From the NCBI GenBank assembly GCA_017437095.1, contig JAFSBW010000005.1:1-54019 (forward strand): DNA of 54,019 nucleotides, read 5' to 3'. Shown one piece after another: positions 1 through 54,019 of this stretch. The notes beneath the pieces were generated by a model, which was not told the DNA's origin, searched no databases, and saw nothing but the letters and a program-made list of their open reading frames with translations. The position numbers and the translations under genes are program-made. This DNA is from Oscillospiraceae bacterium (GTDB taxonomy: Bacteria > Bacillota > Clostridia > Oscillospirales > Oscillospiraceae). How positions within the stretch are numbered: position 1 is the stretch's first letter; each line of letters starts with the position of its first letter.

Positions 1-40
1 AGACACCCCCAAAAAAGAATCATTATTCAGATTTTACCGT

Positions 41-112
41 AGGGGGCGGCCTGTGTGCCGCCCCTATTGGTGTTTTATGGGCATTTTATCGGAATGGCAC
101 ATAGGCCATTCC
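41..112. repeat. Pair of REP-like intergenic palindromes
   Basis: Two hairpins lie downstream of the HAD gene. The first pairs AGGGGGCGGC (41-50) with GCCGCCCCT (57-65), with one unpaired G. The second pairs GGAATGGC (91-98) with GCCATTCC (105-112). The pair is flanked by GTAGGG on the left and CCCTAC on the right, so the block is a head-to-head composite. A similar GC-rich pair lies at 12926-12995. Neither has a U-tract, so simple termination is not the obvious role. Confidence 0.45.
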
Positions 113-145
113 CTACATTATGCATTTTGAGACAGCCCCTTATTT

Positions 146-778
146 TTATACCAATTGCAATAGGTCTTCCGGCTTTTCCGCAATGGCCACTGCCCCTGCT
201 TCCAGCATTTCTTCCCGGGTGCCGTAGCCCCAGGCTACGCCAACGGTAGCAATGCCATGCTCCTTAGCGCCCAGCACATCGAATTTGGTATCGCCTACCA
301 TTACCACATTTTCCAGGCTTCCAACCTTGCCCAGCAGATAGGCGATCACATCCGCCTTATGGGAGCGGCTGCCGTCCATAGTAGCGCCGCAGATCAGCTC
401 AAAATACTGGGCAAGCTCAAACTTTTCCAGGATCTCAACGGACATGGTTTCCGGCTTGGAGGTAGCTACAAACAGCCGATGCCCCGCCTTTTGCAAAGCT
501 TCCAGGGTTTCCCGAATGCCGGGGTAGGGGTAGTTTTCAAACTTGCCTATAGTAGTGTACCGGCTGCGGTATACCCGGATGGCCTCGTCGGTGCGGTCGG
601 CAGGAACGCCGAAGCGGATAAAGCTTTGATCCAAAGGCGGGCCAACGATCACCCGCAGCGCTTCCCGGCTGGGGATGGGGAGGCCGAAATGCTCCAGCGC
701 CAAAATGGCGCAGTTGATAATGCCCTCGCCGGAATCGGTAAGCGTTCCGTCCAGATCAAAGAGTATGTTTTTCGTCAT
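146..778 (-). CDS. HAD-superfamily phosphatase (phosphoglycolate phosphatase/PpaX-like)
   Basis: 210 aa, a normal length for the Gph/PpaX group of haloacid dehalogenase phosphatases. Motif I is FDLDGTLTDS, with nucleophile D8 and acid/base D10. A small cap domain follows. Motif II is VATSKPE (T106), motif III is K141, and motif IV is VGDTKFD (D163, D167). This predicts a cytoplasmic Mg-dependent phosphomonoesterase. The true substrate (phosphoglycolate, pyrophosphate or another) cannot be read from sequence. The start is set by AAGGAG eight bases upstream of the ATG. It is the last of three same-strand genes, 10 bp after the COG2509 gene, so probably one operon. Confidence 0.88.
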   Translation of the reverse strand: MTKNILFDLDGTLTDSGEGIINCAILALEHFGLPIPSREALRVIVGPPLDQSFIRFGVPADRTDEAIRVYRSRYTTIGKFENYPYPGIRETLEALQKAGHRLFVATSKPETMSVEILEKFELAQYFELICGATMDGSRSHKADVIAYLLGKVGSLENVVMVGDTKFDVLGAKEHGIATVGVAWGYGTREEMLEAGAVAIAEKPEDLLQLV

Positions 779-788
779 AGTGTTCTCC

Positions 789-2375
789 TTATTTATCTGC
801 TTCCAGAGAATTTATGAGCGCTTCCGCGCAGACAATGCCGTCCACGGCAGCAGACATGATGCCCCCGGCATATCCGGCCCCTTCGCCCGCAGGGAAAAGC
901 CCGGCAATGGCGCAGGTTTTATTTTCATCCCGGAGGATCTTTACCGGGGAGGAGCTTCTGGTTTCCGGCGCGGTAAGCACGGCATCGTGCCCGGCAAAGC
1001 CTGCAAGGCTTACATCCAGAGCGGGCAGGGCGGTTTTTAGGGCGGTGGTGATCTTTTCCGGCAGGACATCGTGCAGGTCGCACCAGGTTACTCCCGGGCG
1101 GTAGGTGGGCTCTACAGAGCCGGGGCCACTGCTTGCCCGCCCGGCCAAAAAGTCGCCTACAAGCTGAGCAGGGGCGCGGTAGTTGCTTCCGCCAGCCCGG
1201 AACGCCGCTTCCTCAATTTCCCGCTGCCAGTACATACCCGCCAGGGGATGCTCGCTGGGGAAATCCTTGGGGTTTAGGCTCACCAGCAGCGCCGCGTTGG
1301 CGTTATCGCCGGAGCGGTCGCAATAGCTCATGCCGTTGGTGACCACACGGCCCTCTTCGCTGGCGGCTGCTACCACATAGCCGCCGGGGCACATACAGAA
1401 GGTGTAAACCGTTTCGTTTTCCAGGTGCTTTACCAGCTTATAGTCCGCAGGAGGGAGGATGGGGTTGTCGCTGCCATACTGGGCGGTATTCACCAGCGCC
1501 TGGCTATGCTCAATGCGCACGCCCATGGCAAAGGGCTTGGCTTCCATAGGCAGGCCCATATCGTAGAGCATCTGGAAGGTATCCCGGGCGCTATGGCCGA
1601 TGGCGAAAATGCACTTGGAGCAAGCAAGCTCTTCGGTGCCGTTGATCTGCAGCCCGGTAAGACGCCCGTTTTCCTGCCGGATGGCGGTAACCTGGCTTAA
1701 AAAGCGCACTTCGCCCCCCAGCTCGATCACCTTTTTGCGCAGATTCTGCACCACATCCAGCAATACATCCGTGCCCACATGGGGCTTGGCATCGTAGAGA
1801 ATATCCTCCCCGGCGCCAAAGCGCACCAGCTGATCCAGCACCCAATGGATACGGGGGTTATTTACGCCGGTGTTCAGCTTTCCGTCGGAAAAAGTGCCCG
1901 CGCCGCCTTCGCCAAACTGCACATTGCTTTTGGTATCCAGCTGGCCGGTGGCGAAAAAGCGCTCTACCTTGTCATGCCGGGCTTGGGCGTCCTCGCCCCG
2001 CTCCAAAACAAGGGGGGCAAGCCCCGCCTGGGCCAGGATCAAAGCGGCGAATATACCCGCCGGGCCAAAGCCGACTACAACGGGCCGATCAGCCATAGCA
2101 GGAGCATTTTTAGGCGGCTTGTAGTAGGTGTTTTCTACCAGGCTGGCCCGCTTAAAGCCGCTTTGCTTCAATATCCGCTTTTCGTTGCCGCTAACGGCTA
2201 CATCTACGGTATATACGATCTTCACATCCGGCTTTTTCCGGGCGTCGATGCTGCGGCGCACGATGGTAAGCTTTAAAATTTTGGAGTTTTGTATCTTTAG
2301 CAGCCTTGCCGCCTCAAAGGGGAGCTGATGCTCGCTATGCTCCGGGGGCAGGGCAATTTCTCTAATTCTGATCAT
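789..2375 (-). CDS. FAD-dependent dehydrogenase, COG2509 family
   Basis: 528 aa. After a ~90-residue N-terminal domain rich in basic residues, a Rossmann FAD motif VVVGFGPAGIFAAL starts near residue 99 (GxGxxG at 102-107). The rest matches the large uncharacterised COG2509 flavoproteins widespread in Firmicutes. No membrane segment is visible, so it should be cytoplasmic. The substrate is unknown. Its start overlaps the end of the upstream HI0933-type gene by 14 bp, implying translational coupling of two flavoproteins; AAAGGAAAC precedes the ATG. The family call is firm but no pathway is implied. Confidence 0.85.
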   Translation of the reverse strand: MIRIREIALPPEHSEHQLPFEAARLLKIQNSKILKLTIVRRSIDARKKPDVKIVYTVDVAVSGNEKRILKQSGFKRASLVENTYYKPPKNAPAMADRPVVVGFGPAGIFAALILAQAGLAPLVLERGEDAQARHDKVERFFATGQLDTKSNVQFGEGGAGTFSDGKLNTGVNNPRIHWVLDQLVRFGAGEDILYDAKPHVGTDVLLDVVQNLRKKVIELGGEVRFLSQVTAIRQENGRLTGLQINGTEELACSKCIFAIGHSARDTFQMLYDMGLPMEAKPFAMGVRIEHSQALVNTAQYGSDNPILPPADYKLVKHLENETVYTFCMCPGGYVVAAASEEGRVVTNGMSYCDRSGDNANAALLVSLNPKDFPSEHPLAGMYWQREIEEAAFRAGGSNYRAPAQLVGDFLAGRASSGPGSVEPTYRPGVTWCDLHDVLPEKITTALKTALPALDVSLAGFAGHDAVLTAPETRSSSPVKILRDENKTCAIAGLFPAGEGAGYAGGIMSAAVDGIVCAEALINSLEADK

Positions 2376-3585
2376 TTGTTTCCTTTCCGGCGCTGTATCC
2401 GGCGGTCAGGCCGGAGGCCCAGGCCCACTGCAGATTGTAGCCGCCGCAATCACCGTCAATATCCAATACCTCGCCGCAGGCGTAAAGGCCTGGGGTGAGC
2501 TTGCTTTCCATAGTCTGGCTGTTAAATTGGCCGGTAAGCACGCCGCCGGCGGTCACCTGGGCGCTGTCCATGCCCATTGGCTCGGAAAGCTCCAGATAAA
2601 AGCCCTTGAGCATATTGGCCAGATTATCCAGCGTAATATCATCCAGCTGAGAAATGGGGGGTTCCGGGTGGATTCCCGCGTTTTTGCACAGCACCCGGCC
2701 CAGCCGGTTATGCAAAATGCCCGTAAGCAGCTCGCTGCAATTAAGGCCGGTTTCCCGCTTAGCATCCAGCAGCGCAAAAAGCTTTTCGCCGCTGAGCTGG
2801 GGCAGAAAATCGATCTTGGCTTCCCAGCAGCCGGCTTCCCGACAAACATCCCGGGAAATTTCAAAAACCACCGGGCCGGAAAGGCCGTATTCCGTAAACT
2901 GCAGCTCGCCCCGGCTTTGAGAGAACAGCTTGTCGTCTTTTAGGATCTCAATGGCACAGTTGCACCTTACACCTTTCAGGCTGACACAGCCCTGCCAGGG
3001 GGATCTCAGCTGCACCAGGGCGGGGCGCAGTTCGGTAGATTTGTGGCCCAGCTTGCCCAGCAGCTTGTAGCCCGCCATGCTGCCGCCCAGCTTTGTGCCG
3101 GCAAGGCCGCCGCAGGCGACGATCACTTTATCGCAAAGGTATTTTTCTTCCTTGGTTTCCAGGCAAAACTGGCTGCCTACTTTGCGGGCTTTCAGGATCT
3201 CGCAGCCAAGCAGGGTGCGTATATTGCTTTTTTCCAAGCAGAAGCGCAGGCAATCTACCACAGAGTTTGCCTGGTCGGAATAAGGGTATACCCGGCCGGT
3301 TTCTTCGCTGACCGTAAGAAGCCCCAGGCTTTCAAACCAGGCAAGCACTTTTTCCGGGGGAAAGCTTTCCAGAGCGGGTTGGGCAAAGGCGGGGTTTTCC
3401 CCGTGGAAGCCCTGAGCTATAGCATTTAGGTTTGTCAGGTTGCAGCGGCCGTTGCCGGTAGCCAGCAGCTTGCGCCCAAGGCGAGCCTGCCGCTCAAAAA
3501 GCAGAACTTGGTTTTGTTCATTTTGGGCTGCAGCCCAGGCTGCTGCCATACCGCTGGCGCCGCCGCCAATAATACCGATCACCAT
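2362..3585 (-). CDS. HI0933/YhiN-family NAD(P)/FAD-dependent oxidoreductase
   Basis: 407 aa from the chosen start. It opens with the dinucleotide-binding motif IGGGASGMAAA (residues 6-16) and has FERQARLGRKLLATGNGRCN, typical of the HI0933 (YhiN/BaiN-like) family, with a C-terminal GGYNLQWAWASGL FAD-contacting segment. BaiN-type members reduce bile-acid intermediates, but most of the family have no known substrate and I do not assign one. An upstream in-frame ATG at 3618 exists, but AAGGAGGGG lies directly before the ATG at 3585. It is first in the three-gene minus-strand unit and overlaps the COG2509 gene by 14 bp. Confidence 0.85.
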   Translation of the reverse strand: MVIGIIGGGASGMAAAWAAAQNEQNQVLLFERQARLGRKLLATGNGRCNLTNLNAIAQGFHGENPAFAQPALESFPPEKVLAWFESLGLLTVSEETGRVYPYSDQANSVVDCLRFCLEKSNIRTLLGCEILKARKVGSQFCLETKEEKYLCDKVIVACGGLAGTKLGGSMAGYKLLGKLGHKSTELRPALVQLRSPWQGCVSLKGVRCNCAIEILKDDKLFSQSRGELQFTEYGLSGPVVFEISRDVCREAGCWEAKIDFLPQLSGEKLFALLDAKRETGLNCSELLTGILHNRLGRVLCKNAGIHPEPPISQLDDITLDNLANMLKGFYLELSEPMGMDSAQVTAGGVLTGQFNSQTMESKLTPGLYACGEVLDIDGDCGGYNLQWAWASGLTAGYSAGKETNDQN

Positions 3586-3657
3586 AGCTGCCCCTCCTTG
3601 TTTCGTGTTATCATCCATTATATCGCAAAACGGCCATTGTTACAAGGAAAATCTTGT

Positions 3658-3685
3658 TTGCAAATGGGAAAACTCATGCTATAAT
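3658..3685 (+). promoter_or_regulatory. Sigma-A type promoter for the S4-domain gene
   Basis: TTGCAA (3658-3663), 16-bp spacer, TATAAT (3680-3685). The coding start at 3702 lies only about 17 bp after the -10 box, so the leader would be very short. Confidence 0.6.
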
Positions 3686-3701
3686 ACTCCCGGTGAGAAT
3701 A

Positions 3702-4487
3702 ATGGAAAGAAGCAATATTGATAAAATAGCCCATTCCGCTGAAGACAAGCTGCTGCTTGCCAAGCTTTGGGATAAGATCACGGCGGGTATGCGCAAGAAT
3801 ATCCTGGCCAGTACCGGCTTTTTATCCCCCAGAGAGCAGGAGATGGCGAGGTTTCTTTTCGGTGAGCAAGAGGGGCTGCATTTTTTCGGCGGCTATGCGG
3901 ATGCCGAGCGGAAGATGCTTGTTTTTCTGCCGGATTACCTGCCGGAGGAGGAACTGTGGGGCGAGGATTCGCCAGTGGCCTGCCTGCGCTGCAGTTTTTT
4001 CCAGGGCGATAGCCCCAGCCACCGGGATTTTCTGGGCGCGCTTATGGGCGAGGGCATCAGCAGAGAAACCTTGGGCGATATTTGCGTAGGCCAGGGCAGG
4101 TGCGATTTTTTTGCAACCAAAGACATCGCCCCCTATATTTTGCAGAATTTTACCGGGGCGGGGCGCACCAAGCTGCATATTGAAAGCATCCCCCTGGCCC
4201 AAGCCCAGATCCCCGAGCCGGAAACCAAAGAGATCCGGGATACGGTTGCCTCCTTGCGGCTGGATAGCATAATTTCCAGCGGTTTTCGTATCGGCAGAAG
4301 CCTGGCTTGCCAGTATATAGCGGCAGGGAAGGCAGCTATTGACGGCCTGCCCTGCGAAAAGCCGGATAAGGCGGTAGCCGAAGGGGCAAAAGTTTCAGTG
4401 CGGGGGCTGGGAAAGATCCGCCTGACATCCGTGAACGGAGAAACCAAAAAGGGGCGCATTAGCGTTACCATCCATAAGTATATTTAA
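3702..4487 (+). CDS. YlmH-like RNA-binding protein with S4 domain
   Basis: 261 aa from ATG 3702, close to the usual length of YlmH proteins. The N-terminal two thirds match the YlmH region (LSPREQEMARFL, LGDILV-like LGDICVGQGRCDFF). The C-terminal part is an S4 RNA-binding domain, RLDSIISSGFRIGRSLACQYIAAGKAAIDG. YlmH proteins sit in division gene clusters in many Firmicutes and have been linked to ribosome rescue; here the neighbours are not division genes. A 16-residue upstream extension is possible, but it would start upstream of the promoter -10 box, so the internal ATG is preferred. The next gene follows after 10 bp. Confidence 0.8.
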   Translation: MERSNIDKIAHSAEDKLLLAKLWDKITAGMRKNILASTGFLSPREQEMARFLFGEQEGLHFFGGYADAERKMLVFLPDYLPEEELWGEDSPVACLRCSFFQGDSPSHRDFLGALMGEGISRETLGDICVGQGRCDFFATKDIAPYILQNFTGAGRTKLHIESIPLAQAQIPEPETKEIRDTVASLRLDSIISSGFRIGRSLACQYIAAGKAAIDGLPCEKPDKAVAEGAKVSVRGLGKIRLTSVNGETKKGRISVTIHKYI

Positions 4488-4497
4488 GGAGCAAACC

Positions 4498-4701
4498 ATG
4501 AACATGAATGAAGTGATTGCCCGCATCAATGCGCTGGCAGCTAAAAACAAGGCCGAGGGCCTTACCCAGGAGGAGCTTGCCGAGCGGGACAAGCTGCGCC
4601 GTATCTATATCGATTCTGTAAAAGCCAGCCTGGTGGGCCAGCTGGAAAATACCTATATCGTTGAGCCTGACGGCACGAAGACCAAGGTAAAGCACAAGTA
4701 A
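4498..4701 (+). CDS. DUF896 (YnzC-type) small protein
   Basis: 67 aa. The sequence pattern INALAAKNKAEGLTQEELAERDKLRRIYID followed by VKASLVGQLENTYIVEPDG is diagnostic of the UPF0291/DUF896 family of small, helical, soluble proteins found in Firmicutes. B. subtilis YnzC belongs here. Members are often coexpressed with stress or SOS genes, but the molecular role is not settled. AAGGAG precedes the ATG. It probably shares a transcript with the S4 gene (10 bp gap) and the unknown gene downstream. Confidence 0.9.
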   Translation: MNMNEVIARINALAAKNKAEGLTQEELAERDKLRRIYIDSVKASLVGQLENTYIVEPDGTKTKVKHK

Positions 4702-4744
4702 TATAAAGATGCGCGCCCGGAAAGAAAGGCGCTAGGAGGCTGCT

Positions 4745-5116
4745 ATGTCCATATTCAGCAAAATTTTCTCCCGCACAAAAGAAAACGCTGCCCCAAAATC
4801 TGAATGGGAGCAGCTGGTAGAAGCTATGCACGATCAGCAGCTGGATTGCTTCGACGGCGTTGTGGAAGCGCTTTACAGCAAGGATAATTCCCGCCGTTTT
4901 GTAGTCTGCCAAGGCAGCGATGGGCTGTACCGCTATGAGTACCAGGAGCTTCGGCTGTATACCAAAGAGGAGAAGGAGTTTTTCGCCTTGATGGGCAAAG
5001 ACGGCGATGCCTGCTGGACCATTGACTGCACCAGCGACGATTGCCCCGGCTGGCCTACCCAAGAAGATGCCCGGCGGCAGCTGGAAAAAGAGCCGGAATA
5101 CAAGAAATATTTTTAA
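4745..5116 (+). CDS. Hypothetical small soluble protein
   Basis: 123 aa, not recognised. It has a basic N-terminus (FSKIFSRTKENAAPK), then an acidic, mixed alpha/beta body ending in the charged tail DARRQLEKEPEYKKYF. No signal peptide, membrane segment or metal motif is evident; cysteines occur as TIDCTSDDCPGW near residues 95-105. The ribosome site GGAGG lies 6 bases before the ATG. It is last in the three-gene plus-strand unit and is followed by a strong bidirectional terminator, which supports it as a real gene. Confidence 0.65.
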   Translation: MSIFSKIFSRTKENAAPKSEWEQLVEAMHDQQLDCFDGVVEALYSKDNSRRFVVCQGSDGLYRYEYQELRLYTKEEKEFFALMGKDGDACWTIDCTSDDCPGWPTQEDARRQLEKEPEYKKYF

Positions 5117-5130
5117 TTTTTCAATGCAAT

Positions 5131-5173
5131 AAAAAGCCATTGCGCCCCTTTTTCGGTGCGCAATGGCATTTTT
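5131..5173. terminator. Bidirectional intrinsic terminator
   Basis: Perfect 10-bp stem GCCATTGCGC (5136-5145) / GCGCAATGGC (5158-5167), preceded by AAAAA and followed by ATTTTT. It separates convergent genes ending at 5116 (+) and 5179 (-). Confidence 0.9.
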
Positions 5174-5178
5174 ATCAG

Positions 5179-5787
5179 CTATTCTTCTTCGCAGGCATAG
5201 GCGGTGAGGGCGGATATCTCATAGGCAGTTCTAAGCTCGCTGCCGCTTTCGGTGGTTTTGTGGTAGGTCCTGCTTTGCAGCCGCCCTTCTATGTGGATGC
5301 GGTCGCCTACGGCGCAGCCGCTGATCTCCTGGGCGATCCTGCCCCAAAGGATGCAGGGCAGATAATCTGCCCTATGAAAAGCTCTGGGTACGGCCAGCAT
5401 TACATCGCAGATCTCCCGCCCCAGAGGTGTAAGGCGGTAGATAGGCTCCCGGCAGAGGGCGCCCTGCAATACCACTTCGTTCATGGCCGGGCCATCTTCC
5501 GCCATAATGGCGGAAGCAAACAGAAAGATCATCAGCCGCCTAACGCCGTCTACCCGGTAGTTATGGGAGCGGATCTGCCCGGTAACCGTAAGCATACCGC
5601 CGCCGCAGGGGTCGATGCTTTGCACCAGCCTTTCTTCCGCAATGATGGGCAGCGTATCCACAGCGCCGGAAAGCCTGGGCACATTCAGATAAAAGCGGAA
5701 AAAACGACGGCCATGGTTATCGTGGGAAAATTCCGGCAGGGCCTGCAGCTCCCCCCGGAGTGTAATAGAGTTTACAGATTGTTCCAA
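5179..5787 (-). CDS. Single-stranded DNA-binding (SSB/PriB-like OB-fold) protein
   Basis: 202 aa from a TTG start. Residues ~100-190 look like an SSB/PriB OB-fold: NEVVLQGALCREPIYRLTPLGREICDVMLAVPR, then CILWGRIAQEISGCAVGDRIHIEGRLQSRTY. The N-terminal half (SITLRGELQALPEFSHDNHG...FYLNVPR) reads as a second, more divergent OB-fold, so the protein appears to be a tandem. It lacks the acidic C-terminal tip of housekeeping SSB (it ends ACEEE), so it is probably an accessory SSB. The upstream GTG at 5796 is possible, but GAGGTGG spaced 6 bases before TTG 5787 favours the shorter form. Confidence 0.75.
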   Translation of the reverse strand: MEQSVNSITLRGELQALPEFSHDNHGRRFFRFYLNVPRLSGAVDTLPIIAEERLVQSIDPCGGGMLTVTGQIRSHNYRVDGVRRLMIFLFASAIMAEDGPAMNEVVLQGALCREPIYRLTPLGREICDVMLAVPRAFHRADYLPCILWGRIAQEISGCAVGDRIHIEGRLQSRTYHKTTESGSELRTAYEISALTAYACEEE

Positions 5788-5840
5788 TGGTACCACCTCA
5801 GATCACAGATGTATGGAACATCCTATGGCCCGGAAGTAAC

Positions 5841-5873
5841 AAAAAGAACTGCGGCAGCTTGTGGCTGCCGCAG
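5841..5873 (-). terminator. Intrinsic terminator after ygiQ-type gene
   Basis: Perfect stem CTGCGGCAGC (5849-5858) / GCTGCCGCAG (5864-5873), followed on the minus strand by TTCTTTTT. It lies just past the stop of the radical SAM gene. Confidence 0.88.
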
Positions 5874-5879
5874 CAGGGG

Positions 5880-7808
5880 TTATTTTCTTTTCGCCCTGGC
5901 GGGCTTTGCCGGCGATTTGGGGGCGCTTTTCTTTGGGGTGGGCGCTGTTTTCTTAGGCGCTGCTTTGGCGGCGGGTTTGCCTTTGAGGCTCTTGGCAGGG
6001 GGCGCAGAGGTCACTCTGGGCGGCACGGCCCGAATCAGGCATTTTGGCCCGGAGCCGATGAGATCCTCCCGGTGGGCTTTGATAAGCGCCTCTTTTACCA
6101 GGTAGTAATTCTTGGGGTTGCGGTACTGGATCAGGGCCCGCTGCATAGCCTTTTCGTGGGGATCGGTAGGCACATATACCTTTTCCATAGTGCGCGGGTC
6201 AAGGCCGGTATAGTACATAACTGTGGAAAGGGTAGAGGGGGTGGGGTAGAAATCCTGCACCTGCTCCGGGTTGTAGCCCATTTCCCTTATGTATTCAGCC
6301 AGCTCTATGGCCTCTTTCAGGGTAGAGCCGGGGTGGCTGCTCATAAGGTAGGGCACTAAGAACTGATTCATGCCGTACTGCTTATTCAGCCGGTAGTATT
6401 TATCCACAAATTGGTTGTATACCGCGTTTTTGGGTTTGCCCATCCGGGAAAGCACCGCATCGGACACATGCTCCGGGGCTACCTTGAGCTGGCCGGAGAT
6501 ATGGAACTGCACCAGCTCTTTAAAGAAGGTATCCTTCTTATCCGCCAGCAAATAGTCGAAGCGGATGCCGCTGCGCACAAAAACCTTTTTAACCCCGGGG
6601 ATCTTGCGCAGCTTGCGAAGCAGAGCTACATAGTCGCTATGGTCGGCCTTCATGTTTTTGCAAGGGGTGGGGTAGAGGCATTGCCGGCCGCCGCATGCGC
6701 CCTTGGTAAGCTGCTTTTCGCAGGCCGGATGGCGGAAATTGGCGGTAGGGCCGCCCACATCGTGGATATAGCCCTTAAAGTCCTTGTCTTTGGCCATAAG
6801 CTCTGCTTCGGCCAGGATGGACTCGTGGCTTCGGGTTTGAATAATGCGGCCCTGGTGAAAGGTGAGGGCGCAGAAGGAGCAAGCGCCGAAGCAGCCCCGG
6901 TTGCTTACCAGGCTGAATTTTACCTCTTCAATGGCAGGCACGCCCCCGGCCTTTTCGTAGCTGGGGTGGTAGGCGCGGCAGTAGGGCAGGGCGTATACAT
7001 CGTCCATCTCCTGGGTGGTCAGGGGCTTCTGGGGCGGGTTTTGCACCACAAATTCCTTGCCGTAAGGCTCGGCCAGGCGCTTGGCGGTAAAGGGATCGCA
7101 GTTGCCGTACTGCAGCTTAAAGCTTTCGGCGTAGGTGCGCTTGTTGGCTTTCAGGCTTTCATAAGAAGGAAGCACGATGGTGGGCAGGCTTTCGTCCAGC
7201 TCCGCAGCGCGGAAAACCGTGCCGTCAATATAAGTAATGTCCTTTACATCCATGCCGGCATTCAGAGCTTCGGCGATCTCTACGATGCTCTTTTCGCCCA
7301 TACCGTACATAAGCAGATCTGCCTGGCTGTCCAGCAGAATGGAGCGCTTCAGGCTTTCGCTCCAGTAATCATAGTGGGCAAGGCGGCGCAGGCTGGCTTC
7401 AATACCGCCGATGAGGATAGGCACATCCTTATAAAGCTGGCGGATCAGGTTGCAGTAAACTACCGTAGCATAGTCCGGCCGTTTGCCCATTACGCCGCCG
7501 GGAGTAAAGGCATCGGTCTTGCGGCGGTGCTTGGTAACGGAATAGTGGTTGACCATGGAGTCCATATTGCCGCCGCTGACCAAAAAGCCCAGCCTTGGGC
7601 GGCCGTAAACATCGATGGATTTGGGGTTTTTCCAATCCGGCTGGGAGATGATACCTACAGTATACCCATGGCTTTCCAGCACACGGCTGATGATAGCGTG
7701 ACCAAAAGAAGGATGGTCTACATAGGCATCGCCAATGACATACACAAAGTCACACTGCTGCCAGCCCCGGTCCAGCATATCCTGTTTGCAAATGGGAAGA
7801 AAGCTCAT
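5880..7808 (-). CDS. YgiQ-family radical SAM protein (UPF0313)
   Basis: 642 aa, in the usual 600-700 range. An N-terminal B12-binding-like region ([22 protein letters not shown]) precedes the radical SAM core. The Fe-S motif CFGACSFC places the ligands at C306, C310 and C313. Later features include [18 protein letters not shown] and the [17 protein letters not shown] segment typical of YgiQ. The reaction is unknown for the family. The C-terminus carries a ~45-residue Lys/Ala/Pro-rich tail ([16 protein letters not shown]...) likely to be disordered and perhaps nucleic-acid binding. It is transcribed alone, with its own terminator. Confidence 0.9.
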
Positions 7809-7901
7809 AATCTGCCTCCAAGGATCGTTTGCCTACAGTATAGCATGAAAAGAAGAAAAAGGGAAGATATGAAAAAACTTTGAAAAAAGTCAAAAAAAGT
7901 G

Positions 7902-7930
7902 TTGACAAAAAGGAGTCTCTGTGCTAATAT
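7902..7930 (+). promoter_or_regulatory. Promoter of tRNA-Leu(CAG)
   Basis: TTGACA (7902-7907), 17-bp spacer, extended -10 TGC-TAATAT (7925-7930). An overlapping TATAAT at 7928-7933 gives a 20-bp spacer and is less likely. Confidence 0.65.
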
Positions 7931-7968
7931 AATCAAGCGTTCAGGGAACTGAAGCGAACAGAATACAT

Positions 7969-8056
7969 GCGCAAGTGGTGGAATTGGTAGACTCGCTAGA
8001 TTCAGGTTCTAGTGCTCATTCCGGGCATGCGGGTTCAAGTCCCGCCTTGCGCACCA
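7969..8056 (+). tRNA. tRNA-Leu(CAG)
   Basis: 88 nt with encoded CCA. Acceptor stem GCGCAAG/CTTGCGC, long variable arm (GCTCATTCCGGGC), T-loop TTCAAGT. Anticodon stem CTAGA/TCTAG with loop TTCAGGT gives anticodon CAG, reading CTG leucine codons. It has its own promoter and a strong terminator; an inverted copy of its T-arm sits beyond that terminator (8106-8117). Confidence 0.96.
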
Positions 8057-8063
8057 ACAGATA

Positions 8064-8092
8064 AGATGCACCGTCTGGTGCATCTTTTTTTG
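8064..8092 (+). terminator. Terminator of tRNA-Leu(CAG)
   Basis: Stem AGATGCACC (8064-8072) / GGTGCATCT (8077-8085), GTCT loop, then a run of T. Confidence 0.93.
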
Positions 8093-8105
8093 TTTATTAC
8101 GGAAT

Positions 8106-8117
8106 GGCGGGACTTGA
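8106..8117 (-). repeat. Inverted partial copy of tRNA-Leu(CAG) T-arm
   Basis: GGCGGGACTTGA here is the exact reverse complement of TCAAGTCCCGCC at 8035-8046 inside the tRNA. The two copies stand nearly equidistant from the terminator stem (17 nt left, 20 nt right), so the terminator is the centre of a decayed larger palindrome. See the matching cases at tRNA-Ser(GCT) and tRNA-Leu(GAG). Confidence 0.7.
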
Positions 8118-8128
8118 TCGCATAATGC

Positions 8129-8158
8129 AAACCAGACACACTTTGTGTGCCTGGTTTT
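8129..8158. terminator. Hairpin between tRNA-Leu region and anti-sigma gene
   Basis: AACCAGACACAC pairs with the GTGTGCCTGGTT side around a TTTG loop, with one internal mismatch. The T-run is on the plus side (GGTTTTTCTT), while the minus-strand anti-sigma gene ends at 8161. It is probably a bidirectional terminator, weaker in the minus direction. Confidence 0.55.
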
Positions 8159-8160
8159 TC

Positions 8161-8955
8161 TTATTCCTCGTAATATACATATGTTTTCAATTCTGGGTCG
8201 AAATAGCACCCGGCGTAGTCCTGCCAAAGGTATTCTGTCCAAATAGAAAACTGCGCCAGGGGGTCATCCAGAAAGCTGCCGCCGCCTCCAAAACGGCGAA
8301 TGCCGTCATCGCATACATCAATATGAAATATCTGGAGCTTGCCGCAGATACTGGCTTTAAATTCCAGCCTATATACATCTTTTCCGTCGTCATCTACGCC
8401 GCTCATGCTGATGCCTATGTATTCATAATGGCCGATGCCCCCTGCTTCTTCCAGCTTTTCACCGTACTCGCAGAATTTTGCAAGGCCGTCTGCTTCCAGG
8501 TTTGTCAGCTTCGCTTCGTCAAACCAGTGTTTCAGCCAGGCTTCTTTCAGCCCGGCAATATCCATATGCTTGTAAGCTTTTTCGTATTTCCCCTCAGAAA
8601 GCAGCTGCATAAACTGCTTGCCCATTTTGTACTCATGGATGTTTGTATAGTGGATCCCCCGGCTATGGTATTGATTCCAGCCGAGAAAAAGCAGCCCAAT
8701 AACAACTGCTACTGCCAATACAGAAGCCAGCCAACGCATACGGATCTTTCGGAATACATTTTTCACCGCCTTTTCCTTGGCCGGCTGCTGGGGCGCTATA
8801 TGCACAGCGGGCATAGCTTGGGCCTGGGCGAAAGCATTTCTGCATTTTTCGCATTCCAGCATATGCTGCTCAACGGCCTTTCGGCTCTGCGCGGAGCTTA
8901 CACCGTCCGCGTACAGCGGCAGCAGATCTTCTATGATCTCACAATTTGCGTTCAT
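8161..8955 (-). CDS. Zinc-finger anti-sigma factor, membrane-anchored
   Basis: 264 aa. The N-terminal anti-sigma zinc domain has H31-x3-C35-x2-C38 (QHMLECEKC), preceded by CEIIEDLLPLYADG, the usual start of ZAS-type anti-sigmas. One membrane segment (LASVLAVAVVIGLLFLGW) follows a basic stretch, leaving a ~160-residue extracytoplasmic sensor without a recognised domain. By family knowledge it sequesters its cognate ECF sigma until an envelope signal releases it. The start is the ATG at 8955, 7 bases after AGGAGG; it overlaps the sigma stop as ATGA, so the pair is translationally coupled. Confidence 0.9.
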   Translation of the reverse strand: MNANCEIIEDLLPLYADGVSSAQSRKAVEQHMLECEKCRNAFAQAQAMPAVHIAPQQPAKEKAVKNVFRKIRMRWLASVLAVAVVIGLLFLGWNQYHSRGIHYTNIHEYKMGKQFMQLLSEGKYEKAYKHMDIAGLKEAWLKHWFDEAKLTNLEADGLAKFCEYGEKLEEAGGIGHYEYIGISMSGVDDDGKDVYRLEFKASICGKLQIFHIDVCDDGIRRFGGGGSFLDDPLAQFSIWTEYLWQDYAGCYFDPELKTYVYYEE

Positions 8956-9437
8956 ACACATACCTCCTGAGTGATCTTCTGTTTTGCTCTGAAATAAGTA
9001 ACTCTGGCCCAGCTTTCGCTTTTGCCGTATATTGCGGCTACTTCTTTTAGCTTTACGCCGCCGATTGCGTGCAGGATGAACACATCCCGGTAGGGGTCTT
9101 CCAGCTGCCGTATCGCTTTCAGAACCCTTTTGTATTCATCTTTTGTAATGGCCCGCTCTTCCAAGGTGGGGCCGGTAACCGGGAGGGAAAGCTCTTCGTA
9201 GCTTAGATCGCTATAGCGCCGGTTTCTGCGGCATTCTTTCAGCCAGGCGTTTTTCCCTATGGAACACAGCCATGTATACAGATCGCAGCGGCCTTCAAAG
9301 CGGTCAATGTGCAAAAAGGCCTGGTAGAAGGTTTCCTGCAGCAATTCTTCGGCCAGATCCTCGCTGCCGGCCAGGGAGAGTAAAAACCGATAGACTGATC
9401 GGGCGTATTCTTCATATATCTTTTGAAAGCCAGACAA
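8952..9437 (-). CDS. ECF-type RNA polymerase sigma factor
   Basis: 161 aa, the normal ECF size. Region 2 (residues ~5-70) includes ELLQETFYQAFLHIDRFEGR and the TWLCSIGKNAWLKE recognition helix. Region 4 (~105-155) includes LEDPYRDVFILHAIGGVKLKEVAAIYGKSESWARV, a helix-turn-helix for the -35 element. The start is TTG, 7 bases after AGGAGG. The gene starts 26 bp inside the end of the acyltransferase gene and overlaps the anti-sigma by 4 bp. A promoter motif shared with the second ECF operon lies ahead of the upstream acyltransferase. Confidence 0.93.
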   Translation of the reverse strand: MSGFQKIYEEYARSVYRFLLSLAGSEDLAEELLQETFYQAFLHIDRFEGRCDLYTWLCSIGKNAWLKECRRNRRYSDLSYEELSLPVTGPTLEERAITKDEYKRVLKAIRQLEDPYRDVFILHAIGGVKLKEVAAIYGKSESWARVTYFRAKQKITQEVCV

Positions 9438-10359
9438 CGGCTACCCTCCTCTCTGTAGGAACAATGCCGTAAAGGGCGCCATGCCATTGCAGTAGCTTAT
9501 AGCTGGCATATAAAAACCCTGGGCAGATCAGCAAAAGTAATGGCCAGGCAAGGTGCTGCTGGCGAAGCAGAAGCGCAAAGGGGGCGTGGAGCAAATAGGC
9601 AGGCATAGTGTTTGCTCCGGCTTTTGTAAACGGGAAACGGCGTGAGGGCATGAACGCCAGCAGGAATAGGCATATCAGCGCGCCTACCGCATAACAAAGC
9701 AGCCTAAGCGCCGGGCCGCTGCCCAATTGGCCGTAAGAGGATGCGTGATACAGAAATTCCGTTGGGATTTGATCGCTCCATGCTGCAAAAAGGGCAAGGG
9801 CTATGAGAAGGCCGACCAGGGAAAGCTTTTGAAGCCTTTCCCAAGGAAACTGGGGCTGCAAGAAAAGCCCCAGCAAAAAGTAGGGCAGGAAAGCAACTGT
9901 TCTGGAAAGGGACAACGCACGGCCAATTCCCGGCAAGAGCCCGGAAAGGCACGCGAGTATAACAGATATCGCCAATATTGCGCCCTTACCTTTGCCGCGG
10001 AAATAACGGTACCACAGCCAGCCGAGGCCCGACCAAGCGGAGCAACTTAAAATATACCAAAGGTGCCAGTAGGGTGTCAATGGGTCTACCTTACCTTTTC
10101 CAAAGCAAACGGCAAGAGCCTGCATAAGAACATACAGCGATAGACATTTTTGAAACTGGCGTTTGCAGGAATCGCAGCTATTTAAGAATAGCCCGGAAAG
10201 GAAGCAAAACATGGGCATATGAAACAGATAAATTGCCCTATACTGCACCAATAGTATCTGGGAGCGGTGCAGCTGCGACTCGATAAGGTGGCCGTATATT
10301 ACAAGGAATATTAGGAGCAATTTTAGGTTGCAATATTTTGCGTTTCTGAGCTTTACCAT
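9412..10359 (-). CDS. Membrane acyltransferase (acyltransferase-3 like)
   Basis: 315 aa with about ten hydrophobic segments. The opening (CNLKLLLIFLVIYGHLIES, then FHMPMFCFLSGLF) matches the acyltransferase-3/OpgC pattern, in which a conserved His in the first helix (GHLIES) is thought to be catalytic. It probably acylates a surface glycan or other envelope polymer; the acceptor is unknown. The start at ATG 10359 follows GAGGGG; an earlier in-frame ATG at 10389 lacks a ribosome site. It heads the operon acyltransferase, ECF sigma, anti-sigma, suggesting an envelope-modification target co-transcribed with its regulator. Confidence 0.75.
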   Translation of the reverse strand: MVKLRNAKYCNLKLLLIFLVIYGHLIESQLHRSQILLVQYRAIYLFHMPMFCFLSGLFLNSCDSCKRQFQKCLSLYVLMQALAVCFGKGKVDPLTPYWHLWYILSCSAWSGLGWLWYRYFRGKGKGAILAISVILACLSGLLPGIGRALSLSRTVAFLPYFLLGLFLQPQFPWERLQKLSLVGLLIALALFAAWSDQIPTEFLYHASSYGQLGSGPALRLLCYAVGALICLFLLAFMPSRRFPFTKAGANTMPAYLLHAPFALLLRQQHLAWPLLLLICPGFLYASYKLLQWHGALYGIVPTERRVAVVWLSKDI

Positions 10360-10376
10360 TTTTATCCCCTCAATGG

Positions 10377-10408
10377 TTAGAGCCGGCAAAAGGAGATTCG
10401 TTACAAAA
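10377..10408 (-). promoter_or_regulatory. Candidate ECF-type promoter/operator of acyltransferase-sigma operon
   Basis: Minus strand: TTTTGTAACGAATC then TCCTTTTGCCG, with -35-like TGTAAC (10405-10400), 17-bp spacer and a -10-like CTCTAA (10382-10377). The block 10384-10408 matches 15656-15680, upstream of the other ECF operon, at 22 of 25 positions. The leader would be very short, so an operator role is also possible. Confidence 0.55.
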
Positions 10409-10477
10409 CTGGAGAATAAAAAAGCATATGATCCCCGGGGGCTGCTAAAAAAGCAGTGTCAGTTCCTGTCAAAGCTG

Positions 10478-10486
10478 CATAGGTTA
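10478..10486 (+). promoter_or_regulatory. Possible sporulation-sigma -10 element (CATAnnnTA)
   Basis: CATAGGTTA matches the -10 consensus of mother-cell sigma E/sigma K, about 30 bp before the collagen-like gene. No clear -35 partner was found, so this is suggestive only. Confidence 0.25.
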
Positions 10487-10515
10487 AAATACACACCCAA
10501 TAAGGAGGGGATACT

Positions 10516-11760
10516 ATGAGTAGATACAAATGCTTCCGAGATCAGGATAACGATCCGTTCAGCGTAATTCAAAACAGCCAAAGCTATTACCAGGCAGATA
10601 ATGATTACGCCAGCTTGGATGCTTGCGGCTGCAACACTTACCCTAATGTACCCCAATACCCCGTTAACCCCCAATGCCCGGTGAGTCCTCAGTGTCCGGC
10701 AGGGCCTCAGGGCCCCGTTGGGCCAAGAGGGCCTATGGGGCCGCAAGGTGTACCGGGGCCAAGAGGGCCTGCCGGTGTGCAAGGCCCTGCAGGGATCTCC
10801 GGCCCGGTTGGCCCGCAGGGGCCGATAGGGGAGACTGGCAGCATTGGCCCAGCAGGCCCTGCCGGGATCGCCGGGCCTGCTGGCCCCCAAGGCCCGGCCG
10901 GCGTACAAGGCCCGGTTGGCCCCCAAGGCCCTGCCGGTGAACAAGGCCCAGTTGGCCCCCAAGGCCCTGCCGGTGTGGCTGGCCCTGCCGGAGCGCAAGG
11001 CCCTGCCGGTGTTGCCGGCCCCGTCGGTCCCCAAGGCCCTGCCGGAGAGCCTGGCCCTATTGGCCCCCAGGGGCCCGCAGGCGAAACCGGCGCTACCGGC
11101 CCCGCCGGCCCCCAAGGGCCTGCAGGTGAAACCGGCCCTGCCGGCCCTGCTGGCCCTGCCGGTCCCGTGGGTGCAACGGGCGCTACCGGCCCAATCGGCC
11201 CCGTTGGCCCGCAAGGGCCTATCGGTGAAACCGGTCCTGCCGGCCCTGCCGGTCCCGTGGGTGCAACGGGCGCTACCGGCCCCCAGGGCCCTGCCGGAGA
11301 AACTGGCCCTATTGGGCCTCAAGGCCCTGCCGGTGGCGTACTCGCCTATGCCGATTTCTATGCCCTGATGCCGCCGGACAATGCGGCTACCGTCGCCCCC
11401 GGGACGGATGTCAGCTTCCCCCAGGACGGCCCTAACAGCGCCGGGAGCATTACCCGCCTTGGCCCGGATTCTTTCAACCTGACAGACATCGGCGCTTATC
11501 AGGTGCTGTTCCAGGTTAGTGTCACCGAAGCCGGGCAGCTGATCCTTACCCTCAATGGGGCGGATCTTGCTTACACCGTAGCAGGCCGGGATACCGGCAG
11601 CTCCCAGATCGTTGGCATGGCTATTGTAGAAACCACCACCGCCAACTCTGTTTTGACGGTGCGCAACCCGGAAGGCACCGCCGCGGCGCTGACCATTACG
11701 CCGGTAGCCGGAGGCACCCGCCCGGTATCTGCCCACCTGGTCATTACCCAGCTTCTATAA
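10516..11760 (+). CDS. Collagen-like Gly-X-Y repeat protein (BclA/exosporium-like)
   Basis: 414 aa. Residues 1-62 form a polar, Cys/Pro-containing N-terminus without a signal peptide. Residues ~63-273 are about 70 uninterrupted Gly-X-Y triplets rich in GPQ, GPA, GPV and GET units. Residues ~274-414 are a compact beta-rich C-terminal domain ([20 protein letters not shown]...) of the kind that trimerises such filaments. Lack of a Sec signal fits spore-surface collagen-like proteins rather than cell-wall adhesins. The start has AAGGAGGGG nearby. The triplet DNA is repetitive and GC-rich, so length variation and assembly errors are likely. Confidence 0.88.
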
Positions 11761-11773
11761 AGCAAACGATCAT

Positions 11774-11799
11774 AGCCCCATCCCACTCAGGATGGGGCT
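11774..11799. terminator. Hairpin after the collagen-like gene
   Basis: Perfect stem AGCCCCATCC (11774-11783) / GGATGGGGCT (11790-11799). No U-tract follows, so termination strength is uncertain. Confidence 0.55.
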
Positions 11800-11874
11800 G
11801 TAGATTATTGCCCTTGATTAAAAAAGGGATGCCCTGGTAAAGCAACAAAATACTGTTTCTTAGCACAATTTCCC

Positions 11875-11903
11875 TTGACAAACCCTGCCTATTATGCTAG
11901 AAT
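11875..11903 (+). promoter_or_regulatory. Promoter of tRNA-Ser(GCT)
   Basis: TTGACA (11875-11880), 17-bp spacer, extended -10 TGC-TAGAAT (11898-11903), about 30 bp before the tRNA. Confidence 0.85.
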
Positions 11904-11933
11904 ACTTTGGCAATCAAATATATTCTTTGATTC

Positions 11934-12026
11934 GGAGTGATACCCAAGAGGCCGAAGGGGCTCCCCTGCTAAGGGAGTAGGCGGTCAAAAAGCCGCGCGA
12001 GGGTTCAAATCCCTCTCACTCCGCCA
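11934..12026 (+). tRNA. tRNA-Ser(GCT)
   Basis: 93 nt with encoded CCA. Acceptor GGAGTGA/TCACTCC, anticodon stem CTCCC/GGGAG with loop CTGCTAA (anticodon GCT, codons AGC/AGU), long class II variable arm, T-loop TTCAAAT. It is immediately followed by a terminator. An inverted copy (12069-12082) and a direct copy (12172-12190) of its 3' part lie downstream. Confidence 0.96.
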
Positions 12027-12063
12027 AAAAGAAGACCCATCCACCAGGATGGGTCTTCTTTTT
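12027..12063. terminator. Terminator of tRNA-Ser(GCT)
   Basis: Stem AAGAAGACCCATCC (12029-12042) / GGATGGGTCTTCTT (12047-12060) with ACCA loop; A-run before and T-run after make it bidirectional. Confidence 0.93.
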
Positions 12064-12068
12064 GCCTT

Positions 12069-12190
12069 GAGAGGGATTTGAATAATCCAAATGCAACAGT
12101 CCGGGGGACTGTTGCGCGCGACGGCTCGACGCAGCGGAACCTCAATTTTCGCCTAAAGGCGAAAATGTAAACAAATCCCTCTCACTCCGC
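12069..12190. repeat. Structured intergenic element bounded by tRNA-Ser 3'-end copies
   Basis: The left end GAGAGGGATTTGAA (12069-12082) is the exact reverse complement of tRNA positions 12004-12017. The right end (12172-12190) is an exact 19-nt direct copy of tRNA positions 12006-12024, covering T-arm to acceptor. The ends pair with each other over 12 bp (12069-12080 with 12172-12183). They enclose two perfect hairpins: GCAACAGTCC/GGACTGTTGC (12093-12115) and ATTTTCGCC/GGCGAAAAT (12145-12166). No open reading frame fits. It resembles a MITE, a decayed attachment site pair, or a structured RNA. Confidence 0.7.
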
Positions 12191-12197
12191 TATTAAA

Positions 12198-12908
12198 TTA
12201 TTCAAACATCTCCAGCAAATGCTCCGGCAGCACATACTCTTTGCCTTCTATTTCGATAGAATAGGCCAGATCGTTATAGGATGTTATCTGCATTTCTACA
12301 TACAGGAACGGCGTTTCCTCAAAGTAGCCGTAGACTGCGCCGTAAAGATAGCAGTTTTCCAGGAATCCATCCGGCTTTTTGACCAATTCATATAGTCCTG
12401 CCTCCCGGGGATCTGGCTGGGCGCGAACTGTTGACAAAAAGGCCGCAATTTCTTCCGGGTCAGTAATGCTGGGTTCGCCAAGCGTGGAGGGGCGGTAAGA
12501 AGCAAACCCCAATCGTACGCAATTGTCTACAGAATAGTCAAATTCCGGCAAGGATGCTTTGCGGTAGATGGCTCTCCATTCGCTATCCGGCAAACGCCGG
12601 ATCAAAATTTCATCATAGGGCACATCATAGTAAATATCTTTGATGCCAAATATCCCGGTTTGAAATGTGCTGCTTAGATGCTGAGAGGTTTTCGCTTCCC
12701 CTTGCACATAGCCTAAGAACTCTATATCATATTCGCTAAAACTCAATATCCCCTCATTTGCTAAGAAGGAATATTCCACGCCTTCGGGGGAGAGGATATT
12801 GCCATTTTCCAGTACGGTAAAGGTATTGTCATCTGCTTTGCCTTTATCTTGGGAGCATCCGCACAAAAATATCAGCAATGCGGCGAACATACAAATCAGC
12901 TTTTTCAT
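12198..12908 (-). CDS. Hypothetical lipoprotein
   Basis: 236 aa. A typical lipoprotein signal MKKLICMFAALLIFLCGC places the lipidated Cys at ~18, so the mature protein is anchored to the outer face of the membrane. The rest is soluble and acidic, with no recognised domain (TVLENGNILSPEGVEYSFLANEG near residues 30-55). AAAGGAGGA precedes the ATG. It stands alone on the minus strand between the tRNA-Ser element and a GC-rich palindrome pair. The function is unknown. Confidence 0.75.
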   Translation of the reverse strand: MKKLICMFAALLIFLCGCSQDKGKADDNTFTVLENGNILSPEGVEYSFLANEGILSFSEYDIEFLGYVQGEAKTSQHLSSTFQTGIFGIKDIYYDVPYDEILIRRLPDSEWRAIYRKASLPEFDYSVDNCVRLGFASYRPSTLGEPSITDPEEIAAFLSTVRAQPDPREAGLYELVKKPDGFLENCYLYGAVYGYFEETPFLYVEMQITSYNDLAYSIEIEGKEYVLPEHLLEMFE

Positions 12909-12925
12909 AAGCTTCCTCCTTTTTC

Positions 12926-12995
12926 GGCGGGGGCAAGCCCCCGCCCTACTTTGACACTGTGAAATTGGCCATAGGGCGGCGGCTTGCTGCCGCCG
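12926..12995. repeat. Second REP-like palindrome pair
   Basis: GGCGGGGGC/GCCCCCGCC (12926-12945, 9-bp stem, AA loop, followed by CTAC) and CGGCGGC/GCCGCCG (12977-12995). The style is like the pair at 41-112: GC-rich palindromes abutting CCCTAC or TAGGG. They lie between two minus-strand genes without a U-tract. Confidence 0.45.
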
Positions 12996-13007
12996 TCTGC
13001 GTTTTTA

Positions 13008-14252
13008 TCAGCCAAGCTCAGTGACAACGCCTATAAACAGAGGCAGGTCGTTGGCATCCAGGATCATATACACAAAGGGGCGATCCAGTTTGACCGTTCG
13101 GAACTCTTGCGGCCCATAAGCGCTGCATTCCGGCATGACTATGGCGGTAGCGGCGGATGCCTTTGTGCCGTTTTCATCTACCTGGATATAGGTTTTATGC
13201 AGAACTTCGCTGATATATAGCCCCGCATCAGACATTTTGGAAAAGTCTGCCATTCCTGCGTCAAAGGCATCGCTCATGCCCAGGCCGCAGAGCAGCTCGT
13301 TCATATTTAAATCATACTCGCAGGTGAATTTGGGCAGCCAGACCCGCACCTGAATACTCTGGGGCGCAGCCAGGGCGGCGGAGAGGTCTTCAGCAGATAC
13401 AGAAGCGATAAAATCGTAAATATCTACGCCCTCGTTGGGAAGCAACGCGGCGAACTTGTAGCCGCCGGAGGCATAGTTTTTGGTAAAGCCGGTGGCATTG
13501 GGAAGCTCCAGGAAGCTGTATTCATTGCTGAACATATACTCAGCAGATTGTTTCTGGCCGGAGAATGCAGTGAAATCGTCATCAACACTCGCCACAGTGA
13601 ATATGCTTTGCCATTTGGCATCGAAGCACAGAGCGTTGAGCAGCACCATGGCTGTGGAGGGGTCAAGGTCATCTACCAGCGTGGGGATCATGCCGTCGGT
13701 ATGCTGGCTGACCCAGCCGTTGATATCGTCCACGGTCTGGCGGTTAAAAGGGGCTTGGTAGGCCTGGGCATTGTAGTAGCCGGCGCAGATGTTCAAAAAA
13801 TCATCGTACACTTTGATTGGCGCTTGGCCGCCGCGATACCAGATAGAGTTGGCGATGTGCAGCTTGGCTTTGTCGTCAGTAGGAAGCTGGGAAAGGTAGC
13901 TGGCAAGCTCGCCGTTGGCGCTGCTCAGCTCACCCTGGCACAGAAGCGCTTGCATCTGCTCCAGGGTAGCGCCGTCTGCGCCGTTTGCGGTCATGCACAG
14001 GGCAAGCTGCACGGATAGGGGAGAGATCAATACATTTTTCCCTTTATCTTCGGCGATGGCAGAGGAAAACAGCTGCCAGGCAAATTTGTTCTGGTGGGCA
14101 TAGAAGCCGGAAGACAAAGCCTGCGGCTCCGGCTTTTCCAGGCTGGCTACCGGGGTAAGCAGGGTAGCGGAGGACGCTTCCACCTTGGCGGCGCAGGCGC
14201 TCAGGCACAGCACCAAAGCTGCAAGCAGAATAAAAGCAATATAGCGTTTCAT
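13008..14252 (-). CDS. Secreted serpin (serine protease inhibitor) lipoprotein
   Basis: 414 aa. The lipoprotein signal (FILLAALVLCLSAC) puts it on the cell surface. The body is a full-length serpin: NVLISPLSVQLALCMTANGA near the N-terminus, then the C-terminal signature RPFVYMILDANDLPLFIGVVTELG. The reactive-centre hinge ENGTKASAATAIVM (residues ~360-373) has the small residues needed for loop insertion, so it is probably inhibitory. Counting the hinge Glu as P17 puts P1 near a Cys and P1' at Ser. It is third in an operon behind an ECF sigma and a membrane protein. The likely role is defence against host or competitor proteases. Confidence 0.93.
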   Translation of the reverse strand: MKRYIAFILLAALVLCLSACAAKVEASSATLLTPVASLEKPEPQALSSGFYAHQNKFAWQLFSSAIAEDKGKNVLISPLSVQLALCMTANGADGATLEQMQALLCQGELSSANGELASYLSQLPTDDKAKLHIANSIWYRGGQAPIKVYDDFLNICAGYYNAQAYQAPFNRQTVDDINGWVSQHTDGMIPTLVDDLDPSTAMVLLNALCFDAKWQSIFTVASVDDDFTAFSGQKQSAEYMFSNEYSFLELPNATGFTKNYASGGYKFAALLPNEGVDIYDFIASVSAEDLSAALAAPQSIQVRVWLPKFTCEYDLNMNELLCGLGMSDAFDAGMADFSKMSDAGLYISEVLHKTYIQVDENGTKASAATAIVMPECSAYGPQEFRTVKLDRPFVYMILDANDLPLFIGVVTELG

Positions 14253-14255
14253 AAA

Positions 14256-15074
14256 TTACTCCTCATAGTTGACCCGGAAGCAGTAGGAAGCGCCGCCTTT
14301 GGGCCATTGGATAGAAATGTGATAGATATTATCTCCGGGCCTTAGATTTAGCCGGTAAAGCTTTTGGCTGGGAAAGAAATCCGTGCTCGCAGGCAGCCAT
14401 TGATTTTCGTCAAAGGCAAGGAATGCGCTCTGACCGTTACCGTCAAAAAAAGACTCTTTGCCGAGGACACTTGCGCTCCAATACTCAGCATCTACATCCC
14501 AGGGCATATAATTCGATGCATCCAGGACCAAATAGCCATAGCTGGTATGGATTTGCACATCTACTACGCCGGGAGATAGGATATCCGGGCTTTCCGAGAC
14601 AGTGCTATTTTCCCAAAAAAGAATTTTATTCGTCCAATTGTAACCTACTTCCTGAGCCTTAACAACATCACCTTCGAGGCTGTATAGCCAGAGATCTGGG
14701 GGCGTTTGATAAAAGAAACCGAGATTCCAATTTCCTCTAGGGTCTCTGCCGATAGTGAATCTGCCCATAGAGCTGCCGGGGGGAACACCGGGGCTGAAGG
14801 GCTGCGTATTATCGTTCAGAACCAATTCAGGATAGGTAGCCTGGGGGGCAGGCTGTTCGCCAGGGGCGATGGAAGGCTGGTTTTCCATAAGGATGGCAGG
14901 CGCTTTTTCTTCCCCTTTGGCGCTGCTAAGCAGGCGGCCTACGGGAAAGGCAAGCAGCGCTACCAGCAAAACGGGGACGACAGCCCCTAAAATAATGCGC
15001 TTTTTGCGCTTTTTTGCGGCAATGCGTGCATTGCCCCGGCGGAAGATCTCCGCCTTTCGTTCTTCAAAATTCAT
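14256..15074 (-). CDS. Membrane-anchored protein coupled to ECF sigma (putative anti-sigma)
   Basis: 272 aa. A ~25-residue basic cytoplasmic segment MNFEERKAEIFRRGNARI leads into one membrane helix (IILGAVVPVLLVALLAFPVG), leaving a ~220-residue outer domain that begins with a Pro/Gln-rich linker. No known anti-sigma domain is visible; the role is inferred from position, since the start overlaps the sigma stop by 11 bp. Short N-terminal segments of this kind are common next to ECF genes in Clostridia. The start at ATG 15074 follows GAGGGT; the longer in-frame form from 15101 lacks a ribosome site. The serpin gene follows after 3 bp. Confidence 0.7.
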   Translation of the reverse strand: MNFEERKAEIFRRGNARIAAKKRKKRIILGAVVPVLLVALLAFPVGRLLSSAKGEEKAPAILMENQPSIAPGEQPAPQATYPELVLNDNTQPFSPGVPPGSSMGRFTIGRDPRGNWNLGFFYQTPPDLWLYSLEGDVVKAQEVGYNWTNKILFWENSTVSESPDILSPGVVDVQIHTSYGYLVLDASNYMPWDVDAEYWSASVLGKESFFDGNGQSAFLAFDENQWLPASTDFFPSQKLYRLNLRPGDNIYHISIQWPKGGASYCFRVNYEE

Positions 15075-15615
15075 AAATACCCTCGCTTTCCAGTGCGGCA
15101 CGAAGCTGCCCTTTGGCGCGATACAAAAGATTATACACCTGCTTGCGGCTCTTTTTCATTACCTTGGCCGCTTCCTCGCAGGAAAGACCCTCCCAGTAGG
15201 TAAGCACCAGCGCATCTCTAAGATCCGGCTTAAGCTCGCTCATGGCCTTGCCAACGGCCTGGGAGCGCTCACGGGAAAGGAGCTTCGCTTCCGGCCCTGG
15301 CTCTAAAGAGGGCAGGGAGAAGACATCCTCCAGCGGCACGGTAGGTACGATGCGGTTTCGCTTGATGTAATTGAGCGCCCGGCTGCGGCCCAGCATATAC
15401 AGGTAGGTCTTCAGGCTTACCTTAAAGTTGTATTTCTTGCGGTCTGCGATCAGATCGGCAAATACATCCATAGCGATATCCTCGGCAGCGGCGGTAACGC
15501 CCACCATGCGCCCAAGGAAGCTGACCAGGGGAGCCCAATATTCTTTTAGTATCTCGTCAAAGGCTTCTTCATTGCCATCCAGGTAACGGCGGTAGCTACT
15601 TGCGCCGTGATCCAT
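15064..15615 (-). CDS. ECF-type RNA polymerase sigma factor (second)
   Basis: 183 aa. Region 2 spans residues ~15-85 (DEILKEYWAPLVSFLGRMVG...AAEDIAMDVFADLI, then YLYMLGRSRALNYIKRNR). Region 4 lies near the C-terminus: LKPDLRDALVLTYWEGLSCEEAAKVMKKSRKQVYNLLYRAKGQL. The start is the second ATG (15615), 7 bases after AAAGGAG. It heads an operon with a membrane protein and a secreted serpin, so the predicted output is an envelope or protease-stress response. A 25-nt upstream motif is shared with the other ECF operon. Confidence 0.93.
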   Translation of the reverse strand: MDHGASSYRRYLDGNEEAFDEILKEYWAPLVSFLGRMVGVTAAAEDIAMDVFADLIADRKKYNFKVSLKTYLYMLGRSRALNYIKRNRIVPTVPLEDVFSLPSLEPGPEAKLLSRERSQAVGKAMSELKPDLRDALVLTYWEGLSCEEAAKVMKKSRKQVYNLLYRAKGQLRAALESEGIYEF

Positions 15616-15649
15616 GGCCATGCTCCTTTCTTTTGGAGTTCACTACTTA

Positions 15650-15680
15650 TACAATCGGCAAAAGGAAATTACTTACAAAA
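15650..15680 (-). promoter_or_regulatory. Candidate ECF-type promoter of sigma-serpin operon
   Basis: Minus strand: TTTTGTAAGTAATT then TCCTTTTGCCG, with TGTAAG (15678-15673), 17-bp spacer and TTGTAT as -10-like box. 15656-15680 matches 10384-10408 at 22/25 positions. The predicted leader of ~30 nt fits the AAAGGAG site. Confidence 0.6.
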
Positions 15681-15694
15681 ATTTAAAAATTTTA

Positions 15695-15748
15695 TAAAAA
15701 AGCCGCACCATTAGCCTCCCCTTACATAGGAGAGGCTAGGGGTGCGGT
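15695..15748 (-). terminator. Terminator of the HTH-aminotransferase gene
   Basis: On the minus strand, outer stem CCGCACC/GGTGCGG (15741-15747 with 15703-15709) and inner AGCCTC/GAGGCT, then CTTTTTTATAAAATTTT. It starts just past the stop at 15754. Confidence 0.85.
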
Positions 15749-15753
15749 AAATT

Positions 15754-17220
15754 TTACTGGCGGTAATACTTAAAGAAATCAGCCAGCTTTTCCATAGCTT
15801 CTTCCAGCACCTCTACCCGGGGAAGGTAGACGATACGGAAATGGTCAGGCTGCTTCCAGTTGAAGCCCTTGCCGGAGATCAGCAGCAGCTTTTTCTCCCG
15901 CAAGAGGTCGAAAGTGAACTTTTCGTCGTCCGTAATATTGAACTTTTTGGTATCGATCTTGGGGAAGATGTAAAAACCGGCCTTGGGCTTTACGGCGGAA
16001 ATGCCGGGAATATCGTTGAGGGCTTTGTGGATATACTCCGCCTGCTCGTAAACACGGCCGCCGGGGACGATATAGTTCTTTACGCTTTGGTAGCCGCCCA
16101 GAGCGGTCTGCACGATGGACTGGGCAGGCACATTGGAGCAAAGGCGCATATTCGACAGCATATTCAGGCCCTCGATATAGTCCCGGGCCAGGCGCTTATT
16201 GCCGCTGAGCACCATCCAGCCCACCCGGAAGCCGGCGATCATGTGGCTCTTGCTCAGGCCGCTGAAGGTAACGCAGAACAGATCCGGCGCCAGGGAAGCG
16301 ATGGAGATATGCTCCTCGCCGGTAAGGATCAGCCGGTCGTAAACCTCGTCGGAGAAGATCATCAGGCTGTTTTCCCGGGCAACCTGAACGATCTGCTCCA
16401 GAATTTCCTTGGGGTAGAGAGCGCCGGTGGGGTTGTTGGGGTTGATGATGACGATGGCCTTGGTCTTGGGGGTGACCTTTTTGCGGATATCCGCAATATC
16501 CGGGTACCATTCGCTCTCCTCGTCACAAACATAATGCACCGCGGTGCCGCCGGCTAGGGTCACGCAGGCCGTCCACAGAGGATAGTCGGGGGAGGGGATC
16601 AAAACCTCGTCGCCATCGTCCAAAAGGGCGGACATGCTCAAATTGATCAGCTCACTAACGCCGTTGCCGGTATAAATATCGTCAATGGTCACATTGGGCA
16701 CATTCTTGTTCTGCATATACTGCATAATGGCCTTGCGGGCGGAGAACAGGCCCTTGGAGGGGGAGTAGCCCTCACAATCCGTAAGCTGCTGCTGCATATC
16801 GAAGATCACTTCGTCCGGCGCGGTAAAGCCGAAGGGGGCGGGATTGCCGATATTCAGCTTGAGAACGTGGACACCGGCGGCTTCCATGCGGGCGGCTTCT
16901 TCTACAACCGGGCCTCTTACATCGTAAAGCACATGGTCAAGCTTGGCGGATTTTTTATAGAATTTCATAGGAACATCTCCTGTATCGGTCAAGGTAGGGG
17001 CATCTTCGCCCTTAAGGTAGCTTACGCTTACATCCAGCGCCTTTGCCAAAAAGGCCATAACGCCATCACGGGGCACGCTTTTGCCGGAAAGGTACTGGCT
17101 GATATGGCTTTTGCCCAGCTTGATGCCGGCGCTTTCGGCAAGGCGGAGGATATCCACCTGCTTCAGTTTCTTTTTCTGCATGGCTTCCTTCAGCCGCTGG
17201 GAGAAGATTTCCGGCTTCAT
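15754..17220 (-). CDS. XRE-type HTH fused to PLP-dependent aminotransferase
   Basis: 488 aa. Residues ~1-70 are a Cro/CI-type HTH (KQVDILRLAESAGIKLGKSHISQYLSG, then MAFLAKALDVSVSYL). Residues ~85-488 are a complete fold-type I aminotransferase of the AlaA/AspC group: YTGNGVSELINLS, NPNNPTGALYP, DEVYDRLI, and the PLP-binding lysine in SGLSKSHMIAGFRVG (near K324), plus the substrate-carboxylate Arg in FRIVYLPR. Catalysis is therefore likely retained. The start at ATG 17220 follows AGGAGGG; a 17-residue extension would run through the operator region. It probably regulates itself and links transamination to transcription. Confidence 0.92.
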   Translation of the reverse strand: MKPEIFSQRLKEAMQKKKLKQVDILRLAESAGIKLGKSHISQYLSGKSVPRDGVMAFLAKALDVSVSYLKGEDAPTLTDTGDVPMKFYKKSAKLDHVLYDVRGPVVEEAARMEAAGVHVLKLNIGNPAPFGFTAPDEVIFDMQQQLTDCEGYSPSKGLFSARKAIMQYMQNKNVPNVTIDDIYTGNGVSELINLSMSALLDDGDEVLIPSPDYPLWTACVTLAGGTAVHYVCDEESEWYPDIADIRKKVTPKTKAIVIINPNNPTGALYPKEILEQIVQVARENSLMIFSDEVYDRLILTGEEHISIASLAPDLFCVTFSGLSKSHMIAGFRVGWMVLSGNKRLARDYIEGLNMLSNMRLCSNVPAQSIVQTALGGYQSVKNYIVPGGRVYEQAEYIHKALNDIPGISAVKPKAGFYIFPKIDTKKFNITDDEKFTFDLLREKKLLLISGKGFNWKQPDHFRIVYLPRVEVLEEAMEKLADFFKYYRQ

Positions 17221-17236
17221 AACAGCCCTCCTGGAT

Positions 17237-17297
17237 TGAACTTTTTTCGCAAGTTCATTTTGTGAGTTCATTATACTACAATTGAACTAAAATGCAA
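17237..17297 (-). promoter_or_regulatory. Promoter with two inverted-repeat operators of the HTH-aminotransferase gene
   Basis: Minus strand promoter: TTGCAT (17297-17292), 16-bp spacer, TATAAT (17275-17270). Inverted repeats TGAACTT-N7-AAGTTCA (17237-17257) and AGTTCA-N12-TGAACT (17265-17288), the latter overlapping the -10. Spacing suits dimers of the XRE domain encoded just downstream. Confidence 0.65.
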
Positions 17298-17301
17298 GCA
17301 C

Positions 17302-17342
17302 TTTTTGAAAAAAAAGAGCAGCCTATCTTACATAGGCTGCTC
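17302..17342 (-). terminator. Terminator overlapping the end of the membrane-protein gene
   Basis: Stem GAGCAGCCTAT (17316-17326) / ATAGGCTGCTC (17332-17342), followed on the minus strand by a T-run. The stop codon at 17328 lies inside the hairpin. Confidence 0.88.
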
Positions 17343-17777
17343 AGGTTCAATTTCAGGCGCGGGTTGCGTTTCTTCCGCAGGTGTTTGCGCATTTGGTGTT
17401 TCTTCCGGCCTAGGCTCTTCCAGGGCGGCTTTCTCGGCTTTTTTCGCCTGGTGCTGCTCTTTCTTGGAGCGGACGGCGGCTTTGGCCTTATTGAGGATAT
17501 CCCGCAGCACAGCCAGGGTCTTCTGGTCGTTAGGGAAGAGCCAGCGCAGCAGGGCAATGGCAATGGCGCAGGTAGCTATCTTCTCCGGGGAGATGGGCAG
17601 CCACAAAAAGGCCAGGTAAGCGCCGGCAACGGCTTTCATCCAGCCGATATCCAGAGCCATGCCCAGGGCAAAGAGGATGTAGCTCCAGCCGTTGGTAATG
17701 ATCCAGCCCAGGCCAAAGCACAGCAAAAACCGGGGGTTGGTAATAAATTGAAGAACTTTAATTATTTTTTGCTTCAT
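17328..17777 (-). CDS. Small membrane protein with charged Pro/Glu tail
   Basis: 149 aa. Two or three hydrophobic segments cover residues ~12-85 (RFLLCFGLGWIITNGWSYILFALGMALDIG, then AVAGAYLAFLWLPISPEK and IATCAIAIALLRWLF). A basic stretch (AKAAVRSKKEQHQAKKAEKAA) and a ~35-residue acidic Pro/Glu/Thr-rich tail follow, likely disordered. GGGGGAAGT precedes the ATG. I recognise no named family. It stands between the PAP2/PlsC pair and the aminotransferase with its own terminator. Confidence 0.7.
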   Translation of the reverse strand: MKQKIIKVLQFITNPRFLLCFGLGWIITNGWSYILFALGMALDIGWMKAVAGAYLAFLWLPISPEKIATCAIAIALLRWLFPNDQKTLAVLRDILNKAKAAVRSKKEQHQAKKAEKAALEEPRPEETPNAQTPAEETQPAPEIEPEQPM

Positions 17778-17818
17778 ATTACTTCCCCCTTTCCGCAGAG
17801 CTTTTGGGAAATTTTAGC

Positions 17819-18499
17819 TCAAGCTTCCGCTTTGCGAAGCTTATTCTTCCAATATTTGAAGAAAACGATACCCTCTGCCAGGATCCCCAGAGGAATGGCG
17901 GCGATCACATCCACGGCAGAATGCTGCTTAACATACATAGTAGAAAGGCAGATCAGCACAACACTGATGCATACGAAGAGCTTCCACCAGCTCCAGGCTT
18001 GCTTTTCCTTAAGCCAGACAGAAGCGATACCGAAGGAATAGGCGCAGTGCAGGGAGGGGCATACGCCGGTATTGGTATCGAAGCTGTAGATAATGGACAG
18101 CACCCAGGTAAAGAAATTCTCGTTTTCAAAAACCTCCGGGCGGAGATCCTGCCGGGTGGGATATACGATGTAGCAGATCATAGCTACGATCTGGGTAATG
18201 ATTATGTACTTGGAAAGGTTTTTAAAGTTTTCAATGCTGTATAGGGCAAACCAGACCAGAGAGATCACGATCAGGGCATGCCAGAACACATAGAAGATCA
18301 CGAAATATTCGTTGAAGACAAATACATCGTCCAGCCAGCAGTATACGCTGTGACATTTTTCCGGGGGGATCAGGTTTTCTGTGATGAAATATAAAATGAA
18401 ATAGACTACCCAGCCCAGCAGCAGCTTCAGGTGGGAAAATTGGGGATCATTTATTTTCCGCAGGCGAAACTCGCGGTAGTCAACGACCGGCTTCTTCAT
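17819..18499 (-). CDS. PAP2-superfamily membrane phosphatase/phosphotransferase
   Basis: 226 aa, about six membrane helices. PAP2 motifs: YPTRQDLRP (~120), PSLHCAYSFGIAS (motif 2, with the active-site His) and STMYVKQHSAVDVIAAI (motif 3, H and D). The PSLH form resembles inositol-phosphotransferase-type PAP2 enzymes rather than simple undecaprenyl-PP phosphatases. It likely handles a lipid phosphate in the membrane. The start at ATG 18499 has GGAGGAG 7 bases upstream and lies inside the end of the PlsC-type gene (20-bp overlap), so the two enzymes are coupled and may act in one lipid pathway. Confidence 0.82.
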   Translation of the reverse strand: MKKPVVDYREFRLRKINDPQFSHLKLLLGWVVYFILYFITENLIPPEKCHSVYCWLDDVFVFNEYFVIFYVFWHALIVISLVWFALYSIENFKNLSKYIIITQIVAMICYIVYPTRQDLRPEVFENENFFTWVLSIIYSFDTNTGVCPSLHCAYSFGIASVWLKEKQAWSWWKLFVCISVVLICLSTMYVKQHSAVDVIAAIPLGILAEGIVFFKYWKNKLRKAEA

Positions 18500-19244
18500 T
18501 GGGTTTCTCCTCCAAAGGACGGTTATAGGCATTCAGGCTCTTGCGGTAGCCAAAGGTAGCATGCAGAGGCAGGGAATCGGCTTTTGCGCTGATGGAAGCC
18601 ATCAGGTAGGCGCAGATGCGCTTGCGCTCTTCCTGGATGGGGGCGGTAGGGTCAAAGGCAATGGGCTCAAGGATATACAGCTTACGCAGGGTAGGACACA
18701 CATACATAGGCACGAAGCAAACACCCTTGCCGCTGCGGCGGCAGTACAGCCGGGCCACATCCACAAAGCCCTCCTGGAAGCCCTGGAGAATGTGGTTGTA
18801 AGGCTCGTCATGCTCCGGGAAGATGACGATGTTGGCGCCCTCCTCCATACGGGATACGGTGGTCTTCATGGTGTTCATGATTTTTTGGCCGCGGTAAACC
18901 GCGATGGTATGGGCGTTATTGAAGAGCAAAACCGCCAGAGGCGCAATGAGGTAGCTAAGGAGCTTAAAAAACCAATGGGTCCACTTGGGCTTATCAGACC
19001 AGAAGTCTTTGAAAGCATAGGCGGGAACTTTCTTTAGCTCAAACATTTCGCTGGCAGCCCAGATGCCCTTATCGTCGGGAAAATATAACTCGCAGGACAG
19101 CGGGCCGTGGGTCTGGGAATGGTTGCCGGCAACGATGCAGGGCTCGTCCGGCAAATTCTCAATGCCCTCGACGGTATATTTACGGTAAATCAGCTTTACC
19201 CAGAAGTATAAAAAGCGGTAGCAAACGCGGGAAAAGGTTTTCAT
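18480..19244 (-). CDS. PlsC-family lysophospholipid acyltransferase, divergent active site
   Basis: 254 aa. Block I is GNHSQTHGPL: the usual NH-x4-D would need Asp at residue 47, where this protein has Gly, with an extra His at 46. Block III appears as FPEHDEPYNH in place of FPEGTR, and block IV as FVPMYV. A membrane stretch (FFKLLSYLIAPLAVLLF) lies between. The fold is PlsC-like, but acyl-acceptor chemistry may differ. The start is the second ATG (19244), better spaced from AGAGGA than 19250. It overlaps the PAP2 gene by 20 bp. Confidence 0.78.
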   Translation of the reverse strand: MKTFSRVCYRFLYFWVKLIYRKYTVEGIENLPDEPCIVAGNHSQTHGPLSCELYFPDDKGIWAASEMFELKKVPAYAFKDFWSDKPKWTHWFFKLLSYLIAPLAVLLFNNAHTIAVYRGQKIMNTMKTTVSRMEEGANIVIFPEHDEPYNHILQGFQEGFVDVARLYCRRSGKGVCFVPMYVCPTLRKLYILEPIAFDPTAPIQEERKRICAYLMASISAKADSLPLHATFGYRKSLNAYNRPLEEKPNEEAGR

Positions 19245-19350
19245 AGGCATTCTTCCTCTTATAATGTCAAATTATATTATATCATATGCTGTCAATGCTT
19301 TGGCCGATTTCCCGGGAAGAAATCAGCTATTTTTCGCCCGCCTGGCAAAA

Positions 19351-19381
19351 AACATCCCGGAAGAGGATCTTCCGGGATGTT
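19351..19381 (-). terminator. Terminator of the first degV gene
   Basis: 13-bp perfect stem AACATCCCGGAAG (19351-19363) / CTTCCGGGATGTT (19369-19381), followed on the minus strand by TTTTTTGCC. Confidence 0.92.
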
Positions 19382-19394
19382 TGGGTATGTAAGC

Positions 19395-20243
19395 TTAGTC
19401 CAGAGCGTAGCCTACCATCAGGCCGCCCCGCTCGGCATAGAAGCTGCAAATGCCTCTGGTCTTCTGGATGATCACAGAAGCGGCAGGGAAGTGGGCCAGG
19501 AGCTTTTCTTTCAGGGCCTGGGCGCCTTCTTCGTTAAAGCAATGGGCAATGTGGATGCGGCCATTCATAAAACCCCGCTCCTGCAGGCGCCGGACGATAG
19601 TTTCCAGGGATTTTGCCTGATTGCGGCATTTGTCGGTAGGCTCCAGAGTGCCGTGGTCGCTGGCCCGGCCTACGATGCGGATGCCCAAAAACCCGGTGAT
19701 CTTGGCCACGGCCTGGCTGACACGGCCATTATTGGCCATGTTCTTCAGAGATTCCAGCATGAAATACAAGCCGGAGCGGCTTAAGTAGGCGGTGATCTGC
19801 TGGCAGATCTCTTCATAGCTCAAGCCGGAAGCGATGAGTTCGCCCAGCTTTTCTACGATGATAGACTGCTCAGGGCCGGCAGAGAGGGAGTCCACCAAAA
19901 ACACCTTGCGCTCGGGGTAATCGCTTTCGTAAATGCCCTTGGCGGTAAGGGCGGCGTTATAGCTGCCGGAAAGGTTGCTGGTAATGGTTACGGCGAAAAT
20001 ATACTTGCTGTCGCCAAAAGCGCTGAGCCACTCATCAGGGTTGGGGCAGGAGGTAGAAGAACGGCCGGTATAGTTGCGCAGATCCTCTACCATGGCGGCC
20101 ACATCCAGAGCTGCATCATCGGTATATTCTTTTTCGGAGGTAATGATCTTCATAGGGGCGCTGCAAAAGCTGACCTTGGAATACTCGGTAAGGTTGGCAG
20201 CGGAGTCTGCCACGATGCGAAAATCGCTGATGTTATGGCTCAT
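19395..20243 (-). CDS. DegV family fatty-acid-binding protein
   Basis: 282 aa, the family's usual length. It begins with FRIVADSAANLTEY (the DegV DS-nucleotide of bound lipid), then STSCPNPDEWLSAFGDSKYIFAVTITSNLSGSYNAA, the ITSxLSGTYxSA-type motif contacting the fatty-acid carboxylate. FakB-type DegV proteins present fatty acids to the kinase FakA for phosphorylation; no fakA is in this window. The start follows AGAGGT. A second DegV gene lies at 35486-36328. Confidence 0.9.
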   Translation of the reverse strand: MSHNISDFRIVADSAANLTEYSKVSFCSAPMKIITSEKEYTDDAALDVAAMVEDLRNYTGRSSTSCPNPDEWLSAFGDSKYIFAVTITSNLSGSYNAALTAKGIYESDYPERKVFLVDSLSAGPEQSIIVEKLGELIASGLSYEEICQQITAYLSRSGLYFMLESLKNMANNGRVSQAVAKITGFLGIRIVGRASDHGTLEPTDKCRNQAKSLETIVRRLQERGFMNGRIHIAHCFNEEGAQALKEKLLAHFPAASVIIQKTRGICSFYAERGGLMVGYALD

Positions 20244-20373
20244 AAAATTACCTCTCTATCTGACGAATATGGGCGATCGGTCATACATAAAAAGTATACC
20301 ATACCCCTATGCTGCCCGTCAACAATTTCTGCGCATAATCGGCAGGGAAACATTTTGCGGCGACGGTTGGCTC

Positions 20374-20402
20374 TTGTTTTTATGACGGGCTTGCCTTATA
20401 AT
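20374..20402 (+). promoter_or_regulatory. Promoter of TrxB-like gene
   Basis: TTGTTT (20374-20379), 17-bp spacer, TATAAT (20397-20402), 42 bp before the ATG. Confidence 0.65.
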
Positions 20403-20443
20403 AGCCCTAGAAACCGCCTGAAACGGGCAAAAGGAGATAAATT

Positions 20444-21304
20444 ATGCATGATGTAGCCATTATCGGCAGCGGCCCGGCGGGGCTGTCCGCCGCTTTGAAT
20501 TTGAAACTTCATAACAAGAGTATTATTTGGTTTGGCTCCCGGGAGCTGAGCGAAAAGGTAGGTAAATCTGAGATTATTGCCAACTACCCTGGCGTAACCA
20601 TGGTAACGGGCAAGGCTCTTAACCAGGCGTTTTTGGAGCAGATCGATGCTGCCGGGCTTACTCTGGAAGATAAGATGGTTACCAATATCACCCCCATGGG
20701 CAGCTACTATATGATCCTGGGGGGCAACGAAATTTATGAAGCCAAAACGGTGATCTTGGCTACCGGCGCTGTATCCGGCAAGGGCCTGCCGGGAGAAGCA
20801 GAGCTTTTGGGCCGGGGCGTAAGCTACTGCGCTACCTGCGACGGCTTTTTCTACCGGGGCAAGACCATTGCGGTATACTGCGCAGCGAAGCGATTTGAGC
20901 ATGAGGTGGAGTACCTGGCGAATATCGCCGAAAAGGTATACCTTTTTGCGCCCTATGAGGGCGGCGGGATCAGCGGCGAAAATATCATCCGCCCGGAAAA
21001 GCCTATGCGCCAGGTGTTGGGAGAAAACCGGGTAGAGGCCGTTCGCCTTACCGACGGCAGCGAGATCGCAATAGACGGCGTATTCTTCCTGCGCAGCGCC
21101 GTAGCCCCCGCCAAGCTGCTGGACGGCTTGGAAATGGACGGCGTGCATATCCGGGTGGATAGGCACATGGCAACCTCCAAGCCCGGCTGCTTCGCCGCCG
21201 GAGATTGCACCGGCCGGCCCTACCAGATCGCCACCGCCGTAGGCCAGGGCAACACCGCCGCCCACAGCGTGGTAGAATACCTGAGCCGAGTGGCTAAGCT
21301 GTAA
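20444..21304 (+). CDS. Thioredoxin reductase-like flavoprotein lacking the NADPH motif
   Basis: 286 aa, shorter than NADPH-TrxB (~310). FAD motif GSGPAGLSAA (8-17), redox-active CATC (C129, C132), and the C-terminal FAD segment FAAGDCTGRPYQIATAVGQGNTAA. The second Rossmann domain reads IAVYCAAKRFEHEVEYLANI, without the GGGxSA motif, and the HRRxxxR NADPH-phosphate motif is also absent. This fits ferredoxin-dependent, flavin-containing thioredoxin reductases described in clostridia. No thioredoxin gene is adjacent. AAGGAG lies before the ATG; a consensus promoter lies upstream and a terminator follows. Confidence 0.85.
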   Translation: MHDVAIIGSGPAGLSAALNLKLHNKSIIWFGSRELSEKVGKSEIIANYPGVTMVTGKALNQAFLEQIDAAGLTLEDKMVTNITPMGSYYMILGGNEIYEAKTVILATGAVSGKGLPGEAELLGRGVSYCATCDGFFYRGKTIAVYCAAKRFEHEVEYLANIAEKVYLFAPYEGGGISGENIIRPEKPMRQVLGENRVEAVRLTDGSEIAIDGVFFLRSAVAPAKLLDGLEMDGVHIRVDRHMATSKPGCFAAGDCTGRPYQIATAVGQGNTAAHSVVEYLSRVAKL

Positions 21305-21314
21305 TATATCGCAC

Positions 21315-21360
21315 AAAACCCCTTGCCTCCTGATATATGGGAAGCAAGGGGTTTTGCGTG
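21315..21360. terminator. Bidirectional terminator
   Basis: Stem AAAACCCCTTGC (21315-21326) / GCAAGGGGTTTT (21344-21355) between convergent genes ending at 21304 (+) and 21372 (-). Confidence 0.85.
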
Positions 21361-21371
21361 GTTAAAAGGGC

Positions 21372-21983
21372 TTATCGATCTTCGTAGATCAAGGTTTCCG
21401 GGTGGGAAAATATAAAGTGAATATCTTTGCCGGGGTTTTTCAGCAGGCTGAGAATGCCCGGCTCTTTTGTACCCATGCGGGTATCCATAACAAGCCGGCG
21501 ATAGGGCAGAAAGCCGCATTTTTCCTGCACTTTTTTGGACTGGCTGTTGAAATCATAATAGCCGCACAGCAGAAAATCCATATCCATGGCGGTAAAAAGA
21601 TAGTCGATCACAGCCTTTACCGCCTCCGGCATCAGGCCCTTGCCCCAGTAATCTTTGGCAAGCACATAGCCGATCTCCCGGCCCCGATAGCCAATAAACT
21701 CCGTAAGAGCCTGCTCCATGCCGTATTTTTCTACGCCTAAAGAGCCGATGACCGTGCCGCTTTCTTTGCAGACGATGGCAAAGGTCTTATCTTCCTCGAT
21801 GAATATATCCAGGATCTGCTGGCTTTTTTCTATGCTTTCGTGGTGCTGCCAGCCCGCCCGCTCGCCCACGCCGGGTACGCTGGCGTAGGCGTAAAAATCC
21901 TGCAGATCGTCCTGGCAAAAGGGGCGCAGCAGCAACCGCTCCGTTTCGATCTGCAATCCGTTCAGCTTAATTTCTGCGTTCAT
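21372..21983 (-). CDS. GNAT acetyltransferase (RimJ/RimL-like)
   Basis: 203 aa. ETERLLLRPFCQDDLQDFYAYAS opens a typical RimJ/L GNAT domain; the acetyl-CoA region is REIGYVLAKDYWGKGLMPEAVKAVIDYLF (residues ~105-135). It may modify a protein N-terminus or a small amine; the substrate is unknown. The start is ATG 21983 after GAGGAT; the longer in-frame start at 22046 would lie inside the upstream pyrophosphatase-like gene. It follows that gene by 4 bp, so it is cotranscribed. Confidence 0.85.
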   Translation of the reverse strand: MNAEIKLNGLQIETERLLLRPFCQDDLQDFYAYASVPGVGERAGWQHHESIEKSQQILDIFIEEDKTFAIVCKESGTVIGSLGVEKYGMEQALTEFIGYRGREIGYVLAKDYWGKGLMPEAVKAVIDYLFTAMDMDFLLCGYYDFNSQSKKVQEKCGFLPYRRLVMDTRMGTKEPGILSLLKNPGKDIHFIFSHPETLIYEDR

Positions 21984-21987
21984 ATCC

Positions 21988-22326
21988 TCACGCACCTCCG
22001 TGGTACATTCTGATTTCCGTTTGGAAATAGTGCTCCTGAAAGGCAACCAGCTTTGTAATCTCTTCTTTGGTAAAGCAGGCGCTTTCCGGGGCGACTACCC
22101 ATTTTTCTTCCACATCGTCAAAGCGGTGGATGATGGCCACAACTTTCCCGGTAAATTCCTTTACGGGCTCGTTTATGCCCAGTATGTAGGCATCCTGCTC
22201 CTCGCCGTCGGCGGCGAAGATGCCGGGAATGTAGCCGTAGTTGAGGCTATAGTAAATATCTTTGTGCTTAGGGTGATAGCTGCCCAGAGGGCGGTCTACG
22301 GTTACGGTTACGAATTTACCGAGCAT
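21988..22326 (-). CDS. Small inorganic-pyrophosphatase-like protein
   Basis: 112 aa, much shorter than the ~175-residue soluble family I pyrophosphatase, but it keeps its opening pattern: VTVDRPLGSYHPKHKDIYYSLNYGYIPG, then EQDAYILG resembling the ExDxxD-type metal site. Such short forms are usually annotated as inorganic pyrophosphatases in Firmicutes; activity is not certain because several acidic ligands of the full enzyme are outside this length. AGGAGG precedes the ATG. It sits in a minus-strand unit with a hypothetical gene upstream and a GNAT gene downstream. Confidence 0.7.
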   Translation of the reverse strand: MLGKFVTVTVDRPLGSYHPKHKDIYYSLNYGYIPGIFAADGEEQDAYILGINEPVKEFTGKVVAIIHRFDDVEEKWVVAPESACFTKEEITKLVAFQEHYFQTEIRMYHGGA

Positions 22327-22343
22327 GGCGGGTGCCTCCTGGT

Positions 22344-22814
22344 CTATTTCAGCAGCATATTCTTGATTCTTTGCAAAATGGAAGGCTCTTTCGGCTGGGG
22401 GAAGGGCTCATTCAATACCCAGGGCAGCTTAATGTTATAAACAGTTACCGTAAAATAGCGCTCAGTTTGCTGCTCGTTGGGGATATAAGACCTATCAATA
22501 ACGATCTTTAGAGGCAGTTCACCATCGACCATATCCATTTCATATTTGTCAGAATCCAAAATCTGGCCAATGACAGTATAGGAAACAAAGTTATAATCGA
22601 TATGATCTTCCCCGGCGCAGGAGCCGGTTTCGTCAGGCCGCGCGATTTGCAGGCCCAGCTCTGAGAGAAATGCGGTTAAATTGGGCAGCTTATCCGCAAT
22701 TTGGGCATAAAGATTTCGGCACTCGCTGCAATCGCAAAGGCTGTGGGTTTGAGAATACCGGGAAGTGGCTTCTACATCCACATCCAGGGCAAAATCTTGC
22801 TTGCGAATAATCAT
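22344..22814 (-). CDS. Hypothetical protein with a Cys-rich motif
   Basis: 156 aa, family not recognised. The N-terminus has SLCDCSECRNLYAQIADKLPNLTAFLSELGL, with cysteines as C-x-C-x2-C (residues ~27-32), a possible metal-binding knuckle. The remainder is mixed alpha/beta and acidic, ending in a basic IKNMLLK. No signal peptide is evident, so it is likely cytoplasmic. AAAAGGAGG lies before the ATG. It leads a three-gene minus-strand unit with the pyrophosphatase-like and GNAT genes. Confidence 0.65.
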   Translation of the reverse strand: MIIRKQDFALDVDVEATSRYSQTHSLCDCSECRNLYAQIADKLPNLTAFLSELGLQIARPDETGSCAGEDHIDYNFVSYTVIGQILDSDKYEMDMVDGELPLKIVIDRSYIPNEQQTERYFTVTVYNIKLPWVLNEPFPQPKEPSILQRIKNMLLK

Positions 22815-22890
22815 TTGGTTTTCCTCCTTTTAAAATTGTAGAAAGTGAACGGTATTGCGCGCAGGACTTCACAGAAGCTATGAGCAGACG

Positions 22891-23754
22891 CTAGGGAAGC
22901 TCCAGGTATTTGCGCAGGTAGTTGAGCACCCGTTTTTTATCTGCAGACCAAGCCGGTGCGATCAGGTCCTTTTTCGCCCCGTCTCCGGTGATACGGTGTA
23001 CGACTATGTGTTCCGGCAGGATCGCCATGCATGCTTTCAGGCAGGCGGCGTACTGCTCCAGGGTCATGCATTCAAATTTTCCCTGGGCGTATTCTTCCGC
23101 CAGGTCGGTATTTTTTAGCACATGGAGCAGATGGAATTTTACCCCGTCTGTGCCGGCTTGGACGGCTGCCCGGGTGGTAGAGACCATATCTTCCAGGGTT
23201 TCTCCCGGCAGGCCGAGAATAATATGGGTAACGACCTCCAAGCCCCTGCTTTTCAGCTTCTTTACGGCATCCAGATATACCGGCAATTCGTAGCCCCGGC
23301 GGATATACCGGGCGGTTTCTTCCTTGGCAGTCTGCAGCCCCAGCTCTACCGATACCGGCTTTACGGCGTTCAGCTCGCTCAGCAGGGCGAGAACATCCTC
23401 ACCCAGACAGTCCGGCCTTGTCCCCAGGGCCAGTCCTACAATATCCTCCGGCTGGATGGACTCAAAAAACAGCCTGCGCAGGGTTTCTACCGGGGCGTAG
23501 GTGGCGGTGAAGCTGCCCCAATAGGCAATGTATTTGCCGCCCCGGCTCTTGGCGGCCACTCTTTCCTTGGCCCGCTGAAGCTGGGCGGCAACATCCTTTC
23601 CGCCCTCGGCAAACTCGGCGCTGCCGGTGCAGAATATGCAGCCCCGGGTGCCCAAAGAGCCGTCCCGGTTGGGGCAGGTAAAGCCGCCGTTCAGAGAAAG
23701 CTTATATACCTTGCAGCCGAATTTTTCCTGATAATACTGGGATAGAAGCTTCAT
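22891..23754 (-). CDS. YhcC-type radical SAM protein (TIGR01212 family)
   Basis: 287 aa. The cluster-binding cysteines lie in SLNGGFTCPNRDGSLGTRGCIFC, spaced more widely than the classic CxxxCxxC, which is characteristic of the YhcC/TIGR01212 group. Later motifs include LGLQTAKEETARYIRRGYE and VTHIILGLPGETLEDM. The reaction is unknown; some family members are thought to modify tRNA or to help redox metabolism. The start ATG 23754 overlaps the amidohydrolase stop as ATGA, implying translational coupling. The longer reading from 23811 runs into that gene and has no ribosome site. Confidence 0.88.
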   Translation of the reverse strand: MKLLSQYYQEKFGCKVYKLSLNGGFTCPNRDGSLGTRGCIFCTGSAEFAEGGKDVAAQLQRAKERVAAKSRGGKYIAYWGSFTATYAPVETLRRLFFESIQPEDIVGLALGTRPDCLGEDVLALLSELNAVKPVSVELGLQTAKEETARYIRRGYELPVYLDAVKKLKSRGLEVVTHIILGLPGETLEDMVSTTRAAVQAGTDGVKFHLLHVLKNTDLAEEYAQGKFECMTLEQYAACLKACMAILPEHIVVHRITGDGAKKDLIAPAWSADKKRVLNYLRKYLELP

Positions 23755-24908
23755 TGCTTTGCCTGGTAGACAACTTTGCCGTCTACGATGGTGGTATAAG
23801 CCTGAGCGCAAACGCTGGTAAGGGGGTCTGCCGTCCAGATCACCACATCGCCGTCCTTTCCCGGCTCCAAAGAGCCTACCCGGTGGTCAATGCCCACGGA
23901 AACGGCAGGGTTGATGGTAATGGCCCGCCAGGCTTCCTCCATAGGAAGGCCTGCATCGGCGGCCATACCGGCGCACATAGGCAGATACTGCAAGGGGATC
24001 ACGGGAGCATCGGTAATGATGCTTACCTTTACACCTGCTTCGTGAAGGATGCCGGGGGTGGTAAAGCTCTTGTTTGCCAGCTCGATCTTGCTCTTGGAGC
24101 CCAGGGACGGGCCGACAAAGGCAGGATACCCTTCCTTGGCAAGCTCATCGGCGATGATCGCGCCATCAGTGCAGTGGTCCAGGGTAAGCTTTACGCCAAA
24201 CTCCTTGGCGATCCGGATGCTGGTAAGGATGTCATCGGCCCGGTGGGCATGGCATTTCAGGGGGAGCTTGCCCTCCAATACGGGGATCATAGCTTCCAGC
24301 TTCATATCAAAGCCGGGGTTTTTGCCCTGGGCTTTGTCCTGCATATAGCGCTGGGTTTTAAACAGCAGCTCCCGCAGCACGGCCGCAACGCCCATACGGG
24401 TCATAGGCGCTTTTTTAGCACCCTGACCATAGCAGCGCTTGGGATTTTCACCAAAGGCGCACTTCATGGCGATGGGATCTTTTACGATCATATTGTCCAC
24501 ACGGTTGCCCCAAAGCTTGATGGCTACAAAAGTACCGCCCACCACATTGGCGCTGCCCGGGCCGGTGCAAGCGGTGGTCACGCCGCCCTGCAAAGCCAAA
24601 GCAAAGGCTTCGTCCTGGGGATAGATGGAATCGATAGCCCGCATTTGCGGGGTGACGGGGTCGACGATCTCGTTGTAGTCCTTGCCCTCCCAGCCTACGG
24701 CTTCGTTATCAAGGCCGATATGGCAGTGGGCATCCACGCAGCCGGGGGTAACCAAGCGCCCCTGGGCATCGATCACCTGGCAGCCCTCGGGGGCTTCGAT
24801 AGTCTCGGCAACACGCAGGATCTTTCCGTTGTCACCAATGAGCACAGCGCTGTTTTCCATGTCCGGCCCCACCATGGGCTTGATATATCCGTTTTTGATC
24901 AGCAGCAT
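23751..24908 (-). CDS. Amidohydrolase-family metallohydrolase
   Basis: 385 aa. The HxH metal site is VDAHCHIGLDNEA (residues ~60); further ligands include KCHAHRADDI and TLDHCTDG, and the C-terminal ITDAPVIP supplies the Asp. The tail ends with the usual VGSLEPGKDGDVVIW and YTTIVDGKVVYQ. It resembles imidazolonepropionase/dihydroorotase-like amidohydrolases in the subtype with two His near 230-260. The substrate is unknown, probably a cyclic amide or peptide-like compound. The start ATG 24908 follows AGGAGG. It is coupled to the downstream YhcC-type gene. Confidence 0.85.
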   Translation of the reverse strand: MLLIKNGYIKPMVGPDMENSAVLIGDNGKILRVAETIEAPEGCQVIDAQGRLVTPGCVDAHCHIGLDNEAVGWEGKDYNEIVDPVTPQMRAIDSIYPQDEAFALALQGGVTTACTGPGSANVVGGTFVAIKLWGNRVDNMIVKDPIAMKCAFGENPKRCYGQGAKKAPMTRMGVAAVLRELLFKTQRYMQDKAQGKNPGFDMKLEAMIPVLEGKLPLKCHAHRADDILTSIRIAKEFGVKLTLDHCTDGAIIADELAKEGYPAFVGPSLGSKSKIELANKSFTTPGILHEAGVKVSIITDAPVIPLQYLPMCAGMAADAGLPMEEAWRAITINPAVSVGIDHRVGSLEPGKDGDVVIWTADPLTSVCAQAYTTIVDGKVVYQAKQ

Positions 24909-24939
24909 AGCAATTCCTCCTATTTTTACGGTTTTCTTT

Positions 24940-24968
24940 ATTTTACTATAAGCAAAAGCCGATTGCAA
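24940..24968 (-). promoter_or_regulatory. Promoter of the amidohydrolase operon
   Basis: Minus strand TTGCAA (24968-24963), 17-bp spacer, TAAAAT (24945-24940). Confidence 0.6.
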
Positions 24969-25088
24969 CGCCCGTAAAAAAATATTGCGCAAAACGGTTG
25001 CTCGTCTTCACACAAGGCCATACCCGGCGTCCGTACTTGACTTTTAAGCGCTCTTGTAGTAAAAGAAGCAATAAAAGGGTATTTCTCT

Positions 25089-25116
25089 TTAACTAGCGTT
25101 TTAAATATGATATAAT
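25089..25116 (+). promoter_or_regulatory. Promoter of the DUF4304 gene
   Basis: TTAACT (25089-25094), 16-bp spacer, TATAAT (25111-25116), 23 bp before the ATG. Confidence 0.5.
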
Positions 25117-25139
25117 CGTGGAGTAAAGGAGTGATGAGA

Positions 25140-25598
25140 ATGGAACATACAGAGATCTACGATTATTTTCTATCCAGAGTACAAGCTGACCTTTCTAAAT
25201 ATGGATATAGTCGTAGTGGTAAAGGAACCTTGTTTTATCGCTACTCTGCAGATAAGAAAGTAGCTTGCGCCATTGAAATGCAAAAATCCGCATTTAATTA
25301 TCCCGGCAGTACATCATTTACCTTTAATCTTCTTTGCGTTGGGATATTTGAATTGAGTGGGTACTCCAATGGCAGATTGACCGTACCGGCAATAAGAGCC
25401 TGCCTTCAAAATGCCTTCATCTCAAAAAGAATAGGATCTCTTTGTCGTGGTCGCGACTATTGGTGGAAAATTACAGACGAGATACTAAATATGTATCGAT
25501 TAGAGGAGTATTACGATAGATTCATTCAAATAGACATCAAGAAGAGTGCCGAATATTTAGATGAACTAGCCATGAAAAAAGGGCACATATACCGGTAA
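25140..25598 (+). CDS. DUF4304-like protein, AT-rich (possible recent acquisition)
   Basis: 152 aa. The layout (DLSKYGYSRSGKGTLFYRYSADKK..., IEMQKSAFNYPGSTSFTFNLLCVGIFELSG) matches DUF4304 proteins, which often occur near polymorphic toxins or in accessory DNA; function unknown. The gene and its flanks are visibly AT-rich with A/T-ending codons, unlike all neighbours, and it lies next to tRNA-Ser(TGA), a common landing site for foreign DNA. The start ATG 25140 is 8 bases after AGGAG; GTG 25131 and ATG 25134 overlap that site and are less likely. Confidence 0.75.
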   Translation: MEHTEIYDYFLSRVQADLSKYGYSRSGKGTLFYRYSADKKVACAIEMQKSAFNYPGSTSFTFNLLCVGIFELSGYSNGRLTVPAIRACLQNAFISKRIGSLCRGRDYWWKITDEILNMYRLEEYYDRFIQIDIKKSAEYLDELAMKKGHIYR

Positions 25599-25659
25599 AA
25601 GATGTACTTTGGGTTATTTTTACCCCCACTTATATACTTTTAATTGCTCTTTCACATAA

Positions 25660-25686
25660 AAAAAGCACCCCATTGGGGTGCTTTTT
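25660..25686. terminator. Terminator of tRNA-Ser(TGA)
   Basis: Stem GCACCCC (25665-25671) / GGGGTGC (25675-25681) flanked by A-run and T-run; works for the minus-strand tRNA and for the DUF4304 gene. Confidence 0.88.
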
Positions 25687-25687
25687 A

Positions 25688-25776
25688 TGGCGGAGGATGT
25701 GGGATTCGAACCCACGGTGGGTTTCCCCATCACCAGTTTTCAAGACTGGCTCCTTAAACCACTCGGACAACCCTCC
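25688..25776 (-). tRNA. tRNA-Ser(TGA)
   Basis: 89 nt with encoded CCA, on the minus strand. Acceptor GGAGGGT/ATCCTCC (one G-U), anticodon stem CCAGT/ACTGG with loop CTTGAAA (anticodon TGA, reading UCA), long variable arm, T-loop TTCGAAT. Unlike the other three tRNAs here, I find no inverted T-arm copy beyond its terminator. Confidence 0.96.
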
Positions 25777-25786
25777 ATTGGCCTTG

Positions 25787-25815
25787 ATGATAGCATTTTT
25801 ATTAGCAAAAGTCAA
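25787..25815 (-). promoter_or_regulatory. Promoter of tRNA-Ser(TGA)
   Basis: Minus strand TTGACT (25815-25810), 17-bp spacer, extended -10 TGC-TATCAT (25792-25787). Confidence 0.8.
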
Positions 25816-25892
25816 GGGCGGCTGGCATAAGGAGTGACCTGAGCGCATTCAATAGTGGCAGGTGCGATCAAAACCAAAACGGAGGGGATACC

Positions 25893-26408
25893 ATGAAAAA
25901 ATGGCTGGTGTTGGCTCTAGCGGTGCTGCTTTGCGGCTGCGCTAAAACGGAATACGAAACTATGGCCGATGAATATACGCCCTTGCCGCCGGAGCAAATG
26001 GCCCGGATGGTACTCAGCTTTGATTCGGATCAGGAGGTTGCTTCCATGGAAGCCGGGGAGCAGGAGAGCATCTGCTTTTGCGATGGCTATACCCTTACCC
26101 GGCAGGTAATGGAAGCTGGGGATCTGGACAAAACGCTGCGCCGGGTTACCGGCTACAGCCGGGAAAACCTGCGCATTATGAAGCAAAACCAGGACGGCTG
26201 CAAGCGGTATGACTTTGTATGGAGCTGCGCCGGGGAAGGGGGCAGCCAGATCGGCCGGGGGAGCATCCTCGACGACGGAAGCTACCACTATGTAGTAACG
26301 GTTATGGCTTCTGAGGATCAGGCCGGGGCGCTGAAAGATACCTGGAACGGGATATTCTCCTCGTTTTCTCTTAATACTGCTCCAGAGCCTGGGCGCACAG
26401 AGCCTTAA
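25893..26408 (+). CDS. Hypothetical lipoprotein
   Basis: 171 aa. A short lipoprotein signal MKKWLVLALAVLLCGC places lipidated Cys at ~16, so the mature part is outside the membrane. The body has three further cysteines (SICFCDGYT, VWSCAGEGG) and no recognised domain. GGAGGGG lies before the ATG. Its last 38 bp overlap, tail to tail, the end of the WYL regulator gene, so its C-terminus (TAPEPGRTEP) shares DNA with that gene. Confidence 0.75.
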   Translation: MKKWLVLALAVLLCGCAKTEYETMADEYTPLPPEQMARMVLSFDSDQEVASMEAGEQESICFCDGYTLTRQVMEAGDLDKTLRRVTGYSRENLRIMKQNQDGCKRYDFVWSCAGEGGSQIGRGSILDDGSYHYVVTVMASEDQAGALKDTWNGIFSSFSLNTAPEPGRTEP

Positions 26409-27345
26409 ATTCCTCCACTACGCTCTGGGGGTGGAGGATCTTGACCTCGTTACCAAAGCCCAGCAGCCAGCTCAGGAACATGGGGGAAACGGCCACCTTT
26501 ACAGTTACATTAAAGTGGTCTTCATCCTCAGGGATGAGCATAGCATCCCGGCCGAAGCGGTCTACTGCCACATTCAGGAGCTTACGGTGGAAGCGCAGCT
26601 TTACATCGGTCAGCTCGCCGCCGAACATGAAGAAAAGGCGCTGGGCGTGCTCGTTCAGCGCTTTTCCCGTAAGCTCGGGGCAGGGGATGCGCTTGTCGTC
26701 CGTAAGGCGGATATCGCTCATGCGGTCTACCCGATAGTGGGTAATGCCACGGCGCTCCGAGTGAGCCAGCAGATAGCAGTTTTCATTGTCCTGGCACAGG
26801 CCGTAGGGGCTGGCCACATAGGGCTTTTCCCGGTATTTGCGCTTGCCGCCAAAGTCCCAATCGAAATAGCGGAAGGTGATCTGCTTATTCTGGCCGATGG
26901 CTTCCTGGATAGCATCTACATTGTAGTAGATGGTTTCGTTCATGCTCTTTACCCGGCCGGAAACCAGCACATTGCGGCGGATCATCTTAGCTTCGTCTTC
27001 GTTGCATTCTTTGCAAAGCTTTTCGATCAGCTCACGGGATTTGCGCTCGGTAAGATATTTGCTGGACTGCACGGCATCCACCAGCAGCTTCAGCTCCGGG
27101 GCTTCAAAGTTGCGGCTGGCCAGGTAGTAGCCGCCGTTCTTGCCGGGGATAGACAGAATATCGTCGCCATAATCCATCAGGGCGGCAACATCAGAATAAA
27201 TGGTCTTGCGGTCGGCGCTGATATTGTGCTTGTCCAGCATGGTAATCAGCTCATTTGCTCTCACGGGGTGCCCCTCGTGGGAGTATTTTTGTAGATAATC
27301 CCGGATATAGAGGATCTTTAGCTTCTGATTGTCGGACTTCGGCAT
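26371..27345 (-). CDS. WYL-domain transcriptional regulator (YafY type)
   Basis: 324 aa. The N-terminal HTH (ILYIRDYLQKYSHEGHPVRANELITMLDKHNISADRKTIYSDVAAL) is followed by a WYL ligand-sensing domain (ITFRYFDWDFGGKRKYREKPYVASPYGLCQDNENCYLLAHSER; YRVDRMSDIRL) and a C-terminal WCX-type segment ending SWLLGFGNEVKILHPQSVVEEF. WYL domains sense nucleotides or nucleic-acid fragments and control DNA-damage or defence genes. The divergent neighbour is endonuclease IV, a plausible link to DNA repair. The start ATG 27345 follows AGGAGG. Confidence 0.9.
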   Translation of the reverse strand: MPKSDNQKLKILYIRDYLQKYSHEGHPVRANELITMLDKHNISADRKTIYSDVAALMDYGDDILSIPGKNGGYYLASRNFEAPELKLLVDAVQSSKYLTERKSRELIEKLCKECNEDEAKMIRRNVLVSGRVKSMNETIYYNVDAIQEAIGQNKQITFRYFDWDFGGKRKYREKPYVASPYGLCQDNENCYLLAHSERRGITHYRVDRMSDIRLTDDKRIPCPELTGKALNEHAQRLFFMFGGELTDVKLRFHRKLLNVAVDRFGRDAMLIPEDEDHFNVTVKVAVSPMFLSWLLGFGNEVKILHPQSVVEEFKALCAQALEQY

Positions 27346-27377
27346 GGTAAAGCCTCCTAACAAAGGTTATTTTAAAT

Positions 27378-27406
27378 ATTATAGCACATATATTCTATAT
27401 TGTGAA
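27378..27406 (-). promoter_or_regulatory. Promoter of the WYL regulator
   Basis: Minus strand TTCACA (27406-27401), 17-bp spacer, extended -10 TGC-TATAAT (27383-27378). Confidence 0.65.
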
Positions 27407-27415
27407 TCCAAAAAT

Positions 27416-27444
27416 TTGCTTTTTTTTCGGATATGTGGTATTAT
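27416..27444 (+). promoter_or_regulatory. nfo: Promoter of endonuclease IV gene
   Basis: TTGCTT (27416-27421), 17-bp spacer, TATTAT (27439-27444). It begins 10 bp from the -35 box of the divergent WYL gene, so one bound protein could affect both. Confidence 0.6.
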
Positions 27445-27473
27445 GATAGCTAATATCAAAGGAGGGCGTTTGC

Positions 27474-28295
27474 ATGAGATATTTAGGCTGCCATCTTTCT
27501 GCGGCTTCCGGCTTTGCGGCGGCTGTGGATACCGCCAAAAGCATTGGGGCGAATACCTTTGCGTTCTTTACCCGCAACCCCAGGGGAAGCAAGGCAAAAG
27601 CGGAGGATGCCGCCGATGCTGCTTTGGCTATGGACAAGCTTGGCAATTACGGCTTTGGCCCTTTGGTAGCCCATGGGGCGTACACCATGAATTTATGTAC
27701 TGCGGACGCCGATGCCCGGGCCTTTGCTGCCGATATTTTGGCGGATGATCTGCGGCGTATGGCGGCGCTGCCCGGTAACCTTTATAATTTCCACCCCGGC
27801 AGCCATGTAGGCCAGGGGGAAGAGGCGGGCATCGGCTATATTGTAGATGCGCTGAAAAAGGCAATTGCCCCGGGGTACCCGGTTACCGTGCTGCTGGAAA
27901 CCATGGCCGGCAAGGGCAGCGAGATCGGCGGCAGCTTTGAAAGCCTAAGGGCCATTATAGACGGCGTAGGCAGCAATGACATTGGCGTTTGCCTGGATAC
28001 CTGCCATGTGTATGACGCCGGGTATGACATAGTGAACGATTTGGAGGGCGTTTTGCAGGAATTTGACCGGGTGATCGGCCTGCACTGGCTGAAAGCGCTC
28101 CACCTGAACGATTCTAAGAATCCCTTTGCCAGCCATAAAGATCGGCATGAATGCATCGGCAAGGGAAGCCTGGGGCTGGAAACCTTCCGGGCCATTGTAA
28201 ATCACCCCGCCCTGCAGGGCCTGCCCATGATCTTGGAAACGCCTAACGAGCTTGCGGGCTACCAAAAAGAAATTGAACTTTTGAACTCGCTGTAA
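27474..28295 (+). CDS. nfo: Endonuclease IV (AP endonuclease)
   Basis: 273 aa. All signature segments of the Nfo TIM barrel are present: GCHLSAASG at the N-terminus, NFHPGSHVG, VLLETMAGKGSEIGGSF, VCLDTCHVYDAGYDI and HLNDSKNPFASHKDRHECIGKG, supplying the trinuclear zinc ligands. It cleaves DNA 5' of abasic sites in base-excision repair. GGAGGG precedes the ATG. It is divergent from the WYL regulator with closely spaced promoters, and is followed after 22 bp by the FHA-FtsW gene. Confidence 0.95.
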   Translation: MRYLGCHLSAASGFAAAVDTAKSIGANTFAFFTRNPRGSKAKAEDAADAALAMDKLGNYGFGPLVAHGAYTMNLCTADADARAFAADILADDLRRMAALPGNLYNFHPGSHVGQGEEAGIGYIVDALKKAIAPGYPVTVLLETMAGKGSEIGGSFESLRAIIDGVGSNDIGVCLDTCHVYDAGYDIVNDLEGVLQEFDRVIGLHWLKALHLNDSKNPFASHKDRHECIGKGSLGLETFRAIVNHPALQGLPMILETPNELAGYQKEIELLNSL

Positions 28296-28317
28296 TTCTT
28301 AGAAAGGAGGTAACCCA

Positions 28318-30036
28318 ATGCCAGATTTTTCCCAGCTGGCCCAAGCGAAGGACAGCTACATTTATGTATACGATACGGTTTTGCGCTACCTCCTGCCTGC
28401 TCTGGTATTTTTGCTTTTATGGCGGGTTTGCAAGCCGCTGCTTACCTTCCGGCGAGAGCCGGAGATCTGGGCCTGGCTTGTGCTGGAAAGCGGCAAAAAG
28501 ATCCCCATTACCCATTGGGAAAATGTGATCGGCCGCAGCAAACGCAGCGATATCGTGGTGGATTTTCCCACAGTTTCCCGCAACCATGCGGTTTTGCGCC
28601 GCTATGCCGACGGCTCCTGGACTGTTCGGGATGCGGATTCAAAAACCGGCATATTCGTAAACGGAAGCCAGACACCTTTCGCGGAGCTTGCCGAGGAGGA
28701 TGTTTTGACCATCGGCGGCATCCCTATGCAGCTGGTGCCTATCTCCCGCAAGCAGGAAAAGCGCCAGGCTAAGCTGCGCACCAAAGCCGCCGGCCCGGTA
28801 AGCACTATGGTGAATTTGCTGCTGCTTACGGCTATTCAGATCTTGCTGCTGCTGGGCTTTTTGCTGGGCGGCCAGCAGGAGCATGCTCAATCCATCGCCC
28901 TGGGCTTTGGCGGCATTATGGCCACTGAGTGGGGCTTGCTGCTGTTTACCCTGATGCTTCGCCGTACCGCCTTTGAAGCGGAAACCATCGCTTTCTTTTT
29001 ATGCAGCCTGGGCATGGCGGCTATTGCCACGGTGCGCCCCGGGGAAGCTGGCAAGCAGCTTATTGCTTTGTTATTGGGCGTGGCTACCTTCCTTGTGGTG
29101 GGCTGGTCTCTGCGGGATCTGGAGCGGGCGCAAAAGGCCCGGTATCTGGCCGCGGTTGCGGGCATCGGCTTTTTGATCCTTACGCTGATCTTCGGCAAAG
29201 AGGAGCACGGTGCGAAAAGCTGGATCCAGCTTGGGTCTATGACCTTGCAGCCCTCGGAGCTGAGCAAGGTGTGCTTTGTGTTCGTAGGCGCTTCTACCAT
29301 GGAGCGGGTAGTAAGCAAGCATAACCTTTGGCTGTTTATTGCTTATTCTGTGGCAATTTGCGGATGCCTGGCGCTGATGAACGACTTTGGCACGGCGCTG
29401 GTATTCTTTGTTGCTTTTTTGGTGATCGCCTTTATGCGCTCCGGCAGCGTTGGCACGGTTGGCTTGGCCATTACCGGCCTGGGCTTTGCGGGGGTTATGG
29501 CCCTGCGCATTGCGCCCCATGCCCTGCGCCGCTTTGCAACCTGGCGGCATATTTGGGAAGACCCCCTGAATGCCGGCTACCAGCAGACCAGAAGCCTGAT
29601 GTGCATTGCTTCCGGCGGCCTTTTCGGCCTGGGTGCAGGCAATGGCTGGATGAAAAACAATTTTGCTGCCGATTCGGATATGGTGTTTGCTACCGTTTCC
29701 GAAGAATGGGGCTTGCTCATTGCCATTATGGCGGTGCTGAGTACAGTAGCACTGGCGGTGTTCGCGGTGCGGTGCGCCGCGGTTGGCCGCAGCAGCTTTT
29801 ATACCATTGGCGCTTGCACCGCAGCCAGCATTTTGATCATGCAGGTTATGCTCAATGTGTTGGGCACGGTAGATGCCCTGCCCCTTACCGGCGTTACTTT
29901 CCCCTTCCTTTCCAACGGCGGCACCAGCATGATCTGCGCCTGGGGTCTGCTGGGCTTTATGAAATCCGCCGATACCCGGCAGAATGCCAGCTTTGCCGTG
30001 CGCATTACCAAAGAGGGGAGGGATACGGATGAATAG
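28318..30036 (+). CDS. FHA domain fused to FtsW/RodA/SpoVE SEDS glycosyltransferase
   Basis: 572 aa. After an N-terminal membrane segment (LRYLLPALVFLLLWRV), residues ~62-115 form an FHA domain (VIGRSKRSDIVVDFPTVSRNHAVLRR...TGIFVNG), which binds phosphothreonine. The C-terminal ~430 residues are a SEDS polymerase with about ten helices, including GAKSWIQLGSMTLQPSELSKV and the late VTFPFLSNGGTSM, as in FtsW/RodA. The fusion suggests peptidoglycan polymerisation tied to a Ser/Thr kinase signal; no kinase gene is in the window. AAGGAGG precedes the ATG. The PBP gene overlaps its end by 8 bp, giving a SEDS-PBP pair. Confidence 0.93.
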   Translation: MPDFSQLAQAKDSYIYVYDTVLRYLLPALVFLLLWRVCKPLLTFRREPEIWAWLVLESGKKIPITHWENVIGRSKRSDIVVDFPTVSRNHAVLRRYADGSWTVRDADSKTGIFVNGSQTPFAELAEEDVLTIGGIPMQLVPISRKQEKRQAKLRTKAAGPVSTMVNLLLLTAIQILLLLGFLLGGQQEHAQSIALGFGGIMATEWGLLLFTLMLRRTAFEAETIAFFLCSLGMAAIATVRPGEAGKQLIALLLGVATFLVVGWSLRDLERAQKARYLAAVAGIGFLILTLIFGKEEHGAKSWIQLGSMTLQPSELSKVCFVFVGASTMERVVSKHNLWLFIAYSVAICGCLALMNDFGTALVFFVAFLVIAFMRSGSVGTVGLAITGLGFAGVMALRIAPHALRRFATWRHIWEDPLNAGYQQTRSLMCIASGGLFGLGAGNGWMKNNFAADSDMVFATVSEEWGLLIAIMAVLSTVALAVFAVRCAAVGRSSFYTIGACTAASILIMQVMLNVLGTVDALPLTGVTFPFLSNGGTSMICAWGLLGFMKSADTRQNASFAVRITKEGRDTDE

Positions 30037-31381
30037 AGTAGCTTCCAGAGCCATGATCGCTATGGTGCTGGTGCTGGCGCTGCTAGGCGGCATGGTGTTT
30101 TTCTGCGCGGAGTATATCTCCAAGGCGAAAACCTGGGTGCAAGAGCCAGGCTCTCCTCATCTGTACCAAAACGGCAAGATCGCCCAGGGCTTGATTTTGG
30201 ATGCTGACGGCGCGGTTTTGCTGGATCTTTCCGGGAATAAGACTTATGCGCCGGATGCCCAGGTGCGCAAGGCTACTATGCATTGGCTGGGTGACCGCAC
30301 CGGGAACATTGCGCCTACCGTTGCCAAGACCTATCACGAAGCTATGGTGCTTTACGATATTGCCAACGGCATCTATTCATACGGCAGCGCTAAGGGGCGT
30401 GTTCACCTTACTCTGTCCTCCCGGCTGCAAACCGCTGCGCTGAAAGCGCTGGGCGACCGAAAGGGAACGGTTGCGGTGTATAATTACCGCACGGGAGAGC
30501 TGATCTGCGCCGTTACTACCCCTACCTACGATCCTGACAATATGCCTAACATTGCTGCCGATACCTCCGGCGCATACGAGGGCGTATATATGAACCGCTT
30601 TTTGCAGAACACCTATACCCCCGGCTCTATTTTCAAGATCGTTACCCTGGCAGTTGCCCTGGAGAGCATCCCGGATGCCCGGGAGCTTACTTTCAGCTGT
30701 GACGGCGAATATGAGATCGGCTCCGGCAAGGTCACCTGCGAAAGCCGCCATGGGCAGCAGACTTTGAAGCAGGCTTTTGCCAATTCCTGCAACTGCGCCT
30801 TTGCCGAGCTGGTTACCATGGTTGGCCGGGACAAGCTGCAGCAATATGTGGAGCTTTTTGGCATTATGGACAGTGTTAGCTTCGACGGCTTTGAAACCAA
30901 GCGGGGCAATTTCGACCTGAGCGATGCCTATAACGAAAACCTTTGCTGGAGCGGCATCGGCCAGTATACCGATCTGATCAACCCCTGCGCCTATCTGCGT
31001 TTTGTAGGCGCTATTGCTTCCGGCGGCGCCGGGTATGACCCCTATGTGGTAGACCGGGTAACCGTTGGCAAAAAGACTACCTATGAGGCAAAGCCCATCC
31101 GCCAGGGGCGCATTATGTCCCAGGAAACGGCGGCAACCATCCGGGAGTATATGCGCAACAATGTAGCCAGCAAATATGGCGATGAAAACTTTTTGGGCTT
31201 TACCGTCTGCGCCAAAACCGGCACGGCCCAGGTAAAGGGCCAAAAATCCAACGCTATGTTTACGGGCTTCCTCCTGGACGAAAAGTATCCCTACGCTTTT
31301 ATCGTAGCTGTGGAGAATGCCGGCTATGGGCGAACGGTTTGCGTGCCCATCGTTGCGGCAATTCTGAAAGAACTGGAATAA
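30029..31381 (+). CDS. Class B penicillin-binding protein (PbpA/FtsI-type transpeptidase)
   Basis: 450 aa, short for a class B PBP, with one N-terminal membrane helix (AMIAMVLVLALLGGMVFFCAEYI). Transpeptidase motifs: SxxK in TPGSIFKIV (S200, K203), SxN in FANSCNCAF, and KTG in VCAKTGTAQVKG. The N-terminal dimerisation domain is reduced, as in PbpA-like partners of FHA-FtsW proteins. It cross-links peptidoglycan made by the upstream SEDS protein. The start at ATG 30029 overlaps that gene by 8 bp after GAGGGA; a longer frame from 29984 would cover its C-terminal coding region. Confidence 0.93.
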   Translation: MNRVASRAMIAMVLVLALLGGMVFFCAEYISKAKTWVQEPGSPHLYQNGKIAQGLILDADGAVLLDLSGNKTYAPDAQVRKATMHWLGDRTGNIAPTVAKTYHEAMVLYDIANGIYSYGSAKGRVHLTLSSRLQTAALKALGDRKGTVAVYNYRTGELICAVTTPTYDPDNMPNIAADTSGAYEGVYMNRFLQNTYTPGSIFKIVTLAVALESIPDARELTFSCDGEYEIGSGKVTCESRHGQQTLKQAFANSCNCAFAELVTMVGRDKLQQYVELFGIMDSVSFDGFETKRGNFDLSDAYNENLCWSGIGQYTDLINPCAYLRFVGAIASGGAGYDPYVVDRVTVGKKTTYEAKPIRQGRIMSQETAATIREYMRNNVASKYGDENFLGFTVCAKTGTAQVKGQKSNAMFTGFLLDEKYPYAFIVAVENAGYGRTVCVPIVAAILKELE

Positions 31382-31388
31382 GTTTTAC

Positions 31389-31423
31389 CACCTCCTGCAT
31401 ACACCAATGCAGGGGGTGATTTT
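31389..31423 (+). terminator. Terminator that also masks a ribosome site
   Basis: 12-bp stem CACCTCCTGCAT (31389-31400) / ATGCAGGGGGTG (31407-31418, one T-G pair), then ATTTTTT. The right arm is also the AGGGGGTGAT ribosome site of the small gene starting at TTG 31424, so the left arm CCTCC would hide it. Confidence 0.75.
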
Positions 31424-31576
31424 TTGTGCCGTCGCAACAAGCTGTGGAGCTTCGCCTTTGTGGCCTTTGGCATTGGCCTTTTTATTGGCGGCCGGGTTGG
31501 CAATGGGTTTTTCCCAACCTGCTTTGCCCTGGGGGCTATCGCTGCGGGGATATTATGCCTGCAAAAGCAGGTCTAA
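31424..31576 (+). CDS. Small hydrophobic protein (50 aa)
   Basis: 50 aa from TTG 31424: basic start MCRRNKLW, then two hydrophobic segments (SFAFVAFGIGLFIGGRVG and FFPTCFALGAIAAGILCL), ending LQKQV. The pattern RRN + glycine-rich double helix is like small membrane proteins seen near sporulation genes in Clostridia, but I do not assign a name. AGGGGGTGAT lies 7 bases upstream. The neighbour downstream is a SPOCS-LysM protein. A different frame through the same DNA (31407-31601) is rejected. Confidence 0.6.
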   Translation: MCRRNKLWSFAFVAFGIGLFIGGRVGNGFFPTCFALGAIAAGILCLQKQV

Positions 31577-31632
31577 TCCTACAAACCCCGGCATAGGCTA
31601 GGGCAGAAGACCATGTATTGAGGAGTGATCAA

Positions 31633-33090
31633 ATGGATTTGCAGTTTCCTAAAACCAGGCATACCTGGCTTGCGGCTGCCAGCCATTGCAAGGAGCTGGA
31701 GCAGACCCTGGAGCTGAAGCTGCCGGACAATATGCCGGATATTGGCAAGGTGGTATGCGCCTGGGGGCAAAGCCTTCTGCGCAGCAAGCAATGGAACCGG
31801 GATGGGGCAGGCGTTTCCGGCGGGGTAATGGTATGGGTAATGTACCTGCCGGAGGATGGGAGCGAGGCGCGGTGCGTGGAAGGCTGGCTTCCGTTCCAGG
31901 CCCGCTGGGAAGTGGCAGATAAAGAGCGGGACGGCGTGATCGTGGCCAGCTGCTATTTGTCCGGGGTGGACGGGCGCAGCTTGTCTGCCAGAAAGCTGAT
32001 GGTAAGAGCCAATGTAGCTTTGGCTGCGGATACCTTTGTAGAAACCGAAGCGCAGATCAGCAGCCCAGGGGAACTGCCGGAGGATGTGCAGCTGAAGCTG
32101 GAAGATCTGCAGCTGCGCCTGCCCGTAGAAGCGGGGGAGAAAACCGTGGAGCTGGATGAAACCATATTGCCGCCTGCAGGAGTAAAGCCGGATAAGCTGC
32201 TGAGCTACAGCCTGCACCCCAGGGTTACGGATTGCAAGCTGATGGCCGACCGGGCGGTATTTCGCGGCACAGCCCAGGGGCATGGGCTGTACCTGGGAGA
32301 AGATGGTCAGCTTCATAGCTGGGATTTTCAGGTGCCGTTTTCCCAGTATGGGGATCTGGACCGGGAATACGGAGCGGAGGACCGGCTGCAGGTAACCATG
32401 GTGCTGACAGGGCTGGAAATGGAGCTTACCCCGGAAGGCGGAGCCAGGCTCAAAGGCAGCATGCAGGGCCAATATGTGCTTTGGCAGCAAAGAAAAATGC
32501 AGCTGGTGACCGATGCATACAGCACTAAAAACGAAACCCAGCTGCAGCAGATGCCCTTGGAGCTTCCAAGGGTAACGGCCTTTATAAACGACGGGGTGAC
32601 AGCTTCTGCAGGCGGGGTAAAGGGGCCGGAAAAAGCGTTAGAATGGAGCTTCTTTCCCGTCTGCCCAGCTATAACCCTGGGCGAAGATGGGCTGCAAGCG
32701 GAGCTGGCTGGCAGCTTTCAGGCCTTGGGCATGGAAGACGGCAGCCTTACATCTCAAATTATCCCATGGCAGGGCAGCGTTCCGTTGCCGCCGGGGCAGC
32801 AGGGAAGCCTGCGCTTATGCCTAAGCGGCCCCGTTGACAGCCAGGCGGAGCTGAGCCTGGAGGGCTGGCTTATGGATATGCTGGAAGTACCTATGGTTAC
32901 CGGCATCGCCGTGAATGAGCCTTTAGAGCGCCGGGATGACCGGCCAAGCATGATCCTGCGCCGGGCAGGGGAAGACTCGCTTTGGGATATTGCCAAGGCC
33001 AATGCTACCACGGTAGAAAAAATCATGGAAGCAAACGCCCTGACCCAAGAGCCCCAGGGGAAATCCTGGCTCTTGATCCCTATGCCATAA
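31633..33090 (+). CDS. SPOCS (DUF3794) - LysM protein
   Basis: 485 aa. The N-terminal and central parts carry repeated SPOCS/DUF3794 elements (LPDNMPDIGKVVCAWG, then VRANVALAADTFVETE and DLQLRLPVEAG...). The C-terminal ~45 residues form a LysM domain (GEDSLWDIAKANATTVEKIMEANAL), which binds peptidoglycan. Proteins of this type are associated with spore coat or cortex assembly in Firmicutes, hinting that the host sporulates. No signal peptide is visible, consistent with assembly in the mother cell. The start ATG 31633 follows AGGAG; an upstream TTG 31618 is possible but overlaps that site. Confidence 0.88.
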   Translation: MDLQFPKTRHTWLAAASHCKELEQTLELKLPDNMPDIGKVVCAWGQSLLRSKQWNRDGAGVSGGVMVWVMYLPEDGSEARCVEGWLPFQARWEVADKERDGVIVASCYLSGVDGRSLSARKLMVRANVALAADTFVETEAQISSPGELPEDVQLKLEDLQLRLPVEAGEKTVELDETILPPAGVKPDKLLSYSLHPRVTDCKLMADRAVFRGTAQGHGLYLGEDGQLHSWDFQVPFSQYGDLDREYGAEDRLQVTMVLTGLEMELTPEGGARLKGSMQGQYVLWQQRKMQLVTDAYSTKNETQLQQMPLELPRVTAFINDGVTASAGGVKGPEKALEWSFFPVCPAITLGEDGLQAELAGSFQALGMEDGSLTSQIIPWQGSVPLPPGQQGSLRLCLSGPVDSQAELSLEGWLMDMLEVPMVTGIAVNEPLERRDDRPSMILRRAGEDSLWDIAKANATTVEKIMEANALTQEPQGKSWLLIPMP

Positions 33091-33097
33091 AGCACCC

Positions 33098-33125
33098 AGC
33101 CAAAGCCTTGCCAAGGGCTTTGGCT
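33098..33125 (+). terminator. Hairpin after the SPOCS-LysM gene
   Basis: AGCCAAAGCCTTG pairs with CAAGGGCTTTGGCT (one bulged G). The following T-run is weak (ACTTGCATTTTT), so efficiency is uncertain. Confidence 0.55.
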
Positions 33126-33127
33126 AC

Positions 33128-33180
33128 TTGCATTTTTGCATAAAATATGGTATCATGATTACAACTATGGTTAACTACCA
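33128..33180 (+). promoter_or_regulatory. Promoter and possible metal-regulator site of the COG0523 operon
   Basis: TTGCAT (33128-33133), 17-bp spacer, TATCAT (33151-33156). Just downstream is TGGT-N5-ACCA (33168-33180), and GGTATCAT around the -10 is partly mirrored by ATGATACT at 33182-33189. These could bind a metal-sensing repressor; no Fur/Zur consensus is recognised. Confidence 0.45.
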
Positions 33181-33204
33181 AATGATACTATGGAAGGTGC
33201 TATT

Positions 33205-34482
33205 ATGACAAAGATTGATATTTATTCCGGCTTTTTGGGCGCAGGTAAGACCACCCTTATTAAAAAGATGATCTCCGAAGGCTATCAGGGCCAAAAGCTG
33301 GTGCTGATCGAAAATGAATTTGGTGAGATCGGCATTGACGGCGGCTTTTTGCAAGATGCCGGAATCAACATTACCGAGATGAACTCCGGCTGTATCTGCT
33401 GCAGCCTGGTGGGCGATTTCGGCAAAGCTTTGGAGCAGGTTATTTCCACCTATGCGCCCGACCGGGTTATTATCGAGCCCTCCGGCGTAGGCAAGCTTAG
33501 CGATGTGATCGGCGCTGTGCAGAAGGTTACCGGCCACGATGTAGAGCTTGGGTATACCGTTGCGGTGGTAGACGCCGGCAAGGTCAAGATCTACATGAAG
33601 AACTTTGGCGAGTTCTATAATAACCAGGTAGAAACCGCTTCTACCATCATCCTTTCCCGCACGGATGCCATCCCCCAGAATAAGCTGGATAACGCTGTAG
33701 CTATGCTCCGGGAGCATAACGAAAAAGCTACCATCGTAACTACCCCTTGGGGTGAGCTGACCGGCCAGCAGCTGATCGCCGCTATGGAAGGCCAGGCTAC
33801 TTTGGCTCAGGAGCTTGCCAAGCTGGAGCAGGCGCAGCATGAGCATCACCATCATCACCACCACGAAGAGGGCGAAGAGTGCTGCTGCGGCCACCACGGC
33901 CATGAGCATCACCATCACCACGAAGAGGGTGAAGAGTGCTGCTGCGGCCACCATGGCCATGAGCATCATCACCACCACGAAGAGGGCGAAGAGTGCTGCT
34001 GCGGCCATCACGGCCACGAGCATCACCATCACCACGAAGAGGGCGAGGAATGCTGCTGCGGCCACCATGGCCATGAGCATCACCATCACCACGAAGAGGG
34101 TGAAGAATGCTGCTGCGGCCACCATGGCCACGAGCATCACCATCACCATGAGCATGGCGAAGGCTGCGGCTGCGGTCACCACGGCCATGACCACCATCAT
34201 CACCATGCCGACGAGGTGTTTACTTCTTGGGGCGTAGAAACCGCCAAGAAGTTCACTCTGGAGGCCATTGAAAAGGCTCTGGACGAGCTGGATACCGATG
34301 ATTATGGCCTTGTTCTGCGGGCGAAGGGCATTGTTCCCTGCGCAGACGGCGGCTGGATCCACTTTGATTTCGTTCCCCAGGAGCATAATGTTCGCATGGG
34401 CAGCGCGGATGTTACCGGCAAGCTGTGCGTCATCGGCTCTAAGCTGGACGAGGCTGCTATCGCCGCTCTGTTCGGCGTATAA
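33205..34482 (+). CDS. COG0523/CobW-type metallochaperone GTPase with His/Cys repeat array
   Basis: 425 aa. G-domain: Walker A GFLGAGKTT (9-17), metal motif GCICC (C63, C65, C66), and IEPSGVGKLSDV as switch II. Residues ~221-334 are six tandem 19-residue units, five of EEGEECCCGHHGHEHHHHH and one variant EHGEGCGCGHHGHDHHHHH, a very large zinc, nickel or cobalt store. A C-terminal CobW_C-like domain follows (LRAKGIVPCADGGWIHFDFVP). The family delivers metal to target enzymes using GTP. The start ATG 33205 follows GGAAGG. It is 11 bp from a second COG0523-type gene. Confidence 0.93.
   Translation: MTKIDIYSGFLGAGKTTLIKKMISEGYQGQKLVLIENEFGEIGIDGGFLQDAGINITEMNSGCICCSLVGDFGKALEQVISTYAPDRVIIEPSGVGKLSDVIGAVQKVTGHDVELGYTVAVVDAGKVKIYMKNFGEFYNNQVETASTIILSRTDAIPQNKLDNAVAMLREHNEKATIVTTPWGELTGQQLIAAMEGQATLAQELAKLEQAQHEHHHHHHHEEGEECCCGHHGHEHHHHHEEGEECCCGHHGHEHHHHHEEGEECCCGHHGHEHHHHHEEGEECCCGHHGHEHHHHHEEGEECCCGHHGHEHHHHHEHGEGCGCGHHGHDHHHHHADEVFTSWGVETAKKFTLEAIEKALDELDTDDYGLVLRAKGIVPCADGGWIHFDFVPQEHNVRMGSADVTGKLCVIGSKLDEAAIAALFGV
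33865..34206 (+). repeat. Six 57-bp tandem repeats in the COG0523 gene
   Basis: Six 57-bp units, each coding a 19-residue His/Glu/Cys block. Units 1-5 encode the same peptide and differ by synonymous changes; unit 6 is diverged (EHGEGCGCG, HDHHHHH). Such in-frame repeats can expand or contract between strains. Confidence 0.9.
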
Positions 34483-34493
34483 GAGGTAGGGCG

Positions 34494-35435
34494 ATGGTGC
34501 AAATTCCCGTATATGCTTTTACCGGTTTTTTGGATTCCGGTAAGACCAAGTTTATCCAGGAAACTCTGGAAGATCCCCGCTTTAACGCCGGAGAGCGTAC
34601 TCTGCTGCTGGTATTTGAAGAAGGGGAAGAGGAGTACGATTTTTCCGCCTACCCCCATAAGAATGTTTTCCTGGAGGTTGTGGACCAGCAGACGGTAACT
34701 GCCAAGCAGCTTTCCCAGCTGGTGAAAAAGCACAAGGCAGAGCGGGTAGTGGCGGAGCTTAACGGCATGCAGCTGGTTGGCGACTTGTATATGCGCTTTC
34801 CGGAGGACTGGGTAGTTGCCCAGGAGGTCATGTTTGCCGATTCTACTACCATTATGGCCTTTAACGCCAATATGCGCAACCTGGTTATGGACAAGCTTAC
34901 CGGCGCGCAGATGGTGGTATATAACCGCCTGCAGCCCGGCGCTGATACCACTGAGCTGCACAAGCTTTCCCGGGCTGCCAACCGCCGTATCGACATTCTC
35001 TACGATTATCTGGACGGTACGACTGCTTTTGACGATGTGGTAGACCCGCTGCCCTTTGATGTGAACGCTCCCGTTATTGAGATCAAGGATGAAGACTATG
35101 CCCTTTGGTATCGGGATGTAAACGAAGAGGTGCAGAAGTACCACGGTAAGACTGTGCTATTTAAGGCTCAGGTTGCCCTGCTGCGCCGGGATAAGAACAA
35201 TATGTTTGCCCCCGGCCGGTTTGTTATGACCTGCTGCGTGGACGATATTGAGTTCTGCGGCGTGCCCTGCCGCTACGAAGGGGCTAAAAACCTGACTACC
35301 CGCAGCTGGGTAATGGTGGAGGCTAAGATCTCCGCGGAAAAGCATGCCCTTTACAAGGGAGAGCTTGGCCCGGTGCTTACCGCTGTTTCTGTTACGCCCT
35401 GCGCCCAGGCTGAGCAAGAGGTGGCCACCTTCTAA
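34494..35435 (+). CDS. COG0523-like GTPase fused to YcgQ/DUF1980-like C-terminal domain
   Basis: 313 aa. Walker A GFLDSGKTK (G11-T18) and a G-domain like its neighbour, but the CxCC metal motif and the EPSG switch are missing (AELNGMQ stands in the latter place). The C-terminal ~90 residues (FKAQVALLRRDKNNMFAPGRFVMTCCVDDIEFCGVPCRY, then SWVMVEAKIS) resemble the DUF1980/TIGR03943 domain of YcgQ, the soluble partner of the YcgR permease. It may be a scaffold or metal-handling partner of the His-rich GTPase upstream (11-bp gap). AGAGGT precedes the ATG. Confidence 0.78.
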   Translation: MVQIPVYAFTGFLDSGKTKFIQETLEDPRFNAGERTLLLVFEEGEEEYDFSAYPHKNVFLEVVDQQTVTAKQLSQLVKKHKAERVVAELNGMQLVGDLYMRFPEDWVVAQEVMFADSTTIMAFNANMRNLVMDKLTGAQMVVYNRLQPGADTTELHKLSRAANRRIDILYDYLDGTTAFDDVVDPLPFDVNAPVIEIKDEDYALWYRDVNEEVQKYHGKTVLFKAQVALLRRDKNNMFAPGRFVMTCCVDDIEFCGVPCRYEGAKNLTTRSWVMVEAKISAEKHALYKGELGPVLTAVSVTPCAQAEQEVATF

Positions 35436-35444
35436 AATATAACG

Positions 35445-35474
35445 CCCCCGTTTTCCAAAACCGGAAAACGGGGG
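35445..35474. terminator. Bidirectional terminator
   Basis: 12-bp perfect stem CCCCCGTTTTCC (35445-35456) / GGAAAACGGGGG (35463-35474) between convergent genes; followed by AATTTATATATTT. Confidence 0.85.
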
Positions 35475-35485
35475 AATTTATATAT

Positions 35486-36328
35486 TTACTTTCTTACAAA
35501 CAGAACGCCAAGCGTGCCGGGGCCGCAATGGCAGGAAACGGTGCAGCCGGCATCGGTCACCAGAGTTTCCCGGAAATTGCCAAGCTGGGCAACGGCATCC
35601 TTTACAGCTTCCAGCTGCTCGTCGGTTACGGGGGTGTGGGTAATAAAGATGCGCCCATCGTCCAGATCCACCCGGTTTGCCAGCCGGTCGTGAACATAGC
35701 TGGTAAGGCACTTGGTGTAGTTGCCCCGGTATTTCTTAACAACGCTCATCTTGCCGCCCTTTACTTCGATGCAGGGCTTAAGATTCAGCAGGTTAGCGCC
35801 CAGAGCAGCTGCAGAGGAGCAGCGGCCGCCCTTGACCATATACTTGAGCTGATCCAGCACAAAGCTGGCCTCAACCTTTTCGGTAAAGGCGGTAAGCTCA
35901 GCGTGAAGCGCGTCCAGATCGGTGCAGGTTTGGGCAAGCTCTGCGGCCTTCATGACTACCAGGCCCTGGCCGGTGGAAAGATTTTGGGAGTCAATAATGC
36001 GCACATTGGGCTGATCTTCCGCAGCCAGGCAGGCGTTTTGATAGCTGGAAGAAAAGCCGGAGCCGATATTTACATGCACGACACCGTCATATTCCTTGGC
36101 GTATTTTTCAAAGATCTCCTGATATACGCCTACGCTCAAAGCAGCGGTGCTGCAAAGGCTGCCGCCGGCGGCTACATGGGCGAAAATATCCGCAGGGGTA
36201 ATGGTAATGCCGTCGCGGAACTCTTTATCGTCCTTCATGACGATCAGGGGGATCACGGTAATATCGTATTTATCAAGAATATCCTGAGAAAGGTCACAGG
36301 TACTGTCGGAAAGAATTTTGATTTTCAT
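35486..36328 (-). CDS. DegV family fatty-acid-binding protein (second)
   Basis: 280 aa. It opens KIKILSDSTCDLSQDILDKYDITVIPL and contains AALSVGVYQEIFEKYAKEYDGVVHVNIGSGFSSSYQNA, the S-rich fatty-acid-contact motif in a variant form. Same family as the DegV at 19395-20243 but only distantly alike, so the two may bind different acyl chains. GGAAGT precedes the ATG. The HxlR regulator gene is 20 bp upstream on the same strand, so the pair may be cotranscribed from the promoter divergent to copA. Confidence 0.9.
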   Translation of the reverse strand: MKIKILSDSTCDLSQDILDKYDITVIPLIVMKDDKEFRDGITITPADIFAHVAAGGSLCSTAALSVGVYQEIFEKYAKEYDGVVHVNIGSGFSSSYQNACLAAEDQPNVRIIDSQNLSTGQGLVVMKAAELAQTCTDLDALHAELTAFTEKVEASFVLDQLKYMVKGGRCSSAAALGANLLNLKPCIEVKGGKMSVVKKYRGNYTKCLTSYVHDRLANRVDLDDGRIFITHTPVTDEQLEAVKDAVAQLGNFRETLVTDAGCTVSCHCGPGTLGVLFVRK

Positions 36329-36348
36329 GGCATATTACTTCCGTTTCT

Positions 36349-36717
36349 TTAAGTGTTTTGGGCCAGCGGGTCGCTGTCCATCATAAAGCAGGTGCACTCC
36401 ACATTGTTGCTGCGCAGATATTCCGCGCCCCAATCTCGCATGGCCACCAGAATGGGCAAAAGGCTGCGGCCAAGCTCTGTAAGAGAATATTCAACTTTGG
36501 GCGGGATGATGGGGAATACCTCCCGGTGGATCAGGTTGCAGGACTCCAGCTCACGAAGCTGCTGGGTAAGCATTTTGGCAGTTGCGCCGGTGATCTGCTT
36601 TTTCAGCTCGGAGAAGCGAAGCTTGCTCTCGGAAAGATACCAAAGGATCAGGCTTTTGTATTTGCCGCCGATCAGGTCCAGCGTAGCTTCCACGGGACAA
36701 TCGTTATTTTTTTGCAT
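36349..36717 (-). CDS. HxlR-family winged-helix regulator
   Basis: 122 aa. CPVEATLDLIGGKYKSLILWYLSESKLRFSELKKQI is the HxlR start pattern, with a Cys at residue 7, the position of the redox-sensing Cys in YodB-type members. TQQLRELESCNLIHREVFPIIPPKVEYSLTELGRSL is the wing. It usually responds to electrophiles or redox stress. The start ATG 36717 follows TGGAGG. It is divergent from copA with overlapping promoters, and lies before the degV gene. Confidence 0.9.
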   Translation of the reverse strand: MQKNNDCPVEATLDLIGGKYKSLILWYLSESKLRFSELKKQITGATAKMLTQQLRELESCNLIHREVFPIIPPKVEYSLTELGRSLLPILVAMRDWGAEYLRSNNVECTCFMMDSDPLAQNT

Positions 36718-36768
36718 ATTTTCCTCCATGGTTTCCAAAAGGGTAGTATGGATCAAAAAAGTGTGTAC

Positions 36769-36796
36769 TTGCTTTTTTCGAAGCAGATGGTAGAAT
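36769..36796 (+). promoter_or_regulatory. copA: Promoter of copA
   Basis: TTGCTT (36769-36774), 16-bp spacer, TAGAAT (36791-36796). Its -10 overlaps the -10 of the divergent hxlR-type promoter. Confidence 0.6.
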
Positions 36797-36823
36797 AGTA
36801 TCATAGACCAAAGAATATGTCAA
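36795..36823 (-). promoter_or_regulatory. Promoter of the HxlR-type gene
   Basis: Minus strand TTGACA (36823-36818), 17-bp spacer, TACTAT (36800-36795). Overlap with the copA -10 predicts mutually exclusive polymerase binding. Confidence 0.75.
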
Positions 36824-36845
36824 TGCTTTTTACGGAGAGTATGTT

Positions 36846-39332
36846 ATGGAATATAAATTGAAAGTAAACGGAATGACCTGCGCTGCCTGCTCCGCCCGGG
36901 TAGAGAAGGTTACCCGGGGCGTTGCCGGGGTAGAAAAGGCGGAGGTAAATCTGCTGGCCGGCAGCATGGTGGTGAGCGCTTCAGAAGATGCCGTGCCCCG
37001 GATCATAGAAGCGGTTGCCAAAGCCGGCTATGAAGCGCTTTTGCCCGGCCAAAAGAAAGATGCCCAGGCTCAGACCCCGGCAGAGCAAAACCTGAAGCAG
37101 ATGAAGCTGCGCCTTATCGGCTCGTTTATCTGCCTGGCGATCCTTATGTATTTTACCATGGGGCATATGATCGGCCTGCCTTTGCCGGGATGGTACCATG
37201 GGCCAAACAATGCCCTTGTGGCTGCGCTGCTGCAGCTGTTTCTAACCTTGCCGCCGGTGTATCTCAACCGGGTATACTACAGCAGGGGCCTGAAAGCTCT
37301 GTACCACCGCAGCCCGAATATGGACTCCCTGATCGCGGTTGGCTCTTTAGCGGCGCTGATTTACGGCGCAGCGGCGCTGTTTCGCATGGCCTGGGCTATG
37401 GGCAACGGCGCTTGGGATGTGGTAGAGCATTACAGCAAAAACCTCTATTTCGAATCGGCGGCGATGATCCTTACCCTGATAACCTTTGGCAAATTCCTGG
37501 AAACCAGAGCCAAGGGAAAAACCGGCGATGCGGTGCGCGCACTGATGGATCTTAGCCCCAAGCAGGCAACCGTACTGCGCAATGGAAGCGAAGTAAGCGT
37601 TTCCATTGAAGATGTTTTGCTGGGGGATATTGTGGTCGTTCGCTCCGGCGGCAGCATCCCGGTGGACGGAACGGTGGTTAAAGGCCGGGGGGCTGTAGAC
37701 CAGAGCGCCCTTACGGGAGAGAGTGTTCCCGTAGAGAAAGATCTGGGCGACAGCGTATGCGCAGCCACCACTATGACCGAAGGTTACCTGCATATCCGGA
37801 CCGACAAGGTAGGGGAGGATACCACCCTTTCCCAGATCATTCGTCTGGTAGAGGATGCCGGCGGCTCCAAAGCCCCCATTGCCCGCCTGGCGGATAAGAT
37901 CGCCGGGGTTTTTGTCCCGGTAGTTATGGGCATTGCTTTGCTGGCTTTTGCTATATGGATGATCGCCGGCAAGGGGTTGGAATTTTCCCTGAATATGGCG
38001 GTATCTGTTCTGGTGATCTCCTGCCCCTGCGCTTTGGGGTTGGCAACTCCGGTGGCCATTATGGTGGCTACGGGAAAGGGCGCTTCTTTGGGCGTGCTGT
38101 TCAAAAATGCTGAAGCGCTGGAAAATCTGCACCGCATAGATACGGTTGTGCTGGATAAAACGGGAACACTTACCACCGGCAAGCCGGCGGTGACGGATAT
38201 TATGCTGGGCAAAGCCGACGAAGGCCAGCTTTTGCGCATAGCCGCTGCTTTGGAGGCGCCCTCTGAGCATCCCTTTGCCAAGGCGATCTTGCAGCATTAT
38301 GGGCAAAAGCCTACAGCCGAGGTGGCGGATTTTGTTACCCTACCCGGCAGAGGCGTGCAGGGGGTTATTGAGGGAAAAACCTATTTTGGCGGCAACAAAG
38401 CGCTTATGCAAGAGCGGGGCATTGCCGTGCCGGATTATTCCGACCTGGCTTCCCAGGGCAAAACGCCGCTGTATTTTGCCTGCGAGGATGGCAGCTTTTT
38501 GGGAGCTGTTGCCGCGGCGGATGTATTGAAAGCGGATTCTCAGGCGGCTGTGGAACATTTTAGGCAGCTGGGGCTTGACATTGTGATGCTTACGGGCGAC
38601 AATATAGATACCGGCTCTGCCATTGCCGCAAAGGCTGGGATCACCCGGGTGATCGCTGATGTTATGCCTGGGGATAAGGCCGGGCAGATCTCTGCTTTGC
38701 AGGCGCAGGGCAAGCGGGTGGCCATGATCGGCGATGGCATCAACGATGCCCCCGCCCTGGTAACGGCGGATGTGGGTATCGCTATCGGCAGCGGCACGGA
38801 TATTGCCATAGAATCCGCCGATGTGGTGCTGATGGCGGCATCCCTTACCGGGGCCGCCGATGCCATTGCTTTGAGCAAGGCAACCATGCGAAACATTCGC
38901 CAGAATCTATTCTGGGCGTTCTTCTATAACAGCTTGGGCATTCCCCTGGCGGCGGGTGCGCTGTATCCCGCTTTTGGCATTCAGCTCAGCCCCATGATCG
39001 GCGCTGCGGCAATGAGCCTTAGCTCTGTATTTGTAGTAACCAATGCCCTGCGGCTGCGGCGTTTTCGCAGGATCGCCCCTGCGGCGGAGCAGCAGACCCA
39101 GCAGGTCATTGTAACGAAAAAGGAGGAAATCGCTATGAACACTGTTATTTTGGTAGAGGGTATGATGTGCCCCCACTGCAAGGCCCGTGTAGAATCCGTA
39201 TGTAAGGCCGTTGCCGGCGTTACCGATGCGGTAGTAGACCTGCAGGCAAAGAATGTAACTGTTACCGGCAACGCGGATGTAGCTGCCCTGAAGCAGGCCA
39301 TTACCGATGCCGGCTACGAAGTGGTAGGCTGA
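36846..39332 (+). CDS. copA: Copper-exporting P1B-type ATPase with C-terminal HMA domain
   Basis: 828 aa. N-terminal HMA domain with GMTCAAC (C12, C15), then membrane helices, the ion-site CPC (C393, C395) in SCPCALGLATP, phosphorylation motif DKTGTLT (D437), SEHPF (class-specific HP), TGDN and GDGINDAPAL. Late helices carry NSLGIPLAAG and MSLSSVFV, the Cu(I) group 1B-1 signature. It exports Cu(I) from the cytoplasm. Unusually a second HMA (GMMCPHC; C775, C778) is fused at the C-terminus, behind an internal ribosome site and ATG. GGAGAG-like AGAGTATGTT lies near the start. Confidence 0.96.
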   Translation: MEYKLKVNGMTCAACSARVEKVTRGVAGVEKAEVNLLAGSMVVSASEDAVPRIIEAVAKAGYEALLPGQKKDAQAQTPAEQNLKQMKLRLIGSFICLAILMYFTMGHMIGLPLPGWYHGPNNALVAALLQLFLTLPPVYLNRVYYSRGLKALYHRSPNMDSLIAVGSLAALIYGAAALFRMAWAMGNGAWDVVEHYSKNLYFESAAMILTLITFGKFLETRAKGKTGDAVRALMDLSPKQATVLRNGSEVSVSIEDVLLGDIVVVRSGGSIPVDGTVVKGRGAVDQSALTGESVPVEKDLGDSVCAATTMTEGYLHIRTDKVGEDTTLSQIIRLVEDAGGSKAPIARLADKIAGVFVPVVMGIALLAFAIWMIAGKGLEFSLNMAVSVLVISCPCALGLATPVAIMVATGKGASLGVLFKNAEALENLHRIDTVVLDKTGTLTTGKPAVTDIMLGKADEGQLLRIAAALEAPSEHPFAKAILQHYGQKPTAEVADFVTLPGRGVQGVIEGKTYFGGNKALMQERGIAVPDYSDLASQGKTPLYFACEDGSFLGAVAAADVLKADSQAAVEHFRQLGLDIVMLTGDNIDTGSAIAAKAGITRVIADVMPGDKAGQISALQAQGKRVAMIGDGINDAPALVTADVGIAIGSGTDIAIESADVVLMAASLTGAADAIALSKATMRNIRQNLFWAFFYNSLGIPLAAGALYPAFGIQLSPMIGAAAMSLSSVFVVTNALRLRRFRRIAPAAEQQTQQVIVTKKEEIAMNTVILVEGMMCPHCKARVESVCKAVAGVTDAVVDLQAKNVTVTGNADVAALKQAITDAGYEVVG
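39121..39137 (+). promoter_or_regulatory. Internal ribosome site within copA (for a free CopZ-like product)
   Basis: AAGGAGG (from 39120, core AGGAGG 39121-39126), 8-nt spacing, ATG 39135-39137, in frame with copA. Confidence 0.6.
39135..39332 (+). CDS. Possible internally initiated CopZ-like copper chaperone
   Basis: 65 aa, nested in frame at the 3' end of copA: MNTVILVEGMMCPHCKARVE, a complete HMA domain with CxxC (C12, C15) and normal CopZ length. An optimal ribosome site and ATG precede it, which a mere domain linker would not need. Either ribosomes make both the full ATPase and a free chaperone, or ancestral copA and copZ fused by loss of a stop. In E. coli a CopA(Z) fragment comes from copA by frameshifting; here internal initiation would do the same job. 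It is not proven to be translated. Confidence 0.55.
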   Translation: MNTVILVEGMMCPHCKARVESVCKAVAGVTDAVVDLQAKNVTVTGNADVAALKQAITDAGYEVVG

Positions 39333-39333
39333 T

Positions 39334-40257
39334 ATGAAGCAGAAGTTTTACTATCCCTCCTGCGGCAAGGGCAGCATTTATGCCTGCCGCTGGATGCCCG
39401 AAGGGGAAGTAAAGGGCATCGTGCAGATCGTTCACGGCATTGCTGAGCATAGCGGGCGCTATGAAGAATTTGCGGCGTTTTTGAATAACTGCGGCATAGC
39501 GGTAGTTGCCGAGGATCACATGGGCCACGGAAGATCCGTTGGCCACGGCGGAATCCAGGGCTATTTTCACGGCGGCTGGCACGCTGCGGTAGAGGATAGC
39601 TATGCCCTAATGCGGCAGACCATGGAGCTGCTTCCCGATGTTCCCTATATTCTTTTAGGCCACTCTATGGGCTCTTTTATGGCAAGAACGCTGCTTATTG
39701 ACCATCCGGACAGCGGCATTTCCGGCTGCATCCTCAGCGGCACTGCCTGGCAGCCCGGCGCTCTGCTTACTGCCGGTGTTCCGCTGTGCAAGCTTTTCTG
39801 CATTGGCGAGCGGGAGCAAAAGCCCTGCCCTACGCTGCAAAATATCGTTTTCGGCGGCTACAACAAGCGCATCGAAAACCCTGCCACGGCTTTTGACTGG
39901 ATATCTTCTGATGCTGAGCGGGTAGAGGACTATGCCGCTGACCCGCTCTGCGGCTTTGTAGCTTCCGGCGGGCTGCTGCGGGATATGATGAAGGGCCTGA
40001 AATATATCCAGAAGCAGGAAAATCTTCTGAAGATGGATAAGTCCTTGCCGGTGCTGTTCGCCGCCGGAGAGGAAGACCCGGTAGGAGCTTACGGCCAGGG
40101 TGTAAAGCAGGCCTACGAAGCATTTAAAGATGCCGGGATGGCCCAGGCGCAGATCAAGCTATACCCCGCCATGCGCCATGAGATATTGAGCGAGGTAGGC
40201 CGGGGAGAAGTGTTTGCTCAGCTGCTGAGCTGGATGGAAGAGGCTTGGGCTAAATAG
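39334..40257 (+). CDS. Alpha/beta hydrolase (monoacylglycerol-lipase/S33-like)
   Basis: 307 aa. The oxyanion and nucleophile elbow is LGHSMGSFMARTLL (Ser111), with VQIVHGIAEHSGRYEEFAAFL at the start, as in lysophospholipase/monoacylglycerol lipase-like serine hydrolases. The acid and His lie in LFAAGEEDPVG and MRHEIL (near residue 285). It likely cleaves an ester of a lipid or small molecule. It starts 1 base after the copA stop, so it is read from the same transcript, although no copper link is evident. Confidence 0.88.
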   Translation: MKQKFYYPSCGKGSIYACRWMPEGEVKGIVQIVHGIAEHSGRYEEFAAFLNNCGIAVVAEDHMGHGRSVGHGGIQGYFHGGWHAAVEDSYALMRQTMELLPDVPYILLGHSMGSFMARTLLIDHPDSGISGCILSGTAWQPGALLTAGVPLCKLFCIGEREQKPCPTLQNIVFGGYNKRIENPATAFDWISSDAERVEDYAADPLCGFVASGGLLRDMMKGLKYIQKQENLLKMDKSLPVLFAAGEEDPVGAYGQGVKQAYEAFKDAGMAQAQIKLYPAMRHEILSEVGRGEVFAQLLSWMEEAWAK

Positions 40258-40319
40258 TACAATTTATTGTACTAAATAAAGGTTAGAATACAGCCATACT
40301 AAGAAAAAAGGTGATGGCT

Positions 40320-40448
40320 ATGTTTTCTATCCGTAAAATTTGTGGGCATATTCAGGTGTACGATGCCCGGGGCAATTTCCTGTTCTCTGCTGACAGCGAG
40401 CGGGAAGCCAGAGAGGAACTTAGAAACTATGCGGAATTTGCGGCTTGA
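40320..40448 (+). CDS. Small protein, 42 aa, overlapping truA
   Basis: 42 aa: MFSIRKICGHIQVYDARGNF, then LFSADSEREAREELRNYAEFAA. A strand-rich start and a helical end suggest a small folded domain; such short proteins (SADxExEAxxEL ending) recur in Clostridia but I cannot name the family. AAAAAAGGTGATG lies upstream of the ATG. Its last 20 bp overlap the start of truA in another frame, suggesting coupling. The coding frame is uninterrupted and has a good ribosome site, so I treat it as real. Confidence 0.6.
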   Translation: MFSIRKICGHIQVYDARGNFLFSADSEREAREELRNYAEFAA

Positions 40449-41163
40449 TATTTGCTACGATGGCTCTCGCTACCGGGGCTGGCAGCGGCTTCCCGGGGCG
40501 GATAATACCCTGCAGGGAAAGATCGAAACGGCATTGTCCAGAATCCTGGGCGAAAATGTGGAGATCTCCGGCAGCGGCCGCACGGATGCCGGCGTGCATG
40601 CTATGGGGCAGGTGGCAAGCTTTCATTGCCAAAGCCAAATGCCTGCCGGGGAGATTTTAGCCCAGCTTCGCAGGTATTTGCCGGAGGATGTGGGCATAAT
40701 CTCTTGCAGAGAGGTTTCCCAGCGGTTTCACGCCCGGCTCAATGCCAAGGAAAAGGTCTACCGCTACCGCATTTGGAACAGCGAAGCGCCCTGCGTATTC
40801 CAGCGTAAATATGTATGGATAAACCCGGAAAAGCTGGATACAGCCGCTATGAAGCGCGCCGCAGGTTTGCTTACCGGCACCCATGATTTTTCTGCCTTCT
40901 GCGCCAACCCCAAGATGAAAAAGTCTACGGTGCGGTGTGTGCAGGAGATATCCATAGAGCGCCGGGGGGAAGAATTGCAGCTTACCTTCCGGGGCAACGG
41001 ATTTTTGCACAATATGGTGCGCATCCTGGTGGGAACATTGGTAGAGGTGGGCAGGGGAGAGCGGTCTGCGGATTCTGTGGAAGCGCTTTTCGGCGCAAAA
41101 CGGGAAATGGCTGGCTTTTTAGCCCCCGCCAGCGGCCTTTGCCTTATGGAGGTAATCTATTGA
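40429..41163 (+). CDS. truA: tRNA pseudouridine synthase A
   Basis: 244 aa, normal length. Catalytic Asp53 lies in GSGRTDAGVHAMGQ; YDGSRYRGWQ, FSAFCANPKMKKSTVR and FLHNMVRILVGTL are also diagnostic. It converts U38-40 of the anticodon stem to pseudouridine. The ATG at 40429 follows a weak, distant GAGGAA, so translation may depend on the overlapping 42-aa gene. The ArsC-like gene begins in the truA stop (TTG overlapping TGA). Confidence 0.95.
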   Translation: MRNLRLDICYDGSRYRGWQRLPGADNTLQGKIETALSRILGENVEISGSGRTDAGVHAMGQVASFHCQSQMPAGEILAQLRRYLPEDVGIISCREVSQRFHARLNAKEKVYRYRIWNSEAPCVFQRKYVWINPEKLDTAAMKRAAGLLTGTHDFSAFCANPKMKKSTVRCVQEISIERRGEELQLTFRGNGFLHNMVRILVGTLVEVGRGERSADSVEALFGAKREMAGFLAPASGLCLMEVIY

Positions 41164-41501
41164 ACATTCAGATTTTTGGCAAAAGCAAATGCTTTGATAC
41201 CAAGAAAGCCGAGCGCTATTTTAAAGAGCGCAGGATACCTTACCAATATATCGACCTGAAAAAGTACGGCATGTCCGGCAGGGAATTTGACGCGGTGCTG
41301 CGAGGGGTCGGCGGGATCGACAAGCTCATCGATTGGAGCAGCAAAGCAGAGGCGGTTACCATGATGAAGTATATGGATTCGGCAACTGCCAAGGAAGATA
41401 AAGTTTTTGACGATCCGGAGCTGATGAAGACCCCGGTAGTGCGAAACGGAAAGCTGGTTACTGTTGGCTATTGCCCGGAGGTTTGGGAAACCTGGAAGTA
41501 A
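41160..41501 (+). CDS. ArsC/Spx-family thioredoxin-fold protein
   Basis: 113 aa. FGKSKCFDTKKAERYFKERRIPYQYIDLKK is the YffB/ArsC-like pattern, with one conserved Cys (C11) and no second Cys nearby. PVVRNGKLVTVGY closes the domain. Arsenate reduction is not proven; redox or Spx-like transcription roles are equally possible. The start is TTG 41160, 6-7 bases after GGAGG, overlapping the truA stop by 4 bp. A strong terminator follows. Confidence 0.85.
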   Translation: MNIQIFGKSKCFDTKKAERYFKERRIPYQYIDLKKYGMSGREFDAVLRGVGGIDKLIDWSSKAEAVTMMKYMDSATAKEDKVFDDPELMKTPVVRNGKLVTVGYCPEVWETWK

Positions 41502-41510
41502 ATACTACAA

Positions 41511-41540
41511 AAGCAGCTGTGTAATGACAGCTGCTTTTTT
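41511..41540 (+). terminator. Terminator of the truA-arsC-like unit
   Basis: Stem AAGCAGCTGT (41511-41520) / ACAGCTGCTT (41527-41536), T-run. Confidence 0.93.
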
Positions 41541-41557
41541 GTTTAGGGGGAAGAGAA

Positions 41558-42922
41558 TTGCTGGAAACTGTAAACGCCTGGGTATGGGGCGTGCCCACTT
41601 TGGCGCTGATCTTGGGGATGGGGATATACTTAACGGCGGCGACCCGGTTTGTGCAGTTTCGCAGGTTTGGTGCAGCCTGGCGGCGGTTTGTTTCCGGCTT
41701 TTTGGGCAAGAACAGCTCCGGCGAAAGCTCCTACCGGGCGCTTTGTACAGCCTTGGCAGCCACAGTAGGCACAGGAAATCTGGCCGGGGTTGCCGGAGCT
41801 ATTGCCATTGGCGGGCCGGGGGCTGTGTTTTGGATGTGGATATGCGGATTGCTGGGCATGGCTATCAAATTTGCCGAAGCGACCCTTGCTGTGCGCTACC
41901 GGGTAAAGCTGGAAAACGGCGAATACGCAGCCGGGCCTATGTACATGATCCGCCTGGGCATGAAGAAATACCATTTTTTGGCGGGGCTATACGCCTTTTT
42001 TGGGGTGGTTGCTGCCTTTGGCGTGGGGAACGCCACCCAGATTAATACCCTCATGCAAGGCATCCACTCTGCGGCAAAAGCCTTTGCCCTTCCCTTGCCG
42101 AAAGGCTTTGATGTAATCGCCGGGGTAGTTTTGGGCGCTGTGATCATGGTTTTGTTTTTTGGAGGCGCTAAGCGCATTGGCGGTATTGCCCAGGCGCTTG
42201 TGCCGCTGGCGGCGGTGTGTTATTTTTTGCTGTGCCTTTTGGTGCTTGCTTTGCGCTATCAGGCCATCCCCCTGGCCTTCGGCCAGATCATCCGGGGGGC
42301 GTTTTCCCCAAGGGCGGTTACCGGGGGCGCGGTTGGAAGCCTGCTGACTACGCTGCGTATCGGTATTTCCCGGGGGGTATTTACCAACGAAGCGGGTATG
42401 GGAACGGCTTCCATCGCTCATGGCGGCGCGGATGTGGCCGAGCCTTGGCAGCAGGGCTATATGGGCATTATGGAGGTGTTTCTGGATACCATTGTGATCT
42501 GCACCCTTACGGCCTTGGTGATCCTCTGCGCGGGCATGCCCATCGCCTACGGGGAAGATACGGGCATTATGCTTACCATGCAGGCTTTTGAAGCTGTGCT
42601 GGGAAGCTGGGTGCAGGTGGTGATTACAGCATTTTTATGCCTGTTTGCCTTTGCTACTGTATTGGGCTGGGGGTTATACGGCGGGCGGTGCGCCCAGTAT
42701 CTGTTTGGCCAGAACGCCTGGAAGGGGTTTGTGCTGGTGCAGGGCATTGCTGTGGCAGTAAGCGCTGTGCTGGAATGCACAACGGTTTGGCAGGTTTCTG
42801 AGATTATAAACGGCTGTATGGCGATTCCCAATCTGCTGGCGCTGTTTGCCCTGCGGCGCCAGGTTGGGCAAATCAGCAAAAAGCTGCCCGGCAGATTAGA
42901 TCTGCCGGGCAGGGGGCGTTAA
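41558..42922 (+). CDS. Sodium:alanine/glycine symporter (AGCS family)
   Basis: 454 aa, about eleven membrane helices. Signature NLAGVAGAIAIGGPGAVFWMWICGLLGMAIKFAEATLA, plus GVFTNEAGMGTASIAHG, both typical of AGCS transporters. It imports alanine or glycine with sodium. The start is TTG 41558 after AGGGGG. The last 39 bp encode KLPGRLDLPGRGR and coincide with a perfect palindrome serving as terminator for the convergent minus-strand gene; the two coding regions overlap by 4 bp. Confidence 0.93.
   Translation: MLETVNAWVWGVPTLALILGMGIYLTAATRFVQFRRFGAAWRRFVSGFLGKNSSGESSYRALCTALAATVGTGNLAGVAGAIAIGGPGAVFWMWICGLLGMAIKFAEATLAVRYRVKLENGEYAAGPMYMIRLGMKKYHFLAGLYAFFGVVAAFGVGNATQINTLMQGIHSAAKAFALPLPKGFDVIAGVVLGAVIMVLFFGGAKRIGGIAQALVPLAAVCYFLLCLLVLALRYQAIPLAFGQIIRGAFSPRAVTGGAVGSLLTTLRIGISRGVFTNEAGMGTASIAHGGADVAEPWQQGYMGIMEVFLDTIVICTLTALVILCAGMPIAYGEDTGIMLTMQAFEAVLGSWVQVVITAFLCLFAFATVLGWGLYGGRCAQYLFGQNAWKGFVLVQGIAVAVSAVLECTTVWQVSEIINGCMAIPNLLALFALRRQVGQISKKLPGRLDLPGRGR
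42875..42912 (-). terminator. Terminator encoded in the end of the AGCS gene
   Basis: 13-bp perfect stem CTGCCCGGCAGAT (42884-42896) / ATCTGCCGGGCAG (42900-42912); minus-strand read-out is followed by CTTTTTGC. It lies inside the C-terminal codons of the plus-strand gene. Confidence 0.8.
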
Positions 42923-44145
42923 TTTTCGGTTAGCAGGATAGAGCCGTCTTTTCCGCTTTGGGTAATGTAGCGGCTATATGCTGTTCCCTGGCTGGTATAG
43001 TGCAGCCGCAGCACGGGCATAACATCCGGCAGGTCGCATTGCACCACAATGGCGGTATCGGCGCTGATGCCGTCGCAGGCGAAGACGGTAGCCGTAGGCT
43101 CAAACTTTGTGCCGGTAGCATCCCAGGCGCCAAGCTCGATGCGCACATCGGTAACCGCGCCGTCGGTGCTGAGCAGAAGCTCCACGCCCTGGTTGTCCTG
43201 GATTACCTCAGCAAACTGACGGTACTGGAACAGCGGCGCGTCGGCAAACAGAGCAGCAGATACAGAGCCCTGGGTAACATATTCTTCCGCAGGGAAATAA
43301 TCATCTGCCAGCAGGCCCTGAAGCTCGCTGTAGGGAATTTCCACGGTAATAACGCCCTGGGATTTGGAAGCGATCTCCATAGGCGCATAGTAGAAGCAAA
43401 GGCCGGTTTCGGTAAAGTACCAGTTGGCAGTATCAGCAGAGCGCAGCTGGGCTGCAAGGGTATCCTGGTAGTCTTCAAACAAAGCCTGAGCGCTGTCGGA
43501 AGCACGCAGCAGGGTATCGATCTTGGTAAGCAGGGTATAGTAATGATAGCCGGGGGCCTGAATGTCGCCAAAGGTAAGCTGGCGGCCGTTGATCAGGCTG
43601 AAGCTGGCGCTCATAGGGGTGGAGGAAGCCTCGCTGGTCTCGGTGCTTACCTGGCCGTAGATGCTGATAACGCTCTGATCGATACGCATAGTATCGTAAA
43701 GCACCCGGAAGCTGTAAGGCTTCCAGCTTTGGAGGTCATCGGTATAATCCTCACGGGCTTGGGAAAGGGTCTCCTGCAGGCCGGAAGAATAATCGGTAGC
43801 ATTCAAAAGCGATAGGTACAGCGCATCGGCAACTGCGGCATCGGGATAGATCAAAAAGGCGTTTTGGTATGTATAGTTTAATAGCGCAGTGCCGTCGTCG
43901 GCGTAGAAAACCTCAGTAACAACAGGGGTGGCCAGGCTGGAAAGGGGAATTTCGGAAAGGGTCTGGGCCGGGGGCGTGGTTGTGGGAACGCCGGGGCCGT
44001 GGGAAACATCCGGCGCGGTGGTCTGCTGGGGCTGGGAGGTAGTTTCAGCGGGCGTAGTATGGCTGGGTGTGTCTTTGTTGGGCATACATGCGCTCAGGCA
44101 ACCCATAAGAAACACCAAGGCAGCTATCAGCGCGTATTTCTTCAT
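42919..44145 (-). CDS. Lipoprotein with DUF3298/DUF4163-like domain
   Basis: 408 aa. Lipoprotein signal LIAALVFLMGCLSAC, then a ~50-residue Thr/Pro-rich linker (TTPAETTSQPQQTTAPD), then an RsiV/PdaC-type region: ISIYGQVSTETSEASSTPMSASFSLINGRQLTFGDI, typical of DUF3298/DUF4163 domains that bind glycans such as peptidoglycan or lysozyme. The C-terminal ~130 residues are not recognised. It probably sits on the outer face of the membrane. The start ATG 44145 follows AAAGGAG; ATG 44163 is upstream of it. Its own promoter lies at 44169-44200. Confidence 0.72.
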   Translation of the reverse strand: MKKYALIAALVFLMGCLSACMPNKDTPSHTTPAETTSQPQQTTAPDVSHGPGVPTTTPPAQTLSEIPLSSLATPVVTEVFYADDGTALLNYTYQNAFLIYPDAAVADALYLSLLNATDYSSGLQETLSQAREDYTDDLQSWKPYSFRVLYDTMRIDQSVISIYGQVSTETSEASSTPMSASFSLINGRQLTFGDIQAPGYHYYTLLTKIDTLLRASDSAQALFEDYQDTLAAQLRSADTANWYFTETGLCFYYAPMEIASKSQGVITVEIPYSELQGLLADDYFPAEEYVTQGSVSAALFADAPLFQYRQFAEVIQDNQGVELLLSTDGAVTDVRIELGAWDATGTKFEPTATVFACDGISADTAIVVQCDLPDVMPVLRLHYTSQGTAYSRYITQSGKDGSILLTEN

Positions 44146-44176
44146 AGGCTTGCTCCTTTTCATTATAGTTTAGCCA

Positions 44177-44205
44177 ATTATACCATAAATTTGCCTGGCT
44201 TGCAA
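44177..44205 (-). promoter_or_regulatory. Promoter of the DUF3298-type lipoprotein gene
   Basis: Minus strand TTGCAA, 17-bp spacer, TATAAT (rc ATTATACC near 44178-44183). Confidence 0.65.
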
Positions 44206-44235
44206 TGGCTTGCGCACAATAATCGCCCTATGTGC

Positions 44236-44265
44236 TTGACAAAACCGGGGGTAAAATGGTAAAAT
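44236..44265 (+). promoter_or_regulatory. Promoter of the cysS T-box transcript
   Basis: TTGACA (44236-44241), 18-bp spacer, TAAAAT (44260-44265). Confidence 0.65.
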
Positions 44266-44279
44266 ATTTGTGAATTTTA

Positions 44280-44470
44280 TAGCGCTGTGAACGGAAATAG
44301 TAGCAGCTGCCGCTTTTTCAGAGAGCCGGGCCTTTGGCTGGAAGCCCGGTAGAGCAAGGCTGTGAATGTGCGTCCGGGAGCGTACATTTTTATGAGCGAT
44401 AAATGAGAGTGGAACCGCGAGCATTGCCCGCCTCTTGTGCCTAACGGCGCAGGGGGCGTTATTATTTTTT
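44280..44470 (+). promoter_or_regulatory. T-box riboswitch (cysteine) with terminator
   Basis: Stem I spans ~44280-44385, with an AGTAGCAG segment and the AGAGAGCCGGG...GAAGCCCGG arm. Candidate specifier TGC (44369-44371, in GAATGTGCGTCC) is a Cys codon. The T-box core AGAGTGGAACCGCG is at 44406-44419. The terminator stem is 44429-44458 followed by TTATTATTTTTT. Uncharged tRNA-Cys should pair with the T-box and allow read-through into cysS. Confidence 0.93.
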
Positions 44471-44481
44471 GGAGGTAAACT

Positions 44482-45897
44482 ATGTATCTTTACAATTCTC
44501 TTTCCCATAAAAAGGAGCTGTTTGTTCCCAACGATCCTGAGCTGGTCAAAATGTATACCTGCGGCCCTACGGTGTACCATTATGCCCATATCGGCAACCT
44601 GCGCACCTATATTATGGAGGATGTGCTGGAAAAGAGCCTGCGCTACTTGGGTTATAATGTAAAGCGGGTCATGAACATTACTGACGTGGGCCATCTGGCT
44701 TCCGATGCCGATACCGGCGAAGATAAGATGCTCAAGGGCGCAAAGCGGGAAAATAAGACCGTTATGGACATTGCCAAGTTCTATACCGATGCTTTCTTTG
44801 CCGATTGCGAAAAGCTGAACATTAAGCACCCGGATGTGGTAGAGCCTGCTACCAATTGCATCGATGCGTATATCGAAATGGTGCAAAAGCTTTTGGATAC
44901 CGGTAAGGCCTATTTTGTAGGCGGCAATGTATACTTTGATACCTCTACCCTGGAAAAATACTATGTATTTAACGACCACGACGAGGAAGACCTGGCAACC
45001 GGCGTGCGTGACGGCGTAGAAGAGGATACCAATAAGAAAAACAAGAACGACTTTGTGCTATGGTTTACCAAGAGCAAGTTTGAGGATCAGGCCCTGAAAT
45101 GGGATTCTCCCTGGGGCGTGGGCTACCCCGGCTGGCATATTGAATGCTCCTGCATTTCTATGAAGCATCTGGGCGAGGAACTGGATATCCACGCCGGCGG
45201 CATCGACAATGCCTTCCCCCACCATACCAACGAGATCGCCCAGAGCGAAAGCTACCTGGGCCACAAGTGGTGCAACTACTGGTTTCATGTGCATCACCTG
45301 AACACCGACACCGGCAAGATGAGTAAGAGCAAGGGCGAGTTCCTTACCGTAAGCCTGCTGGAAAGCAAGGGCTATGACCCCATGGCTTACCGGCTGTTCT
45401 GCCTGCAGAGCCATTACCGCCGCAATCTGGTATTCAGCTGGGAAAACCTGGACAATGCTGTTGTGGCCTACGATAAGCTGATCGCTAAGATCGCTACGTT
45501 GCAGCCCGGCGGCGAGGTGGACAGCGCTGCGCTGGATGCCCTGAAGGCCAAGTTCGTAACCGCCCTGAATGGCGACCTGAACACCTCTCTGGCCGTTACC
45601 GCTGTTTATGATGTACTCAAGGCCAAGTGCTCCGATGCTACCAAGCTGGCAGCCTTGGCAGACTTTGATAAGGTGCTGAGCCTGAATATGCTGGAAGCTG
45701 CCGCAAAGCTGGCCCAAAAGCAGAAGCAGGAAGCCGAAAATAGCGCTGACCCGGTGGTGGATGCGCTGGTGCTGGCCAGAACGGAGGCCAAAAAGGCCAA
45801 AAACTGGGCGGAAGCTGACCGCATCCGGGATGAACTGAAAGCCATGGGCGTGGAGATCATCGATACCCCCCAGGGTACCAAGTGGAGAAAAGTATGA
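44482..45897 (+). CDS. cysS: Cysteine-tRNA ligase
   Basis: 471 aa. Zinc ligand C27 in MYTCGPTVYHYAHIGNLRTY (HIGH motif HIGN), CSCISMKHLGEELDIHAGG in the zinc/cysteine site, and K279-MSKS. The C-terminal DALVLARTEAKKAKNWAEADRIRDEL is the anticodon-binding end. It charges tRNA-Cys. GGAGGT precedes the ATG; expression is controlled by the upstream Cys T-box. Its stop overlaps the polA start (ATGA), so polA, rimI and tsaD likely ride on the same transcript. Confidence 0.97.
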   Translation: MYLYNSLSHKKELFVPNDPELVKMYTCGPTVYHYAHIGNLRTYIMEDVLEKSLRYLGYNVKRVMNITDVGHLASDADTGEDKMLKGAKRENKTVMDIAKFYTDAFFADCEKLNIKHPDVVEPATNCIDAYIEMVQKLLDTGKAYFVGGNVYFDTSTLEKYYVFNDHDEEDLATGVRDGVEEDTNKKNKNDFVLWFTKSKFEDQALKWDSPWGVGYPGWHIECSCISMKHLGEELDIHAGGIDNAFPHHTNEIAQSESYLGHKWCNYWFHVHHLNTDTGKMSKSKGEFLTVSLLESKGYDPMAYRLFCLQSHYRRNLVFSWENLDNAVVAYDKLIAKIATLQPGGEVDSAALDALKAKFVTALNGDLNTSLAVTAVYDVLKAKCSDATKLAALADFDKVLSLNMLEAAAKLAQKQKQEAENSADPVVDALVLARTEAKKAKNWAEADRIRDELKAMGVEIIDTPQGTKWRKV

Positions 45898-48416
45898 AAC
45901 TGCTGATTTTGGACGGCAACAGCGTCATCAACCGGGCGTTCTTCGGCGTTAGGCCCCTGACCACCCGGGAGGGGCTGTATACCAACGCCATCTACGGCTT
46001 TTTGAATATTCTTGAGCACATGGAAAAGGAAGAGCAGCCCGATGCGGTGTGCGTTGCCTTTGACCTGCACGGCCCTACCTTCCGGCATAAGGCTTACGAC
46101 CTTTACAAGGCCAACCGCCACGGCATGCCCGAGGAGCTTGCCCAGCAGATGCCTGTTATGAAGCAGGTTTTGCAGGCCATGAATATTCCCATCTACGCCT
46201 GCCAGGGCTGGGAAGCCGACGATGTGATCGGCACAGTGGGAAAGGTATGTTCTGCTAACGGTTGGGAGTGCGTCATTGTTACCGGCGACCGGGACAGCCT
46301 GCAGCTCATCGACGAAAATGTCCATGTAAAGCTGGTGATCTCCCGCCCGGGGCAGACCTCCGCTACCCTTTACGATAAAGAAAAGTTTACCCAGGAATAC
46401 GGCTTCGAGCCGAAAAAGATGGTAGACCTGAAGGCCCTTATGGGCGACAGCTCCGATAATATTCCCGGCGTTGCCGGCGTTGGGCCTAAGACGGCCACGG
46501 AGCTGCTGCTGAAGTTTGGCTCTTTGGAGGGAGTTTACGCCAATCTGGGCGATAGTTCCATCCGCCCCAAGCTGCGGGAAAAGCTGGAAAACGGCAAGGA
46601 CAGCGCTTTTATGTCCTACGACCTGGCTACCATCCGTACCAATGCCCCCATCGATTTTGAGCCGAAGGATGCTCTCATCCAGCCCTATAACCGCTTAGAG
46701 CTTTACAACCTCTTTGTAAAGCTGGAATTTGTGCGCCTGATCGATAAATACGGCCTGCGTGGGGCGGAGCTGGAAGCACCAAAGCCCCAGGTGGAGATGG
46801 AAAAGCTTCCCCGGGTAGATACCCTGCCGGAGAAGCTCCAAAAGTGCGCGCTTTATATTGCCCCGGATAGTTCTGTAGGCATTGCCTGGGAGCAGGGCGT
46901 AACGGTGCTTACGCCCATGGAAGCGGCTATGCTGGCTGGCTTCGATGGGGGAGAAGCGATCTGCCACGATTATAAGACAACTGCCCACGCTCTGGACGAG
47001 CTGGGGCTGAAGGTAAACTGCGGCTTTGATACTGCCCTGGCTGCTTATGTATTAAACCCCTCCCAGTCGGATTACCCCGTATCGAAGCTCGCTACCAACT
47101 TTTTGGGCGCATCGGTAGAAGATGGGGATGCTGCCGCCTGCGCGGAAAGCCTTTGGCAGCTAAAGCCGGTGCTGGAAAAAGAGCTGAAAGATCAGAATAT
47201 GCTTCCCCTCTATCAGAATATTGAGCTGCCCCTGGCCGGTGTGCTTTACGCCATGGAAAAGCGGGGCGTTGCCATTGATAAGGAGCTTTTGGTGCAGTTT
47301 GGGCAGATGCTTGCCCAGCGCATAGAAGACCTGGAAAAGCAGATCTACAGCTTTTCTGACAGCCCCTTTAATATCAACTCTACCAAGCAGCTGGGAGAGC
47401 TTCTCTTTGAAAAGCTGGGCCTGCCCCCGGTAAAAAAGACCAAGACGGGCTACTCCACCAACGCCGATGTGCTGGAAAAGCTGAAAAACAAGCACCCCAT
47501 TATCCCGGCGATCATGGATTACCGCATGCTTACCAAGCTGAAAAGCACCTATGCCGACGGCCTGCTGAAGGTGATCGGCCAGGATGGGCGTATTCGCACC
47601 ACTTTCCAGAATTTGGTTACGGCTACCGGGCGGCTTTCCTCTACCGATCCCAATTTGCAGAATATCCCCGTGCGTACCGATTTGGGCGCGGAGATCCGCA
47701 AAATGTTCGTTGCCAAGCCCGGCTGCGTATTTGTGGATGCGGACTATAGCCAGATCGAGCTGCGGGTGCTGGCCCATATCGCCGGAGATACTGCTATGCA
47801 AAACGCCTTTGCTTCCGGCCTGGATGTCCACACCGCTACCGCTGCCCAGGTGTTCGGCGTAGCAGCCGAGGCGGTTACCCCCTTACAGCGGCGGCACGCC
47901 AAAGCGGTCAACTTTGGCATTGTCTACGGCATATCTGAGTTCTCTCTGGCGGAGGATATTGGCGTCAGCCGCTATGAAGCCAGGGAATATATCGATAATT
48001 ATCTGGCCGGCTACCCCGGGGTCAAAAAGTATATGGCCGATGTGGTTGCCCAGGCACGGGAGCGGGGCTATACCGAAACCCTTTACGGCCGCCGCCGCTA
48101 TATCCCGGAGCTGAAAAGCAGCAATTTTAACATTCGCCAGGGCGCGGAGCGCATGGCGCTCAATACCCCCATCCAGGGCACGGCGGCAGATCTGATCAAG
48201 CTGGCGATGATCCGGGTAGAAAAGGCATTGGCGCAGAATTATCCCCAGGCGGAGCTTTTGCTGCAGGTGCATGACGAGCTGATCGTAGAATGCCCGGAGG
48301 AGATCGCCGGGGAAGTAGCGGCTTTGGTGAGCCGGGAAATGGAAAATATCGCGCGCTTGAATGTGCCGTTGAATGCGGAAGCAAAAATCGGAAAGAGCTG
48401 GTACGAAGCCAAATGA
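45894..48416 (+). CDS. polA: DNA polymerase I (no proofreading exonuclease motifs)
   Basis: 840 aa. Residues 1-~290 are the 5' nuclease (FFGVRPLTTREGLYTNAIYGF, GDRDSLQLI, KALMGDSSDNIPG). The middle ~300-460 occupies the 3'-5' exonuclease place but lacks the catalytic DxE start and other acids, as in many Gram-positive Pol I. The polymerase domain has motif A DADYSQIELRVLAH (D617), motif B RRHAKAVNFGIVYGIS and motif C QVHDELIVE (D794). It acts in Okazaki processing and repair. The start ATG 45894 overlaps the cysS stop by 4 bp; the longer frame from 45882 is unlikely. Confidence 0.97.
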   Translation: MKLLILDGNSVINRAFFGVRPLTTREGLYTNAIYGFLNILEHMEKEEQPDAVCVAFDLHGPTFRHKAYDLYKANRHGMPEELAQQMPVMKQVLQAMNIPIYACQGWEADDVIGTVGKVCSANGWECVIVTGDRDSLQLIDENVHVKLVISRPGQTSATLYDKEKFTQEYGFEPKKMVDLKALMGDSSDNIPGVAGVGPKTATELLLKFGSLEGVYANLGDSSIRPKLREKLENGKDSAFMSYDLATIRTNAPIDFEPKDALIQPYNRLELYNLFVKLEFVRLIDKYGLRGAELEAPKPQVEMEKLPRVDTLPEKLQKCALYIAPDSSVGIAWEQGVTVLTPMEAAMLAGFDGGEAICHDYKTTAHALDELGLKVNCGFDTALAAYVLNPSQSDYPVSKLATNFLGASVEDGDAAACAESLWQLKPVLEKELKDQNMLPLYQNIELPLAGVLYAMEKRGVAIDKELLVQFGQMLAQRIEDLEKQIYSFSDSPFNINSTKQLGELLFEKLGLPPVKKTKTGYSTNADVLEKLKNKHPIIPAIMDYRMLTKLKSTYADGLLKVIGQDGRIRTTFQNLVTATGRLSSTDPNLQNIPVRTDLGAEIRKMFVAKPGCVFVDADYSQIELRVLAHIAGDTAMQNAFASGLDVHTATAAQVFGVAAEAVTPLQRRHAKAVNFGIVYGISEFSLAEDIGVSRYEAREYIDNYLAGYPGVKKYMADVVAQARERGYTETLYGRRRYIPELKSSNFNIRQGAERMALNTPIQGTAADLIKLAMIRVEKALAQNYPQAELLLQVHDELIVECPEEIAGEVAALVSREMENIARLNVPLNAEAKIGKSWYEAK

Positions 48417-48856
48417 TCACTGTTAGAGCAATGCAGCCGGAGGATGTAGCCCTTGTAGCTGCGCTGGAAGAAGAATGCTTTTCTATGCCTTGGCCGGAGG
48501 AGGCGGTAGCTTTGGAGCTGAGCAATCCGCTCTCTTGCTGGCTGGTGGCCTATGACGGCCAGGAGTTTGCCGGGTATGTAGGCTCTCAGGCGGTGCTGGA
48601 TGAAGCGGATATGATGAACTTAGCGGTAAAGCCCGGTTATCGCCGCCGGGGCATTGCCGGGGCGCTGGTAGGCGCGCTGGCAGAAAAGCTAAAGGAAAAG
48701 GGCGTGCGCTGCCTTACCCTGGAGGTTAGAGCCTCCAACGAAAGCGCCATCGCCCTTTATGAAAAGCTGGGCTTTTGCCAGGTAGGCCGGCGGCCCCGCT
48801 ATTACCAAAAGCCTAGAGAAGATGCCTTGATTTTACGAAAGGAATGGTCTGTATGA
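48413..48856 (+). CDS. rimI: Ribosomal protein alanine N-acetyltransferase
   Basis: 147 aa. GNAT domain with MNLAVKPGYRRRGIAGALVGALAEKLKEKG (acetyl-CoA loop RRRGIAG), LEVRASNESAIALYEKLGFCQVGRRPRYY; the ending matches RimI. It acetylates a ribosomal protein N-terminus and is typically beside tsaD. The ATG overlaps the polA stop and its own stop overlaps the tsaD start (both ATGA). Confidence 0.93.
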   Translation: MITVRAMQPEDVALVAALEEECFSMPWPEEAVALELSNPLSCWLVAYDGQEFAGYVGSQAVLDEADMMNLAVKPGYRRRGIAGALVGALAEKLKEKGVRCLTLEVRASNESAIALYEKLGFCQVGRRPRYYQKPREDALILRKEWSV

Positions 48857-49869
48857 ATATATTGGCAGTAGAATCCTCCTGCGATGAAACCGCGGTTGCC
48901 ATCGTCCGGGATGGCAGGCAGGTTTTAACAGACCAGATCGCATCCCAGGTAGATCTGCACCGCATTTACGGCGGCGTTGTGCCGGAGATCGCTTCGAGAA
49001 TGCATATTGAAGCCATCTACGGCCTGGCAGACCAGGCGCTGGAAGCTGCCGGGCTGAGCCGCAAGGACATTGATGCCATTGCGGTTACCTATGCCCCGGG
49101 TCTTATCGGCGCGGTGCTGGTGGGGGTAAACTTTGCCAAGGCTGCGGCCATGGCTATGGATAAGCCCCTGATCCCGGTGCATCACATCCGGGGGCATATC
49201 GCTGCCAACTATATCGCCTACCCGGAGCTAAAGCCCCCTTTCCTGTGTCTGGTAGTTTCCGGCGGGCATACTATGCTGGTGGATGTGCAGGACTATACCA
49301 AAATGCGCATTTTGGGTACAACATTGGACGATGCCGCCGGAGAATCCTTTGATAAGGTAGCGCGCGTGCTGGGTATGCCGTACCCCGGCGGCGCTGCACT
49401 GGACAAGGCCGCCCAAAACGGCGACCCTGCTAAGTATAATCTGCCCCGCTCCAAGCCCGGCGCGAACCCCTACGATATGAGCTTTTCCGGCCTGAAGACA
49501 GCGGCGCTGAACCTGATTCACCACGCCGAGCAGGTAGGGGAGCAGCTGGACATTCCCAGCCTTTGCGCCAGCTTTGCCGCGGCGGTTTCCGATACCTTAG
49601 TGCCCCGGGTAGTTGCTGCGTTGAAGGAAACGGGCTACCGCAAGGTAGCTGTAGCCGGCGGTGTAGCCGCCAACTCCATCATCCGCCGGGATGTTCTGGC
49701 GGCGGCGGAAAAGCTGGGGGCGCAGGTCTATTTGCCGCCCCTGAGCCTTTGCGGCGACAATGCCGCCATGATCGGCGCCCAGGGCTATTATGAATACCTG
49801 GCGGGAAACATTGCGGACATGAGCCTGAATGCCTACGCGACCAAGTCCATCCTGGGCGAGGCGCTGTAA
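48853..49869 (+). CDS. tsaD: tRNA t6A37 threonylcarbamoyltransferase
   Basis: 338 aa. VESSCDETAVAIV at the start, then the metal-ligand motif HHIRGH (H111, H115) and GGHTMLVDV, GESFDKVARVLGMPYPGG, and the late GGVAANSIIR. It forms N6-threonylcarbamoyladenosine at A37 of ANN-decoding tRNAs; its partners tsaB, tsaC and tsaE are not in this window. The start overlaps the rimI stop by 4 bp. Confidence 0.96.
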   Translation: MNILAVESSCDETAVAIVRDGRQVLTDQIASQVDLHRIYGGVVPEIASRMHIEAIYGLADQALEAAGLSRKDIDAIAVTYAPGLIGAVLVGVNFAKAAAMAMDKPLIPVHHIRGHIAANYIAYPELKPPFLCLVVSGGHTMLVDVQDYTKMRILGTTLDDAAGESFDKVARVLGMPYPGGAALDKAAQNGDPAKYNLPRSKPGANPYDMSFSGLKTAALNLIHHAEQVGEQLDIPSLCASFAAAVSDTLVPRVVAALKETGYRKVAVAGGVAANSIIRRDVLAAAEKLGAQVYLPPLSLCGDNAAMIGAQGYYEYLAGNIADMSLNAYATKSILGEAL

Positions 49870-49885
49870 AAAGCGGAGAAAAAGT

Positions 49886-50371
49886 ATGCTGTTGATTGCG
49901 GATCAGATCTCCAAGCTGAGCTTTTCCGGCCTTATGCAGGTGTATGCCGAGAGTAACGCGCTGAACGCCGGGGAGCAGGAATGCTCTTTGCTGGATATTG
50001 AGCAAGGGTTTTATGATTACCTGCGCAGTTCGTTCTTTGCCCAGGAAAACAGCTTTTACGCTGTGTGGCTGGAAGCAGGGGAGTATGTAAGCGCTTTGCG
50101 TATGGAGCCTTTTAAGGACGGGTTTTTGCTCTGCACGCTGGAAACTGCCCCGCAGCACCGGCGCAAGGGCTATGCTGAAAAGCTGATAAAAGCTGTTTTG
50201 GCGCTGGAAAAGCTTGCCGGGAAAACGGTATATTCCCATATCCATAAGAAAAACAGAGCTTCCCAGGCGGTACACGCTGCCTGCGGGTTTGTTAAAATTA
50301 TGGATAGGGCTTTGTACCTTGACGGCTCGGCCAATAGCTACTGCGATACCTGGAAATTGGAAAGAGAATAA
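49886..50371 (+). CDS. GNAT acetyltransferase
   Basis: 161 aa. ETAPQHRRKGYAEKLIKAVLALEKLAGKTVYSHIHKKNRASQAVHAACGF is the acetyl-CoA core (RRKGYA), residues ~90-140. The N-terminal third is divergent. The substrate is unknown. GGAG lies 7 bases before ATG 49886; a longer frame from 49829 would overlap the end of tsaD out of frame. It follows tsaD by 16 bp, so is probably the last gene of the cysS-polA-rimI-tsaD unit. Confidence 0.8.
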   Translation: MLLIADQISKLSFSGLMQVYAESNALNAGEQECSLLDIEQGFYDYLRSSFFAQENSFYAVWLEAGEYVSALRMEPFKDGFLLCTLETAPQHRRKGYAEKLIKAVLALEKLAGKTVYSHIHKKNRASQAVHAACGFVKIMDRALYLDGSANSYCDTWKLERE

Positions 50372-50376
50372 AAAAC

Positions 50377-50495
50377 GCTGGGGTCGTGCCAATGGATACG
50401 ATCCCAGCAATTATATTAAATTGGACAGTAGAAGTCGACATGGAACATATTCCAAAATCAATCCACATCCATACTGGATGCGTCTTGATTTTGGA
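50377..50495. other. Hairpin-rich intergenic region after the GNAT gene
   Basis: Three possible structures with no open frame of note: GCTGGGGTCGT/ACGATCCCAGC (50378-50408, one mismatch), TGGAA-CATA-TTCCA (~50441-50454), and CCAAAATCAA/TTGATTTTGG (~50453-50494) enclosing CATCC/GGATG. The first may terminate the upstream operon. The rest suggest a structured RNA or decayed repeats. Confidence 0.5.
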
Positions 50496-50513
50496 GGACT
50501 CTCCCACGGCCTA

Positions 50514-50536
50514 AAAACATGCCACCGGCATGTTTT
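50514..50536 (+). terminator. Intrinsic terminator hairpin
   Basis: Perfect stem AAAACATGCC (50514-50523) / GGCATGTTTT (50527-50536), ACC loop, CTTA after it. Confidence 0.75.
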
Positions 50537-50547
50537 CTTAACGGCCT

Positions 50548-50626
50548 TTCGAGTCCCATCTCTCGCACCAAAAAATCCCCCGCCCAAAGGGCAGGGGATT
50601 TTTTGGTGCGAGAGATGGGACTCGAA
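50548..50626. repeat. 79-nt near-perfect palindrome: terminator flanked by inverted tRNA-Leu 3' ends
   Basis: 33-nt arms 50548-50580 and 50594-50626 are exact reverse complements; inside is one mismatch, then GCCC/GGGC and an AAA loop. The right arm is the terminator plus the 3' end of tRNA-Leu(GAG); the left arm is an inverted duplicate of it (TTCGAGTCCCATCTC... to CGCACCA). Central T-run serves as terminator on both strands. Confidence 0.95.
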
Positions 50627-50687
50627 CCCACACGGCGGTTGCCACACGCACCTCAAACGTGATTGTCTACCATTCCAACACTCTCGC
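50604..50687 (-). tRNA. tRNA-Leu(GAG)
   Basis: 84 nt with encoded CCA, minus strand. Acceptor GCGAGAG/CTCTCGC, anticodon stem CACGT/GCGTG with loop TTGAGGT (anticodon GAG, reading CUC/CUU), class II variable arm, T-loop TTCGAGT. Its 3' end is one arm of the 79-nt palindrome that also contains its terminator. Confidence 0.95.
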
Positions 50688-50701
50688 AAGCGTGCTTACA
50701 C

Positions 50702-50730
50702 ATTATAGCCCAAGAGGGGGTATTTGTCAA
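50702..50730 (-). promoter_or_regulatory. Promoter of tRNA-Leu(GAG)
   Basis: Full consensus on the minus strand: TTGACA (50730-50725), 17-bp spacer, TATAAT (50707-50702). Confidence 0.92.
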
Positions 50731-50791
50731 TAGTTTTTTGCCCATTATGGAAAAATCCGCCCGGGGGTAAAAGCTTCCCGGGCGGTGTGGT

Positions 50792-51028
50792 TTAATATGC
50801 AAAGAATTTTTCGTGGATATAGTAGCCGATAATGGATGTGGCCAGGCAGGCGTAGGCGAAGATCTTGAAGGCTTCGTAGGTGATGGGCAGATGGAGCATC
50901 GCCATAAAGCTTTCAAAGCCGGAAGCGCCTACGCAGGAAACTACGATCACCGGGATGAACAGCACGGCTACCCCATAGACGGCGGCTACATATAGGGCAT
51001 GGAGGATCTTGCCGATGGTTACTCTCAT
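50792..51028 (-). CDS. Small membrane protein
   Basis: 78 aa. Two hydrophobic helices (ILHALYVAAVYGVAVLFIPVIVVSCV and FKIFAYACLATSIIGYYI) and a short loop; no named family recognised. AAAGGAG lies 8 bases before the ATG. It follows the CapA-family gene by 18 bp on the same strand, suggesting an operon. Confidence 0.7.
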   Translation of the reverse strand: MRVTIGKILHALYVAAVYGVAVLFIPVIVVSCVGASGFESFMAMLHLPITYEAFKIFAYACLATSIIGYYIHEKFFAY

Positions 51029-51046
51029 TGCGCTGTCTCCTTTGCT

Positions 51047-52519
51047 TTATTTGTTGGTTACGCTGGTGGGCACACTGTCCAAACCAAGATCCTGCCGGGC
51101 GGCGTTCAGGCCTTCGCCTACAAGCCCCAAGGTGCGGCCGTAGGATTCAGCCAGGCGGGAATGGTTGCTGGCGCCGAAGCTGCTCCAGCTCTCCAGAGCG
51201 GCATCCAGGGGGTAGATGCGGTAGTCTACGCCGTTAGAGGTGCTGGCGTTGAACTTGTCCACCCAGGTGGGGGTGATCTCTACCTCGGCCACCTCGACCT
51301 TGCCGTCGCTCCATTTCTGGAAGGTCACGCCGAAGATCATGCCGTCTTCTGTGTATTTGTTGTTTGCGTCGGAAATGGTGTTCCGGTTTTGGTTGGAAAG
51401 GGCATTGCCTACGGAATAGATGCAGTAGGTCTTTTCGCCGGTGGCAGAGGTAAGGGTGTCGAAGGGCTCAACCACATGGGGGTGGCCGCCTACGATCACG
51501 TCGATGCCCATATCGCAAAGCCGCTGGGCGATCTTTTTCTGGTTGGCGTTGGGATTCAGGGCGTATTCGTCGCCCCAATGGATAAATACGACGGTAGCTT
51601 CCGCGCCCTCGGCTTCCATGGCGGTAAGCTGGGTCTGCAGGTGGGAATAGAAGGCATCCAGCTTGTTGTAGTTATAGCAGGTAACCATATTGCTGGCCTG
51701 GGCGTTGAGCATGATGCCGTTGAGGTAGTTACGGTCGGGGTTGTCGCCGCCGGTTTCATAGGTGTAGCAGATCAGGCCAACCTTGATGCCGTTGATATCC
51801 TGAACGATATATTCCTTGGCATCTTCTTCCAGCTGGGTACCCAAAGTGGGCAGGCCTTTTCCCTGAATAACCTCCAGGGTGCGCTTGAAGCCGGCAAAGC
51901 CGGTATCGTAAGAGTGGTTATTGGCGGTAAGCATCAGGTCTACGCCAGCGCCCTTCAATGCATCGATGATCTGGTCGGGGCAGTTAAAGGTGGGGTAGCC
52001 CTTGTAGTCGCCGGCTTCCGGGCCGCCAAGGGTGCATTCCAGGTTGGCAACCATAATATCATACTTTTCGTAATAGGGTTTCACATACTGGAACATCTGG
52101 GAATATTCGTAGCTGCCGCCCTTTTTGCCGGCGTTGATCACCGGGCCGTGCATCAAAATGTCGCCGGTAACGCCTACGGAAGCGGTAGATACTACCTGGG
52201 GAACTGGGGGCTCGGTAGTAGTAGGCACCGGAGTGGTTTCACCGGGCTTTGTTTTCTTGGGTGTGGTGATAATGGGGTTGGTCTTGCTGGGATCTGTCTG
52301 GACAGTAGGGCTGTTATCATCGCCGGTGATCTTGCCTACAAGCTGCTTACAAAGCTGGAAGGAAAACAGCAGGCAAACTACCAGCAGCACGCCCAGCAGC
52401 ATGCGCACCACATTTTGGGTATTGGTAGGGCGCTTCCTGCGGCGAACATTCTGGCTGCTGCCGGAGCGCCGGGGATTGCCCGAAGGATTGGAATTGGCAG
52501 GTGTATGTCGGTCTTGCAT
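51047..52519 (-). CDS. CapA-family protein (poly-gamma-glutamate/capsule type metallophosphatase)
   Basis: 490 aa. A basic cytoplasmic N-terminus, one membrane helix (MLLGVLLVVCLLFSFQL, ~40-56), a Thr/Pro-rich linker (~65-110) and a CapA metallophosphatase-like domain: VGVTGDILMHGPV, VANLECTLGG, TANNHSYDTGFAGF, IHWGDEYA and VGGHPHVVEP. CapA/PgsA proteins act outside the membrane in surface polymer synthesis; the pgsB/C partners are absent, so the polymer is uncertain. A full-consensus promoter and GGAGG lie upstream. A small membrane-protein gene follows. Confidence 0.92.
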   Translation of the reverse strand: MQDRHTPANSNPSGNPRRSGSSQNVRRRKRPTNTQNVVRMLLGVLLVVCLLFSFQLCKQLVGKITGDDNSPTVQTDPSKTNPIITTPKKTKPGETTPVPTTTEPPVPQVVSTASVGVTGDILMHGPVINAGKKGGSYEYSQMFQYVKPYYEKYDIMVANLECTLGGPEAGDYKGYPTFNCPDQIIDALKGAGVDLMLTANNHSYDTGFAGFKRTLEVIQGKGLPTLGTQLEEDAKEYIVQDINGIKVGLICYTYETGGDNPDRNYLNGIMLNAQASNMVTCYNYNKLDAFYSHLQTQLTAMEAEGAEATVVFIHWGDEYALNPNANQKKIAQRLCDMGIDVIVGGHPHVVEPFDTLTSATGEKTYCIYSVGNALSNQNRNTISDANNKYTEDGMIFGVTFQKWSDGKVEVAEVEITPTWVDKFNASTSNGVDYRIYPLDAALESWSSFGASNHSRLAESYGRTLGLVGEGLNAARQDLGLDSVPTSVTNK

Positions 52520-52561
52520 TTTAGGTCCTCCATTTTGGAAGGTTGTTTTTGGTTATTCCAT

Positions 52562-52590
52562 ATTATACCCTTTTTCTTGCCTACTGTCAA
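52562..52590 (-). promoter_or_regulatory. Promoter of the capA-type gene
   Basis: Minus strand TTGACA (52590-52585), 17-bp spacer, TATAAT (52567-52562), full consensus. Confidence 0.92.
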
Positions 52591-52692
52591 CCTGGGAGTA
52601 TTATCGATACAATTTGTTTGCATCTTTCTCCTTTAGGTACTACCGAAAGGTTGAAAGCTGTGGTATAATGTCAAAAATAGGAGGGGAATGCT

Positions 52693-53421
52693 ATGACCAG
52701 ATTTTTTGTAGATAGCCATACTTTGGCGATGGAGCGGGTTGCGCTGGCGGGGGAGAATGCTGCACATGCCAAGGTGCTGCGGCTGAAAGCTTCCGAGCAG
52801 GTGCTGCTTTGCGACGGGCAGGGGATGGAAGCTCTTTGCCAGGTAGAAGCTACGCAGCCGGAATATATATTGAGCGTTTTGGAGCGCCGCCGGGCGCTCA
52901 GCGAGCCGGGGGTAAAGGTTAGGGTATATATGGCGCTGCCCAAAGCGGAAAAGCTGGAGCATGTGATCCAGAAGGCTACAGAGCTGGGAGCAGAGCAGAT
53001 CGTAACCTTTCCTACCGCCCGGTGCGTATCCCGCCCGGATGAAAAGAGCCTGAAAAAGAAGCTGGAGCGGTGGCAGAAGATCGCTGCCTCTGCCGCTGAA
53101 CAATCCGGCCGAGGGGTGATCCCGGAGGTAAGGGTGCTTAGCAGCTACCAGAAGGCTCTGGAAGAAGCGGCTCAGGCGGATATGCCCATTCTGCTTTATG
53201 AAAACGAGCATGCCACCACCCTGCGTATGGCGCTGGATAGCAAGGAATACAGCACCGTTAGCCTAATCTCCGGCCCGGAGGGGGGCTTTGAAGAAAAAGA
53301 AGTAGCCCAGGCCCAGGCTCTGGGCATAAGGGTTTGTACATTGGGCAGGCGCATCTTGCGCTGCGAAACGGCGCCGCTTTGCGCTGTGTCGGCTGTGATG
53401 TACGCCGCTGGGGAATATTAA
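52693..53421 (+). CDS. rsmE: 16S rRNA (uracil1498-N3)-methyltransferase
   Basis: 242 aa. N-terminal PUA-like part (MTRFFVDSHTLAMERVALAGENAAHAKVLRLK), then a SPOUT knot with ALPKAEKLEHVIQKATELGAEQIVTF, SLISGPEGGFEEKEV and LGRRILRCETAPLCAVSAVMYAAG, all RsmE hallmarks. It methylates U1498 in the decoding site. AGGAGGGG precedes the ATG; a TATAAT lies at 52664-52669 with no clear -35. Confidence 0.96.
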   Translation: MTRFFVDSHTLAMERVALAGENAAHAKVLRLKASEQVLLCDGQGMEALCQVEATQPEYILSVLERRRALSEPGVKVRVYMALPKAEKLEHVIQKATELGAEQIVTFPTARCVSRPDEKSLKKKLERWQKIAASAAEQSGRGVIPEVRVLSSYQKALEEAAQADMPILLYENEHATTLRMALDSKEYSTVSLISGPEGGFEEKEVAQAQALGIRVCTLGRRILRCETAPLCAVSAVMYAAGEY

Positions 53422-53425
53422 AAAA

Positions 53426-53457
53426 GGACAGCTGCCATTAAGCAGCTGTCCAATCTT
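53426..53457. terminator. Bidirectional terminator
   Basis: Stem GGACAGCTGC (53426-53435) / GCAGCTGTCC (53442-53451) between convergent rsmE and rlmH; A-run and CTTTT tracts at the ends. Confidence 0.9.
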
Positions 53458-53940
53458 TTATTTGTGGTATTTGCTTCCGGCCTGGATGCTTTCGGCCCGG
53501 TAGAGCTGCTCCAGCACCATGATCCGCGCCAGATGGTGAGGGAAGGTCATGGGGCTCATAGAGAGCTTAAAATCTGCCTTTTCCTTAACTCTGGGGGACA
53601 TGCCGAAGGAAGAGCCGATCAAAAAGCAGGCGCTGCTTTTGCCGGAAAGCTTCACTTCGCCGATTTTGGCGGCTAAGGCTTCGGAAGAAAGGAGCTTCCC
53701 CTCCGGGGTAAGCACGCAAAACCAAGCGCCCTTGGGAATTTTGCTGAAGATCAGCTCCGCTTCCTTTTCCAGCCCGGCTTGAATTTCAGCAGGGGAGGGA
53801 TTATCCGGCAGGCGCACCTCCGGCAGCTCCAGCAGCTTAAACTCGCAATAGCCGGAAAGCCGCTTTTCGTACTCCGCGGCGGCGCTGAGGTAGAATTTCT
53901 CCTTCAGCTTGCCCATGGCGATGAGGGTAATGCTGAACAT
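53458..53940 (-). CDS. rlmH: 23S rRNA (pseudouridine1915-N3)-methyltransferase
   Basis: 160 aa, the usual length. Starts ITLIAMGKLKEKFYLSAAAEYEKRLSGY; SPOUT motifs FLIGSSFGMSP and the C-terminal LSMSPMTFPHHLARIMVLEQLYRAESIQAGSKYHK. It methylates pseudouridine 1915 in helix 69. The start codon overlaps the stop of the upstream gene (TGATG), so it is coupled to serC. Confidence 0.97.
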   Translation of the reverse strand: MFSITLIAMGKLKEKFYLSAAAEYEKRLSGYCEFKLLELPEVRLPDNPSPAEIQAGLEKEAELIFSKIPKGAWFCVLTPEGKLLSSEALAAKIGEVKLSGKSSACFLIGSSFGMSPRVKEKADFKLSMSPMTFPHHLARIMVLEQLYRAESIQAGSKYHK

Positions 53941-54019
53941 CAGCAGTTCTCTGCCTCAAACTTCTTCAGGCAATCTACCAGGTCGGCCACGCCCTCGGCG
54001 GGCATGGCGTTGTAGATGG
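53940..54019 (-). CDS. serC: C-terminal end of phosphoserine aminotransferase (partial)
   Basis: The last ~25 codons are seen, cut by the window edge: IYNAMPAEGVADLVDCLKKF, then EAENC. This is the SerC C-terminal pattern (SIYNAMPxEGVxxLV..MxxFE). SerC converts phosphohydroxypyruvate to phosphoserine in serine synthesis. The stop TGA overlaps the rlmH ATG by one base. Confidence 0.8.
   Translation of the reverse strand, partial: IYNAMPAEGVADLVDCLKKFEAENC

Follow-up and report, generated by a model that had tools for sequence, protein, structure and literature searches.

A gene-less structured cassette between a tRNA gene and a displaced copy of its 3' end in Clostridia

A 79-nt palindrome at the 3' end of a tRNA-Leu(GAG) gene forms the left portion of a structured cassette without genes, flanked on one side by the intact tRNA and on the other by a displaced, incomplete copy of that tRNA's 3' end. 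The window (the whole stretch of DNA analysed, 54,019 nt of contig JAFSBW010000005.1 from an Oscillospiraceae bacterium) contains a second such element and the trace of a third, and related elements, each carrying the inverted 3' end of its own host gene, recur across Clostridia. They appear to form an undescribed family of tiny non-coding inserts adjoining tRNA genes. Regarding their mobility and mechanism, which we infer, we favour, at a probability of about 50%, a non-autonomous cassette inserted in the T-loop of the tRNA gene, with an attC-like hairpin whose end stem consists of the host tRNA's own sequence.

The palindrome and related elements in the window

An inverted-repeat search returned two 38-nt arms (50548-50585 and 50589-50626), 97% complementary with one mismatch and a 3-nt loop, and a direct scan with loops of 3 to 59 nt detected perfect arms of 33 nt (50548-50580 and 50594-50626). 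No other perfect inverted repeat of the window is as long, the next ones being of 18 nt (in the tRNA-Ser(GCT) arrangement, 12025-12064) and 15 nt. Chance was ruled out as the source of this single palindrome, as perfect arms reached a maximum of 11 nt in 20 mono-nucleotide shuffles of the surrounding 700-base region. Both searches recovered the 79-nt palindrome with 33-nt exact arms described in an earlier, sequence-only reading; the single mismatch reported there exists, but sits in the terminator stem and not inside the 33-nt arms. The right arm consists of the last 23 nt of tRNA-Leu(GAG) (T54 to A76) and 10 nt of terminator, the tRNA being called by ARAGORN at 50604..50687 on the minus strand, with CCA encoded and a match to RF00005. 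The left arm belongs to no tRNA, as that reading had stated: it is an inverted copy, exact over the 23 nt from T54 to A76 (50548..50570, plus strand; sequence, repeat search and tRNA calls), and extends through the A-tract and terminator. The terminator hairpin (50571..50603, minus strand; −24.6 kcal/mol) has symmetrical A-tract and T-tract flanks and could serve both strands. As RNA, the hairpin formed by tRNA 54-76, terminator and inverted copy (50548..50626) has a predicted energy of −77.1 kcal/mol, against −27.4 for the tRNA and −24.6 for the terminator, and the predicted minimum-energy fold of the whole stretch abolishes the tRNA-Leu(GAG) structure; at equilibrium the modelled hairpin would wreck the tRNA fold in a read-through transcript. 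An assembly artefact is unlikely, since the same arrangement is present in independent assemblies, including that of the isolate Pseudoflavonifractor sp. MSJ-30 (L097, L120), in which tRNA-His and tRNA-Leu(TAA) bear elements. Sub-threshold scores for several eukaryotic miRNA families of Rfam on 50548-50626 stem only from its being a long perfect hairpin.

The suggestion that the structure goes beyond an ordinary terminator was borne out, the palindrome being the left part of a larger, recurrent element. Overlooked at the time were the region 50451-50558, with its core, partial direct T-arm copy and second hairpin, the tRNA-Ser(GCT) element, the tRNA-Leu(CAG) trace and the recurrence. On the tRNA strand, the order is the tRNA to its CCA, a terminator, the inverted copy of its own 3' end (T54-A76), a folded core and, at the far side of the core, a direct copy of 6 to 20 nt which restarts at approximately position 57. 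In the tRNA-Leu(GAG) element, all on the minus strand, the type A core (50496..50558; alignment fold and covariance model R1) comprises P1, a GAAA/GTGGGA internal loop, P2 (GGCC) and the P3 hairpin AAAACATGCC-GGT-GGCATGTTTTT (50513..50536; sequence and consensus fold). It reads AGGCCGTTAAGAAAACATGCCGGTGGCATGTTTTTAGGCCGTGGGA, followed by GAGTCC (50496..50501; sequence comparison), the direct copy of tRNA positions 57-62, which forms the 3' strand of P1 and of which 6 of 20 nt are left, and then by P4 (50451..50495; repeat search and consensus fold), a long hairpin with an internal loop found in the type A elements of this genus. A convergent GNAT-like ORF (49829-50371) lies beside the element.

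Behind tRNA-Ser(GCT) (11934..12026, plus strand; ARAGORN), a type B element at 12027..12190 on the same strand consists of a terminator, an inverted T-arm to ~12082, a core with a ACAGTCCGGGGGACTGT hairpin and a direct copy of 18/20 nt (12173-12190, plus strand; sequence comparison). tRNA-Leu(CAG) (7969..8056, plus strand; ARAGORN) is followed by a 12-nt inverted trace of its 3' end (8106..8117, minus strand; plus-strand GGCGGGACTTGA; sequence comparison), probably a decayed element, and at the fourth tRNA of the window, tRNA-Ser(TGA), we looked for an element and found none.

Recurrence, match to the host tRNA and fold

A locus search in 60 genomes, including that of the window, found the same arrangement at Leu, Pro, Glu, Val, Arg, His and Ser tRNAs, with the respective tRNA inverted in each case. 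The type A pattern occurred in 72 stretches from records titled Clostridia-type bacteria, Bacillota bacterium or uncultured bacterium; in these and the window, a regular expression yielded 47 instances, 32 standing 45 to 349 nt behind a tRNA and 15 without an upstream tRNA, some of the latter at contig ends or in displaced arrays. Built on 34 type A sequences, covariance model R1 had matches in 38 of 61 genomes of the genus (9 of its 19 high-quality ones), and in 19 of 295 genomes and 14 of 148 genera of the order, where matches outside the genus were weak (best E 3.2e-7). The absence of an inverted copy from close relatives had been named as evidence against a special role for the palindrome; relatives do carry one, though not all of them. 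In the R1-match loci of the order, elements stand behind Ser, Ala, Leu, Tyr, Phe, Gly, Arg, Asp and Met tRNAs and tmRNA, and an apparent tRNA-Sec (our own reading, without an ARAGORN call) also bears one. A broader model, R2, served for detection only; misalignment at the right ends of the elements limited it to the P3 pairs. At class level it had matches in 35 of 391 genomes and in 25 of 223 genera, and a strict test confirmed an inverted T-arm behind a tRNA or tmRNA in 18 of 30 class-level loci (L180-L209). In a phylum-wide draw, R2 matched 2 of 398 genomes, both from the order of the window. Matched hosts span more than fifteen tRNA anticodon types and tmRNA, and whole units are arrayed in tandem at genes for tmRNA and for Leu, Ala, Ser, Pro, Glu, Tyr and Arg tRNAs.

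The match between element and host was counted as a 9-mer complementary to the tRNA's own T54-62, located 15-130 nt downstream of the gene, in two genomes: that of the window (G000) and one from another family of the order (G103), picked for its 12 model matches. In G000, 10 of 40 usable tRNA genes (45 in total) carry their own 9-mer, compared with an average of 0.017 in shuffles, and two carry that of another type; in G103, 13 of 40 usable genes (41 in total, tmRNA included) were positive, where 0.007 were expected by shuffling, and none carried another type. The raw G000 count was 11, from which tRNA-Ala(CGC) in L254 was removed as a convergent tRNA pair, and nothing was removed from G103. 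L254 (G000:C84:17600-18258) contains two whole tRNA-Ala(CGC) genes, tail to tail with one terminator at a contig end, whose copies differ by at least one base near the T-arm, and represents either a real convergent pair or a contig-end fold-back. A stricter test which also demanded the P3 hairpin was too narrow for G103 (2/40) and was replaced by the 9-mer test (13/40). In a larger locus set, unscreened for convergent tRNAs, the own 9-mer was present at 77 of 152 tRNAs, a proportion biased by the fetching of these loci for their elements, and a foreign 9-mer at 12 of 152; these 12 mostly reflect the element belonging to the following tRNA or variants differing by one base, with few exceptions, e.g. 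a tRNA-Pro in L144.

The consensus fold of the 34 type A sequences (RNAalifold) comprises 39 pairs, 20 of them with compensatory changes, and its covariation score of 0.440 compares with 0.142 when shuffled and 0.017-0.071 when slid; 96.8% of cells are paired under the consensus structure, a figure leaning in favour of structure since the latter was derived from the same alignment. Conserved parts of the core are P2, the P3 hairpin with its CC-GGT-GG loop, and GTGGG. P1, formed in type A by the inverted T-arm and the partial direct copy, is paired in 99.0% of cells and follows the variation of the tRNA T-arm (C-G 22, U-A 10, A-U 2), and P4 shows compensatory changes in 14 of 18 pairs. Of the 34 sequences, 33 fold with lower energy on the tRNA-sense strand, and at one position of P4 a G-U pair is kept in 29 of 34. 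The elements are about 100-250 nt long, with ~41-63 nt between the CCA and the inverted T-arm in most first copies. The inverted acceptor part, unpaired in type A, has its own tRNA as the closer match in 21 of 25 elements, other types being at least as close in 4, and the scored acceptor segment is fully matched in 4 of 25, the rest showing graded decay. In one tRNA-Tyr, the T-loop has TCC in place of TTC and the element GGA in place of GAA, in the internal loop outside the stems, a single sequence case which points to copying from the tRNA over stem pairing alone. Pairing of P1 with the downstream copy could keep the inverted segment off the tRNA, and this may be the reason why P1 is so well kept. 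Several longer elements from more distant Clostridia (L192-L205) share a GGTGCGAAG(A/T)CGGGTACTG...GGTCG(A/G)CAAGCA stretch.

A core of identical 45 nt was found at Leu, Pro and Glu tRNAs, each with a differing, matched T-arm. In a set of 36 elements, partly picked by pattern for this core and with genome labels assigned by us, mean core distance was 0.184 within a tRNA type across genomes (permutation fraction 0.002) and 0.211 within a genome across tRNA types (permutation fraction 0.056); cores are closer within a tRNA type, and much of their descent is therefore vertical or locked to one tRNA. Leu, Pro and Ser elements of a single genome (G078:C1 and G078:C5; L232-L234) share a rarer CC-GGG-GG loop, a sequence hint of core exchange within the genome.

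Boundaries, displaced copies and empty sites

The direct copy restarts at position 57, for example in GTGGGA-GANTCC or GTGGGTA-GANTCC (the last hyphen marking the boundary), and where the preceding base is also C (AAC-GAGTCCC) the start could equally be 56. Across the 70 rows of our boundary table, which represent 64 distinct stretches, the copy measured from 57 spans 16-20 nt in 21 rows and 6-11 nt in 48, with a single copy of 14 nt; those of 16-20 nt reach the CCA or nearly so, and type A elements, including that of the window, retain only 6-9 nt. At tmRNA the copies match at 20/20 (L160) and 18/18 (G103) positions. Cassettes delimited in this way contain tRNA positions 57-76, which complete the tRNA, usually a terminator, the inverted 3' end to T54, which varies in completeness, and the folded core, which adjoins the displaced copy.

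Filled and empty versions of the same site were found. Without an element, the tRNA-Phe/tRNA-Gly spacer measures 6 nt (L156) or 4 nt (L269); its filled versions measure 152 nt (L158) and 124 nt (L175) and consist of an element, a distal copy (19/20 and 20/20, respectively) and 7 nt; a third empty spacer (L238) holds an unrelated 55 nt. An Asp/Phe tRNA pair is likewise filled or empty depending on the genome, and at the tRNA-Leu(GAG) near rsmE the element is present in some genomes and absent in others. In genome G144 (L165, L175), elements lie within a tRNA operon (Val-Asp-element-Phe-element-Gly-Cys) where they are not preceded by any strong terminator hairpin, and to judge from this they should be transcribed.

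Larger insertions were observed near some elements. In L022 (G029:C79, 1604-2740), ~1.1 kb of sequence containing two small ORFs, of 139 and 154 aa, separates tRNA-Leu(GAG) from a terminator that resembles the one directly after this tRNA in genome G016 (L020). The right end of the 1.1 kb, ...CCTATAAAACAACTCGCACCA, is seen again in related genomes and is probably that of a separate integrative element which exploits the tRNA 3' end. In L033/L114 (G028:C68, about 11.2 to 49.8 kb), the end of a tyrosine-recombinase-like ORF lies just before a second tRNA-Leu 3'-end copy, beyond which structured elements are located, as if displaced by a large tRNA insertion; on this contig an NCS2-type permease-like gene (by eye) lies between two elements. 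Two elements without a nearby tRNA flank a 322-aa nucleoside hydrolase-like ORF (by eye) in L225 (G394:C4:87000-92000). We dropped CCTATAAGAACACTCGCACC ends and their adjacent genes as candidate cassette parts, as they look like the ends of separate integrative elements at tRNA 3' ends.

Proposed mechanism and alternatives

Tyrosine integrases use the tRNA T-loop, regenerate the gene and leave a displaced fragment, with tmRNA among their targets, and T-loop attB sites with displaced tDNA fragments are documented in accounts of phage Ms6 and of genomic islands (PMC1762012, PMC4383910). The displaced copies described here bear this tyrosine-integrase signature, which makes insertion between positions 56 and 57 the best reading of the boundary, and an attachment or insertion site fits best among the three origins first proposed for the palindrome; of the others, strand switching explains it only in part and an RNA pairing with the pre-tRNA is kept as a rival. 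In the cassette reading, insertion between positions 56 and 57 would use tyrosine-recombinase chemistry supplied in trans, like that of tRNA-targeting islands. The inverted and direct T-arm copies would fold on the tRNA-sense strand into a hairpin resembling an integron attC site, in which P1 would approximate the R box, GAAA/GTGGGA the central spacer, P2 the L box and P3 the terminal structure. As the end stem of this hairpin would be the host tRNA's own sequence, the tRNA gene would serve as platform and the cassette as donor of a new 3' end. The match would be maintained because only a matching cassette regenerates a working tRNA, and homogenisation of the arms by template switching would assist the match to the local tRNA; growth of arrays through slippage between direct copies is also plausible. 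Plain attP × attB recombination would not yield the same core on differently matched T-arms, and the presence of the same cores with different matched arms therefore implies either core exchange between residents or arm copying from the target. The latter may occur during insertion, given that core types are shared across differently armed tRNAs, though we know of no site-specific element that does so.

With tRNA and tmRNA islands and prophages, as portrayed in PMC4383910 and PMC1762012, the elements share the regenerated tRNA and displaced 3' fragment, the (here putative) T-loop crossover, the use of tmRNA and tandem arrays. The same-orientation 3' fragment that defines islands is present (16-20 nt in 21 of 70 rows; 6 nt at tRNA-Leu(GAG) and 18/20 at tRNA-Ser(GCT) in the window); of three tested features of tRNA-targeted integrative elements, the displaced fragment and empty sites are found and the integrase is missing. 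They differ, however, in length (about 100-250 nt against the 2-200 kb filter given for Islander islands in PMC4383910), in lacking an integrase gene, in their inverted tRNA 3' end, and in a conserved fold with one core type over many tRNA types. A tyrosine integrase of their own is absent, as 100-250 nt leaves no room for one. Integrase profile searches of the genus genomes found no dedicated recombinase; none of the 61 had a match over the cut-off of the integron integrase profile TIGR02249, PF00589 counts in 10 genomes showed no link to the elements, and the assembly of the window (77% complete) contains one sub-threshold PF00589 fragment with a stop, despite at least 10 elements. Reverse transcriptase was rejected as the mover, RVT_1 being present in 5 of 11 element genomes and 4 of 10 without an R1 match, although this comparison group may still contain divergent elements. 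No gene cargo of their own was established, and genes near some elements resemble parts of other insertions.

Integron attC sites, as set out in PMC2727003, consist of an end box, an unpaired spacer, an inner box and a top structure, and their junction falls at the margin of the end box. The elements resemble them in their inverted half-sites that form a hairpin on one strand, the unpaired spacer and the variable top, and resemble integron cassettes in the putative crossover at the end-box edge and in tandem cassettes behind a fixed platform (PMC2727003). In contrast, their end box is the tRNA T-arm and not an R box, the boxes are unlike in sequence, no IntI scored over the cut-off in the genus genomes, neither attI nor gene cargo was seen, and P3 is conserved to a degree exceeding that of the attC terminal structure. 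By analogy, the element may work like an integron cassette without necessarily being one. An integron-like system without an integron, in which tRNA and tmRNA genes would be the platform and gene-less cassettes would be stacked at T-loop position 57 by a recombinase acting in trans, each supplying a new 3' end for the tRNA together with a terminator and a single-strand folded site made from that tRNA, is a tentative and rather unlikely extension.

Alternatively, the elements could be structured RNAs made with the tRNA, by read-through or in an operon, which act on it through the antisense inverted segment; set free, this segment would unfold the tRNA, and its sequestration in P1 would create a switch of maturation or transcript level. 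The strong covariation and conserved unpaired nucleotides, the bias of the structure towards the tRNA-sense strand (fold energy 33/34; P4 G-U 29/34), the hairpin of −77.1 kcal/mol that outweighs the tRNA (−27.4) and terminator (−24.6), the operon elements of G144 and the greater similarity of the inverted acceptor segment to its own tRNA (21/25) are all consistent with such an RNA, and like Rfam families the elements combine strong covariation with conserved loops. We nevertheless regard it as doubtful: a terminator-like hairpin precedes most copies, presence is sporadic (38/61 genus genomes, 9/19 of high quality), an RNA acting in cis or trans needs no direct copy extending to the CCA, and template switching, as described in PMC8794818, is also able to produce compensatory changes. 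Matched arms can arise and persist through such switching at hairpins (PMC8794818, PMC8604942), and quasipalindrome correction homogenises them (PMC7202029, PMC8604942). Were it to act alone, the nascent strand would fold at the terminator hairpin and copy the tRNA 3' end backwards, making and repairing a palindrome which is neither a mobile cassette nor functional. The palindrome of the window, unbroken through terminator, A-tract, CCA and acceptor, and the full acceptor-segment match in 4 of 25 elements, with graded decay in others, agree with this, and strand switching, as first proposed, may account for the near-perfect arms. It leaves unexplained why several Clostridia families have the same core, why the boundary lies near position 57, why there are displaced copies, and why 30 of 40 usable G000 tRNA genes are without a copy. 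The elements thus share homogenised inverted arms around a hairpin with quasipalindrome template-switch mutations (PMC7202029, PMC8794818), to which they add a recurrent conserved core and a boundary; we consider the explanation improbable, the conserved core refuting it as the sole cause, and a contributing role likely.

An ordinary bidirectional terminator between the tRNA and the convergent GNAT-like ORF (49829-50371) would accord with the symmetrical A- and T-tracts, but is hardly credible, as inverted tRNA sequence, core and direct copy are left unexplained. REP/RAYT and other palindromic repeats are small, structured, non-coding and present in many copies, and REP-like repeats moved on single-stranded hairpins by a Y1 (RAYT-type) transposase would resemble the elements in their small conserved hairpins and copy number. 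Of 11 genomes matched by R1 or R2, 7 gave Y1_Tnp matches, against 2 of the same 10 without an R1 match, yet none was found in the element-rich G011 and G078 (both ~97% complete assemblies). The elements match the adjacent tRNA and have their boundary in the T-loop, REP movement to our knowledge yields no tRNA-specific arms, and we consider this origin very improbable. No Rfam family matched the core region at its gathering score, at the window locus or at eight distant loci. Phage records gave no element match at the sensitivity used, and ten matches to a short pattern in viral contigs were dismissed as chance. Among plasmids, queried with the distant relative L197 only, one Fusobacterium record matched over 16% of the query, in its tmRNA 3' end. 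Literature searches found no description of the element, which leaves its absence from the literature unproven.

The elements occur on a quarter of the usable tRNA genes in the genome of the window and on a third in a genome of another family, and correspond to no Rfam family. They rewrite the 3' end of essential genes with gene function retained, and their match to more than 15 tRNA anticodon types and tmRNA makes them an unusual repeat, tuned to each host gene. If they are mobile, recombination of folded single strands would extend beyond integrons and tRNA genes would be a general cassette platform; if they act as RNA, they would constitute a new layer of tRNA control.
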